NCBI RefSeq assembly: GCF_016653405.1
Contig: NZ_NHSN01000021.1
Coordinates: 1 to 64,000, forward strand
Origin: Halorhodospira halophila
Lineage (GTDB): Bacteria > Pseudomonadota > Gammaproteobacteria > Nitrococcales > Halorhodospiraceae
Length of the DNA stretch: 64,000 nucleotides
Direction: 5' to 3'
The position numbers and the translations under genes were made by a program. The notes beneath the pieces were generated by a model, which was given only the letters and a program-made list of their open reading frames with translations, had not been told where the DNA came from and made no database searches. This document shows positions 1 through 64,000 of the stretch, one piece after another (positions within the stretch are counted from its first letter, which is position 1; every line of letters begins with the position of its first letter).

Positions 1-156
1 CGACAATCCTCGCCATTGCCTGAGGGCGTCCTCGTCGGGCAGACATTCTCCGTCGCCACCCTGCCAAGCGCAGACCCCGCCGCGCGGACGCGCCGTCGGC
101 CTCCGCCCGCGGCAGACTGTAGAATGTCGCCCGTTCCAGGTACCAAGGAGCCGCCC

Positions 157-1008
157 ATGGCCAAGCGCTACGATCGCCCCCCGCACCCGGAAGGCCCTTT
201 CAACGCCGACCGCGTGGCCGATAGCGATCCCCCCGAGCAGGAGGAGCTGGGGGCGTTCCAGGAGCGCATGCAGGTGCGGGCCCGGGAGCGCACCCTGCTG
301 TTCCTTGGCGCGTTGGGGGTTGCCGCTGTCCTGGTGCTGGCGACCCGCCACGAGCCCCAGATCGCCGCGTTCATGAACGCCAGCGAAGAGGCGGTGGGGG
401 TGGCGCTGCTGGGCCTGACGATCGGCGCCATCGTCCTCTGGGGCTACACCCTGCACCAGCTCATGGACCCGATCTTCGGCGATGTCCTGGGCGCCCGGAG
501 CGATCTGGAGGTGATCGACCCCGATGTACCCGATTATCGCCGGCTGTTGATCGTGGCGGCGCTCATCAACCAGGCGGCCACAGGCTACTTCCGCGCCCTG
601 CGCGAGACCTGCGACCGCGAGGTCCGGCTCGGCGATCTGCGCGCCTTACGCCAGTATCTGCGCCAACTGAAGAATCCGAACCTGGCCGGTGCCGCTGCAC
701 CACCGTCCACCCCCCAGGACGACTGGGAGCGGGGGTACGTGGTCTGGTCGGAACACAGCTACCGGTTCTTCCTCGATGAGCTGGATACGCTGGACTACAT
801 CGAATTCCTCGACGGGGAGCTGGAGGGGGTCTCCCTCTACTTCGGCCGGCCGGGGGAAGGGAGCTTTCCCTACAAGATCATCAGCTGCCCGGACGCGGTC
901 CTGGAGGCCTTCGGTGACCGCAGCGGCCTGGAGGAGCGGATCGACGAGGAGCTGGAAGATGTGCTGGAGGTCTTCGGCGGCTGGGGGCAGGACCTGGTGC
1001 TCTACTAG
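157..1008 (+). CDS. Unknown two-helix membrane protein
   Basis: I do not recognise this 283-residue protein. The reading frame is open further upstream, but the ATG at 157 sits just behind an AAGGAG ribosome site at 145-150, so I chose it. Residues 1-45 are polar and charged. Two hydrophobic segments follow at about 46-63 and 80-99. The rest is a soluble domain rich in acidic residues, with a strongly acidic tail near 260-275. The topology suggests a C-terminal domain held at the inner membrane. Nothing nearby suggests a pathway: the next gene is convergent. Function is unknown; that it is a real gene is fairly certain. Confidence 0.6.
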   Translation: MAKRYDRPPHPEGPFNADRVADSDPPEQEELGAFQERMQVRARERTLLFLGALGVAAVLVLATRHEPQIAAFMNASEEAVGVALLGLTIGAIVLWGYTLHQLMDPIFGDVLGARSDLEVIDPDVPDYRRLLIVAALINQAATGYFRALRETCDREVRLGDLRALRQYLRQLKNPNLAGAAAPPSTPQDDWERGYVVWSEHSYRFFLDELDTLDYIEFLDGELEGVSLYFGRPGEGSFPYKIISCPDAVLEAFGDRSGLEERIDEELEDVLEVFGGWGQDLVLY

Positions 1009-1059
1009 ACTGGCTTGGGGCGGCGGCCAGCACCCGGCGTACCGGCCGCCGCCGGCCGG

Positions 1060-1272
1060 TCAACCCAAAACCATCGGGTAGACATACTGGTACATTGGAA
1101 ACGAAGCAATGGTGCTCAAGCCGACCACCAGGAAGGCATGGAGCAATACCCGCCGATACCCTAGATAGATCCCCAACAACAGCCCTACCACGGGCAATAG
1201 CACGGCGCTCAGATAGGCAACCACCATCAGCCAAGTCGGCACCGCCCCCCGTCTCGCAGCAGATTCCGCCAT
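1060..1272 (-). CDS. Small two-helix membrane protein, unknown function
   Basis: A 70-residue protein with two hydrophobic segments, about residues 14-38 and 43-62, joined by a short YLGYRR loop. It starts just beyond the tRNA terminator on the same strand and is convergent with the gene at 157. The composition (Leu, Val, Gly) and short loops look like a genuine membrane hairpin rather than a shadow frame. No family is recognised and no function is proposed. Confidence 0.5.
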   Translation of the reverse strand: MAESAARRGAVPTWLMVVAYLSAVLLPVVGLLLGIYLGYRRVLLHAFLVVGLSTIASFPMYQYVYPMVLG

Positions 1273-1289
1273 CGGTCATGCACTCCCTG

Positions 1290-1345
1290 AAACGAAAAGA
1301 ACCCCCGATCGGCGGACACTGCACGTGTGCGCTGAGCGGGGGTTC
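1290..1345 (-). terminator. Rho-independent terminator of the initiator tRNA
   Basis: On the minus strand GAACCCCCG (1337-1345) pairs with CGGGGGTTC (1299-1307), and TTTTCGTTT follows. The hairpin plus T-rich tail lies about 15 bases beyond the tRNA 3' end, as expected for a single-gene tRNA unit. Confidence 0.75.
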
Positions 1346-1360
1346 GTCTCGATGACTGAC

Positions 1361-1437
<77 letters not shown>

Positions 1438-1449
1438 ATGGTGAGGCGC

Positions 1450-1478
1450 ATTCTAGGCACCAGGGAGCCGAGCGTCAA
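1450..1478 (-). promoter_or_regulatory. Sigma-70 promoter of tRNA-fMet
   Basis: On the minus strand TTGACG (1473-1478) is followed after 17 bases by TAGAAT (1450-1455). A GC-rich discriminator (GCGCCTC) follows, typical of stable-RNA promoters under stringent control. The tRNA starts about 13 bases downstream of the -10 box. Confidence 0.7.
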
Positions 1479-1557
1479 TTCATCGTGACGCACGACCGGA
1501 GAGGCGGCGGCCCGGATGGCCGCGCCGAAAAACGATCTGCCGAGGCGCAACGCCCGC

Positions 1558-1581
1558 CGGGCGGGGCCTGCGCCCCGCCCG
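1558..1581 (-). terminator. Terminator-like hairpin after glnA
   Basis: A perfect 10-bp inverted repeat (arms 1558-1567 and 1572-1581, loop of four) lies 20 bases beyond the glnA stop. No T-run follows on the minus strand, so it may act as a 3'-stabilising hairpin or a weak terminator. Confidence 0.45.
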
Positions 1582-1600
1582 ACGACCGCCCCGGGGAGGC

Positions 1601-3016
1601 TCAGACGCTGTAGTACAGGTCGAACTCCACCGGATGGGTGGTCATGCGCAGGCGCGTGACCTCCTCCATCTTCAGCTCGATGTAGGCGTCGATCAGGTCG
1701 TCGGAGAAGACCCCGCCCTGCTTGAGGAACTCCCGGTCGTTGTCCAGCGCCTCCAGCGCCTGATCGAGCTGGAAGGCGACCTTGGGGATCTCCTTCTCCT
1801 CCTCCGGCGGCAGGTCGTAGAGGTCCTTGTCCATCGCCTCGCCGGGGTGGATCTTGTTGCGGATGCCGTCAAGACCGGCCATGAGCATGGCGGCGAAGGT
1901 CAGGTACGGGTTGCCCGTGGAGTCCGGGAAGCGCACCTCGATACGCCGCGCCTTGGGGCTCGAGACGTAGGGCACCCGCACCGAAGCGGAGCGGTTGCGC
2001 GCCGAGTAGGCGAGCAGCACCGGCGCCTCGAAGCCCGGCACCAGACGCTTGTAGCTGTTGGTCGAGGCGTTGGCGAAGGCGTTGATCGCCTTGGCGTGCT
2101 TGATGATCCCGCCGATGTAGTAGAGCGCCTCCTCCGAGAGGCCGCCGTACTGATCGCCGGTGAAGATGTTGCTGCCGCCCTTTGACACCGACTGGTGGAC
2201 GTGCATGCCGTTGCCGTTGTCACCCACCAGGGGCTTGGGCATGAAGGTGGCGGTCTTGCCGTAGGCGTGGGCGACGTTGTGCACGCAGTACTTGAGCGTC
2301 TGCAGCTCGTCGGCCTTCTTGACCAGGGTGCGAGCCTTGGTGCCGATCTCGCCCTGCCCGGCGGTGGCCACCTCGTGGTGGTGGACCTCCGGCTCCAGGC
2401 CCATGTCGCTCAACGCCTGGCACATGGCACCGCGGATGTTGTGCAGCGAGTCCACCGGCGGGACCGGGAAGTAACCGCCCTTCACGCCGGGGCGGTGGCC
2501 GATGTTGCCATCCGGGTAAACGCGCTCGGAGTTCCAGCCGGCCTCCTCGGAGTCCACCTTGTAAAAGCAGCCACTCATATCGGCGCCCCAGCGGACGTCG
2601 TCGAAAACAAAGAACTCCGGCTCGGGGCCGAACAGGGCACTGTCCCCGATCCCGGTGGAGGCCAGGTACGCCTCGGCCCGCTTGGCGGCCGAGCGGGGAT
2701 CGCGGTCGTAGCCCTGCAGGGTGCTGGGCTCGAGGATGTCGCAGACCAGCTTCAGAGTGGGCTCATCGGTGAAGGGATCAAGGACGGCGCTCTCTGGATC
2801 CGGGAGCATGATCATGTCCGACTCCTGGATCCCCTTCCAGCCGTCGATGGAGGAGCCATCGAACATCTTGCCGTGCTCGAACAGATCCTCGTCGACCTGG
2901 GAGACGGGCAAGGTCACGTGCATCTCCTTGCCGCGGGTGTCGGTGAAGCGCAGATCGACGAACTTCACGTCCTCATCCTTGATGAGCTTGAGTACGTCCT
3001 TACCGGTTGCAGCCAT
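1601..3016 (-). CDS. glnA: Glutamine synthetase type I
   Basis: Makes glutamine from glutamate, ammonia and ATP; the central ammonia-assimilation enzyme and a cytoplasmic dodecamer. The 471-residue length is normal for GSI. Visible signatures are [10 protein letters not shown] near residue 51, the NRSASVRVP substrate/ATP segment in the C-terminal half and Tyr400 in [10 protein letters not shown], which matches the adenylylation tyrosine of enteric GSI-beta. The start is preceded by GGAGGTGG. Upstream lie a sigma-54 promoter and two NtrC-like sites, so transcription is probably under nitrogen control in addition to adenylylation of the enzyme. Confidence 0.97.
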
Positions 3017-3075
3017 GGGGTTCCACCTCCGAATCGGCTAATCAATGTTCCCCAGCTGGGGCTCACGAAGGTGTT

Positions 3076-3091
3076 AGCAATCCCTGTGCCA
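3076..3091 (-). promoter_or_regulatory. Sigma-54 (RpoN) promoter of glnA
   Basis: The minus strand reads TGGCACAGGGATTGCT, an exact match to the -24/-12 consensus TGGCAC-N5-TTGCW. It would start transcription about 50 bases upstream of the glnA ATG. Confidence 0.85.
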
Positions 3092-3155
3092 GCTTCCGGG
3101 ATTCCCGCCCAGACGGGGCCTTATGATGGTGCAGCCGAGCGGGATGGACGCCCGA

Positions 3156-3174
3156 TTGCACAATCGTGATGCAA
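3156..3174. promoter_or_regulatory. NtrC-like enhancer site 1 upstream of glnA
   Basis: TTGCA-N9-TGCAA; the core TGCAC-N6-GATGCA differs at one base from the enteric NtrC consensus TGCAC-N6-GGTGCA. It lies about 80 bases upstream of the sigma-54 promoter. Confidence 0.6.
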
Positions 3175-3187
3175 CCGGGCACGAGTG

Positions 3188-3204
3188 CGCACTCTCATAG
3201 TGCG
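3188..3204. promoter_or_regulatory. NtrC-like enhancer site 2 upstream of glnA
   Basis: A 17-base perfect palindrome, CGCACT-N5-AGTGCG. Its centre lies about 31 bp (three helical turns) from site 1, the same phasing as the paired NtrC sites in front of enteric glnA. Confidence 0.5.
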
Positions 3205-3234
3205 ACCCGGGAGGGGCTCTCCCGGGGCCAGGCG

Positions 3235-3567
3235 CTATCGCAGTTCCTGTAGCTCGTCTCGCGTCTCACGCAGCATCTCGCCGAGCACGCCCAGCATACG
3301 GACATCGTGCTCGGCCAGGGCATCCGGACACTCGCGCTGAATCGCCACACGAATGCTGCTCTCGCGAATGCCCTTGCGCTGGTAACGCTCGTCGAGCGCT
3401 GTGATGGCTTCTTGCTGCTGCTCGAAGGGCATGTCGTCGGCGTTGCGGATGTAGTCGCAGTAATCGGCAGCCAGCGTGCCAGCGTCACCACCGCTGCACG
3501 CGGCCATCAGGGCGCCTGCAATCCCCAGGCACCCTGCTCCGACCCAACGCCGAAGCCGACGGGACAT
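3235..3567 (-). CDS. Putative small lipoprotein, unknown function
   Basis: A 110-residue protein starting behind a good AGGAGG site. The N-terminus has three arginines, a hydrophobic core and a lipobox (LMAAC, Cys at about residue 24), so it should be exported and lipidated. The remainder is a charged, mostly helical domain with two further cysteines that could form a disulfide. No family recognised. It follows the HU gene on the same strand with a 12-base gap, so the two may be cotranscribed. Confidence 0.6.
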   Translation of the reverse strand: MSRRLRRWVGAGCLGIAGALMAACSGGDAGTLAADYCDYIRNADDMPFEQQQEAITALDERYQRKGIRESSIRVAIQRECPDALAEHDVRMLGVLGEMLRETRDELQELR

Positions 3568-3579
3568 GGCGACCTCCTG

Positions 3580-3855
3580 TTACTGATCCACCGAACGCTT
3601 GAGCGGCGCCCCAGGCTTGAAGCGGACGTTCATGCCGGCGGGGATGTCGATCAACTCCCCCGTCTGCGGGTTGCGCCCTTGCCGCTCGGGGCGCGCGACC
3701 ACGGCGAACTTGCCAAACCCGGGGATCGAGACATCCTCCCCGCTCGCCAGGCTCTCCTCGATGCCCGTAAAGACAGCATTGACCGCATCCGTGGCGACAC
3801 GCTTGGAGACCCCGGTTTCGGCTGCGACCTTGTCAGCCAGATCGGCTTTGTTCAT
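3580..3855 (-). CDS. HU-type DNA-binding protein
   Basis: A 91-residue histone-like protein of the HU/IHF family. The N-terminal helices (MNKADLADKVA), the GFGKF turn and the beta-arm segment with GRNPQTGE and the IPA motif are all present. HU bends and compacts DNA non-specifically as a dimer. The ending and arm are closer to HU than to IHF alpha or beta, but the exact paralogue (hupA or hupB) cannot be fixed from sequence alone. Confidence 0.93.
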   Translation of the reverse strand: MNKADLADKVAAETGVSKRVATDAVNAVFTGIEESLASGEDVSIPGFGKFAVVARPERQGRNPQTGELIDIPAGMNVRFKPGAPLKRSVDQ

Positions 3856-3935
3856 GCGCTAATCTCCGGTTTGTTACAGGTTGGGAATTGGGCGTTCCGA
3901 TTCTAGCCCAGGCCCGCCGGGGACGGGCAGCGGAC

Positions 3936-4385
3936 CTAGGCGACCAGCTCGTCGATCCCCTGATTGGCCAGGGCATCGGCGCGTTCATTCTCGGCGTGAC
4001 CGGCGTGGCCGCGCACCCAGCGCCACTCGACCCGATGGTAGGCCGCCAGCTCATCGAGCCGCTGCCACAGATCCTGGTTGAGCACGGGCTTGCGCGAGGC
4101 AGTTCGCCACCCCCGGCGCTTCCAGCCGTCCAGCCACTCGGTGATCCCACGGCGCACGTACTGCGAGTCGGTGGTCAGAACCACGCGGCAGGACCGCTCT
4201 AGGGCCTCCAGGGCCCGGATCGCCGCGGTGAGCTCCATGCGGTTGTTGGTGGTCTCCGGCTCCCCGCCGTAGAGTTCACGCTCATGCTCGCCGTAGCGCA
4301 GCAGCACGCCCCACCCACCGGGGCCGGGATTGCCCCGACACGCGCCGTCCGTGAATGCCTCGACCACACCGCGCTGCTCGGTCAC
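3936..4385 (-). CDS. rnhA: Ribonuclease HI
   Basis: Degrades the RNA strand of RNA-DNA hybrids. The 149-residue length is typical. The catalytic carboxylates are visible: Asp in [11 protein letters not shown] (about residue 13), Glu in NNRMELTA, Asp in TTDSQYV and Asp in NERADALA, with the flexible-loop His in HAGHAENE. The start overlaps the stop of the upstream methyltransferase in an ATGA arrangement, so the two are translationally coupled. The rnhA-methyltransferase pair divergent from gloB is a familiar proteobacterial layout. Confidence 0.97.
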
Positions 4386-5113
4386 GCACTGCCTCCTCGA
4401 TTCAGGGCCTGCACGCGGACCCGTCCCGCCGGATGCGCTGCACCGACGCGAGCCCCTCGACCCACGCGCTCGACCAGGGTATGCCCCCGTAGCGATCCCG
4501 GCTCCCGCCGCACCGCTACGGTCATCTGTACGCCGGCGGCAAAGCGCCCGAGCCGGCGGAGCCTATCCTCCCACGGATCCAGTCGCTTTTGCAGGCGTTC
4601 ACCCTGCATGGGCAACCGAAAACAGAGCGAGTGACGCGCCAGCGTCTCGAACCCGCAACGCCGCAGGTGGACCCCCACGCTGGACGCCGGCCACTGCCGC
4701 CCGCGCCACGGGGCCCGGGATGACCGGCACCAACCCCACAACCGACAAACGCCCCACAACCCCAACGGATTGAAGGTCAGCACGACCAACCGCCCCTCGG
4801 GGGCCAGCACTTGGTACGCCTCGGAAAGCACGGCCGCCGGCTCTTCACCGAACTCGAGGACGTGACTGAGGATCACGGCATCGACGCTGTGGCCGCGAAA
4901 CGGCAGCTGCTGGGGGGTTGCCACTAGATCGCCCCCGGGCCCCACCCGCCACTGCCGGACGGTGGGGGCCAAAGGCAACGGATGGGCAACCGGACCGATG
5001 CAGACCGTATCACCAATCCCCAAATGCGCCAGGGCGTCGGCCACGGCCCCGCGCTCGGCAGCACCGACCCGCTGCCCCAACGGTGTGCCGTACCAGGCGT
5101 GAAGGTTTTGCAT
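4382..5113 (-). CDS. Class I SAM-dependent methyltransferase
   Basis: A 243-residue protein with a methyltransferase type 11 pattern: the acidic strand [16 protein letters not shown], then the post-motif segment [22 protein letters not shown]. It resembles the protein commonly encoded between rnhA and gloB in proteobacteria (YafS-like), whose substrate is not established. The C-terminal third is basic. It overlaps rnhA by four bases and is divergent from gloB. Family is confident, substrate unknown. Confidence 0.8.
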
Positions 5114-5260
5114 ATGCCCCCCGTGGCGCGCATTCTTTCAGGTCCAACCTTACCCGAGGACTGCACTGAACTCATCTGCTCGCCCCCTCCGGCGCCCCGA
5201 AGAAACGCTGCGGCCGCGGGGGGTTTGCCGCACGGGCTTGACACGGTAGGATGCTCGGCG

Positions 5261-6028
5261 ATGATTAGCGCCGAACCCCTCGCGGCACTTGCCGATAATT
5301 ACATCTGGATGGCCCGGGACCACGCGGGCGCCGCCGCGATCGCCGTGGATCCAGGCGACGCCGAGGTGGTCGCGGCTTGGCTGAACGACCACCGCCTTCG
5401 CCTTGCCGGCATCCTGGTCACCCACCACCACGGCGATCACACCGCCGGCGTGGCGGAGTTGGCCGAACGGCACCAAGTGCCCGTGTTCGGCCCCGCTGGT
5501 GAGGCGATCCCGGCTGTCAACCACCCGGTCTCCGGCGGGGATCACTTCGCCCTGGATGGTTTCGGTGACTTCCGGGTACTGGACTGCCCCGGGCACACGG
5601 CCGGGCACATCGCCTACCTCTGGGACGGCCACCTGTTCAGTGGCGACACCCTCTTCGCCGGGGGCTGCGGCCGAGTCTTCGAGGGCACGGCCGGGCAGAT
5701 GCACGCCTCCCTGCAGCGCCTCGCCGGACTGCCGGCCGATACCCGGGTCTGCTGCGGGCACGAATACACCGTCAAAAACCTGGAATTCGCCCACCGGGCT
5801 GATCCGGACAACGAACGGCTGGCCCAGCGCCTGCAGGCGGCTCGGCATGCCCGCGCCGCGGGACAGCCTACGGTCCCGTCGACGCTGGCCGAGGAGCTGG
5901 CCACCAATCCGTTCCTGCGCGCGGATCGCCCGGAGCTGCGCCGTTCGGCTCAGGACTGGTGCGGCAAAGACCTGGAGCAGGCGGATCACGTCTTCGCCGC
6001 GCTGCGGCAGTGGAAAGACGCCAGCTGA
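5261..6028 (+). CDS. gloB: Hydroxyacylglutathione hydrolase (glyoxalase II)
   Basis: Hydrolyses S-lactoylglutathione to lactate and glutathione in methylglyoxal detoxification. This is a metallo-beta-lactamase fold with the dinuclear metal motif THHHGDHTAG near residue 55, DCPGHTAGHIAY, FSGDTLFAGGCGR and CGHEYT. I chose the ATG at 5261, which gives the usual 255 residues; the frame is open further upstream but that extension has no family features. The C-terminal glyoxalase II substrate domain (NPFLR) is present. It is divergent from the methyltransferase-rnhA pair. Confidence 0.95.
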   Translation: MISAEPLAALADNYIWMARDHAGAAAIAVDPGDAEVVAAWLNDHRLRLAGILVTHHHGDHTAGVAELAERHQVPVFGPAGEAIPAVNHPVSGGDHFALDGFGDFRVLDCPGHTAGHIAYLWDGHLFSGDTLFAGGCGRVFEGTAGQMHASLQRLAGLPADTRVCCGHEYTVKNLEFAHRADPDNERLAQRLQAARHARAAGQPTVPSTLAEELATNPFLRADRPELRRSAQDWCGKDLEQADHVFAALRQWKDAS

Positions 6029-6084
6029 GGCCCGGCCACCGCCGGTACCGAGCAATCAAGAACAACAACCCGGACCTTGGGGGC

Positions 6085-7746
6085 ATGACCGTGGACGTGA
6101 AACGGACAGCTGCCGGAGCGTTGACCGCGCTTTCTGTCACCGCCTGCACCAGCTTTGACTCGCGCACCTTTGTCCATGATCTGCACGGTCCGGAAGCGGA
6201 CGGCCGGGCCATCCCGGCCTGGGTGCGGGACCTGGAGACCGAAACCCTGGAAGCCGGCCTGGGTCGCCCCTTCGAACTGACACCGGACTATGACTACCAG
6301 CCCGGCCACTACACCCGCACCGTACCCGACTACCCCCTGCAGGTCTGGGACAGGCTGCGCACCTCGTTCCGGATCGACCGCTACGAGAACGAACGGGTCG
6401 AGCGCGAACTGCAGCTCTTCGCGGGCCGCGATGCCTATTTCGAGGCGGTCGGCCGGCGGGCCGAGCCGTACCTTCACTACATCCTCGACGAGCTCGAGGA
6501 GCGCGATCTCCCCGCCGAACTGGTCGCGCTCGCCATCGTCGAAAGCGGGTTCCGCCCCTTCGCTTACTCCCACGGTCGGGCAGCCGGCATCTGGCAATTC
6601 ATCCCGAGTACCGGACGTTTCTTCGGCCTGGAGATGAACTACTGGTACGACGGCCGACGGGATCTGGTTGCCTCCACGGACGCGGCCCTGGACTACCTGG
6701 AGCGGCTCAACGAGGCGTTCGATGGCGACTGGCTGCTGGCCATGGCCGCCTACAACGCCGGCCAAGGTAACGTGCGGGCCGCTATACAGCGAGCCCGCGC
6801 CGAGGGCAAGGACCCCAACTACTGGAACCTGCAGCTGCCTGCCGAGACGATGCGCTACGTCCCGCGCATACTGGCGATCCGGGATATCCTTCAGGATCCC
6901 GAGGCCCACGACGTGGCACTGCCAAACATCCCCAACAAGCCGCGCATCCGGGTGGTCGAGGCGGACCGCCAGATCGACCTGGCGCTGGCCGCCGAACTCG
7001 CCGATATCTCCATCGACCGGCTCTACATCCTCAACCCCGGTCTCAACCGCTGGGCCACGGCCCCGGAAGGGCCGCATCGCCTGGTACTCCCCAAGGAGAA
7101 CGCGGACCGGTTCGAGCGGGAACTCGCCGCCATGGACCCGGAGGACTTTGTCGAGTGGCGCCGCCACCGCATCGAATCCGGCGAGACACTGACCCACGTC
7201 GCCAACCAGTACAACGTCACCGTCGAGCTGCTACGGGATATCAACGGGCTGCGCGGCGATACCGTGCGCGCCGGCGACCACCTCTACGTCCCCGTCTCCA
7301 GCCGCCCGCCCAGCGAGTACTCGCTGAGCGCTGCCAATCGCCTGGAGGCGCTGCAGAATCGGGAGCGCCAGGGCGAACGGCGCGAGCATACGGTGCAGGC
7401 GGGCGAGACGCTGTGGGACATCGCCCGCACTTACAATGTCGGGGTCAAGGAGCTGGCACGCTGGAATGGGATGGCGCCCGGGGACACCCTGCGGCCGAGC
7501 CAGGAACTGGTCGTCTGGGTCGAGGGAGACGTCATGCAGGCCGCCGGCGGTCCCGGCGACAGCAGCACCCAGTCGGTCACCTACACGGTCCGCCAGGGGG
7601 ACTCGCTGGCCCGGATTGCGCAGCGCTTCAACGTTAACGTCGGGGATATCAAGCGCTGGAACGGGATTTCGGAAGGCTCTTATCTACATCCCGGGGACCA
7701 GCTGAAGCTGGAAGTCGACGTTACGCAGCAAAGCAGCAGCCTTTAG
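6085..7746 (+). CDS. mltD: Membrane-bound lytic murein transglycosylase D with three LysM repeats
   Basis: Cleaves peptidoglycan glycan strands to 1,6-anhydro products. The 553-residue protein starts with a short signal and lipobox (VTAC, Cys near residue 20), so it is probably lipid-anchored. The SLT domain follows, with the catalytic Glu in IVESGF, then GRAAGIWQF and AAYNAGQGN. Three LysM repeats end the protein (about residues 355-400, 430-475 and 490-535), each with a Y/HxVxxGxxLxxIA pattern, for peptidoglycan binding. It follows gloB closely on the same strand. Confidence 0.93.
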   Translation: MTVDVKRTAAGALTALSVTACTSFDSRTFVHDLHGPEADGRAIPAWVRDLETETLEAGLGRPFELTPDYDYQPGHYTRTVPDYPLQVWDRLRTSFRIDRYENERVERELQLFAGRDAYFEAVGRRAEPYLHYILDELEERDLPAELVALAIVESGFRPFAYSHGRAAGIWQFIPSTGRFFGLEMNYWYDGRRDLVASTDAALDYLERLNEAFDGDWLLAMAAYNAGQGNVRAAIQRARAEGKDPNYWNLQLPAETMRYVPRILAIRDILQDPEAHDVALPNIPNKPRIRVVEADRQIDLALAAELADISIDRLYILNPGLNRWATAPEGPHRLVLPKENADRFERELAAMDPEDFVEWRRHRIESGETLTHVANQYNVTVELLRDINGLRGDTVRAGDHLYVPVSSRPPSEYSLSAANRLEALQNRERQGERREHTVQAGETLWDIARTYNVGVKELARWNGMAPGDTLRPSQELVVWVEGDVMQAAGGPGDSSTQSVTYTVRQGDSLARIAQRFNVNVGDIKRWNGISEGSYLHPGDQLKLEVDVTQQSSSL

Positions 7747-7772
7747 CAGCACAGTGGGACCAGGTGTTGGCC

Positions 7773-7795
7773 CAAGGCCAGGCGCTGGGGCCTTG
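7773..7795. terminator. Hairpin between convergent mltD and minE
   Basis: CAAGGCC and GGCCTTG arms flank a 9-base loop in the 78-base gap between two convergent genes. There is no clear T-run on either strand, so this is a weak terminator candidate. Confidence 0.3.
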
Positions 7796-7824
7796 AGGCT
7801 CCGGGCACCGCGGCGCAGCCGTCG

Positions 7825-8115
7825 TCAGCGCTGCGCCCCCTCCTCCTCGCGCTCCGGGAGGGTGATGTTCAGCTCCAGCACCTCGTGCGGCCCGTCGCGC
7901 TCGACATCCACCCGCACCGCGTCCGGGTCGACCGTCACGTAGCGGCGAACCACCTCCAGCAGCTCCTGACGCAGCATAGGCAGGTAATCCGGTCCGCCAC
8001 GCTCGGCCCGCTCATGGGAGACGATGATCTGCAGCCGCTCCTTGGCGACGCTGGCGCTGCCGCGCCGGCTTCGCCGCCGCTCACGAAAGTAGTCGGCGAT
8101 CCCCATAGCCTTCAT
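7825..8115 (-). CDS. minE: Cell-division topological specificity factor MinE
   Basis: Stimulates MinD ATPase and drives Min oscillation that restricts Z-ring formation to midcell. The N-terminal membrane/MinD-binding segment SVAKERLQIIVSHERA is diagnostic, followed by the dimerisation domain. The first ATG shares its A with the minD stop (TAATG). A second ATG three codons later (MGIADYF) fits homologues better at the N-terminus, so the true start could be 8106. It is the last gene of minC-minD-minE. Confidence 0.94.
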   Translation of the reverse strand: MKAMGIADYFRERRRSRRGSASVAKERLQIIVSHERAERGGPDYLPMLRQELLEVVRRYVTVDPDAVRVDVERDGPHEVLELNITLPEREEEGAQR

Positions 8116-8924
8116 TAACCTCCAAACATCCGGCCAAACAGCCCGCGGCGCTCCGCCTGCAGGAACCGGTGGGGCCGATCCTCGCCCAGGTAGCGAGCGA
8201 TGGCGTCGTCGTAGGCCTGCCCGGCGTCCTCGCCCTCTTCCAGCACCACCGGAATCCCGGCGTTCGATGCATTGAGCACGGACTGCGACTCCGGGATCAC
8301 GCCGAGCAGATTGATGGCGAGGATCTCCTGGACATCCTCGACACTGAGCATGTCCCCCTTCTTGACCCGTTGCGCATCGTAACGGGTCAACAGCAGATGC
8401 TCCCGCACCGGATCGTCGCCCTGCTCCGCCCGCCGCGTCCGGCTGGCAAGCAACCCGAGGACGCGGTCGGAGTCGCGCACCGAGGAAACCTCGGGGTTGG
8501 TCACCACGATGGCGTCATCGGCGTGATACGAGGCCAGATGCGCCCCACGCTCGATACCCGCCGGCGAATCGCAGATGATGTAATCGAACTCCGCCCGCAA
8601 CTCATCGAGCACGCGCTCGACCCCATCCGGGGTCAGCGCGTCCTTGTCCCGGGTCTGAGACGCCGGCAGGATCGACAGGTTCGACAGCCGCTTGTCCTTG
8701 ATCAGGGCCTGATTCAGCCGCGCATCCCCGTTGATCACGTTAACGAAATCGAACACCACCCGGCGCTCGCAGCCCATCACCAGATCCAGGTTGCGCAGGC
8801 CGACATCGAAATCGACCACCGCGGTCCGATGGCCGGCCCTGGCGAGCCCGGCCGCCAGCGAGGCAGCCGTGGTCGTCTTGCCGACCCCGCCCTTGCCGGA
8901 TGTTATGACGACAATCCTCGACAC
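8115..8924 (-). CDS. minD: Septum-site determining ATPase MinD
   Basis: Membrane-associated ATPase that recruits MinC and oscillates with MinE. The deviant Walker A motif GKGGVGKTT lies near residue 10. The C-terminal LFGRMFGG is the end of the amphipathic membrane-targeting helix. I chose the GTG at 8924, with GGGGGAG upstream, giving 269 residues, the usual size. The longer ATG start would add 21 residues unlike MinD. One-base overlap with minE. Confidence 0.96.
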   Translation of the reverse strand: MSRIVVITSGKGGVGKTTTAASLAAGLARAGHRTAVVDFDVGLRNLDLVMGCERRVVFDFVNVINGDARLNQALIKDKRLSNLSILPASQTRDKDALTPDGVERVLDELRAEFDYIICDSPAGIERGAHLASYHADDAIVVTNPEVSSVRDSDRVLGLLASRTRRAEQGDDPVREHLLLTRYDAQRVKKGDMLSVEDVQEILAINLLGVIPESQSVLNASNAGIPVVLEEGEDAGQAYDDAIARYLGEDRPHRFLQAERRGLFGRMFGG

Positions 8925-8946
8925 GCGTGCTCCCCCGTCGTGATTA

Positions 8947-9693
8947 CTATTTTCCGAAGGCCTCAATCCGCAGGCCCGAGTGCTCATCCAGGTGGACGCG
9001 AGCCGGGCGGCCGATCAGATCGGTGGCGATCCGCTCATTGACCTGGTATTCGCCGGCCACGGAGACCAGCTCCGCTTCCAGTCCCTGACAAAAGATACTC
9101 GCCCCGGCGTTGCCTTGCACCCCGGCGAGTGCGCGGCCTCGCAGCGCACCATAGATGTGGATGTCGCCGTCGGCCAGGACCTCGGCCCCCGGTCCCACCG
9201 GACCGAGCACCACTAGACTGCCTCCGCGCGCATAGATCTGCTGCCCGGAGCGCACCGGCGTCTCGATCACCCGTGTGGGCGCGGGCGCGGTAGCCGACGG
9301 GGCAGGTGTGGCCTCGCGCCGCGCAGGCCGTCCAACCGCCTGCCCGCCGGTGTCCCGCTCCTCCTCGGCAGGCAACACCCCCAGCCCGGCGGACTCGAGC
9401 CGCGCCGGATCCACACCGTTACCACGCACCGCCACGGGGGCCGCGCCCAGAGCCCGCATCTCGCGGGTCAGACGCTGCAGATCCAGCGCCCCGCCGTCAA
9501 CCCCATCGAGATCGAGAAGCATAGGCGCCCCGCGCAGCAGGCGGGGCGCCTCCTCGAGCTTTGCGGTCAACTGCCCGATCAGGGCATCGACATCGGTGGT
9601 CAGGACCCGGACCACCGTTAGCGTCGCCATGCGTCCCTTGAGTTCGAAGGCCTCCGACGACGATGCATCCGGGGGTCTTGATGCCATGGTCAC
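8947..9693 (-). CDS. minC: Septum-site determining protein MinC
   Basis: Inhibitor of FtsZ polymerisation that works with MinD. The 248-residue protein has an N-terminal MinC_N domain (about 15-110), an Ala/Pro/Arg-rich linker (about 115-145) and the C-terminal beta-helix domain with SGQQIYARGGSLVVLG and the ADGDIHIYGALRGRALAG motif that binds MinD. It is the first gene of minCDE; htpG ends immediately upstream on the same strand. Confidence 0.95.
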   Translation of the reverse strand: MTMASRPPDASSSEAFELKGRMATLTVVRVLTTDVDALIGQLTAKLEEAPRLLRGAPMLLDLDGVDGGALDLQRLTREMRALGAAPVAVRGNGVDPARLESAGLGVLPAEEERDTGGQAVGRPARREATPAPSATAPAPTRVIETPVRSGQQIYARGGSLVVLGPVGPGAEVLADGDIHIYGALRGRALAGVQGNAGASIFCQGLEAELVSVAGEYQVNERIATDLIGRPARVHLDEHSGLRIEAFGK

Positions 9694-9698
9694 CCTCT

Positions 9699-11600
9699 TC
9701 AGCCGGCCAGCAGGTTGTTGACACGCCGGACATAGGCCGCCGGATCCTCAAGCTGCCCGCCTTCGGCGAGCAGGGACTGCTCGTAGAGGGTCAGGGCCCA
9801 GTCCTCGAAGCGCTGCCCCGATTCTGCCCCCAGCCGCTCGATCACCGAGTGATCCGGGTTGATCTCCAGCGCCGGCTTGCCGGTGGGCAGCTGGTGGCCG
9901 GCAGCCTGCAGCAGACGCTGCATGCCCATGCCAAAGTCATACTCGCCGACCACCAGGCAGGTCGGCGAGTCCGTCAGCCGGTGGCTGACCCGAACCTCGC
10001 TGACCCGCTCCCCCAGGGACGCCTGCAGACGCTGGCACAGCTCTTGGCAGGCCTGCTCCTTCTCCTCGCGAGCCTCCTTGTCGCCCTCCTCACCAAGGGC
10101 CTCCAAGTCCAGCTCACCCTTGGCCACCGAGGCCAGCTGCTTACCATCGTACTCATGCAGGTGGGCCACCAGCCACTCGTCCACCGGATCTGGCAAGAGC
10201 AAGACCTCGATACCGTGGCGCCGGAAGATCTCCAGGTGGGGGCTATTGCGCGCGGCGTTGAAGCTCTCCGCCGTCACGTAGTAGATCTTCTCCTGGCCCT
10301 CCTTCATCCGGGCGACATAGTCGTCCAGGCTCACGTCGGGGGTCTCTTTCTCCTCGTGCGTCGAGGAGAAGCGCAGCAGCCGGGCGATGCGCTCCCGATT
10401 ACCGGGATCTTCGGCAACGCCCTCCTTGAAGACCCGGCCGAAGGCCTGCCAGAACGCGGCGTAATCTTCCGGCTCGTTCTTGGCCATGCGCTCGAGACGG
10501 TCGAGGATACGCTTGACCGAGGCCGAGCGCAGCGAGCTGATCATCGGGTTGTGCTGGAGCATCTCGCGGGAGATGTTCAGCGGCAGGTCATCGGAATCGA
10601 TGACGCCCCGCACGAAACGCAGGTAGCGCGGCAGCAGGTGCTCGGTGTCCTCGGTGATGAACACCCGCCGGACGTAGAGCTTGACCCCGTGCGCGGGCTT
10701 CTGCTCGTAGAGGTCGAACGGCGGCCGCTTGGGAATGTAGAGCAGCGAGACGTAGGACTGCCGCCCCTCGACGTGGTTGTGGATCCAGGTCAGGGGATCG
10801 TCGAAGTCGTGGGCAACGTGCTTGTAGAGTTCGCGGTAGTCCTCGTCCGAGACCTCGCTCTTCGGCCGCATCCAAAGCGCCGAGGCCCGGTTGACGATTT
10901 CCCGGCCTGGCTCCTCCGCCCCTTCGCCGGAGTCGTCGTCCGAGGCCGTGCTCGGCACGGGCATCTCGATCGGCACCGAGATATGATCGGAGTACTTGCG
11001 GATGATCTGCCGCAGGCGCATGCCGTCACAGAATTCCTGTTGCGCCTCGGGCAGATGCAGCACCACGGCCGTCCCCCGTCCGGAGCGCTCGATGGTGTCT
11101 ACCGTGTAGGAGCCCTGGCCGTCGGATACCCAGCGCACGCCCTCGCCCGCGGGCGCGCCGGCCTTGCGGGTGTAGACCTCGACCCGGTCGGCGACCACGA
11201 AGGCCGAGTAGAACCCGACCCCGAACTGCCCGATCAGCTGCGCGTCCTTGTGCTGATCACCGGTGAGCTGCTCGAGAAAACGGCGGGTTCCCGAATGGGC
11301 GATGGTCCCGAGGTTCTCGATCACGTCGTCGCGGCTCATGCCGATGCCGTTGTCCGCCACCGTGATGGTGCGTGCCTCGGAATCGAAGTCGACACGGATC
11401 TTGAGCTCAGGGTCGCCTTCGTAGAGGGCCTCTTGCTGGAGTGCCTCGAAGCGGAGCTTGTCGATGGCATCCGAAGCGTTGGAGATGAGCTCGCGGAGGA
11501 AGACCTCCCGATTCGAGTACACCGAGTGGATCATCAGGCTCAGCAGCTGCTGAACCTCGGCCTGGAATTCGAGGGTCTCGCTCTGCGTACCTGCGCTCAT
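9699..11600 (-). CDS. htpG: Molecular chaperone HtpG (Hsp90)
   Basis: ATP-dependent Hsp90-family chaperone. The 633-residue protein has the GHKL ATPase features: [17 protein letters not shown], the G-rich [12 protein letters not shown] lid segment and GTAVVLHL. Middle and C-terminal dimerisation domains follow, including NVSREML-like LNISREML. I chose the ATG at 11600 ([15 protein letters not shown]), which matches HtpG N-termini; the frame extends 18 codons further without family features. An acidic insertion ([12 protein letters not shown]) fits a halophile proteome. Confidence 0.96.
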
Positions 11601-11703
11601 GGGTGGGGTCCCCTCCTCCTCTCGTTGAACACGTGGATCCGCGCGCCGGAGCACGGCGTCGACGGCCTGCGTCGTCCGGATGTGGGACCTTCTGCGCGGC
11701 TTT

Positions 11704-12213
11704 TCAAGGGGACGGACCGCGAGGCGCCGACGCCCGTTGCTCGCGCTCCAGCAACCACGCCTTGAACTGCGTCAAATGGCCCTGTCGGGCACCGGCGTAA
11801 CCACCGCTGCCCCGAAGCCCCACCACCCGGTGGCAGGGGACAAGCAGAGGGAGCGGGTTGGCCCGGCACCCGGCACCGACGGCACGCGGAGAGGTCCCGA
11901 GACGCCGTGCTAGCGCCCCGTAGGAAACCGTCTGCCCCGGCTGCAGCTCGAGCAGGGCGTCACGCAGGCACGCCTGAAACGGGGTAGCGGCCGGCGCCCG
12001 CGGGAGCCGCGCCGGACCGGCGGGGTGCTGCTCCCACGACTCTAGGCAGCGCACCACGCGAAGGGCCTGCGGATCAGCGGTCTCGTCCGGTGCCGGCGCG
12101 AGAGCATTCACCGAGACCGCCACACGGGCCACGCGCCCCTGCGCGTCCAGGAACACCCCCAGCCAGAGGCCACCGAGCCGTGCCACCCCGTGCGGAGCGG
12201 GACCACTGCTCAC
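11704..12213 (-). CDS. ogt: Methylated-DNA--protein-cysteine methyltransferase
   Basis: Suicide repair protein that takes the alkyl group from O6-alkylguanine onto its cysteine. The active-site signature [10 protein letters not shown] is present, with the helix-turn-helix segment [12 protein letters not shown] and the glycine-rich GSGGYAG after the active site. The GTG at 12213 gives 169 residues and starts just after the acetolactate synthase stop; an ATG at 12291 would overlap that gene. Ogt-type rather than Ada-type because no Ada regulatory domain is present. Confidence 0.9.
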
Positions 12214-12232
12214 GGCCCTCGGCCCGGCTCGC

Positions 12233-14122
12233 TCAGAAGAGGTCCGGAGACTCGCCGTCCTCGAGCTTGGTGCGCGGGCGCAGGGCCACATCCCGGCTCG
12301 GGATGTAATCGCCGGTCACCATCTCCTTGTAGCTGCTGCCCGGCCCAACCATCGGGAACACGCCAGCATCGGGATCGATCATCACCTCAAGGAAGGCCGG
12401 CCCGGGGAACTCGACAAAGGCTCGCAGGGCCTCCTCAAGCTCCGCCTTATCGGCGACCCGGCGGGCGAATTCATAGCCGTCGGCCTCCGCCGCCTTGATG
12501 AAGTCCTTGCGGTGCAGCGACTTGTCCGACCCGGAAAAACGATCGCCGAAGTAGAGCTTCTGCCACTGCCGGACCATACCGTCGCCGACGTTGTTCAGCG
12601 ACAGGATCTTGACCGGCAGGTCGTAGGTCGTGGCCGTCTCCAGCTCGCCAAGGTTCATGCGCAGCGAGCCATCGCCATCGACATCGATGACCATCCGGTC
12701 CGGACGCCCGAGATAGGCGCCAATGGCCGCCGGCAGGCCAAAGCCCATGGTACCCAGGCCGCCAGAGGTCAGCCACTGGCGCGGACCGCGGAAGTCGCAG
12801 TACTGCGCCGCCCACATCTGGTGCTGGCCGACGCCGGTGGCGATGATCGCCTCCCCTGCCGTGAGCTCGTTGAGTTTCTCGAGGACGTAGTGGGGCTGGA
12901 TCAGCGCGCTGTCGCGATCGTAGTTCATCGGATGGCGCTCGCGCAGACCGCGGACGTGCTCGAGCCAGGCGTCGAAGCGAGGCTCGAACCCCATGGATTC
13001 CCCATAGCGCAGCAGCTGGCGCAGGCTACGCCCGGCCTCGCCGACGTGCGCCCAGTCAACCCCCTTGACCTTGCCGATCTCGGCGGCATCGATATCGATG
13101 TGGGCGATCTGCTCGGCGAGCGGCGCGAACTCCTCCACCTTGCCGGCCACACGGTCATCGAAGCGCGCGCCGACCGCGATGAGGAAATCGCAGTCCTCGA
13201 CGGCGTAATTGGCGTAGGCCGTCCCGTGCATGCCGAGCATGCCCAGATAGAGATCGTCGGTGGTATCCATCGCGCCCAGCCCCATCAGGGTGCTGACCAC
13301 CGGGATCCCGAACGTTTGTGCGAAGTCGCGCAGCTCCTGATGGGCCTCACCGTTGACCACGCCGCCGCCGACGTAGAGCAGCGGCCGCCGGGAGTGCTCG
13401 AGCATCTCCATGAAGGCGCGGCACTTGCGGTCCGAGAGCTTGGCCGAGCGCAGGGACTCCATGCGCTGACGATAACCGCGCACCTCCAGAACCCCTTCGC
13501 CCCGGAACTCGCCGATCCAGTTCTGCATATTCTTGGGCACATCGACTACGACCGGACCGGGACGTCCGGAGCGGGCCACCTCGAAGGCGGTGCGCACCGT
13601 GGCCTCGAGCTGCTCCGGGTCGGTGACCAGGAAGACGTGCTTGGCACAACTGCCCATGATGTTGACGATGGGCGCCTCCTGGAAGGCATCGGTCCCCATG
13701 GCGTGGGTCGGCACCTGGCCGGTGATCGCCACGACCGGCACCGAGTCGGCCATGCAGTCGCGAATCGGGGTCACCGTGTTCGTCGCCCCAGGGCCCGAGG
13801 TCACCAGGAAGCAGCCCACCTTACCGGTGGCGCGCGCATAGCCGGCCGCCATGAACCCCGCACCCTGCTCGTTGGCGGGGACGATCAGCCGAATGGGGTC
13901 CTCCTCTTCGCCGGCCTGTTGCTCCTTCCGGCGGCGCTCGTTGTACTTGAAGATGGCGTCGTAAGTGGGAAGGATCGCGCCGCCGCTGTAGCCGAAGAGC
14001 GTATCCACCCCCTCCTGCGCCAGGACCTCTACAATGATTTCACCGCCGCTCATGGTCTTGCCGGCAAGCGGATGGCGGGTTGCGTCGGTCTCTGCCTGGG
14101 GGTTGACGATTGCGGTATCCAT
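12233..14122 (-). CDS. ilvB: Acetolactate synthase large subunit (ThDP enzyme)
   Basis: Condenses two pyruvates to acetolactate, or pyruvate with 2-oxobutyrate, in branched-chain amino-acid synthesis. The 629-residue protein has an N-terminal ThDP pyrimidine domain (YSGGAILP, NEQGAGFMA), a central domain and the C-terminal ThDP-Mg motif GDGSLRMN...NNVGDG. VGQHQMWAAQY and MVRQWQ are acetolactate-synthase signatures. The NNVGDGMVRQWQ segment differs from common IlvB/IlvI and suggests a divergent lineage. No regulatory small subunit (IlvN/IlvH) lies next to it, which is unusual. Confidence 0.87.
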   Translation of the reverse strand: MDTAIVNPQAETDATRHPLAGKTMSGGEIIVEVLAQEGVDTLFGYSGGAILPTYDAIFKYNERRRKEQQAGEEEDPIRLIVPANEQGAGFMAAGYARATGKVGCFLVTSGPGATNTVTPIRDCMADSVPVVAITGQVPTHAMGTDAFQEAPIVNIMGSCAKHVFLVTDPEQLEATVRTAFEVARSGRPGPVVVDVPKNMQNWIGEFRGEGVLEVRGYRQRMESLRSAKLSDRKCRAFMEMLEHSRRPLLYVGGGVVNGEAHQELRDFAQTFGIPVVSTLMGLGAMDTTDDLYLGMLGMHGTAYANYAVEDCDFLIAVGARFDDRVAGKVEEFAPLAEQIAHIDIDAAEIGKVKGVDWAHVGEAGRSLRQLLRYGESMGFEPRFDAWLEHVRGLRERHPMNYDRDSALIQPHYVLEKLNELTAGEAIIATGVGQHQMWAAQYCDFRGPRQWLTSGGLGTMGFGLPAAIGAYLGRPDRMVIDVDGDGSLRMNLGELETATTYDLPVKILSLNNVGDGMVRQWQKLYFGDRFSGSDKSLHRKDFIKAAEADGYEFARRVADKAELEEALRAFVEFPGPAFLEVMIDPDAGVFPMVGPGSSYKEMVTGDYIPSRDVALRPRTKLEDGESPDLF

Positions 14123-14300
14123 TTTCCTCACGGCTCTTCGGCCTCTCGATTGCTCCACGAACACTGCAAGCGGGCGCGCCGGGCGACGCGACCGCCGCGG
14201 GGTACGTACACCGGTGGACCGGACATCCTACGCCGCCACCTGCCTGTTCAGCAAGGATACTCTGCCCCGGAAACGCCGCCCGGCACCGCGAACGAGGCGA

Positions 14301-14705
14301 TCACTCCGGGGCGGCTTCCTCATCGAGCTGCAGTGCCACCGAGTTAATGCAATAACGCAGCTGGGTCGGTGGCGGACCATCGGCGAAGACGTGCCCCAGG
14401 TGAGCGTCACAGGTCGCGCACAGGACTTCTTCTCGGACCATGCCGAGGGAACGGTCTTCCCGGATCACGATCTGGTCATCGTCGACCGGTGCCCAGAAGC
14501 TGGGCCACCCGGTACCGGACTCGAACTTGGTGCGCGAGGAGAACAGCGCTGAGTTACAGCACACGCACCGATACACCCCGGACCGATCACAGTGGTAATA
14601 GGCCCCGCTGAACGGTGTTTCGGTGCTGCCCCGCCTGGTCACCGCAAACTGCTCCGGCGTCAGCAGTTCCCGCCACTCCGCCTCGCTCTTGTCGATCTTG
14701 GCCAC
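14301..14705 (-). CDS. msrB: Peptide-methionine (R)-S-oxide reductase
   Basis: Repairs the R-sulfoxide of methionine in proteins. At 134 residues it is a standard stand-alone MsrB. The zinc cysteine pairs (CVCC and CATC), the GTGWPSFW motif and the catalytic Cys in [11 protein letters not shown] are all visible. Single gene, divergent from the hydrolase at 14863. Confidence 0.95.
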
Positions 14706-14862
14706 ACGTCACCCCTTCGATCTACCGCCGTGCCCGGACCCGGACGGGCTACACCGTCCCATCCACTTCCCTTCAACATAACGGGGGATGGCGCCGCCGA
14801 CCACCCAGGTGCCATCCACCGGCCACGGCGCTATATTGAGAGGATGACATCCGCACGGGAGC

Positions 14863-16911
14863 ATGTACCCCATGGCAGCCAGAGCGGTCCATGAACTACC
14901 CAACGAAGTCGAGGTCGTCGAGCACCAGTGGATCACCATGCGCGACGGCACCCGTCTTTCGGCGCGCATCTGGAAGCCCGCCGGAGCGGAGCGGAACCCG
15001 GTCCCGGCGGTGCTCGAATTCATTCCCTACCGCAAGCGCGATATCAAGCGCATGCGCGACACGCAGATCCACCACTACTTCGCGGCCCACGGCCACGCCG
15101 GGGTGCGGGTCGACCTGCGTGGCAGCGGGGACTCCGAAGGGGTCCTGACCGACGAGTACCTGCTGCAGGAGCAGGAGGATGCCGAGGACATCCTGCGCTG
15201 GCTCGCCGAGCAGCCCTGGTGTACCGGGGACGTGGGGATGATGGGCATCTCCTGGGGGGGCTTCAACGCCCTTCAGGTGGCCGCCCGCAGGCCGCCGCAG
15301 CTCAAGGCCGTGATCGCCGTCGCAGCCACGGATGATCGCTACGCCGACGACGTCCACTACAAGGGCGGCTGCCTGCTCAACGACAACCTGTCGTGGGCAT
15401 CGGTGATGTTCGCCTTCAACTCCATGCCACCCGATCCGAAGATTGTCGGCGACCGCTGGCGGGAGATGTGGATGCAACGCTTGGAAGACAGCGGACTATG
15501 GGTCAAGCGGTGGATGAGTCACCCGCAGCGCGACGACTACTGGCGCCACGGCTCGGTCTGCGAGGATTACAGCGCCATCCAAGTCCCGGTGATGATCGTC
15601 TCCGGCTGGGCGGACGGCTACCCGAATCCGGTCTTCCGCCTGGTCGAAAACCTGCAGGCTCCTTGCAAGGGCCTGGTCGGCCCCTGGAGCCATATCTATC
15701 CCCATATGGGGCTGCCAGGCCCCCAGATCGGCTTCCTTCAGGAGGCACTGCGCTGGTGGGATCAGTGGCTCCGTGGCGAGGAGCGGGGCCTTCTGGAGGA
15801 GCCGCGCCTGCGGGTCTGGATGCAGGACAGCGTGCGCCCGCGCACCCAGTACGCCAGCCGCCCTGGCCGCTGGGTGGCCGAGCCGAGCTGGCCGTCGCCG
15901 AACATCGACTGGACCCGGCTGCAACTGTCACCGCGGCACATGCAGTGGCCCGGTGAACCTCCGCCGGAGACCGACGCGGGCAAACCTGTGGCCATCCAGT
16001 CGCCACTCTCCCTGGGGCTGTTCGGCGGCAAGTGGTGTTCCTACAACAACGGCCCCGACCTGCCCTACGACCAGCGCGAGGAGGACGGTGGCGCCCTGAT
16101 CTTCGACACGCAGCCCCTGGAGGAGGCGGTGGAGATCCTCGGCGCCCCCGTCGTGGAGCTGGATCTTGAATCCAGCAGGCCAGTGGCGCAGATCGCCGTG
16201 CGCCTCTCCGACGAGGCCCCGGACGGCAAGGCGACCCGCGTCACCTACGGCGTGTTAAACCTCTGCCACCGCAACGGCCACGACCAGCCCGCCTACCTGG
16301 AGCCGGGCAGCCGTGAACGCATCCGGGTCCCCCTGGACCACATCGCCCAGTCATTCCCCCGGGGCCACCGCATCCGACTCGCTGTATCCACTTCCTACTG
16401 GCCCCTGGCCTGGCCGCCACCGCAGCCGGTGCGTCTGACCCTCTATCCGGAGGGCTGTCACCTTGATCTACCGGTGCGCCCGCCCCGGGAGGAGGACCGG
16501 GGGCTGCCCGCGTTCGATGAGGCCGAGGCGGCGCCACCCCCGGCATCGACGGCCCTGGAGCACGGCCACGGCAATTGGATCGTTTCGCGCGACCTGGCAC
16601 GGGATGAGTCGACCCTACACGTGATCGAGGACGATGGCCGCGCTTACCTGGAGGACGTGGACCTGGAGGTCGAACGCTCCGCGGACGAGTGGTATCGGGC
16701 ACGCGGCGACGACTTCACCTCCCTGAGCGGCGAGGTCATCCACCGCCGACGGCTACGCCGCGGTGACTGGTCGATCTACACCGAGACCCGCACCCTGCTC
16801 ACCTGCGACGAGGGCCACTTCCGAATCCACGCCACCCTAGATGCCTACGAGAACGGGCTGCGCGTCTTCGCCAAGACCTGGGATGAGCGGGTGCCGCGCG
16901 CTTTCCTCTGA
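14863..16911 (+). CDS. CocE/NonD-family hydrolase
   Basis: A 682-residue alpha/beta hydrolase of the X-Pro dipeptidyl peptidase S15 / cocaine esterase family. The N-terminal peptidase S15 domain holds the nucleophile in MGISWGG (about residue 130) and the RDGTRLSARIWKP start segment. A C-terminal galactose-binding-like jelly-roll domain follows (RIRLAVSTSYWPLAWP). The protein lacks a signal peptide, so it is probably cytoplasmic. Substrate unknown. A second ATG three codons in (MAARAVHE) is an equally good start. Confidence 0.83.
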   Translation: MYPMAARAVHELPNEVEVVEHQWITMRDGTRLSARIWKPAGAERNPVPAVLEFIPYRKRDIKRMRDTQIHHYFAAHGHAGVRVDLRGSGDSEGVLTDEYLLQEQEDAEDILRWLAEQPWCTGDVGMMGISWGGFNALQVAARRPPQLKAVIAVAATDDRYADDVHYKGGCLLNDNLSWASVMFAFNSMPPDPKIVGDRWREMWMQRLEDSGLWVKRWMSHPQRDDYWRHGSVCEDYSAIQVPVMIVSGWADGYPNPVFRLVENLQAPCKGLVGPWSHIYPHMGLPGPQIGFLQEALRWWDQWLRGEERGLLEEPRLRVWMQDSVRPRTQYASRPGRWVAEPSWPSPNIDWTRLQLSPRHMQWPGEPPPETDAGKPVAIQSPLSLGLFGGKWCSYNNGPDLPYDQREEDGGALIFDTQPLEEAVEILGAPVVELDLESSRPVAQIAVRLSDEAPDGKATRVTYGVLNLCHRNGHDQPAYLEPGSRERIRVPLDHIAQSFPRGHRIRLAVSTSYWPLAWPPPQPVRLTLYPEGCHLDLPVRPPREEDRGLPAFDEAEAAPPPASTALEHGHGNWIVSRDLARDESTLHVIEDDGRAYLEDVDLEVERSADEWYRARGDDFTSLSGEVIHRRRLRRGDWSIYTETRTLLTCDEGHFRIHATLDAYENGLRVFAKTWDERVPRAFL

Positions 16912-16929
16912 ACCGCGGCACGCGGCGAT

Positions 16930-17682
16930 TCAGACCTGCTCGGTCGCCGCCCCGACCAGCGCCGGCAGGATCTCGCCGGCGCTGCCGCGCAGGCTCCAGT
17001 CCGCCACCGGGGTCAGCGGTGTGGGCTCCCGGTTGACCTCCAGGACCGGGATATCCCGCTCCAGCGCTTCGAGCGGCAGGGAAGCAGCCGGCTGGACCAG
17101 TGAGGAGGTGCCAACGGAGAGGACCAGGTCGGCCTCCCGGACCGCAGTCACCGCAGCCTCGACGGCACCGGACGGCAGGGCCTCGCCGAACCAGACCACA
17201 TCCGGACGCAGCAGATCGCCACTGTGCGGACACCGCGGCAACTCCGGGGCATCCGAAGCGCCGGCTACCGCACCCTCGAAGACACGGTCGCGGTGGATAT
17301 TGCCGTGCAGCTCGATGATGTCGTGGCTCCCGGCGCGCTGGTGTAGGCCATCAACGTTCTGGGTGATTACGCGCAGGCCGCCAAGTTGCCGCTCCCAGTC
17401 GGCCAAGGCGCGGTGCCCGGCATTGGGCTCGGCCTGTTCGGCCAGGCGCCGGCGCTGCGCGTACCAGGCCCACACCCGGCGGGGGTTGCGCCGGAAGGCT
17501 TCCGGTGTAGCCAGCTCCTCGGGGTCGAAACGCTCCCAGAAGCCGCTCTGCGCATCCCGGAACGTCGGCACACCACTCTCGGCCGAGATCCCGGCGCCGG
17601 TCAGCGCCACCACCCGGGCGGCCCGATGAAGCACCCGCCTGAGCCCCTCTTCGATGTGCGTCACTTGCAATCTCCTCGCCAC
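16930..17682 (-). CDS. cobB: Sir2-family NAD-dependent protein deacylase
   Basis: Removes acyl groups from lysines using NAD. The 250-residue protein shows GAGISAESGVPTFR, the catalytic QNVDGLHQRAG, LHGN and GTSS motifs. WAWYAQRRR carries the Tyr-x-x-Arg pair that SIRT5/CobB-type enzymes use for succinyl or malonyl lysine. Of the usual four zinc cysteines only one remains (RCPHSG); the first CxxC is missing, so the zinc ribbon may be absent. CobB-like is the best call. Confidence 0.85.
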   Translation of the reverse strand: MARRLQVTHIEEGLRRVLHRAARVVALTGAGISAESGVPTFRDAQSGFWERFDPEELATPEAFRRNPRRVWAWYAQRRRLAEQAEPNAGHRALADWERQLGGLRVITQNVDGLHQRAGSHDIIELHGNIHRDRVFEGAVAGASDAPELPRCPHSGDLLRPDVVWFGEALPSGAVEAAVTAVREADLVLSVGTSSLVQPAASLPLEALERDIPVLEVNREPTPLTPVADWSLRGSAGEILPALVGAATEQV

Positions 17683-17800
17683 CAGTCAGGGAAACGCGCG
17701 GAAGCGTTTTAGTCTGCGATGAGCCCGCGGATTCGGCAAGGGCTCACGGTGTCCACCACGGCCGGGGCCGGATCCCCTACAATGACGCGCTCACCCCGGA

Positions 17801-19027
17801 ATGGTAGATGCTATGAGCGAGATCATCCTGATCAACGTGTCCGGCGAGGATCAGCCGGGACTGACCTCTTCCCTGATGGGCATCCTGGCCGAGTACGATG
17901 TCGACATCCTCGACATCGGGCAGGCGATGATCCACGACACCCTGTCGCTCGGCATTCTCATCGAGGTACCGGAGCAGAAGGACGTCTCCCCGGTGCTCAA
18001 GGACGTGCTGTTCCACCTCCACGATGCGGGGATGCAGGTGCGTTTCACCCCGGTGGCACAGGAGCAGTACGAGCACTGGGTGCGTGGCGCCGGCAAGCCG
18101 CGGCACATCATCACCCTGCTCGGCCGAAGCGTGAGCGCCGCGCAGATTGCCCGCATCTCCAGCGTCGTCACCGCCCAAGGGTTGAATATCGAGGACATCG
18201 TGCGACTCTCTGGCCGTCGCCCGCTGCATCTGGAGGGTCGACGCTCAAGAGCCTGTGTGGAGCTGACGGTGCGGGGCCAGCCCGTCGACACCGACGCCAT
18301 GAAGCGCGACTTCATGGAGATCTCCCAGCAGCTCGGGATCGACATCAGCTTCCAGGAAGACAATCTGTACCGGCGCAACCGTCGCATGGTCGCCTTCGAC
18401 ATGGACTCCACGCTCATTCAGCAGGAGGTCATCGACGAAATGGCCAAGGCGGCCGGCGTCGGCGAGGAGTGCGCGCGAGTCACCGAGCAGGCCATGCGCG
18501 GCGAGATCGACTTCCGCGAGAGCCTGCGCCAGCGCGTCCGCCTCCTGGAGGGACTGCCCGAAGAGACCCTGGAAGAGGTCGCCCGGAGCCTGACGCTAAC
18601 CGAGGGCGCCGAGCGGCTGATGCGTACGCTGAAGGCCTTCGGCTACGTCACCGCGATTATCTCCGGTGGCTTCACCTACTTCGGGCGCCATCTGCAGAAA
18701 CACCTGGGCATCGACTACGTCTACGCCAACGACCTGGAGATTGTCGACGGTCGACTGACCGGGCGGGTCCAGGGCGAGATCGTCGATGGCCCGCGCAAGG
18801 CCGAGCTGCTGCGCCACATCGCGGAGCAGGAGGGCCTGGCCCTGGAACAGGTAATCGCCGTCGGGGACGGCGCCAACGACCTGCCCATGCTGCGCCTGGC
18901 CGGGCTCGGTATCGCCTTCCACGCCAAGCCGGTGGTCCAGGAGAGCGCGCGGCAATCGATCTCCACCCTGGGCCTGGACGGGACCCTGTATTTGATGGGC
19001 ATCAAGGACACCGACACCCCGGCCTGA
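17801..19027 (+). CDS. serB: Phosphoserine phosphatase with N-terminal ACT region
   Basis: Last step of serine biosynthesis. The 408-residue protein has an N-terminal ACT-like region (about residues 5-180, two repeats beginning IILINVSGEDQPGL and HIITLLGRSVSAAQI), followed by the HAD phosphatase domain with FDMDSTLIQ (nucleophile Asp), the SGGFTYF motif II and GDGANDLPML. This long form is common in Pseudomonas-like SerB; enteric SerB is shorter. A second start at 17813 (MSEIILINV) is also plausible. TACAAT at 17778 could be a -10 box. Confidence 0.95.
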   Translation: MVDAMSEIILINVSGEDQPGLTSSLMGILAEYDVDILDIGQAMIHDTLSLGILIEVPEQKDVSPVLKDVLFHLHDAGMQVRFTPVAQEQYEHWVRGAGKPRHIITLLGRSVSAAQIARISSVVTAQGLNIEDIVRLSGRRPLHLEGRRSRACVELTVRGQPVDTDAMKRDFMEISQQLGIDISFQEDNLYRRNRRMVAFDMDSTLIQQEVIDEMAKAAGVGEECARVTEQAMRGEIDFRESLRQRVRLLEGLPEETLEEVARSLTLTEGAERLMRTLKAFGYVTAIISGGFTYFGRHLQKHLGIDYVYANDLEIVDGRLTGRVQGEIVDGPRKAELLRHIAEQEGLALEQVIAVGDGANDLPMLRLAGLGIAFHAKPVVQESARQSISTLGLDGTLYLMGIKDTDTPA

Positions 19028-19117
19028 CGCGGCCGGGATAAGGGCGCCTTCCGCCAGGGGCTTGCCCGGGGCTATAGTGGCGTCGGTCCCGCTAGCCCGA
19101 TCGCCGACGACAGCCCC

Positions 19118-27837: not shown

Positions 27838-28071
27838 TCAGCTCATGAAGGCGAAGGGGACCGAGGTCTGCGCCGCCGCGCGTGCCTCGGCGATTACCGA
27901 CTGCCGCTCGCCCTTTTGCTGCGTAGCACGCCAGCGTGCCGGGACGAGACGGGCCAGAAGAGCGCCGACCAGAAAGACCGCGAAGCTGACGGCCATCAGC
28001 AGGCGGTACTGCGCCTCTTCCTTGCGGCGGGCTCGCGCTGAGTTCGGCCGTGCTTTGACTGCGTGTGCCAT
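27838..28071 (-). CDS. pufQ: PufQ-like small membrane protein
   Basis: A 77-residue protein with one transmembrane helix (about 26-44) preceded by a basic RARRKEEAQYRLL segment. This matches the layout of Rhodobacter PufQ, where a basic N-terminus with an R/E-Y-x-L motif precedes a single helix. It sits between bchZ and pufB, exactly the PufQ position. PufQ is thought to help deliver pigment or intermediates during antenna assembly. Overall identity looks low, so the assignment rests mostly on position and topology. Confidence 0.6.
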   Translation of the reverse strand: MAHAVKARPNSARARRKEEAQYRLLMAVSFAVFLVGALLARLVPARWRATQQKGERQSVIAEARAAAQTSVPFAFMS

Positions 28072-28118
28072 CGGAGTGCCTCCTCTCGTCGAACTCTCCG
28101 CTGCGCCTCTACCCGTCT

Positions 28119-28147
28119 ATAACAAAGCACAACGCGCAAGGCTTCAA
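28119..28147 (-). promoter_or_regulatory. Possible internal puf promoter
   Basis: On the minus strand TTGAAG (28142-28147) and TGTTAT (28119-28124) are 17 bases apart, in the 112-base gap between bchZ and the pufQ-like gene. Both boxes are weak (four of six), so this is only a candidate. Confidence 0.3.
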
Positions 28148-28183
28148 CGGGATAGCGCGCTTTCGCCGCGCCCATTTCGTGCT

Positions 28184-29713
28184 TTAGTTGCCGCGCCCCG
28201 GACCCGACCCTGGCAGCACGTCGCTGCAGCTCTTGACCCGGGCTGCGGTGACTCGAGTCTCGCCGGCCTCCTTGGCCCGCTGTTCCGCTGCATCGCGCAA
28301 CCGCTTTGTGGCCGAGATGCGGACCAGCATCGGTTGCTCCTGAACCCAGCGGTCAAGTATCGCTCGAGCCTCTTCGTCCCAGGTCAGGGTCTCGGAGGCC
28401 TCGGCCGGGGCGGCTTCGGATTCGGCTGCGACATTCTGCGCCGTTTTTTCCGGTTGCACGCCGCGGGCCAGAGTGGCCTCCACCTGATCCATTTCCGTGC
28501 CCAACGGCAGGATATGGAACAGGGCGTCGAAGAGCGCGTTACAAACCTCCTGCACGATGTAACAGGATCCACCGTACCCCATGAACGGGGTCCCCGTGTG
28601 GCGGCGTATGACCGCACCGGGGAAGGAGGCGGGGATATATCTGGCGTGTCCCCCTATTTCCGCAAGATACATCCGCTCGTTGTAGCTTCCGAAAAGCACG
28701 AGTGGCGGATTGCCGCGGATCGCGGCACGAATGGCGTCGTTATCGATCTTGACGCCTGGCGCCCGAGAGAAGGCGAAATTGCAGGGCATCCCCAGGTCAT
28801 TTTCAAGAAATTTCCGAATGCCCAGCGAATGGGTTTGTGCGGCAACGATCCCGAAACTGGCCGTGGCGTAGAAATCCTGTGTGACAGAACGCCACAAATC
28901 CCAGAGCGGTTTTAGTGTGGTGTGTTTCTCTTTTTCGATAAACGGCTCCGGATCGAGCCCGAGCTGCTCGCCGAGGGCGTGCAGGAATCGCGTCGTACTG
29001 TGCAGGCCGACCGGCGCCTGGAGATAGGGCCGTCCGAGCGCCTCGCAGAGCCCGCGCCCGTACTCCCGGTACATGCAGATGTTGACGTCAGCATCCACCA
29101 GCCGCGGGATCTGATCCACGTGGCAACCAAGAGGAAAGACCAGATTGACTTCGGCACCGATGCCCTCGACCAGCCGGCGGATCTCGGCCAGGTCCGAGGG
29201 CATATTGAACATCCCGTAGGCCGGGCCGATGATGTTGACCCGCGGCGGCGCACCGGCCTCCCGTTCGCGCGGACGCGGCGCGCGCCCGCGGCGCATGCCG
29301 AACTGCTCCCAGAGCCAGCGCAGCGCCCGATCCGAGGCCTGCCACTGATCCTCGTCGATGGTTCTCGGCAGGAAACGGCGTATCCCGGTGCCTTCAGGCG
29401 TGACGCCGCCGCCGATCATCTCGGCAATGGAACCGGTTACGACGACAGTCGGCTGCTGGGGATCGAGGGTGCCGTGGGCCCGCTTCATGGCGCCCTCGGT
29501 GCCCTCTCGGTTGAGCTCTTCCTCGGAGAGGCCGGTGACGACCACCGGGAGTTCTTCCGGCGGCAGGGCGTCGGTGTAGTGCAAAACGGCGGTCACCGGC
29601 AGGTTCTCGCACCCGACCGGGCCGTCGATGATCACCTGCAGACCCTTGACGGCCGTGAACGCGTACACCGCCCCCCAGTATCCGCCAGCACGATCAAGAT
29701 CGGGGATGAGCAT
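28184..29713 (-). CDS. bchZ: Chlorophyllide a reductase subunit Z
   Basis: With BchY forms the nitrogenase-like catalytic component that reduces ring B of chlorophyllide a. The 509-residue protein has the N-terminal cluster segment [17 protein letters not shown] and the [15 protein letters not shown] and [11 protein letters not shown] segments. The ATG at 29713 overlaps the bchY stop (ATGA); the frame is open six codons further. The C-terminal region is related to the BchB tail ([29 protein letters not shown]), then a divergent tail. Confidence 0.96.
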
Positions 29714-31080
29714 CAGCGTCCCTCCCCACAACGCCCGACGCCGCCCGCCTTGATCTCAACCCGCGGCGGGATCTGCGGCGATTCGCTCCACACGCCGCCG
29801 GTCTCGCCCGTACCCACGCCGGCGAAGAATGCGTTCATGGCGTCAAAGCGCTCCTTGTTCCCGATCGCGGCGTTGATAACCTGAGCCAGCGCCCCTGGCC
29901 CCGACGGCCCCATCAACGGTCGCGCAGAGATCAGATTGGTGAAGTACAGGCCGGGAATGGCCTGCTCCTTGGCGTGCTGGACCACGGGTGTGGTGCCGAT
30001 GGCCAAATCGGGCTGGTGCTCGTCCACCGCCGCGGTATCGTCCTCCAGCGTCGCCCGGAAACGCACTGGGATCCCTCGCGCCTCGAGCCACTCGCGATCC
30101 GGATCCGACCACCGCGTCTGACCCACGGCCGTGCCCACGTAGCGCACGTCCGCGCCACATTCGACGAGCAGCCGGGCAACCAGCAGCTCGGAGCCCTCGT
30201 ATCCGGAGACCGTAATCCGGCCGTGCACCGGCGCAGCCGCGATGGCCTCTTCGATGGCGGGAAGCGCAGCCGATTTCGCCGTGTCGATCTCGGCACGCCC
30301 GACGTCGCAGGCCGCTCCGACCGCCTCGAGCCAGGCTGCGGTGCCATCCCGTCCGACGGGGGCCGAGGGCACCAGCGCCCGCCCCGCTGCTTCGAACTCC
30401 GCCAGCGACGCCGTATAGAACGGGTGGATTGCGGCAGCCGCGCGGCAATCGAGGGCCGCGTAAAGCTCGCGCCACTCGCGCGTCGGCACCACCTGCCCCG
30501 CCGCCAGGCCCATGGGCTCGAGCAAACGGCTGATACTGACCGGATCGCCCGGGAACATCTCGCCGAGCAGCGCCACCGTGGGCAGATCGCCCCGGCCACT
30601 GCGCGGCGCCGCCACAGGGCCCTGTTCGGCCTCCTGCCGGGCGTAACGCAGCATGGCAGCCGCCAGCTTGTCCTTGGCCTCGGCATGAGTAGGCACGCCG
30701 AAACCGGGCACCTCCAGCGGCACCACGCGGACACCGTTGATCGCCTCGGGCAACAGCCGCAGGGGCACGCCGGAGGCCGTCGGCACGCAGAGGTTGATGA
30801 CCACGATGGCGTCGTAGCGCGCCGGGTCGGCAAGGTCGTACACCGCCTGGTGGACGTCTTCGAACAGCCCCCCGGTCACCAGCGACTCGGAGTCGAAGGG
30901 CACGTAGCCAACGCTGCGCCGGGCACCATAGAAGTGCGAAGTGAAGGTCAGCCCGTAGACGCAGCAAGCCGAACCCGCCACCACGGTGGCGGTGCGGCGC
31001 ATGCGCAGCCCCACGCGCAACGACCCGAAGGCCGGGCACATGGTCTGGGGTTGATCATGGGGTCCCGCTCGATCGTTCAT
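29713..31080 (-). CDS. bchY: Chlorophyllide a reductase subunit Y
   Basis: NifD-like partner of BchZ in chlorophyllide reductase. The 455-residue protein shows the expected N-terminal cysteines in [10 protein letters not shown] and [10 protein letters not shown] and a further one in [10 protein letters not shown], which together with BchZ would bind an iron-sulfur cluster. The ATG at 31080 ([12 protein letters not shown]) fits the family; the frame runs 44 codons further upstream into bchX territory. It lies 22 bases after bchX and overlaps bchZ. Confidence 0.96.
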
Positions 31081-31102
31081 GGCCCTTACTCCGGGGTCTG
31101 GC

Positions 31103-32029
31103 TCAGGTATCGTCGTAGACGATCTCCAGGGATGGCTTCCTGGTCGCCCCCTGCGGGCACATGTCCTCCGGAGTGGCGGGCACGAGTTCGACCTCGCCGC
31201 CGACCTCGTCACTCTTGAACAGCCCGAGCAGTTGGTCGTGACTCAGGGGTTGAGGCATGACCGGCGGGGCACCGGCGATGTTCTGCGCCAGCTGCCCGAA
31301 CAGGTCTCCCCAGGGACCACCCGGGTAGCCGATGATCTCGTAGTTGGCGCTCTTGCGCCGGATCTCGTCGTCCGCGGGGATGCTCGAGAGCACCGGTATC
31401 CCAGCCTGCTCGGCGAGTGCCTGCGCCTCGCCGGTACCGTCATCCTTGTTCACCACCAGCCCGGCGACGCCGACACTCCCGCCCAGGCGGCTGAAATACT
31501 CCACCGCCGAGCAGACGTTGTTGACGACGTAGAGCGACTGTAGATCGTTCGCCCCCACCAGGATGACCTTCTGGCACAGGTCACGCGCGATGGGCAGGCC
31601 AAACCCGCCACAGACCACGTCGCCGAGGAAATCGAGCAGGACGTAATCGAAGTCCCAGTCGTGGAACCCCAGGTTCTCCAGGATCTCGAACCCGTGGATG
31701 ATCCCGCGTCCACCACAGCCGCGGCCCACCTCCGGGCCGCCGAGCTCCATGGCGAAGACCCCATCGCGCTTGAAGCAGACGTCGCCGATGCTCAACGTCT
31801 CGCCGGCGGCCTTCTTGCGCGAGGAGGTATCGATGATCGTGGGGCAGGCCCGCCCGCCAAAGAGCAGCGAGGTGGTATCGCTTTTGGGGTCGCAGCCGAT
31901 GAGCAGGACCTTCTTGCCCTGTTGCGCCATCATGTAGGAGAGGTTGGAGAGCGTGAAGCTCTTGCCGATGCCGCCCTTGCCGTAGATGGCGATGATCTGG
32001 GTCTCTTTCGCCGGCTGCTCGCTGCTCAT
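31103..32029 (-). CDS. bchX: Chlorophyllide a reductase iron protein subunit X
   Basis: NifH-like ATPase that donates electrons to BchYZ. The 308-residue protein has the P-loop [11 protein letters not shown] near residue 15 and the two cluster cysteines in VGRGCGGRG and GDVVCGGFG, which bridge a 4Fe-4S cluster in the dimer. Its start overlaps the bchC stop (ATGA). BchL at 54793 is the paralogue for protochlorophyllide reductase. Confidence 0.97.
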   Translation of the reverse strand: MSSEQPAKETQIIAIYGKGGIGKSFTLSNLSYMMAQQGKKVLLIGCDPKSDTTSLLFGGRACPTIIDTSSRKKAAGETLSIGDVCFKRDGVFAMELGGPEVGRGCGGRGIIHGFEILENLGFHDWDFDYVLLDFLGDVVCGGFGLPIARDLCQKVILVGANDLQSLYVVNNVCSAVEYFSRLGGSVGVAGLVVNKDDGTGEAQALAEQAGIPVLSSIPADDEIRRKSANYEIIGYPGGPWGDLFGQLAQNIAGAPPVMPQPLSHDQLLGLFKSDEVGGEVELVPATPEDMCPQGATRKPSLEIVYDDT

Positions 32030-33012
32030 CAGCTGTTTCTCCAGTCGAGGACCATCTTGAGACAGTCGGGATCACCGAAGGCGATCCGGTAGGCCGATGC
32101 CGCCTCGGCGGCATCGAGGCAGTGCGTAATCAGACCGTCGAGGCTGAGCGCCCCTGACTCGATCTGCCGCGTCACGGCCTGCAGATCGTCCCGCTGCCAC
32201 TCGGCCGCCACACGCAGCCGGGCCTCACGCATGAAGGCCGACGGGAACGCGAACGACAGGCGCTCGCTGTAGAACCCGGCCAGCACCACCTCGCCTCCGT
32301 GCGCCAGCCGCCCGATCAGGGTATCGAGGAGCGCGGCGTCGCCACTGACATCGCAGATGCGCGCGTAGTCGTGGCGCTCATCGCTGTCCGGTTCCAGCAC
32401 CGTGTAGCCGTCGGCGCCGGTTCGCCGGTCCTCGTTGGTCTCCCAGACGGTCGGAGGATGGCCGAGCGACACCCCGATGCGCGCTATCAGCCGGCCCAGC
32501 ACACCGTGGCCGATCACCAGATCCGGGGGTGCCTCGGCCACCGCGTGCCACGCCGTAGCGGCCAGGGCCAACAACACGCCACGCTCGCCGAGGCCATCCG
32601 GCAGCGGGATGACCCGCTCGCCGGAGACCACCAGGCGCGAGGCGGCCCCGCCGAACAACCCGCTGACCTCCCGGTAGCAGCGGGCGCCGGGGACGAACAC
32701 GGCCTCGCCCTCCTGCCGCCCCGACTCGGCCCCGGCCGCGATGACCCGGCCCACGGACTCGTAGCCGGGAACCAGCGGGTAGGCCAGCCCCGGAAACTGG
32801 GGCATGGTGCCCTTCCAGAGCAGGCGCTCGGTGCCGGTGCTGATCCCGCTGAAGTCGATATCGACCACGACGTCCCCCGGCCCGGGGTCCGTCAAGGCCA
32901 CATCCTGAAGGGCGAGGCGCTCAGGGGCCTCGAAAAGGACCGCACGAGCCGAGTGCGGGCCGGCGGACGGCCCACCCGGATCGGCATTCGATACAGGGCT
33001 TGGGTCAGACAT
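32029..33012 (-). CDS. bchC: 3-hydroxyethyl bacteriochlorophyllide a dehydrogenase
   Basis: Oxidises the 3-hydroxyethyl group to acetyl, completing the bacteriochlorophyll a side chain. A 327-residue zinc-less medium-chain dehydrogenase: FSGISTGTERLLWKG and PLVPGYESVG are typical. GHGVLGRLIARI is the nucleotide-binding loop. The N-terminus is about 25 residues longer than in Rhodobacter BchC, and no strong ribosome site is seen, so the true start could be later. Operon crtE-crtF-bchC-bchX-bchY-bchZ. Confidence 0.94.
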   Translation of the reverse strand: MSDPSPVSNADPGGPSAGPHSARAVLFEAPERLALQDVALTDPGPGDVVVDIDFSGISTGTERLLWKGTMPQFPGLAYPLVPGYESVGRVIAAGAESGRQEGEAVFVPGARCYREVSGLFGGAASRLVVSGERVIPLPDGLGERGVLLALAATAWHAVAEAPPDLVIGHGVLGRLIARIGVSLGHPPTVWETNEDRRTGADGYTVLEPDSDERHDYARICDVSGDAALLDTLIGRLAHGGEVVLAGFYSERLSFAFPSAFMREARLRVAAEWQRDDLQAVTRQIESGALSLDGLITHCLDAAEAASAYRIAFGDPDCLKMVLDWRNS

Positions 33013-33014
33013 GG

Positions 33015-33032
33015 TGTCAGCCTAACTTGACT
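33015..33032. promoter_or_regulatory. Possible PpsR/CrtJ-type operator before bchC
   Basis: TGT-N12-ACT with inner TGTCA...TTGACT symmetry, one base off the TGT-N12-ACA palindrome bound by PpsR/CrtJ. It overlaps the suggested bchC -10 region, where a repressor would block initiation. Weak on its own. Confidence 0.35.
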
Positions 33033-33046
33033 TCCCCGTGTGTCAA
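33019..33046 (-). promoter_or_regulatory. Candidate bchC promoter with shared TTGACA element
   Basis: The minus strand has TTGACA (33041-33046) inside CCAGCTTGACACAC (33038-33051), then TAGGCT (33019-33024) 16 bases later. The same 14-mer lies in front of bchF. This -10 box is poor and very close to the annotated bchC ATG. Confidence 0.45.
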
Positions 33047-33055
33047 GCTGGTCGA

Positions 33056-34201
33056 TCACCGGGATAGGCTGCGGCTTTTAGCCGCAATTACACGGGCCTG
33101 CAGCGGATTGCAGCCTGGCAATAACCGGATCTGCTCAAACCCGGCCCCCTCGAGAAGCCCGCGGTTTTCGGCCACGGTTCGGGGCCGCCCACGCCCCATC
33201 GCGAAAAGGTAGATCCCGAAGTAGGCACCGCCCACCCGCTCGGCCCCCGGTGTCCCCGACATCGGCTCGGCCACCAGGACCGTGGTTCCGGGGCGCAGGC
33301 TGCGGTGCAGGTTCTTTAGCAGCCGGGCTGCCTCTTCATCGTCGTGATCGTGCAGGATACGCACGAGGGAGACCACATCCGCATCGGCGGGCAGAGCGTC
33401 CCGGAAGAAGTCGGCCCCCGCGGCGGTCAGGCGTTCTTCAAGGCCTGCCTCGGCGATACGGGCACGGGCGCGTTCGGCTACGGCGGGGAGATCGATCACC
33501 TGCCCATGCAGGTGGGGCCATCGACGGGCAGCGGCGATCAGGAAGGCCCCCTCGCCCCCGCCCACATCCATCAACCGCCGGTGCCGGCGCAGCGAATAGG
33601 CATCGAGCACCTCGGTGGCCACCATCGGCTGCGAGGCAGCCATCAGCCCGCTATAGCCATCCACCTCGCTGCCCGTCAGCGCGTCCGGCGACTGGTTGCC
33701 GGCATAGGCCCAATAACGCCCGAGGGCGGTCTCGCCACGCTCGCCCTGCAGCAGCTCCAGCGGATCCTGAAGATCCTCGTAAAGCAGGGCGTGGTGATCG
33801 ACCATGGCGCGGATGCCCGGCGCGGCCACCAGCACGGCCCCCAGGTCACCGAGACCGTACTGCCCGGCGCTGCGAGACTCTGCCAGGCGCAAGGCCTCGG
33901 CTGCCTCGAGCAACCGTTGCCCCGCCATCTCCGGCAGCCCGAGGCGGTTCAGCAACCGCTCCCGGGGCTGCGCCCCCTCGTTGAGCAGATCCAGCAGGCC
34001 GCTGCGCACGCTGGCCAGCACGACCTGCGAGTAGATGAACCCGGCACACAGGTCGAACAGCTCGCTGGAGCGCCGTCGGGCGATTGGCCGGGTCAACGGG
34101 AAGCGTGCCGCCAGCCGATGGAAACGGGGGCTGGCCAGCAGGCAGTCTCGCCAGTCATGCAGGCGATCCCGCCACCGGCTGTCTCGCCAGCTACGGATCA
34201 C
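33056..34201 (-). CDS. crtF: Demethylspheroidene / hydroxy-carotenoid O-methyltransferase
   Basis: Methylates the tertiary 1-hydroxyl of acyclic carotenoids, giving the methoxy groups of spirilloxanthin. The 381-residue protein has an N-terminal dimerisation domain and a C-terminal O-methyltransferase fold with LMDVGGGEGAFL (SAM site, about residue 213) and the VRILHDHDDEEAARLL segment typical of small-molecule O-methyltransferases. Its ATG overlaps the crtE stop (ATGA). The crtE-crtF pair leads into bchCXYZ. Confidence 0.93.
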   Translation of the reverse strand: MIRSWRDSRWRDRLHDWRDCLLASPRFHRLAARFPLTRPIARRRSSELFDLCAGFIYSQVVLASVRSGLLDLLNEGAQPRERLLNRLGLPEMAGQRLLEAAEALRLAESRSAGQYGLGDLGAVLVAAPGIRAMVDHHALLYEDLQDPLELLQGERGETALGRYWAYAGNQSPDALTGSEVDGYSGLMAASQPMVATEVLDAYSLRRHRRLMDVGGGEGAFLIAAARRWPHLHGQVIDLPAVAERARARIAEAGLEERLTAAGADFFRDALPADADVVSLVRILHDHDDEEAARLLKNLHRSLRPGTTVLVAEPMSGTPGAERVGGAYFGIYLFAMGRGRPRTVAENRGLLEGAGFEQIRLLPGCNPLQARVIAAKSRSLSR

Positions 34202-35073
34202 GCCGCGCTGCGGCCCAGCGTCTTGGGCAGGACCCGCTCCATCTCTTCGAGGATACCGGCGCGCAGCTGCTCGGCACCGGCGCAGTCCGGGACCGCGTCG
34301 ACCGCCTCCTGCACCAGCCGATCCAGACGCTCCTTGGCCCCCTCGAGGCCGTGCTCCGAGACCGCGTTGGCCAGGCCGTGGGACGAGTCCTGGCCGGTGG
34401 GCTTGCCGAGTTCATCCTCGGCCCCGACAGCGTCACGCAGGTCATCGGCGACCTGATACGCCTCGCCCAGCCGCTCGCCTACCGTCCGCCACCGATCGGC
34501 CTGCTCCTCGGCGCCGGCGGCGATGGCTCCGGCAACGGTGGCAGCCGCGAACAGCGAGCCGGTCTTGGCCTGGTGGTACTCCGCCACGGGGATTTCCGGC
34601 TCGGACTCCCAGGCCTGCCCGGCCGTAATGCCGTAGGGCATACCGGTTGCCCGGGTCACCGTGGCCAGCAGGGCACCGGCCCGCTGCGGGGCCTGCGGCA
34701 CCTGCAGCGCCAACGTCTCCAGCGCGTGGACGATGAGCGCATCGCCGACCAGTACAGCCAAGCGCTCGCCGTAGGCGGCGTGCACCGACGGCTGCCCGCG
34801 ACGCGTCGCCGCATCGTCGAAGCACGGCAGATCGTCGTGGACCAGCGAGGCACAGTGCATCAACTCGATAGCGATGGCCGCCGCATCGGCCAGCTCGGGG
34901 TGATCATCGCCACAGGCCGCAGCGACGGTCAGGCACAGGCGCGGCCGGACGCGGGCGCCGCCGGCAAATACGGCGTGATGCACGGCATGCGCCAGCTGTG
35001 GCGGGGCCGGGGCAGCCGTTGCCCGGGCCACTGCGGCCTCCAGGGCGCTTTCGATTCTTTTGCTTGGTTCCAT
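34198..35073 (-). CDS. crtE: Geranylgeranyl diphosphate synthase
   Basis: Makes GGPP for both carotenoids and the bacteriochlorophyll tail. The 291-residue trans-prenyltransferase has the first aspartate motif in LVHDDLPCFDDAATRRG, the second in QVADDLRD, and GGARVRPRL near residue 35. Divergent from crtD with an 84-base gap that presumably holds both promoters. First gene of the crtEF-bchCXYZ-puf superoperon. Confidence 0.95.
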   Translation of the reverse strand: MEPSKRIESALEAAVARATAAPAPPQLAHAVHHAVFAGGARVRPRLCLTVAAACGDDHPELADAAAIAIELMHCASLVHDDLPCFDDAATRRGQPSVHAAYGERLAVLVGDALIVHALETLALQVPQAPQRAGALLATVTRATGMPYGITAGQAWESEPEIPVAEYHQAKTGSLFAAATVAGAIAAGAEEQADRWRTVGERLGEAYQVADDLRDAVGAEDELGKPTGQDSSHGLANAVSEHGLEGAKERLDRLVQEAVDAVPDCAGAEQLRAGILEEMERVLPKTLGRSAA

Positions 35074-35157
35074 GTAGCCCCCTCCCGCCGGCGGCGTGTA
35101 GGCTTGCGTTCCAGGGAAGACGTGAGTCGTCGAGTACGCTAGTCAGGGACCCACCCC

Positions 35158-36720
35158 ATGTCAACGTCGATGCGAAGCCCAGCCGCAGGAGAACAGAACG
35201 CCGTGGTGATCGGCGCCGGTGTCGGCGGGCTCGCCACCGCCATCGACCTGGCCTGCGCCGGACTGCAAGTCACGCTGGTTGAACAGGCACCGACACCAGG
35301 AGGGAAACTGCGCCCGGTGCGCATCGGCGACGCCTGGCTGGACGCCGGGCCGACGGTCTTCACCATGCGCGGTGCCTTCGAGGAACTCTTCGCCGACGCG
35401 GGGGAACGCCTTGAGGACCATTTGCGACTGCGCCCCGTTGAGCGCTTGGCCCGGCACGCCTGGGTCGAAGGCGGGCAGCTGGATTTGTTTGCCGATCCAC
35501 GACAATCCGCCGAGGCGATCGGCGAGTTCGCAGGCCCCGCCGAGGCGCGGCGCTTCCGTGCCTTCTGCCGCCGCGCCGCGGAGATCCACGACACGCTGGA
35601 CAACACGTTCATGCGCGCACAGCGCACTACCCCGCTGGGTCTTTTCCACCGCGTCGGCTACCGCAACCTCGGCGCCATGCTGCGCATCAGTCCGTTCACC
35701 ACCCTCTGGCAAGCTCTTGGCCGCTACTTCCACGATTCGCGCCTGCGACAACTCTACGGCCGTTACGCAACCTACTGCGGCTCCTCTCCGTTCGAGGCAC
35801 CAGCCACGCTGATGTTGATCGCCCACGTGGAGTCGGAAGGAGTTTGGCAGGTCGAGGGCGGGATGCACCGTCTGGCCACCGCTCTGGCCGGGCTCGCTGA
35901 ACGGTGCGGGGTCGAACTGCGCTGCGCCACCCGGGCACGGGCCATCCACACCGCCCGAGGCCGGGTCAGCGGCGTCGAACTGGCCCACGGGGAGTTCCTG
36001 CCAGCCGGGACGGTCGTCAGCAACGGCGATGCCGCCGCCCTGGCCAGCGGGCTCTTCGGCGACCACCTGCGCTCGGCGGTGCGCAGACAGCCGCCCCGGA
36101 CCCGCTCGCAGTCCGCGATCACTTGGAACTGGCGGGCCGAGACCGGGGGCTTCCCGCTTCACCATCACTCGGTCTTCTTCAGCAGCGACTACGCAGACGA
36201 GTTCCAGGCCGTCTTCCGCCGCGGCGAGCCGCCCCCGGAACCAACGGTCTATATCTGCGCCCAGGATCGCCACGACCAGCAGTCGGTTGCCGGCCCCGAG
36301 CGCCTCCTCTGCCTGATCAACGCGCCGGCCCAAGGCGACCGGAAAAGCTTCAGCGACACGGAGATCCAACAATGCCAGCACCAGACCCTCTCGCTCCTGG
36401 AGCGCTGCGGCCTCAGCATCCAGCCCACGGAAGAGACGCCGGTCATCCACACGCCCACGGACTTCGAGGCGCGTTACCCGGCGACGGGCGGGGCGTTGTA
36501 CGGGATGGCCAGCCACGGGTGGCGGGCCTCGTTTCAGCGTCCAGCGGCGCGCACGCGGGTGCCGGGGCTCTATCTGGCGGGGGGCAGCACGCACCCGGGG
36601 GCGGGTCTGCCGATGGCGATGATGTCCGGGCGCCTGGCGGCGGCGCAGGTGCTGGCCGACCTGACTTCCGTCACACGGTCCCTTCGGGGGGCTACGTCTG
36701 GTGGTACCTCGACGCCCTGA
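35158..36720 (+). CDS. crtD: Hydroxyneurosporene/methoxyneurosporene 3,4-desaturase
   Basis: FAD enzyme that introduces the 3,4 double bonds on the way to spirilloxanthin. The 520-residue protein has the dinucleotide motif VVIGAGVGGLATAI near residue 16 and the CrtI-family C-terminal signature YLAGGSTHPGAGLPMAMMSGRLAA. Homologues normally end soon after this, near LADL; here the frame continues about 20 residues (TSVTRSLRGATSGG) through a G6 run that overlaps the start of crtC homology. Divergent from crtE. Confidence 0.93.
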   Translation: MSTSMRSPAAGEQNAVVIGAGVGGLATAIDLACAGLQVTLVEQAPTPGGKLRPVRIGDAWLDAGPTVFTMRGAFEELFADAGERLEDHLRLRPVERLARHAWVEGGQLDLFADPRQSAEAIGEFAGPAEARRFRAFCRRAAEIHDTLDNTFMRAQRTTPLGLFHRVGYRNLGAMLRISPFTTLWQALGRYFHDSRLRQLYGRYATYCGSSPFEAPATLMLIAHVESEGVWQVEGGMHRLATALAGLAERCGVELRCATRARAIHTARGRVSGVELAHGEFLPAGTVVSNGDAAALASGLFGDHLRSAVRRQPPRTRSQSAITWNWRAETGGFPLHHHSVFFSSDYADEFQAVFRRGEPPPEPTVYICAQDRHDQQSVAGPERLLCLINAPAQGDRKSFSDTEIQQCQHQTLSLLERCGLSIQPTEETPVIHTPTDFEARYPATGGALYGMASHGWRASFQRPAARTRVPGLYLAGGSTHPGAGLPMAMMSGRLAAAQVLADLTSVTRSLRGATSGGTSTP

Positions 36721-37595
36721 GCGATGACGGCCGTCACGGGCTGACGGTCATCCTGTTCGTCGGCAGCGTCTTCTCACCCTATTATGCGTGGGCACGGCAG
36801 CGCGGGACGCCCATTCCGGAGGACCACTGCGCCTTCAACGTCGCCCTCTACGGCGAGAAGCGCGGACACTGGTGCATGACCGAACGGGACCGGCACGCGC
36901 TGCGACGCGACCGTGACACCCTGGTCGTCGGCCCCAGCCAGGCGCGGTGGGTGGACGGGGAGCTCCTGCTGGACATCGACGAGCTAACCTTCCCGCGCCC
37001 GGCGTACCTGCGCGGCCGCATTCGCCTGACCCCCCGGGTCGCCAACGACCAGGCGCTGGTTCTCGACCCCGCTGGCCGCCACCGCTGGTGTGCCCTGGCC
37101 CCCTGCGCCCGGGTCCAGGTCGAGCTGGAGAAGCCGCGGGTCCGCTGGGAGGGCGAGGGCTACCTCGACACCAACGCCGGCGATGAACCGCTGGAGGATG
37201 GATTCAGCGGCTGGCACTGGTCTCGCGCCAGCGATGCCGACGGCACCACGGTGCTCTACGACGTCACCCCCCGGCAGGGGGAGGCGTACCGCAAGACGAT
37301 CCGTTTCGACCGGCAGGGGGCGGTCAGCGAGGCCCCCGCTCCGGCATCGGCCCCCCTGCCAACTGCGCTGTGGGGCATCCGCAGGCGCATCCCGGCCGAC
37401 GCCCCGGAGCAGGCCCGACTCATCGAGACCCTGGAGGACACCCCATTCTACGCGCGCTCCCTGGTCGCTACGGCGGTGGACGGCCGCCCGTTGCGAGCGG
37501 TCCACGAAAGCTTAGACCTCAACCGCTTCGCCAGCGCCTGGGTCAAGCCATTGCTGCCATTCCGGATGCCTCGCCGCGCGACGCGTACCGGCTGA
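36660..37595 (+). CDS. crtC: Carotenoid 1,2-hydratase, start unresolved
   Basis: Adds water to the C1,2 double bond of neurosporene/lycopene derivatives. CrtC homology begins with GGYVWWYLDALSDDGRHG (codons from 36687) and runs to the end; SPYYAWARQRG, the ENDHCAFN-like EDHCAFNVALYG and the acidic DELTFPRP are typical. No ATG, GTG or TTG lies in this frame near the beginning; the nearest is a GTG at 36519 inside conserved crtD. The start given is therefore an estimate. The frame is -1 relative to crtD, joined at the G6 run 36686-36691. Confidence 0.8.
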   Translation, partial: PDFRHTVPSGGYVWWYLDALSDDGRHGLTVILFVGSVFSPYYAWARQRGTPIPEDHCAFNVALYGEKRGHWCMTERDRHALRRDRDTLVVGPSQARWVDGELLLDIDELTFPRPAYLRGRIRLTPRVANDQALVLDPAGRHRWCALAPCARVQVELEKPRVRWEGEGYLDTNAGDEPLEDGFSGWHWSRASDADGTTVLYDVTPRQGEAYRKTIRFDRQGAVSEAPAPASAPLPTALWGIRRRIPADAPEQARLIETLEDTPFYARSLVATAVDGRPLRAVHESLDLNRFASAWVKPLLPFRMPRRATRTG

Positions 37596-37650
37596 AGTAC
37601 TGGACAAGCGGCGACCGTCGCCACGAGCAGCCCCGGCTGCCCGTGGCCTG

Positions 37651-37797
37651 TCAGCGTCCGGCGCCGTCCCGATCGCGTTCGCGCTCCTCGCGGATCTGCC
37701 GCAGGTCGCGGCGCATGATCACGATCTCGCGTACGGCGTAGGCCATGGCCAAAGCCACGAGTGCGAGCTTGAAGATGATGAAACCGGGCAGATCCAT
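37651..37797 (-). CDS. Small single-helix membrane protein after crtB
   Basis: A 48-residue protein. The ATG at 37797 is preceded by GGAGGGG at a good distance. A hydrophobic helix (about residues 5-24: PGFIIFKLALVALAMAYAV) is followed by an arginine-rich amphipathic helix (REIVIMRRDLRQIREERERD). Positive-inside rules put the C-terminus in the cytoplasm. It starts 33 bases beyond crtB on the same strand, suggesting it belongs to the bchIDO-crtIB unit. Unknown function; possibly a scaffold for pigment enzymes. Confidence 0.65.
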   Translation of the reverse strand: MDLPGFIIFKLALVALAMAYAVREIVIMRRDLRQIREERERDRDGAGR

Positions 37798-37830
37798 CGA
37801 CCGCCCCTCCGCGCAACGACGCCGCCCGGA

Positions 37831-38925
37831 CTATCCGGAGACCTGACGCCCGGAGCGGGCGGCGTCCATACGCTCCAGGCGCTCCGCGTCCATCCGCTCG
37901 AGGCGCTCGAACAGGCCCAGCACCCAGGCGACCTGCCCCTCTAAGCGCCCCGGCGGGCCGACGGCCTCGGGAACCTGCCTGACAGCATCGATCAGGTACT
38001 GCCCCTGTGGCAAGGCCGGCGCCGAATCGTCCCGCGGCGCGGCGGCCAGCGTCGAGGCAACCTGAGAGAGGACACGCACTTTGCGCTGCCCGCTGACCAC
38101 GGCCCGCTGGTTCACCGAGTCACAGCCGCGGCGTTCCAGCTCGCGGCCGATCTCGGCGTAGAGCAGACGTGCTGCGCACAGGCCGGGGCGCACCCGGCGA
38201 GGCAGCGCGTGGAATCCCGGCATCGCCCGTTCGTAGTGGCGATCGGCGTCCCGCAGCAGTCGCTGGATGACGCCGCCGAGTTCCGACGAGAACCGCGGCC
38301 GGGCGAGGAAGGCGTCCGGGTCGACGCCGGCCTCGCGCATCCACTGCCGCGGCAGATAGAGCCGGCCACGCCGCGCGTCCTCACCCACATCGCGGGCGAT
38401 GTTGGTCAGCTGCATGCCGATCCCAAGATCGCAGGCCCGAGCCAGGGCGGACGGACTGCGCACATCCATAAGCAGCGACATCATTACGCCGACGGTCCCG
38501 GCAACGCGCACGGCGTACTCGTAGAGTTCCTCGATGGTCTCGTAGCCGCGTCCCTCGGCGTCCCAGCGAAACCCCTCGATCAGGGCCCCCGGCAAGGTTT
38601 GCGGGATGTTGTAGTAGTGGGCGACGCAGGCAAAGGCACGGTCCGCCGGGTGCGACTGGGGCCGGCCGGCGTAGGCCGCCTCCAGGCGCTCACGGAGCGC
38701 GGCCAGGGCCGCCGCATCACCCGGTCCTTCGTCCACGGCGTCATCCGCTTCGCGACAGAAGGCGTAGAGGGCCGTCGCGGCATCCCGCCGCTCCCGCGGG
38801 AGCAGCCAGGAAGCCGCCATGAAGGTCCGCGACCCGGTGCTGAGCAGGGCCCGACAAGCTCGGCGATCGGTATGGAGCAGGTACGGCTCCGGCGCCAGGC
38901 TTGGATCAGGCGAAGGTACGAGCAT
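37831..38925 (-). CDS. crtB: Phytoene synthase
   Basis: Condenses two GGPP to phytoene, the first committed carotenoid step. The 364-residue protein shows both aspartate-rich motifs, in CREADDAVDE (about residue 60) and NIARDVGEDARRGRLYLP (about residue 175), plus LQLTNIARD-like MQLTNIARD. The start overlaps the crtI end by 20 bases. The extreme C-terminus holds a repeated RLERMDAERLERMDAA segment not usual in the family. Confidence 0.96.
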   Translation of the reverse strand: MLVPSPDPSLAPEPYLLHTDRRACRALLSTGSRTFMAASWLLPRERRDAATALYAFCREADDAVDEGPGDAAALAALRERLEAAYAGRPQSHPADRAFACVAHYYNIPQTLPGALIEGFRWDAEGRGYETIEELYEYAVRVAGTVGVMMSLLMDVRSPSALARACDLGIGMQLTNIARDVGEDARRGRLYLPRQWMREAGVDPDAFLARPRFSSELGGVIQRLLRDADRHYERAMPGFHALPRRVRPGLCAARLLYAEIGRELERRGCDSVNQRAVVSGQRKVRVLSQVASTLAAAPRDDSAPALPQGQYLIDAVRQVPEAVGPPGRLEGQVAWVLGLFERLERMDAERLERMDAARSGRQVSG

Positions 38926-40432
38926 CTGGGACTACCTCGTCGAGGATTTTGGCGGATGAGACTACACCGGGCAGGCCGGCGCCGGGGTGCGTACCGGCAC
39001 CGACCAGGAAAAGGTTCTGGACGTCTTCGCTGCGGTTGTGCGGGCGGAACCAGGCGCTCTGCTGGAGCACCGGCTCCAGGCTGAAGCCGGTGCCGAGCCA
39101 CGACTTCAGCCGGTGGCGGAAATCAAGCGGCGTGGCCACCAGGGAGGTCACGAGCTCTTCCTCCAGCCCGGGCAGGACCGTCTCGCTGAGGTACTGCGAG
39201 ATCGCCTGCCGGTAGGGCTCGGCCTGCGCCTCCCAGTCCACGTCCCCACCGAGGTGGGGCACCGGCGAGAGCACATAGAACGCGTCACACCCCTCCGGCG
39301 CCAGGGACGGATCGGTGGCCGTCGGCCGATGCAGGTACAGGCTGAAGTCTTCCGCCAGCACCTTGCGCTCGAAGATGTCTCGGATCAGCTCCTTGTACCG
39401 TGGCCCCATGAGGATGGTGTGATGCGGCACGTCGTGGTATCGGCGGCGGGTACCGAAGTACCAGACGTAGAGACCCATGGAGTAGCGCGCCCGGTCCAGG
39501 CGGCGATCGCTCCAGCGGCGGCGGGCACTGGCCGGCACCAGCTTGCGGTAGGTCCAGGCGGCATCGGCATTGGATACAACGACATCGGCCGCGATGCGCT
39601 CGCCGCTGCTCAGCTCCACGCCGGTCGCCCGCCCCTGATCCACGGTGATCGCCTCGACGTCGGCGTTGTAACGGACCTCGCCCCCCTGCCCGGCGATCAG
39701 ATCGGCCATGCCGCTGGCCAGCCTGCCCGTACCACCCATGACGTAGTGGACCCCCCAGTGCTGCTCAAGGTACTCGATCAGGCAGTAGACCGAGGTCACC
39801 GAAAACGGGTTGCCGCCGATGAGCAGCGGGTGGAAGCTGAGCACCTGACGCAGCCGCTCGTCCTTGACGTAGCGCGAAACCAGCCCGTGAACGCTGTAGT
39901 AGCTCTGCAGCCGGATCAGGTCCGGGACCACGCGGAGCATGTCGGTAAACCGGTTGAACGGCTTGTAGCTGAGCTCCTCGAAGCCGATCCGGAAGATCTC
40001 CTCGCTGGCCGCCATGTAGCGGTGGTAGCCATCGACATCGCCGGGTGCGAAGCGCTCCACCTCGGCCCGCATCCGCTCCGGATCGCCGGTGTAGTCGAAG
40101 TGACTGCCGTCATCGAAACGGACCCGGTAGAAGGGGTCCATCAGGCGCAGGTCGATGTCGTCCTCAAAGCGCCGACCCGCCAGCTCCCAGAGTTCCCGGA
40201 AGAGAAATGGCGCGGTCACGATGGTCGGCCCGGCATCGAAGGTGAATCCGTCCTGATGATGCACGTAGGCCCGCCCCCCTGGTCCGTCCAGACGGTCCAC
40301 CACGGTGACCCGGTAGCCACGCGCGCCGAGACGGATGGCCGCCGCCAGCCCGCCGAAGCCGGCCCCGATGACCACGGCGTGGGGAGACTGACCGCCGACA
40401 GCGGGTGCAGGAGCATCAGGATTCATTCGCAT
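38906..40432 (-). CDS. crtI: Phytoene desaturase
   Basis: FAD enzyme that converts phytoene to neurosporene/lycopene. The 508-residue protein has VVIGAGFGGLAAAIRLGARG near residue 18, DGPGGRAYV and the C-terminal signature FLVGAGTHPGAGLPGVV. The ATG at 40432 has AAGGTG upstream; the longer frame start lacks family features. It overlaps crtB and follows bchO by 31 bases. Four-step desaturation to lycopene is inferred from the presence of crtC, crtD and crtF and the absence of crtA. Confidence 0.96.
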   Translation of the reverse strand: MRMNPDAPAPAVGGQSPHAVVIGAGFGGLAAAIRLGARGYRVTVVDRLDGPGGRAYVHHQDGFTFDAGPTIVTAPFLFRELWELAGRRFEDDIDLRLMDPFYRVRFDDGSHFDYTGDPERMRAEVERFAPGDVDGYHRYMAASEEIFRIGFEELSYKPFNRFTDMLRVVPDLIRLQSYYSVHGLVSRYVKDERLRQVLSFHPLLIGGNPFSVTSVYCLIEYLEQHWGVHYVMGGTGRLASGMADLIAGQGGEVRYNADVEAITVDQGRATGVELSSGERIAADVVVSNADAAWTYRKLVPASARRRWSDRRLDRARYSMGLYVWYFGTRRRYHDVPHHTILMGPRYKELIRDIFERKVLAEDFSLYLHRPTATDPSLAPEGCDAFYVLSPVPHLGGDVDWEAQAEPYRQAISQYLSETVLPGLEEELVTSLVATPLDFRHRLKSWLGTGFSLEPVLQQSAWFRPHNRSEDVQNLFLVGAGTHPGAGLPGVVSSAKILDEVVPDARTFA

Positions 40433-40463
40433 AGGTTTCACCTTAAGTACGGTCGGGACTATG

Positions 40464-41375
40464 TCAACGAACATCCGCTTCACCGCGACCTTTTGGCGCG
40501 GTCGTGCGGATGGCGGCCAGGACCTGCTCGGCCACCCGATCCGGTGCTTCCTCGTGCGCCAGATGGCCAAGGTCGGAGAGGGTTTCCAGTCGCGCCGACG
40601 GCACCCGCAGCCGAACCCGCTCGGCCTGCGCCGGGGGCACGGTGCGATCCCCACTGGCTGCGAACAGGACCAGCGGCACGGTCAGCCGCGGCAGATCCTC
40701 CATCAGCGCGTAGAGACCGTCATGGGTGCGGGCCATCATCCCCAGCGCAGCGGCCACATGCCCTGGGTGGGTGGCCAGCCGCTGATAGAGGTCGATACCC
40801 GCCTCGTCGATCCGGGATCCGGTGCGCGCCAGCACATCCGCGAGGAAATCCCGGTTGCGGGCACGAAAAGCGAGCCAGAAGGGGACCAGCGGGTTGTAAG
40901 TCAGGAGACGGGCGGTGGTGGGAAACAGGTGGCCGGCGATGCCGCTGAAGGGCAGAAAGGCGCCGTTGATGCTGATCAGCACATCCGGGCGGATCCGCGC
41001 GTCGAGGGCCATGCGCGCCAGCAGCGCTGCGCCCACCGAGTGGCCGATAGCCACCCGTGGACACAGCTCAAGCGCATGGAGGAGTTCGGCGATCCCCTGC
41101 CCGGCCCCGCCCAGAGTCTGCAGGCGGCGCGGCGGCGGGGCGCTGAATCCGTGACCCGGCAGGTCCGGCGCGACCACGGTATAGTGCCGAGCCAGCCGCG
41201 GGCCGAAATCGCGCCAGGAGTGAACGGAAGCGGCACTGCCATGCAGCAGCAGGGCGGGCGGCCCCTCTCCGTAGACCTGGACGTGCCAGCGCAACCCGCC
41301 CGCATCGACGAAACGGCTCGCCTTGTGGTTCGGCCACCCGGCAGCCTCCCGCTCCCAGGCCAAACCCGCTCCCAT
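40464..41375 (-). CDS. bchO: Magnesium chelatase accessory protein BchO
   Basis: A 303-residue alpha/beta hydrolase encoded with bchI and bchD throughout purple bacteria; its exact role in magnesium insertion is not established. Features are the oxyanion segment LLLHGSAASVHSW, the nucleophile in IGHSVGAALLARM (about residue 117) and the terminal catalytic His in DLGHLAHEEAP. It follows bchD by 16 bases and precedes crtI. Confidence 0.92.
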   Translation of the reverse strand: MGAGLAWEREAAGWPNHKASRFVDAGGLRWHVQVYGEGPPALLLHGSAASVHSWRDFGPRLARHYTVVAPDLPGHGFSAPPPRRLQTLGGAGQGIAELLHALELCPRVAIGHSVGAALLARMALDARIRPDVLISINGAFLPFSGIAGHLFPTTARLLTYNPLVPFWLAFRARNRDFLADVLARTGSRIDEAGIDLYQRLATHPGHVAAALGMMARTHDGLYALMEDLPRLTVPLVLFAASGDRTVPPAQAERVRLRVPSARLETLSDLGHLAHEEAPDRVAEQVLAAIRTTAPKGRGEADVR

Positions 41376-41391
41376 GGCCTCCCTCCTAGGT

Positions 41392-43275
41392 CTAGCGCCC
41401 GGTACCGGTCACCGCCTGCACCGCTGAGCTGATCGAAGAGGCATCGGCACGCGGCAGGGGCAGGTATTCGGCGCCCATGGCCTCGGCCAGCTCACGACCC
41501 ATCGGCCGCGGCCGCGGCGAGGTGTCCACCACCAGAGCCCGGATCCCCATCACCCGGATGGCGCGAGCCGACTCGGTGGCCTCCTGCTGCGCCTTCTCAC
41601 GACCGCCCACCCCTTCACGGGTGACATTGGCGCGGCCGTCGGTGAGCAGGATCAACACCGGGGTGGCGCCCTTGCGGCGGACCTCGTCGGTGAGCTGTCG
41701 GGCGGTATCGATGCCTGCAGCCAACGGCGTGCCGCCTCCCCCGGGCAGCCCGGCAAGCCCCTTCTTGGCGCGGGTCAGCGAGCGCGTCGGCGGCAGCAGC
41801 ACCTCGGCCCCTCGGCCCCGGAAGGCAACCAGCGCCACCTCGTCCCGACGCACGTAGCATTCGGCCAGCAGCAGCTCCACGGCGCCCTTGGCCTCGGAGA
41901 GGCGGTGCATGGCTGATGACCCCGAGGCGTCCACCGCGAAGATGGTCGTCGTCTGACTGCGCTGCTTGAACCGGGTAATACGAAAGTCCTCGGGGCGGAC
42001 GATCACCCGGCGGCCGGTCTGGTCGTGCTGGCGCCGCAGGGGCTGCCAGGGGGCCGCCGTGCGCAGGGTCTCCACAACATTCAACCGAGCCCCGCCACCG
42101 GGACTGCCCGGGCGCACCCCAGCCGGCCGGCCGCGCCCACCGCCCTGCTGAAGGGCACCGGCCCGCCCCGGCGTCTGCGAGCGGTTGCGCTGGGCCAGTT
42201 CCCGGATCTTCATCTGCTGCAGCAGGTTGTCAGGCAGTACGGCACGCGCTGCATCGAGCACCACCTCGGCGGGGATCTCCGCCGGCGCCTGCTCTTCGTC
42301 GTCCTCCTCGTCCGGCCCTTCCTCGGGCTGGTCCTGCTCGCCGCCGTCATCCTCCGGCCGCTCCTCATCCGTCTCCTGTTCTGGCGGCGGGGGCGGCTCC
42401 TCCTGTTCCTGCTGCTCGGCCTCCTGCTGTTCAGGCTCCTGCTGCTCTTCGGGCTGCTCCTGTTCCGGCTGTTGCATCTCCGGAATGCGGGTGGCCCGCG
42501 GCACCAGGATCAGGCGGGTGGCCAGGGCAACATCCTCCTGGCTGACCTCGGTCCGCCCATCCAGCGCTGCGGCCGCCCGGGCGGCGCGCAGGGCCTGCAG
42601 CGGTGCGCGCAGCGAGCCGATGCCGAGCGCCAGCCCGCCGGCACACAGGGCCTCGGCGAGGTCGTCGGAGCAAGTGACCTGGTCCAGGCGCTCGCGGGCC
42701 GCGGCGACATCCTCCGCTGTGTACTCGCAGCCGCCAGCGACGTGGACCGGAATCCCGTTAAGCTCGAGATGGCAACCCAGGCGGTCCCGGAGCGGTCCCA
42801 CCGGCCGCTCGTCCTCCTCGGCCCCCTCGTCCAGGGCGATCACCCCGAAACGACTCGTCATCCGATCGGCCAGGCCGTCCCGCTCCAGCCGGACCTCGCC
42901 GTTATCGAGCACGGCCCCCAGCTTGCCGGCCGTGGCCGGCGCAATGCGCTCAGCCATCGCCAGCACGGCCACGCCGCCATCGACCTCGGCCAACACCCCG
43001 CGCTCGACCACTGGCCGGCCGGAACGCAGCGTAGCGGTCAGGTCGAGCCCGCCTAGCAGGCGGCTGTCCGAGATATTGATCGGGATGCGGCGCCAGGGCG
43101 TACCCGCGGGCAGCAGCTCACGGGCGATCTGCACCCAGCGCTCGCGCACCGGCCCGGGTAGGGAGCGCAGGCATACCCCCCCCACGCCGGGGGGGTCGAT
43201 CGCCAGCAACGCCGCGGCGCACGTCGCATCCTCCCAGGCGGACTCGGCGTTGGTGTAATCGAGCGCGGCGCTCAT
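41392..43275 (-). CDS. bchD: Magnesium chelatase subunit D
   Basis: Forms the hexameric AAA+ motor with BchI and contacts BchH. The 627-residue protein has a degenerate AAA+ domain (about 1-245), a long Pro/Glu/Gln/Asp-rich linker (about 265-345) and a C-terminal von Willebrand A domain with the MIDAS motif DASGSSAMHRL (about residue 450). The bchD start overlaps the bchI stop by ATGA. The linker is unusually long and acidic. Confidence 0.96.
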   Translation of the reverse strand: MSAALDYTNAESAWEDATCAAALLAIDPPGVGGVCLRSLPGPVRERWVQIARELLPAGTPWRRIPINISDSRLLGGLDLTATLRSGRPVVERGVLAEVDGGVAVLAMAERIAPATAGKLGAVLDNGEVRLERDGLADRMTSRFGVIALDEGAEEDERPVGPLRDRLGCHLELNGIPVHVAGGCEYTAEDVAAARERLDQVTCSDDLAEALCAGGLALGIGSLRAPLQALRAARAAAALDGRTEVSQEDVALATRLILVPRATRIPEMQQPEQEQPEEQQEPEQQEAEQQEQEEPPPPPEQETDEERPEDDGGEQDQPEEGPDEEDDEEQAPAEIPAEVVLDAARAVLPDNLLQQMKIRELAQRNRSQTPGRAGALQQGGGRGRPAGVRPGSPGGGARLNVVETLRTAAPWQPLRRQHDQTGRRVIVRPEDFRITRFKQRSQTTTIFAVDASGSSAMHRLSEAKGAVELLLAECYVRRDEVALVAFRGRGAEVLLPPTRSLTRAKKGLAGLPGGGGTPLAAGIDTARQLTDEVRRKGATPVLILLTDGRANVTREGVGGREKAQQEATESARAIRVMGIRALVVDTSPRPRPMGRELAEAMGAEYLPLPRADASSISSAVQAVTGTGR

Positions 43276-44300
43276 GCAGGCAGGTGCTCCTCCACGGCTC
43301 GCTGGACCCGGGTGGTGGACCCGGACTCGTCGAGGGGATCGCGGCGCAGCCGATGGCGCAGCGCCACGCTCGCCACTTGGCGCAGGTGCTTGACCTCGAC
43401 CTGATCCGCCTGCTCGAGGGCAGCGGCAGCGCGGGCGGCACGGATCAGGGTCAGTTCACCGCGGAGCCCGTCGGTGCCCAGGGCGATGCACAGCGTCGAC
43501 GTGCGCTCAAGGATCTCATCGGTGACCTCGACGTGCGGCAGCTGCTCGCGTCCGCGCTCGATGCGCTCCCGCACCTCGGCGTCATGATCCGCCCACTTGC
43601 GCACGAACGCCTTCGGGTCGGACTCGTACTCATCGCGCCGGCGGACCACCTGCATGCGCGTGTGCAGGTCTTCCGGCGTGGAGACTTCCACCGACAGCCC
43701 GAAACGGTCGAGCAGCTGCGGGCGAAGCTCTCCCTCCTCAGGGTTGCCGCTGCCAATCAGGACGAACTTGGCCGGGTGGCGCACGCTGAGCCCCTCGCGC
43801 TCGACCACGTTCTCGCCGCTGGCGGCCACGTCAAGCAGGAGGTCAACAATGTGATCCTCGAGGAGGTTCACCTCGTCGATATAAAGAAAACCGCGGTTGG
43901 CGCGTGCCAGAAGCCCCGGCTCGAAGGCCTTTTCCCCCCGCGTCAGCGCCTGCTCAAGGTCGAGGGCACCGACGACACGGTCCTCGGTCACCCCCAGCGG
44001 CAGGTCCACCACCGGCACGTTGATCTCTTGCACGTTGAGTTGCTTGCCCGCCTGGGTCTGCTCCCGGCAGTGATCGCAGAGGGTATCGTCGTGATCCGGG
44101 TTGCAGTGGTACGGGCAGTCAGACACTGCGCGAATCGTCGGCAGCAGCCCGGCCAGGGCACGGACTACCGTCGACTTGCCGGTGCCGCGGTCGCCAAAGA
44201 CCAATACACCGCCGATGGAGCCGTCCACCGCGGCAATGGTCATCGCGAGCTTCATCTCGTCTTGCCCGGCGATCGCCGAGAAGGGAAACGCTGGTGCCAT
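43272..44300 (-). CDS. bchI: Magnesium chelatase ATPase subunit I
   Basis: AAA+ ATPase that powers insertion of Mg into protoporphyrin IX. The 342-residue protein has Walker A GDRGTGKST at residues 36-44, Walker B FLYIDEVNLL and sensor IGSGNPEEGEL. A cysteine cluster (SDCPYHCNPDHDDTLCDHC, about residues 60-78) is typical of BchI. First gene of bchI-bchD-bchO-crtI-crtB. Confidence 0.97.
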   Translation of the reverse strand: MAPAFPFSAIAGQDEMKLAMTIAAVDGSIGGVLVFGDRGTGKSTVVRALAGLLPTIRAVSDCPYHCNPDHDDTLCDHCREQTQAGKQLNVQEINVPVVDLPLGVTEDRVVGALDLEQALTRGEKAFEPGLLARANRGFLYIDEVNLLEDHIVDLLLDVAASGENVVEREGLSVRHPAKFVLIGSGNPEEGELRPQLLDRFGLSVEVSTPEDLHTRMQVVRRRDEYESDPKAFVRKWADHDAEVRERIERGREQLPHVEVTDEILERTSTLCIALGTDGLRGELTLIRAARAAAALEQADQVEVKHLRQVASVALRHRLRRDPLDESGSTTRVQRAVEEHLPA

Positions 44301-44396
44301 GGATTGTGCCGTCCCAGTTTTTGGAGTCAGTGACCTTGCGGAAACGGGCCGCCCGGCCCGCGCGCAGATTAACAGAGGGACACGCCCGGTACAGCC

Positions 44397-44924
44397 CTAC
44401 CGGGCCGCCCACTCCGCGACCGGCTGCTCACGAATCAGACGCCGGAACCACGGCGTGTAACGCCGGGGATGCTGCTCGGTATCCGCCTGAATCCGCAACG
44501 GGGCCGCCCAGGCCCATGCGCCGATTTCGGCCGGATCCGGGGCGGGCTGATCGTCCAGGGCGCGGCCAATCAGCACATGGGCGTATTCATGTTCGGCGAG
44601 CCCGGTATGAGGATCTTCGGCGTGGTAGGTAAACTGCGCAACCGGCTGCAAGCGGGTCGTGAAACCGAACTCTTCGCCCAGGCGGCGCTCGGCCGCCTCG
44701 GTGACGCCCTCGCCGGGCCGCGGATGGCCACAGCAGGAGTTCGACCAGAGCCCCGAGAAGTGGTACTTGCTATCGGCGCGACGCTGCAGGAGCAAATGAC
44801 CGCGCGGACTGAACACGAGCACGCAGAACGCCAGGTGCAGGGTCCCGCCGTCGGCGTGGGCGCGGATCTTCTCTTCGGTGCCGACGCGCTGCCCTTCCGG
44901 GTCGACGATCACCACGTGCTCCAT
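44397..44924 (-). CDS. idi: Isopentenyl-diphosphate delta-isomerase, type 1
   Basis: Interconverts isopentenyl and dimethylallyl diphosphates, feeding CrtE and BchG. The 175-residue Nudix-fold enzyme has the catalytic Cys in SNSCCGHPRPGE, the LxxRLGEEFGF Nudix helix and the catalytic Glu in EHEYAHVLIG. The ATG at 44924 has a GGGGAGG site; a longer start is unsupported. Upstream of bchI on the same strand, so precursor supply may be co-regulated with pigment genes. Confidence 0.94.
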   Translation of the reverse strand: MEHVVIVDPEGQRVGTEEKIRAHADGGTLHLAFCVLVFSPRGHLLLQRRADSKYHFSGLWSNSCCGHPRPGEGVTEAAERRLGEEFGFTTRLQPVAQFTYHAEDPHTGLAEHEYAHVLIGRALDDQPAPDPAEIGAWAWAAPLRIQADTEQHPRRYTPWFRRLIREQPVAEWAAR

Positions 44925-45139
44925 CGTGTCCTCCCCGCTAGAGACCTCGGCGCGCATTGGGCAACATCGTCGCGCCCCCCTTGCGCCTGGCGCGATAGTA
45001 CGACCATTCTCTAAACGCTGGCAAATGCGCCGTTACGTCGCACAGAACCGTATACTGGAAAGATCCATCACCGGCCCCCTGAGTCGGCCGGGGTGGTGCA
45101 TTGGAAGGTCACCTCGACCCTGACGTGAGAGGAGCCAGA

Positions 45140-45571
45140 ATGATGAGCAAGAAACCGTGTGACCGCTCCCGCCGCAAGTTCCTGCGCCTGGGCCTAATGA
45201 GCACGGCGGCGATCCCGGCCGCGAGCCTGTTCGGCTCCAAGGCCATGGCGGATGACAACAACAACGGCAACGACCGGACCTGGGAGATCATCAGCGAGGA
45301 TGCGCCGGAGGCCAAGGGCATCGGCTACGTGCATAATCAGGCCGACGCCGACATGGACCATCCCCGCTTCGAAAGCCACCAGTTCTGCGCCAACTGCCTG
45401 CTCTACGTCCCCCACGAGGAGGACGGAGACCACGGCTACTGCGCCGCCTTCGGCATGGACGAGAAGCGCCTGGTCAATGCCAACGGCTGGTGCTGGGCCT
45501 GGGAAGACGCCGGTGATGCCGCCGAGGTGGGTCCCCGCGACGTCCCCGCGGACCAGCTGCGGCGGGGCTGA
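45140..45571 (+). CDS. High-potential iron-sulfur protein (HiPIP), Tat-exported
   Basis: Soluble periplasmic electron carrier that can reduce PufC or the special pair. The 143-residue precursor has a twin-arginine signal (SRRKFLRLG, cleaved after AMA at about residue 37). Four cluster cysteines are seen in FCANCLLY, YCAAF and GWCWAW, the HiPIP pattern C-x2-C-x(n)-C-x(n)-C. The mature part is strongly acidic, as expected for a halophile. AGGAG precedes the ATG. TATACT at 45051 may be a -10 box. Adjacent to bchE. Confidence 0.93.
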   Translation: MMSKKPCDRSRRKFLRLGLMSTAAIPAASLFGSKAMADDNNNGNDRTWEIISEDAPEAKGIGYVHNQADADMDHPRFESHQFCANCLLYVPHEEDGDHGYCAAFGMDEKRLVNANGWCWAWEDAGDAAEVGPRDVPADQLRRG

Positions 45572-45596
45572 CCCCACCGCTTCAGGTACGGGGTGA

Positions 45597-45622
45597 ACCA
45601 GCCGGGCGGGAGCGCCCCGGTT
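45597..45622 (+). terminator. Hairpin after the HiPIP gene
   Basis: AACC...GGTT closing a CCGGGCG/CGCCCCGG stem with a GGAG loop, about 25 bases beyond the HiPIP stop. No T-run follows. The rest of the 242-base gap before bchE shows no gene; a cobalamin riboswitch was looked for and not supported. Confidence 0.35.
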
Positions 45623-45813
45623 GCTGCGCCAGAGACCGCCGGGCTGCCTGATCCAGGCGCCCGGCGACGTCTTATTGGCGCGGCCGATCACGATATCGGT
45701 CAACCATCGAAGATCCAGCGTCAAGGACCCTAGACAGCAGGCGGTCTAGCCGTGCAAGTTACGCGCATAGACCGAATCACGCAGTTACCAAGGCAGTCGC
45801 GGAGGCTCGACCC

Positions 45814-47490
45814 ATGCGTATCGTCTTTATCCATCCCAACTACTCTTCGGGCGGTGCGGAAATCGCGGGCAACTGGCCCCCGGCATGGGTCGCCTACCTG
45901 GCCGGCCATCTCAAGCGCGCCGGCTACGACAACATTCGGTTCATCGACGCGATGACCAACAACTTCTCCGACGAGTACATCCGCGAGGAGCTGGAGAAGG
46001 AAAAACCGGACATCGTGGCGACGACGGCGATCACGCCTTCGATCTACGTCGCCGAGCGAAGCCTGGAGATCGCCAAGGAGGTTGACCCCGAGGTCGTCAC
46101 CCTCATCGGCGGTATCCACCCGACCTTCATGTACAAGCAGGTCCTCAGCGAGGCGCCCTGGATTGACGCCGTGGTCCGTGGCGAGGGTGAGGAGATCATG
46201 GTCAACCTCGCTCGCGCGGTTGACGAGGGGCGCTGGCCCGATGAGCGCGAGTCCATCCTCGGGATCGCTTACCGCGACGGCGAACAGATCGTCGCCACGC
46301 CGGCGGCGCCGACCATCAAGGACCTCGACAGCATCGAGCCGGACTGGGGCATCCTGGAGTGGGAGAAGTACACCTACATCCCGCTCAACACCCGAGTCGC
46401 CATCCCCAACATGGCGCGGGGCTGCCCGTTCACCTGCTCGTTCTGCTCGCAGTGGAAGTTCTGGCGCGACTACCGGATCCGCGATCCGAAGAAGGTCGTG
46501 GACGAGATCGAGAAGCTTGCCGACGAGCACGACGTCGGATTCTTCATCCTTGCCGACGAAGAGCCGACCATCAACCGCAAGAAGTTCATCGAGTTCTGTC
46601 AGGAGCTGATCGACCGCGGACTCCCGGAACGCGGCATCCTCTGGGGCATTAACACCCGTGTCACCGACGTGCTGCGCGACGAGGAACTCCTGCCCTTCTA
46701 CCGCAAGGCCGGCCTGATCCACGTCTCGCTGGGCACAGAGGCAGCCGCGCAGCTCAAGCTGGACCGGTTCAACAAGGAGACCACCGTCGCCCAGAACAAG
46801 AAGGCGATCGAACTCCTGCGCAACGCCGGGATCGTGGTCGAGGCTCAGTTCATCGTTGGTCTCGAGAACGAAACCGCCGAGACGCTCGAAGAGACCTACC
46901 AGATGGCCCAGGACTGGAAGCCGGACCTGGCCAACTGGGCCATGTACACCCCCTGGCCGTTCTCGGACCTGTTCCGCGAGCTCAAGGACACCGTGGAGGT
47001 GTACGACTTCGAGAAGTACAACTTCGTGACGCCGATCATCAAGCCGCAGGCCATGGACCGCGGCGAGTTGCTCGATCGCACGATGAGCAACTACCGGCGC
47101 TTCTACATGCGCAAGGCGCTGTTCTCCTACCCGTGGGCGGGGACCGGTGACCGGCGCAAGTATCTCTTCGGCTGCCTCAAGGCCTTCCTCAAGGCTGGCT
47201 TCCAGCGCAAGTTCTACGACCTGGGTAAGCATGGCTACTGGGGTCCGCAAACCCGGAAGAAGGTCAGCGAGAACATCGAGAAGAACTTCGACAAATCGCG
47301 GACCCTTTCCGAGGCACAGCGGGCGGAGTACGAGGAGCACGCATCCAAAGAAGAAATCAAGGCTGCCCGGTCTCACAAGGCGGGCACGGAGACGGAACGC
47401 ACCCCGGCGGAAGCCACCGTGCAGGTCCACCGGGACGGAGTCCCCGGCAAGGACAAGCAGCAGAAGGCGGCTGAGACCGACGAAGTCTGA
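45814..47490 (+). CDS. bchE: Anaerobic Mg-protoporphyrin IX monomethyl ester cyclase
   Basis: Forms the isocyclic ring E using water-derived oxygen; works only without O2. The 558-residue protein has an N-terminal B12-binding-like domain (about 1-140: [20 protein letters not shown]) and a radical-SAM domain with the cluster motif [10 protein letters not shown] near residue 205. No aerobic cyclase (acsF) was seen in the window, so this is the only visible cyclase. The C-terminus is longer and more charged than in Rhodobacter, ending in a Lys/Glu-rich tail. Confidence 0.96.
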
Positions 47491-47500
47491 GGGTTCCAGA

Positions 47501-48109
47501 GTGGACGCAGCGACCGGGCAACATGAAGAGGCCCGCATCGGGCCGAACGCGATCCTTCAGGTTGCGGCGGCGTTGTCCGCCCTCGAAGACGAGGATACCG
47601 CCCGGCGGTGCTTTGACGCCGCTGGGCTATCCGACTGGCTCGAGCATCCCCCAGAGGCGATGGTTCCGGAGTCAACGGTCGCCGCACTCCACCAGTGCGT
47701 ACGACGCGAACTCGGCGCCGACCGGGGCGCGCGGGTGATGCGCGAGGCGGGCGAGCGGACCGGGGAGTACGTCCTGAACAACCGCATCCCCGCCCCGATC
47801 CGGGCCCTGCTGCGGTTTCTGCCGCCGGTCCTGGCCGGACCAATGCTGCTCAAGGCCATCTCGCAGCACGCCTGGACGTTTGTCGGCTCCGGACAGCTGA
47901 CCATTCGCAAGGGCCGACCCTGCTTGCTGGAGCTGGCCCACAACCCGGTCATCGCCGGCGAGCGGGCCGAAGGGCCGGTTTGCCACTGGCATGCCGCCGC
48001 CTTTGAGCACCTGTTCCGGTCGCTCGTCCACGGCGACTCCACCATCCGCGAGACCCGTTGCGCGGCCGCTGGTGACGAACGCTGCGTCTTCGAGCTGCGC
48101 TACCGCTGA
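47501..48109 (+). CDS. bchJ: BchJ (V4R-domain protein)
   Basis: A 202-residue protein whose C-terminal V4R domain (about 120-200) carries the CHWHAAAFEHLFRSLV segment and the terminal CAAAGDERCVFELRY pattern. BchJ was first proposed as the 8-vinyl reductase; later work assigned that reaction to BciA/BciB and made BchJ an accessory or substrate-handling factor. The GTG at 47501 follows bchE by 10 bases with a weak ribosome site. It ends convergently with the hydrolase at 48132. Confidence 0.88.
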   Translation: MDAATGQHEEARIGPNAILQVAAALSALEDEDTARRCFDAAGLSDWLEHPPEAMVPESTVAALHQCVRRELGADRGARVMREAGERTGEYVLNNRIPAPIRALLRFLPPVLAGPMLLKAISQHAWTFVGSGQLTIRKGRPCLLELAHNPVIAGERAEGPVCHWHAAAFEHLFRSLVHGDSTIRETRCAAAGDERCVFELRYR

Positions 48110-48131
48110 CTTCTCTCCGCCCGCCGCGATA

Positions 48132-49712
48132 TCAGCCGGCCGGACCGCCCAACATGGGGAAGGTCACTCCGAGCGCCCAGGCGAACGCCACCGCGTTGGC
48201 CAAGCCGGCCACCAGCGGATGCCCCGTGTGCCGGTAGACCCACCGACTGAACAGCCCGTAGACCGCGAAGAAGACCACCACCACCGGGACGATGAGCAGC
48301 AAGAAGAACAGCCCTTGCGGATCGAGTGCCACCGCCAGTCCCAGCGAGACCAGGAAGAGCACCTTGGTGGCGGCGTAGGCGCCGCGGCGCATCCCCTGCC
48401 CCCGGCTCAGCCACTCATCGGCGAGGAAGTACGGCAGCGTGCCGGCCACCATCGCTAGCATCAGCGGCAGCCGCTCGATGGAGGGATAGAAAACGGTCAC
48501 GAACTGATCGAGCACCGCACCAAGGATGACCAGGCAGTAGGCGGTGACCGCAGCAGCGCCGAGCAGCCAGCGCCCCCCGGTGCGTCCGGACACGCCGACG
48601 GCGGCGGCGATATCCCGCACGCCGGGCCGCCCCGCGGTCCACCACAGCAGGACCATACTCAGCAGCCCGTAAACCCCGAAATGGATAGCAACGTAGTCGC
48701 CGATCACCACCGGCAGGAAGTCGGTAGGCACCGGCGCGAGCACCAGTGGCGTCGCCAGCGCCGGGACACCGGCAACAACGGCCAAACGCCGCCATCCGGC
48801 ACCCGCTCCCTGCCCGACCACGGCCACCCGCGGCAGCAGGCGCGCAGCCGGCCGCGCCAGGGCGATCACCGCCGCCAGCAGGAGGGCCACCCACGGCCCG
48901 CGGGCCGCCACCCAACCGTCGCTGTCGCGCTCGAACGCCTGATCCAGCCAGGCCACCGCCTCCTTCAGGCTGACCTGACTGTACAGCACACCCACGTGCT
49001 CGACCCCCGGCGCCACCGCAATGCGCCGCGCAGTGCCGTCGCCGAAGTCGCCGTAGGTCCGCCCGAACTCCACGTCCTCGGGCTCGAGCTCGGCAAAGGC
49101 CATCGCCACCACGCGTTGACCCTCCTCCTGCAGACGACGCTCGAACCCCCCAACCACACTCATTACGTTGGCCGGGGTCTCGGCATCCACGGTCGGCGCA
49201 AACATGGACACCCCCACCGTGGCCACCACATCGTCCCGCTGCTGCGCGAACCGTACGATGATGTTCGACGCCATGGAGTGGCCAAGGACGGCCATGGGCT
49301 CAGCCTCGCCCATCAATTCCGCCCGAGCGTAGTCGGCCACCCGCTCCGTCTGCTCCACCAGCGCCTGAGCTGCGCCATCCTGTGCGGTGATGTCACCGTG
49401 CAACGGGCGTGGATTCCGACCGTGGCCGAGGTAGTCAAAACTGACCACGGTATAGCCGTTGCCGGCCAGCGTCAGGGCGAAGGGATCCATGAGGGGGCGC
49501 GAGCCGGCAAACCCGTGGGAGACAAGCACGACCGGCCCCGGTTGACCGGCTTCCGGCCGATAGATCGTAGCTGGTGTATCAGCGATGGTCAGCACCTCGC
49601 GCTCAATGCCGACCTCGTCGCCGAAAAGTTGATGGAGCGCCACGCCGATAGCGATCAGCGCAGCCAGTGCCAGCCCCAGATCCCACCGCGCAAAGCGTCC
49701 ACTGCCAGCCAT
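48132..49712 (-). CDS. Alpha/beta hydrolase fused to a multi-helix membrane domain
   Basis: I know no named family for this 526-residue protein. Residues 1-30 hold a signal anchor. Residues about 35-265 are a hydrolase domain, with the oxyanion segment VLVSHGFAGSR, a GHSMASN nucleophile elbow (Ser near residue 145) and a likely catalytic His in APGVEHVGV. About eight transmembrane helices fill residues 280-525. It starts 10 bases after puhE on the same strand, so it looks like the last gene of the puh operon. A role in envelope lipid or pigment-protein assembly is a guess from position. Confidence 0.75.
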   Translation of the reverse strand: MAGSGRFARWDLGLALAALIAIGVALHQLFGDEVGIEREVLTIADTPATIYRPEAGQPGPVVLVSHGFAGSRPLMDPFALTLAGNGYTVVSFDYLGHGRNPRPLHGDITAQDGAAQALVEQTERVADYARAELMGEAEPMAVLGHSMASNIIVRFAQQRDDVVATVGVSMFAPTVDAETPANVMSVVGGFERRLQEEGQRVVAMAFAELEPEDVEFGRTYGDFGDGTARRIAVAPGVEHVGVLYSQVSLKEAVAWLDQAFERDSDGWVAARGPWVALLLAAVIALARPAARLLPRVAVVGQGAGAGWRRLAVVAGVPALATPLVLAPVPTDFLPVVIGDYVAIHFGVYGLLSMVLLWWTAGRPGVRDIAAAVGVSGRTGGRWLLGAAAVTAYCLVILGAVLDQFVTVFYPSIERLPLMLAMVAGTLPYFLADEWLSRGQGMRRGAYAATKVLFLVSLGLAVALDPQGLFFLLLIVPVVVVFFAVYGLFSRWVYRHTGHPLVAGLANAVAFAWALGVTFPMLGGPAG

Positions 49713-49721
49713 CTTCGGCGG

Positions 49722-50546
49722 TCACCCCGAGGAGGAGGAGGAGGCGTCCGCGTCGGCCGGCTTGGCAGCCACTTCCCGCGTGCCCCGGTTGCGCGCCTTG
49801 AGGCCCCAATGCCAAAGGAAGGCGGTGGGCATGGGGATGACCAGGAACCAGTGTTCTAGGATGGCTAGCGCCATCAGAGTCGCCACCAGCGTCAGCCCCA
49901 CGGCGGTGAACGCATCAACCCCCGGGGCCATGGCGGCCTGAACCAGAAGCACCAGCGCAACGGTAGAGACACTCACCGAGAACGGGAAAAACAGGTTCAT
50001 CGGGCGCCGCCGCATGAAACCGCGCAGGAACTGCATGTGCTCCGGCACGAACTCCTCGTTGAGATTGCGCACCCCGAGGAAGACGTTCACCCGCGCGCTC
50101 TCGTGCATCCAGGCCAGCACCAGGAAGGTCCACAGCGCCACCAGATTGCCGTCCCCCCAGGTCAGGATCGCCAGCACGACGCCGAGCACTAGGATGGCCA
50201 ATTCGTGGTAGACGTTGCTCTGCAGCGCATGACCGAAGTGACGCCAGCCCGAGCAGTCCGGCGGGCAACGGATCTGCCGTGGCCCGGTGAGGTAATTGGT
50301 GTAGTAGCTCAGCTCCACCCACGCCCAGATCAGCAAGGCGCTGGTAAAGGCGATGTAGGCACCGCCAACCGAGGTGTCGGTGCTGCTAACGGCCACCCCG
50401 TAGAGCCCCATCCCGAGCCCGACGGTGCCGCCTAGCATGCTCCAGCGGAAGGTATGCACCGGGAGGTTGTCCAGGTAGATCACCACGCCGGTGCTGAACC
50501 ACCAGAGGAACAGCGCGAAGAGCGCTGGCAGCAGGTACTCGACCAT
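49722..50546 (-). CDS. puhE: Photosynthetic complex assembly protein PuhE
   Basis: A 274-residue membrane protein with about seven hydrophobic segments, of the putative photosynthetic complex assembly protein 2 family. WWFSTGVVIYLDNLP near residue 15 and the WHWGLKARNR ending are characteristic. In Rhodobacter PuhE influences reaction-centre and bacteriochlorophyll levels. Its ATG shares one base with the puhC stop (TAATG). The Ser-rich tail (SSSSSG) is unusual but probably unstructured. Confidence 0.9.
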   Translation of the reverse strand: MVEYLLPALFALFLWWFSTGVVIYLDNLPVHTFRWSMLGGTVGLGMGLYGVAVSSTDTSVGGAYIAFTSALLIWAWVELSYYTNYLTGPRQIRCPPDCSGWRHFGHALQSNVYHELAILVLGVVLAILTWGDGNLVALWTFLVLAWMHESARVNVFLGVRNLNEEFVPEHMQFLRGFMRRRPMNLFFPFSVSVSTVALVLLVQAAMAPGVDAFTAVGLTLVATLMALAILEHWFLVIPMPTAFLWHWGLKARNRGTREVAAKPADADASSSSSG

Positions 50547-51031
50547 TACGGCCCCTCGACGCCGTTCTCGTCGTCCTCAGTGTCCAGGAAACGGACGAAG
50601 GCGCCGGCGTTGTCCTCACCGAACGCGGCCAAATCGACCCCCTGCCCGGTGACCGGATCCTCGAGGATGAGCCGTCCGTCCGCGCGCCCCTTGAGGATGA
50701 ACGGGACCTCGTCACTACCGCCGGTCCGCACCCGGAACTGAGCCAGCTGCCGAACCGTCTGGCGCATAAACGACTCCTCGCCCTCGCCAGCCCTCGCCAG
50801 CTCCTCGCCGGTGCGGCCATCACGGACGACGATCTCGCCATCCACATCGTGGAACGACAGCGCACGCTCAGCCACCGGGGGCTGAAAATCCGTCCCGGTC
50901 GTGCCGAGGACCAACTCGGTGTAAAGCACGTAGACGGTCAACATCAGGATGAGCCCCAAGGCGGTCACCGGCATAATGACCTTGGAGATCGGTCCTGCCT
51001 TAAGATGCTCGTCGTTGTCGGAAGAAGCCAT
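50546..51031 (-). CDS. puhC: Photosynthetic complex assembly protein PuhC
   Basis: A 161-residue protein with one N-terminal transmembrane helix (about 19-40) and a periplasmic domain (residues 45-161) with SFHDVDGEIVVRDGRTGEEL, typical of PuhC. In Rhodobacter PuhC helps reorganise LH1 around the reaction centre. The ATG at 51031 gives the family length; the frame continues upstream without similarity. Order puhA-B-C-E is the expected one. Confidence 0.92.
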   Translation of the reverse strand: MASSDNDEHLKAGPISKVIMPVTALGLILMLTVYVLYTELVLGTTGTDFQPPVAERALSFHDVDGEIVVRDGRTGEELARAGEGEESFMRQTVRQLAQFRVRTGGSDEVPFILKGRADGRLILEDPVTGQGVDLAAFGEDNAGAFVRFLDTEDDENGVEGP

Positions 51032-51071
51032 GGTCAGATCGTCTCTCCGGCGAAGGTCAATGCCGCCGCAC

Positions 51072-51710
51072 TCAGGAGTGCGCGGCGGCTTCCTGATCGA
51101 CCCCGGAGGCGGTCTGCGTACCCTCTTCCCGTGCCCGGTGGGCCTCCAGCGCCTCGGCCAGAATCCGCGCCGCCTCGTCGCCATCCGGGATAACCCGGAG
51201 GGTCGGCTCGGGGGGGCTCAGCCGCCAGGGCCGAACGTGGGGCCAAAATAGCAGAAAACGGACCTTCTCGCCCTCATCCAGCCGCAGGGAGACGTCACTC
51301 GTGCCGTCCCTGTGCTGGGCCAGGTTCGCTGCCTCGATCCGGTCAAACGGCAGATTGACCGTCGTGGGCAGCGATGCACCGATGCGCATGACCAAACGCC
51401 GGTTGGTGATGGTGTAGAGCGTGGTGGTGGCCATCCACCGACCCAGCACCAGAAGACAGCCCACCGCAACCGCACCGATGAGCAACTGGTTCAGGGCGTA
51501 GCCGCCCGCGGCCACCACCCCTTCGCCCTGGAGCAGCGCATCCGTGGCGAACCACGCGCCGACGATGACGAAGTAGGCGGCAACCTTGCGGACATGAAGC
51601 GCCCGCTTGGCGAGCGACCACCAAGCGGGCTTTCCCTGCCACAGGATCTCTTCCCCATCCGGGAGCTCCTCGGGGAGCCCCGGGATGGGTTCGAACTCGT
51701 GCGTCCTCAA
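51072..51710 (-). CDS. puhB: Photosynthetic complex assembly protein PuhB
   Basis: Needed for reaction-centre assembly in Rhodobacter. The 212-residue protein has an N-terminal GEEILWQGKPAWWSLA motif (about residues 19-34), two or three transmembrane helices and a bacterial PH-like domain (YTITNRRLVMRIG...LPFDRIEAANL). Its start overlaps the puhA stop (ATGA). Confidence 0.94.
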   Translation of the reverse strand: MRTHEFEPIPGLPEELPDGEEILWQGKPAWWSLAKRALHVRKVAAYFVIVGAWFATDALLQGEGVVAAGGYALNQLLIGAVAVGCLLVLGRWMATTTLYTITNRRLVMRIGASLPTTVNLPFDRIEAANLAQHRDGTSDVSLRLDEGEKVRFLLFWPHVRPWRLSPPEPTLRVIPDGDEAARILAEALEAHRAREEGTQTASGVDQEAAAHS

Positions 51711-52543
51711 AGGAACGGCTCCGTGCGGCCAGGCACCGCGTACAGGACACCACCGCCGAAGTACCCGGTGATGAAGTCCTCTTCCTGCGGCGAGATGCGA
51801 TCCGCCTCACGCAGCCGCGGGACATCGGTGAACTGCTGCCCCGTGATGGCGTTGACGCGCACCTTGCTGTCGTAGCCGACGCGGGCGAAGTTGATCGGCA
51901 GCAGGACTCGGTCGCCGCTGGAACCCACGCCGGAGAGGTCCATCTCCAGGTACATCGGGCGCAGCTCGCCACGATCGACCCAGATATCCACGATCTTACC
52001 GGCGACCTTGCCGTCGCAACCAAGCACCTGGTAGCCACGCGGATCGGGGTCAATCGCCGGCCAGAAGCGGGCGACATCGCGGCTCATGCCCACCTCGAAC
52101 TCGGTGGCAACCCGCAGCGGGCAGATCTTCTGCTTGCCGCCGTGGGTGACCTCCGGCTCGTCCTCACGCTTGGCCCACGCGGCGGGACCGAGGCCATCAA
52201 CCATCGGGTTGCCGGTCGGCTCCAGGGGCGCACCGTCCCAAGGCGCGGTCGGCTCCGCACGCAGCTGGGTGTTGAGTTCATAGTCGGTCTTCTCGGCGCG
52301 CGGCACCTGGATGCTGCGGCCGTCCGCGAGCTTGAAGACCTTGGGACTCGGCGGAGCCGGGAAGCCGAGCTTCTTCTCCGGGGTCCGGTTGCAGTTTTCG
52401 TTGGCTTCCGCCTGCAGCGGATACCCCTCGCGCTTGTCCTCCATCCGCAGATAGACGATCAAGCCGGCCAGAAAGAGCCAGAACGCGTAGAGCGTCATCT
52501 GAGCTACGTTCATGTAGTCAGTAAGAGCGCCAGTTCCTTCCAT
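51707..52543 (-). CDS. puhA: Photosynthetic reaction-centre H subunit
   Basis: Third core subunit of the reaction centre, one transmembrane helix (about 13-32) plus a cytoplasmic domain that aids proton delivery to QB. The 278-residue protein shows YLRMEDKREGYPL after the helix, PRAEKTDYELN and the PRC-barrel-like segment GKIVDIWVDRGELRPMYLEM. The 121-base gap to lhaA has no strong promoter; in Rhodobacter the puhA promoter is inside lhaA. Confidence 0.97.
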   Translation of the reverse strand: MEGTGALTDYMNVAQMTLYAFWLFLAGLIVYLRMEDKREGYPLQAEANENCNRTPEKKLGFPAPPSPKVFKLADGRSIQVPRAEKTDYELNTQLRAEPTAPWDGAPLEPTGNPMVDGLGPAAWAKREDEPEVTHGGKQKICPLRVATEFEVGMSRDVARFWPAIDPDPRGYQVLGCDGKVAGKIVDIWVDRGELRPMYLEMDLSGVGSSGDRVLLPINFARVGYDSKVRVNAITGQQFTDVPRLREADRISPQEEDFITGYFGGGVLYAVPGRTEPFL

Positions 52544-52664
52544 AACGAACCTCCACTCGAAAGGGCCTTACCGATTGAACGGCGTGGCCTGTACGAGACG
52601 ACGATGACGTTTGCCTAACCCTGCCACGCTGGGCGCGCCAAGGGCCCGTGTGCGACCGCAGTCG

Positions 52665-54092
52665 CTAGTAACCCGACTCGTTGGACGTTGCTGTCGACGG
52701 CGATACGCTCCTCCCCCCCTCTCTTGCAAACCGCGCCAGCGGCCACGCCGCGACGACCATGGCGAGCAGCAGCACGACCTCCACCGAGTAGACCACGCTG
52801 TACCCTGCCGCCGGGTGCAGATACAACTCCGGCATCCGGCCGGCTTCCGCCAACGCCGGGACCAGATCCGAGATCCCGGCACCAGCAGCCAGTGCGGCAC
52901 CGAGCACGGTTGCCTGCACTGCACCCCATGCACCGATGGCGATCCCGCTCTGCTCGCGCGTCGCCATCGACATCGTTGCGGCGAGCGTCCCGACGTAGAA
53001 CAGGGCCCCTCCGACCCCGATCACGACCTGCCCGATCCTGAAGACCGTCGGCGAGTCGAGGGGTGCCGAGACGATCACCAGCGAAAACGCCAGCACGCCA
53101 ACCAGGGCACCGATGGTCGCCACACCGTAGGCGTTGATCCCGCGCTCAAGGGCCATCTTGGCGAACCAGAAGCCGATGAGCATGCCAATCGCCCACAAGC
53201 CGGTCAGCAGCGTGGTACCGGCGACCTCCAGGCCCAGGACTGAGGCCCCGTAGGGCTCGATGATGATGTCCTGCATCCCGAAACCGGCGGCACCGATACC
53301 GATGACCACCAGGAGGCGAACCACCGGCCCCCTCTCTACGAAACTTTGCCACGACTCGCTTAACGGTGGACGCGGTCGATCGACGCGGCTGCGCTCGGGA
53401 TCCCGTGGCTCCTGGCGCCAGAGCGCGAACACATTGAGCGCCCAGACCACCAGAGCGGCCCCCTGGAGCACCTGCACCAGGCGCTCGTGGCTAAAGTCAG
53501 AGAGCAGCAGATAGAACACACCGGTGGAGATGACCATGCCGAGCAGCAGCATGACGTACATCACGCCGACCACCTGCGGCAGTTTTCCCTCCGGCGCAAG
53601 GTCGTTGGTCAGGGCCAGGCCGGTCGTCTGGGTGACGTGGACACCGAGGCCGGCCAGGAAGAACGCCAGCGCCGCACCCAGGGATGCCAGGAAGGGCGCA
53701 TCGGCGCCGTACTCGGCCTGGACCAGAAGCCCGAACGGCATCACCGCCAGGCCGCCAAACATCAGCAGCGTGCCGATCCAGAGGTACGGCACCCGCCGCC
53801 ACCCCAGCGCCGACCGCCGGTGGTCCGAGCGGTGCCCGATCAGCAGGCGCAGCGGTGCGAACAGGATCGGCAGGGCGATGACCGCGCCGAGCAGGGAGGC
53901 TGCAATGCCCAGCTCGTAGATCATCACGCGATTGAGCGTCCCCGTGAACATGACGTAGAGCATGCCCACAGTGACCTGGAATAGGGACAGACGCAGGATC
54001 TGCGTCATGGGCAGTTCCCGGGTCCCGACATCGGCGAAGGGGACGGCCAGGCGGCGCAGGCGCGCCTTGAGAAGAGACGCGGTATCCGTCAT
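52665..54092 (-). CDS. lhaA: LH1 assembly factor LhaA (PucC family)
   Basis: A 475-residue, 12-helix MFS-fold protein of the PucC family. Located between bchM and puhA, the standard LhaA position; LhaA is needed for LH1 assembly in Rhodobacter. Its ATG overlaps the bchM stop (ATGA). The paralogue in the bchG-bchP cluster shares TLNRVMI-type helix 1 motifs (TGTLNRVMIYEL here, TTTLNRVMIVEL there). Confidence 0.94.
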   Translation of the reverse strand: MTDTASLLKARLRRLAVPFADVGTRELPMTQILRLSLFQVTVGMLYVMFTGTLNRVMIYELGIAASLLGAVIALPILFAPLRLLIGHRSDHRRSALGWRRVPYLWIGTLLMFGGLAVMPFGLLVQAEYGADAPFLASLGAALAFFLAGLGVHVTQTTGLALTNDLAPEGKLPQVVGVMYVMLLLGMVISTGVFYLLLSDFSHERLVQVLQGAALVVWALNVFALWRQEPRDPERSRVDRPRPPLSESWQSFVERGPVVRLLVVIGIGAAGFGMQDIIIEPYGASVLGLEVAGTTLLTGLWAIGMLIGFWFAKMALERGINAYGVATIGALVGVLAFSLVIVSAPLDSPTVFRIGQVVIGVGGALFYVGTLAATMSMATREQSGIAIGAWGAVQATVLGAALAAGAGISDLVPALAEAGRMPELYLHPAAGYSVVYSVEVVLLLAMVVAAWPLARFAREGGRSVSPSTATSNESGY

Positions 54093-54792
54093 GGTCGCTG
54101 CAGCTCCAACGCCTGAGAAATGTAGAACCCCCGTGCGATCTTGCGTGTCCGACCGACTTGCCAGGCGCTACCCAGGGTCGGCTCGTTGCCAATGGCCTGG
54201 CGCAGCCGGCGCTCGGCAACCGGCTCAATCGCCGGAGAGCGATCGCCCCGCGGGAAGAGCTTGCCGACGGCGTGCATGGTCGCCAGAAGCGGCGTGCGGG
54301 GCGCGAAGGTGAACACCATCTGCTGTCGTGTACGCCTGGCCAGGCCCGCCAGCGCCGCCACGGCGTCCGCGCAGGGGTAGTGGATGAGCACATCCATCGA
54401 CACGACCCGATCAAACTCTCCCCAGTCCGGATCGAGCATGTCGCCGACGTGGTACGCCAACCGTCCGGCACCCACGTCATCCGGCATCCGTTGATGGGCG
54501 ATATCGATCAGGTTTTGCGAGACGTCGACACCAACCACATGGGCGCCCCGGCGCGCAGCCTCGACACTCAGTTCACCGGGGCCGCACCCGGCATCCAGGA
54601 TTCGTTCACCGGTGAGATCGGCCGGAAGCCAGTCGAGCAGCGTCTGCCGCATCTCGGCCCGACCGGCGCGCACCGTGGCCCGGACACCGCTGACCGGGGC
54701 ATCCGAGGTCAGCCGCTCCCAGGCCTTGGTGGCCGTTCGGTCGAAGTAGGTGGTGACCCGGCTGCGCCGTTGTTGATACGACTCCGTAGGCA

Positions 54793-54793
<1 letters not shown>
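54089..54793 (-). CDS. bchM: Mg-protoporphyrin IX methyltransferase
   Basis: Methylates the C13 propionate of Mg-protoporphyrin IX using SAM, preparing it for BchE. The 234-residue protein has SAM motif I ILDAGCGPGELSVEA near residue 67 and the MDVLIHYP segment typical of BchM. The ATG at 54793 overlaps the bchL stop (ATGA); the longer frame start is not supported. Confidence 0.96.
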
Positions 54794-59421
<4,628 letters not shown>

Positions 59422-59447
<26 letters not shown>

Positions 59448-61002
59448 CGTAAATTGTCTCCACTGTTATTGTCGCAATGCCTCGGTCGGCGGCGAAGCGC
59501 TCGGTGTTGCGCCGGGCCTTGCCCCGCACGAAGAACGGGATCTTTTTGAGTTCGGCTTCGGCCTCCGGCGTCCAGCGTATCTCAGCGCCTTGCTCCGACT
59601 CGGCGACGGCAGCCGTCGTCTCGGTCTGTCCCTCTTCCCGAGCCGCCCCGCCCGAAGCCGGCGCTGCGCCGGCTTCCAAGTGGGACGGTGCGTCAGCCGT
59701 GAACTCGAAGTCTTCCTTGAACATCCCGAGCAGATGCTCTTCCAGGCCCATCATCAGCGGGTGGACCCAGGTGTCAAAGATGACGTTGGCCCCTTCCAGG
59801 CCCATGTTCGGCGCATAGCGCGCCGGGAAATCCTGTACGTGCACCGGTGCCGAGATCACCGCGCACGGCAGTCCCAGGCGCTTGGCGATGTGCCGCTCCA
59901 TCTGCGTGCCGAGCACCAGCTCCGGGCTGGCCTCGGCCGCGGCACGCTCCACCTCCAAGTAGTCGTCGGTGATCAGCGGCTCGACCCCGTAGGCCTTGGC
60001 GGCCCGACGCACCTCCCGCGCCTCTTCGCGGGCGTAGGTCCCCAGTCCGACGACCTGAAAGCCGAGCTCCTCGCTGGCGATACGCGCCGCGGCGACGGCG
60101 TGCGTACCGTCACCAAAGATAAACACCCGCTTTCCGGTCAGGTAGTTGGAATCGACCGAGCGGCTGTACCAGGCCATGCGCGCATCGGTTTCGGCCAGCA
60201 CCTCGCTGACGTCCAGGCCGGTCACCCGCCCGACCTCGGCCAGAAAATCGCGGGTAGCGCCCAGGCCAAGGGGCACCGTAGTGACGGTCGGCTGCCCGAA
60301 ACGGCGCTGCAGCCAGTCGCAGGTCGTGCGCGCCACCTCGGGATAGAGGCAGACGTTGAAATCGGCCTCGGGGATGCGGCGCAGGTCATCTGGGCTAGCC
60401 CCGAGCGGAGCAACCACGTTGACCTCGACACCGACCGATTCGAGCAGCCGGGCAACCTCCTGCACGTCATCCCGGCAGCGGAAACCAAGCGACGTGGGAC
60501 CGAGCAGATTGGCGCGCGGGGCACGCGCCGTATCCGGTTGTGCAGCGGCGCCTCCACTGTCGCCCTCGAGCAGTCCGCGAACCAGCTGGTAGAAGGCCTC
60601 GCTGGCGCCGTACCCCTCCTTGCGTGAGTATGCCGACAGCTCCAGCCCGATCACCGGGACCGGCAGGTCCATGCCGCGTGCCAGATCCCCGGGCTGATCC
60701 TGCAGCAGCTCCGCCGTGCAGGAATCGCCGACCAACAGCGCTTCCGGCCGATAGCGCCGGTAGGCAGCGGTCACCGTCTCGCGCACCAACTCGGCGGTAT
60801 CCCGGCCCAGGTGCCGCGCATTGAAGGTGGTATAGCTCACCGGCGGACGCCCGGGGCGGCGCTCGATCATGGTGAATAGCAGATCGGCGTAGGTGTCACC
60901 CTGAGGAGCGTGGAGGACGCAGTGGACCCCCTTCATCGACGCCGCGATCCGCATCGCGCCGACGTGGGGAGGGCCTTCATAACTCCAGAGCGTCAGCTGC
61001 AT
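59422..61002 (-). CDS. bchB: Light-independent protochlorophyllide reductase subunit B
   Basis: With BchN forms the catalytic NB protein that reduces ring D of protochlorophyllide. The 526-residue protein carries Asp36 in [12 protein letters not shown], the unusual aspartate ligand of the NB cluster in Rhodobacter, with cluster Cys in [10 protein letters not shown]. The C-terminal substrate-contacting helix [21 protein letters not shown] is present, separated by an Ala/Glu-rich linker (about 425-470). Three-base gap after bchN. Confidence 0.97.
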
Positions 61003-61005
61003 CCT

Positions 61006-62789
<1,784 letters not shown>

Positions 62790-62828
62790 TGCGCTGCATC
62801 CCCACTTTACGGGAGTGACTTCTCGCCG

Positions 62829-62857
62829 AATTTAAAGCGCCCCCCGGGGTGTGTCAA
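62829..62857 (-). promoter_or_regulatory. Sigma-70 promoter of the bchF superoperon
   Basis: On the minus strand TTGACA (62852-62857) and TAAATT (62829-62834) are 17 bases apart, about 40 bases before the bchF start. The -35 lies in CCAGCTTGACACAC, a 14-mer also found before bchC. Confidence 0.7.
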
Positions 62858-62887
62858 GCTGGCTGGACGCGCCTCACGATTGACACA
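62850..62887. promoter_or_regulatory. Inverted repeat in the bchF/ppsR divergent region
   Basis: TGTGTCAA (62850-62857) and TTGACACA (62880-62887) form a perfect 8-bp inverted repeat with 22 bases between. Each half looks like a -35 box facing away, so the repeat may be the centre of a divergent promoter pair and/or an operator. TGT-N12-ACG at 62852-62869 is one base off a PpsR site. Confidence 0.5.
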
Positions 62888-63089
62888 ACCTTTCAATACA
62901 GGGCCTTAGCATTCGGTCGCGCAGGACGACAGATCGTCGCATTCCCGCGTTCCGCCCTTGAACTATCCGCGCCGGATGGCGTCAATATTGAGTGCGCAAG
63001 TATTCTCGATGAAATCGGTCCGAATTCAACGCCCCGAATCCCCCGAAAAACCCGATCAAAGCCCCAGAGGACGGCCGAAGTTGAAATCG

Positions 63090-63701
63090 ATGAACGCGCC
63101 GCAACAGACGCTGGGCGATCTGCCCGCGGAGACGGTCGCCCGGCTGCTCAAGGCCGCCGCGGATATCGCCCTGATCGTGGATGCTGAAGGAACCATCCAC
63201 GACGTGGCGGTGGGCAGCGATGACCCGGGTGTCCGCGCCGCCGCTGGCTGGCGGGGCCGGCAATGGCGCGAGGTGGTCGGTGCGACGGAGCATCAGACCG
63301 TCGACCGTTTGCTCGTCGACCAGCAGAGCGCAACCCTGCAGCACATCGACGAGCGCGGAAACCCGATCCCGGTGCGCTACCGATTGATCCCGATCGGCGA
63401 CGGACGAATCGCCGCGGTGGGCCGGGACCTGCGCCCCTGCGCCGCACTGCGCCAGCAGCCGCGTGAACACAACCGCCTGCGCTCCATCGAGCAGACTACG
63501 GCCCTGGTCGGCCAGGTGCCCCTGCGCGATCTGGTCCGCGAAGCGACCGACCTGATCGAGCGCATGTGCATCGAGACGGCCTTGAACATCACCCACGACA
63601 ACCGGGCCTCGGCAGCGGAACTACTCGGACTCAGCCGCCAGAGCCTCTACTCCAAGCTGCGACGCCACGGCCTGATGACCTCCCACAACGACGCCGACTG
63701 A
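63090..63701 (+). CDS. Short PpsR/CrtJ-like photosynthesis regulator
   Basis: A 203-residue transcription factor. Residues 1-118 match the N-terminal PAS-like domain of PpsR (LGDLPAETVARLLKAAADIALIVD, ending RIAAVGRDLRPCAAL). Residues 140-195 are the Fis-type helix-turn-helix (RASAAELLGLSRQSLYSKLRR), with Cys160 in ERMCIETAL where CrtJ has its redox-active cysteine. Known PpsR is about 460 residues with two further PAS domains; both are missing here. An upstream ATG at 63009 would add 27 unmatched residues. It is divergent from bchF, its likely target. Confidence 0.85.
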   Translation: MNAPQQTLGDLPAETVARLLKAAADIALIVDAEGTIHDVAVGSDDPGVRAAAGWRGRQWREVVGATEHQTVDRLLVDQQSATLQHIDERGNPIPVRYRLIPIGDGRIAAVGRDLRPCAALRQQPREHNRLRSIEQTTALVGQVPLRDLVREATDLIERMCIETALNITHDNRASAAELLGLSRQSLYSKLRRHGLMTSHNDAD

Positions 63702-63718
63702 CCGGTGCCGCACCTCCC

Positions 63719-63747
63719 TTGACCCACCCCGCACACCCCTCTAGCTT
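63719..63747 (+). promoter_or_regulatory. Candidate promoter of the bciB-like gene
   Basis: TTGACC (63719-63724) and TAGCTT (63742-63747) are 17 bases apart, ending 39 bases before the ATG at 63787. Confidence 0.45.
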
Positions 63748-63786
63748 GAGCTCCTTGTCGTTGGGCGACTGAGCGAGGGCCCTGTC

Positions 63787-64000
63787 ATGGATCCAGCCAC
63801 TGCGCAGACCCCCCCCCTGGCCGCTGCGGCCCCGCGGGATCTCTGCACCGACTGCGGACTCTCGCGCAGCTCCGAGCCCAAGCGCTGCGGCCGAGCCTGT
63901 CAGTTCATCCGTCCGGACTACCCTGGACTGGAGCGCCGGACGCACGGCCGCAGCCGGGATCCTGAGCGCCCGGACGAGCTGCACTTCGGCCCCTTCCGGA
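63787..64000 (+). CDS. bciB: N-terminal part of BciB-like 8-vinyl reductase
   Basis: Only the first 71 codons are in the window. DLCTDCGLSRSSEPKRCGRACQFI followed by LERRTHGRSRDPERPDELHFGPF closely follows the N-terminus of the ferredoxin-dependent divinyl (proto)chlorophyllide 8-vinyl reductase BciB (cyanobacterial slr1923, F420H2-dehydrogenase beta-like family). BciB reduces the 8-vinyl group using iron-sulfur clusters and FAD. Placing it next to bchF and ppsR fits the pathway. The rest of the gene lies beyond the window. Confidence 0.8.
   Translation, partial: MDPATAQTPPLAAAAPRDLCTDCGLSRSSEPKRCGRACQFIRPDYPGLERRTHGRSRDPERPDELHFGPFR

Follow-up and report, generated by a model that had tools for sequence, protein, structure and literature searches.

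A short PpsR of Halorhodospira halophila that lacks the central PAS domains is a probable repressor of bch genes

For the PpsR of Rhodobacter, passages of PMC3949515 and PMC9144470 describe a mode of action based on oligomerisation driven by its PAS domains and on a photoreceptor that docks on the Q-linker, and the locus studied here raises the question of what such a regulator does when the middle of the protein is missing. The window, i.e. the whole stretch of 64,000 nucleotides of Halorhodospira halophila DNA that was analysed, carries a short ppsR gene at 63090..63701 on the plus strand, an open frame of 203 amino acids. A natural form that is conserved and has retained the HTH and the cysteine, together with likely binding sites, would reveal what PpsR can do without, and would allow direct thiol sensing to be told apart from sensing through partners within a single small protein. 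Our overall reading, which we consider probable, is that of a lineage-specific, internally deleted PpsR acting as a bch repressor.

The absence of the Q-linker, PAS1 and PAS2, with both ends of PpsR/CrtJ retained, is confirmed. The NCBIfam model TIGR02040 (PpsR-CrtJ) matches the gene at its ends only, with one piece at 63144-63458 (model positions 1-113, 7.3e-18) and another at 63465-63674 (model positions 372-442, 7.3e-30), and no match to model positions 114-371, which cover PAS1 and PAS2, was found in ppsR or elsewhere on its contig. The whole protein scores 170.5 bits, below the curated cut-off of 275.4, because its middle is missing. In place of the Q-linker, PAS1 and PAS2 there is a linker of 14 residues (residues 117-130; 63438..63479, plus strand), of the same length and ungapped in all seven short forms, compared with a median of 271 residues at this position in 81 full-length PpsR proteins, which amounts to a net shortening by about 257 residues relative to that median.

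The N-terminal PAS-type domain (residues 8-116; 63111..63437, plus strand) was recognised by phmmer, by AlphaFold2 and by Foldseek. In the phmmer sequence search residues 8-125 match R. sphaeroides PpsR 4hh2 (E 4.6e-12), and 4hh3 is matched as well. The AlphaFold2 monomer model (mean pLDDT 83, pTM 0.56) consists of a PAS fold, most of which has a pLDDT of about 90, and then a helical C-terminal domain, residues 126-140 forming a low-confidence coil (pLDDT under 50), and the top seven Foldseek matches to the predicted fold are all PpsR chains, the best being 4l9g, 4hh3 and 4hh2. With Pfam, HTH_8 is found at residues 156-192 and PAS_4 at residues 22-110 below threshold. The C-terminal Fis-type HTH (residues 131-196; 63480..63677, plus strand; PF02954, 2.8e-10) is 76-80% identical to its ten nearest counterparts among the 81 full-length proteins. 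Fis and the NtrC-type HTH_8 belong to the same sequence family as this domain; the short PpsR differs from them in having no ATPase or response-regulator domain and in a sequence that is PpsR-specific. The codon of Cys160, the equivalent of Cys420 in CrtJ and Cys424 in PpsR, lies at 63567..63569 (plus strand). Its alignment column holds a cysteine in 87 of 88 PpsR proteins, including all seven short forms, and it is the sole cysteine common to these seven, the protein of one of them (G003) having no other.

A sequence-only reading of this DNA had held that the N-terminal domain, the DNA-binding helix and the redox-cysteine position of PpsR are kept, and all of this is borne out by the two TIGR02040 pieces, the structural matches and the cysteine column. 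The alignment with full PpsR and the search of relatives that it proposed yielded the architecture given above and the short orthologues described below. Its description of the protein as PAS-depleted is right for the lost PAS1, PAS2 and Q-linker and goes too far for the remainder, since the retained N-terminal domain is itself a PAS domain, so that one of three is left. The frame of ppsR stays open further upstream of 63090, and the position aligned to its start in G003 is not ATG. A search for RNA families in 62700-64000 found none.

The short form is present in seven of the nine genomes of the genus, i.e. the source genome and six of the eight others. None of the nine yielded a full-length PpsR; several of them, other than the source genome, are 77-94% complete, such that a second ppsR copy could escape detection there. 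In the source genome a second, full-length PpsR, which would have made the present copy a remnant, was likewise not found, and the search gave generic PAS or HTH similarity only. That an assembly or sequencing error hides the PAS domains, another possibility raised at the outset, has a negligible probability, as the architecture recurs in six further genomes and thus in seven assemblies, one of which (G006) is a single contig, and as the PAS1/PAS2 piece of TIGR02040 is absent from the contig of ppsR.

The two remaining genomes of the genus, G002 (99% complete) and G008 (a single contig), gave no match to ppsR. They are probably sisters, and their lack of the gene likely reflects one evolutionary loss. 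In passages of Imhoff et al. 2022 (PMC8877833) ppsR is placed beside bchFNBHLM in Halorhodospira, as here, and is stated to be absent from halochloris and abdelmalekii; the same passages make no mention of missing PpsR domains or of operators. Given this loss and a fast-evolving N-terminal domain, one may ask whether the short gene is a decaying remnant that is heading for loss as in these two congeners. We regard this as very unlikely, as the frames are open in all seven short-form genomes, the linker is fixed at 14 residues, the palindromes described below are conserved and the HTH is under strong constraint. By the Nei-Gojobori method dN/dS of the HTH is 0.010-0.251 (21 pairs), and that of the N-terminal domain 0.224-0.567 in the 15 pairs without G003 and 0.636-1.137 in the six pairs involving G003, i.e. 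the N-terminal domain evolves much faster than the HTH.

In a tree of 87 proteins, computed with no outgroup and with G003 left out for its gaps, six short forms make up one clade (support 100/100), whose neighbours in a shared fork are full-length PpsR proteins from the same order (91/85). This sequence evidence is consistent with an origin of the short form by one deletion in a PpsR ancestor. Among the best 80 of at least 577 confirmed relatives, one frame is short (L051), 78 measure 468-585 amino acids, and L117, with 339 amino acids, ends at a contig edge; L115 appeared short in its tblastn row and was rejected, its frame being 496 amino acids. The sample of 369 genomes of the class gave five matches at E 1e-20 or better, namely the source genome and four full-length proteins that pass the TIGR02040 cut-off. 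Within these samples, only members of the genus Halorhodospira carry the short form. Judged by titles and abstract openings, the open-licence literature yielded no report of a natural short PpsR; the PpsR truncations in the consulted part of PMC3949515 are engineered, and an excerpt of PMC10468136 contains the phrase 'without PAS domains'.

If the protein is functional, sites for it would be expected at bch promoters. The gene bchF (62277..62789, minus strand; TIGR02020, 2e-57) is divergent from ppsR and a candidate target. The alignment of the intergenic region between them contains a conserved block, which reads CGTCYAGSYAGCTTGACA toward bchF, and within the region lies a candidate PpsR operator at 62852..62869, CGT-N12-ACA on the minus strand. 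Read by eye, the conserved core promoter of bchF, TTGACA-17-TAAATT, occupies 62829..62857 (minus strand), and its -35 box TTGACA contains the GACA half of the candidate operator. The 18-bp element occurs with at most one mismatch in all seven short-ppsR genomes, whereas in the two ppsR-less genomes no site within 150 bp comes closer than three mismatches; there the TTGACA and the -10 box persist, as judged by eye, and the CGTC half is gone. On the side of ppsR, a TTGACA at 62880..62885 (plus strand) might tentatively be its -35 box; it is kept in five of the seven genomes and altered in the alignment in G004 and G003, and a clear -10 box was not seen. Another operator candidate, the long inverted repeat TTGTGTCAA..TTGACACAA, was rejected because it had no matches as written and because its right half is variable.

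A similar picture is obtained at bchC, where the -10 box lies inside the candidate operator (33015..33032; minus-strand reading AGT-N12-ACA), which is identical in all seven short-ppsR genomes. The longest string common to the seven 300-bp upstream regions, AGTCAAGTTAGGCTGACAC (19 nt), spans the -10 box TAGGCT and shrinks to GTTAGGCT once the two ppsR-less genomes are added. In these two the best site within 150 bp again has three mismatches, and by eye TTGACA and a -10 box persist with both operator halves gone. When each 150-bp region is compared with 500 sequences from a first-order Markov model, an equally good site arises in 1.8-5.2% of sequences for bchF and 1.8-3.4% for bchC in the seven short-ppsR genomes, compared with 96-98% for the best bchF and bchC sites of the two ppsR-less genomes. 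A possible second, weaker bchC operator at 33041..33058 has two mismatches and is found in only four of the seven genomes; lying 8 bp from the first, it recalls the 8-bp/9-bp tandem spacing of PpsR promoters mentioned in a passage of PMC4452267.

Upstream of bchE a candidate operator at 45719..45736 (CGT-N12-ACA), CGTCAAGRACCCTRGACA, has one mismatch and is present in five of the seven short-ppsR genomes, the region being cut by a contig end in G004 and the site being absent in G003. Neither ppsR-less genome has it, the best alternatives having two mismatches in G002, elsewhere in the region, and three in G008. The candidate operator of bchG (20250..20267, TGT-N12-ACG) has one mismatch in four and two mismatches in two of the six short-ppsR genomes in which the start of the gene is present; a site with one mismatch is also present in ppsR-less G002, so that bchG offers no contrast. 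This bchG palindrome of G002 (L173, G002:C57:8665-8682) could be a relic or the site of another factor, and in G008 the operator halves at bchG stand, by eye, one base further apart. The operator contrast between genomes with and without ppsR may represent a single evolutionary event.

With at most one mismatch allowed, the simple palindrome TGTC-N10-GACA occurs 16 times in the whole window, where 21 are expected, and thus shows no excess. A degenerate pattern, which was built from the candidate sites themselves, gives a weak excess there, with 9 found against 5.2 expected and 8 of 100 shuffles reaching as many. In the source genome (G000, 2.86 Mb) the same pattern has four exact matches, compared with one for the reversed-pattern control, and three of the four lie upstream of bchF, bchE and bchG. 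These three genes are also among the seven exact matches in G006 (reversed control three), while the ppsR-less genomes hold one each, that of G002 in the bchG promoter (controls two in G002 and four in G008). Six of these 13 exact matches fall outside photosynthesis promoters (one in G000, four in G006 and one in G008), and for the four of them whose neighbouring frames were listed no photosynthesis genes were seen by eye beside the match. At bchF, bchC and bchE one half-site is CGT or AGT, a departure from the strict TGT-N12-ACA which has a precedent in the cGT-N12-ACA of Rubrivivax crtI in the consulted part of PMC4452267.

The candidate targets bchF, bchC and bchE are shared with CrtJ of R. 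capsulatus, for which passages of PMC5362033 give ChIP peaks at these genes and also at crtED, crtAI and puc; bchG is not among the peaks found in those passages, and sites at the crtED, crtAI and puc promoters were not established in the present analysis. PpsR/CrtJ of Rhodobacter, Rubrivivax and Bradyrhizobium also have the same N-terminal domain, the same Fis-type HTH with its redox cysteine and the palindrome type of the candidate operators. Palindromes that lie over -35 and -10 boxes point to repression, and the sequence data suggest that the short PpsR is very probably a functional repressor of bch genes. The sequence-only reading had offered a 'simple dimeric repressor'; the repressor part of this proposal gains support from the position of the palindromes over core promoters and from their absence at bchF, bchC and bchE where ppsR is missing, and the dimer is probable. 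Such a dimer would form through the N-terminal PAS domain together with the Fis-like helices, and would bind single operators and block RNA polymerase.

Which signal, if any, reaches this repressor is less certain. In Rhodobacter, according to passages of PMC3949515 and PMC9144470, the Q-linker carries AppA (crystal structure) and AerR (model), PAS2 supports the tetramer and the second redox cysteine, Cys251, sits in PAS1. The view from which the work started, that AppA is bound by the central PAS domains, therefore has to be corrected, as AppA docks on the Q-linker instead. In the short PpsR the docking of AppA or AerR would have been lost with the Q-linker, and the second redox cysteine (Cys249/251) was lost with PAS1. 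Neither AerR/PpaA (query from G027) nor BLUF proteins were found in any of the nine genomes of the genus, and an excerpt of PMC8877833 gives ppaA as absent from Halorhodospiraceae and Chromatiaceae. Among five genomes that have full-length PpsR and served as controls, four, including G027 from which the query was taken, gave strong AerR/PpaA matches, and the fifth, G038, gave only a weak and distant AerR-like match (E 2.4e-4). AerR loss is therefore not by itself tied to the short PpsR, because G038 combines full-length PpsR with this weak match. In G043 and G027 (L024 and L025), a single AerR/PpaA-type protein was observed on either side of full-length ppsR.

With these inputs gone, the protein could be a constitutive repressor without sensor input, in which case bch expression would depend on how much of it is present, through autoregulation at the operator that bchF and ppsR share, and on other regulators. 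The candidate operator in the shared divergent intergenic region fits this possibility, as do the lost domains and the partners that were not found. The anaerobic setting assumed in the sequence-only reading also agrees with PMC3746430, a passage of which describes H. halophila as obligately anaerobic, and in such an organism oxygen as an input may matter little. On the other hand Cys160 is kept in all seven short forms though other cysteines vary, which argues against purely level-controlled repression unless the residue is structural, and we consider this explanation possible but clearly the weaker one.

A sensor role for the remaining N-terminal PAS domain, with a ligand, haem or flavin and with Cys160 as a structural residue only, is improbable. 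The PAS fold of the model and some constraint (dN/dS 0.22-0.57 in the 15 pairs without G003) would allow it, but this domain evolves faster than the HTH, with values of 0.64-1.14 in the six pairs with G003, and in passages of PMC3949515 the N-terminal domain of PpsR serves oligomerisation and no ligand role for it is seen.

We put the chance that the Cys160 thiol is the main input at about even. For the corresponding cysteine of CrtJ, passages of PMC9144470 and PMC5362033 describe that a sulfenic acid can arise there and that DNA affinity changes. Redox sensing through Cys160 alone, as the sequence-only reading had suggested, is compatible with Cys160 being the sole cysteine common to the short forms and has a precedent in Bradyrhizobium PpsR1, for which redox sensing with one cysteine is reported in a passage of PMC4452267; one HTH cysteine can thus suffice there, and the short PpsR differs in that the middle of the protein is absent. 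In the same source the C436A variant of Rubrivivax PpsR retains repression. In the mechanism that we propose for the short PpsR, oxidised Cys160 would lead to tighter binding and switch the bch genes off, and reduction would lead to release. It is tempting to go further and suppose that in this anaerobe, which oxidises sulfide, the lone thiol reads a sulfur or redox signal, for instance a persulfide, and not oxygen, that the N-terminal PAS domain and the HTH suffice to control the bch regulon through single operators, and that pigment synthesis follows sulfide supply without a photoreceptor, but this is a speculation to which we give little credence.

Some further features of the window concern the same genes. 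Inspection by eye places the -10 boxes of bchC (TAGGCT, 33010-33024) and bchG (TACTGT and variants, 20286-20300) 6-8 nt before an ATG, a distance kept in eight of nine bchC upstream regions, that of G008 differing, and in all eight of bchG; from this sequence pattern, the bchC and bchG mRNAs may be leaderless. A possible one-mismatch site at 35129-35145 lies upstream of a carotenoid-type gene, named by eye. Directly downstream of the short ppsR is a gene for an FrhB/FdhB-type protein of 420 amino acids (63787-64000 and L163:788-2050, plus strand; PF04422, PF04432), which by eye adjoins ppsR in G006 too and whose product we take to resemble the 8-vinyl reductase BciB. Upstream of bchE, at 45101-45571, there is a small secreted-protein-like gene, the product of which presumably resembles a high-potential iron-sulfur protein.
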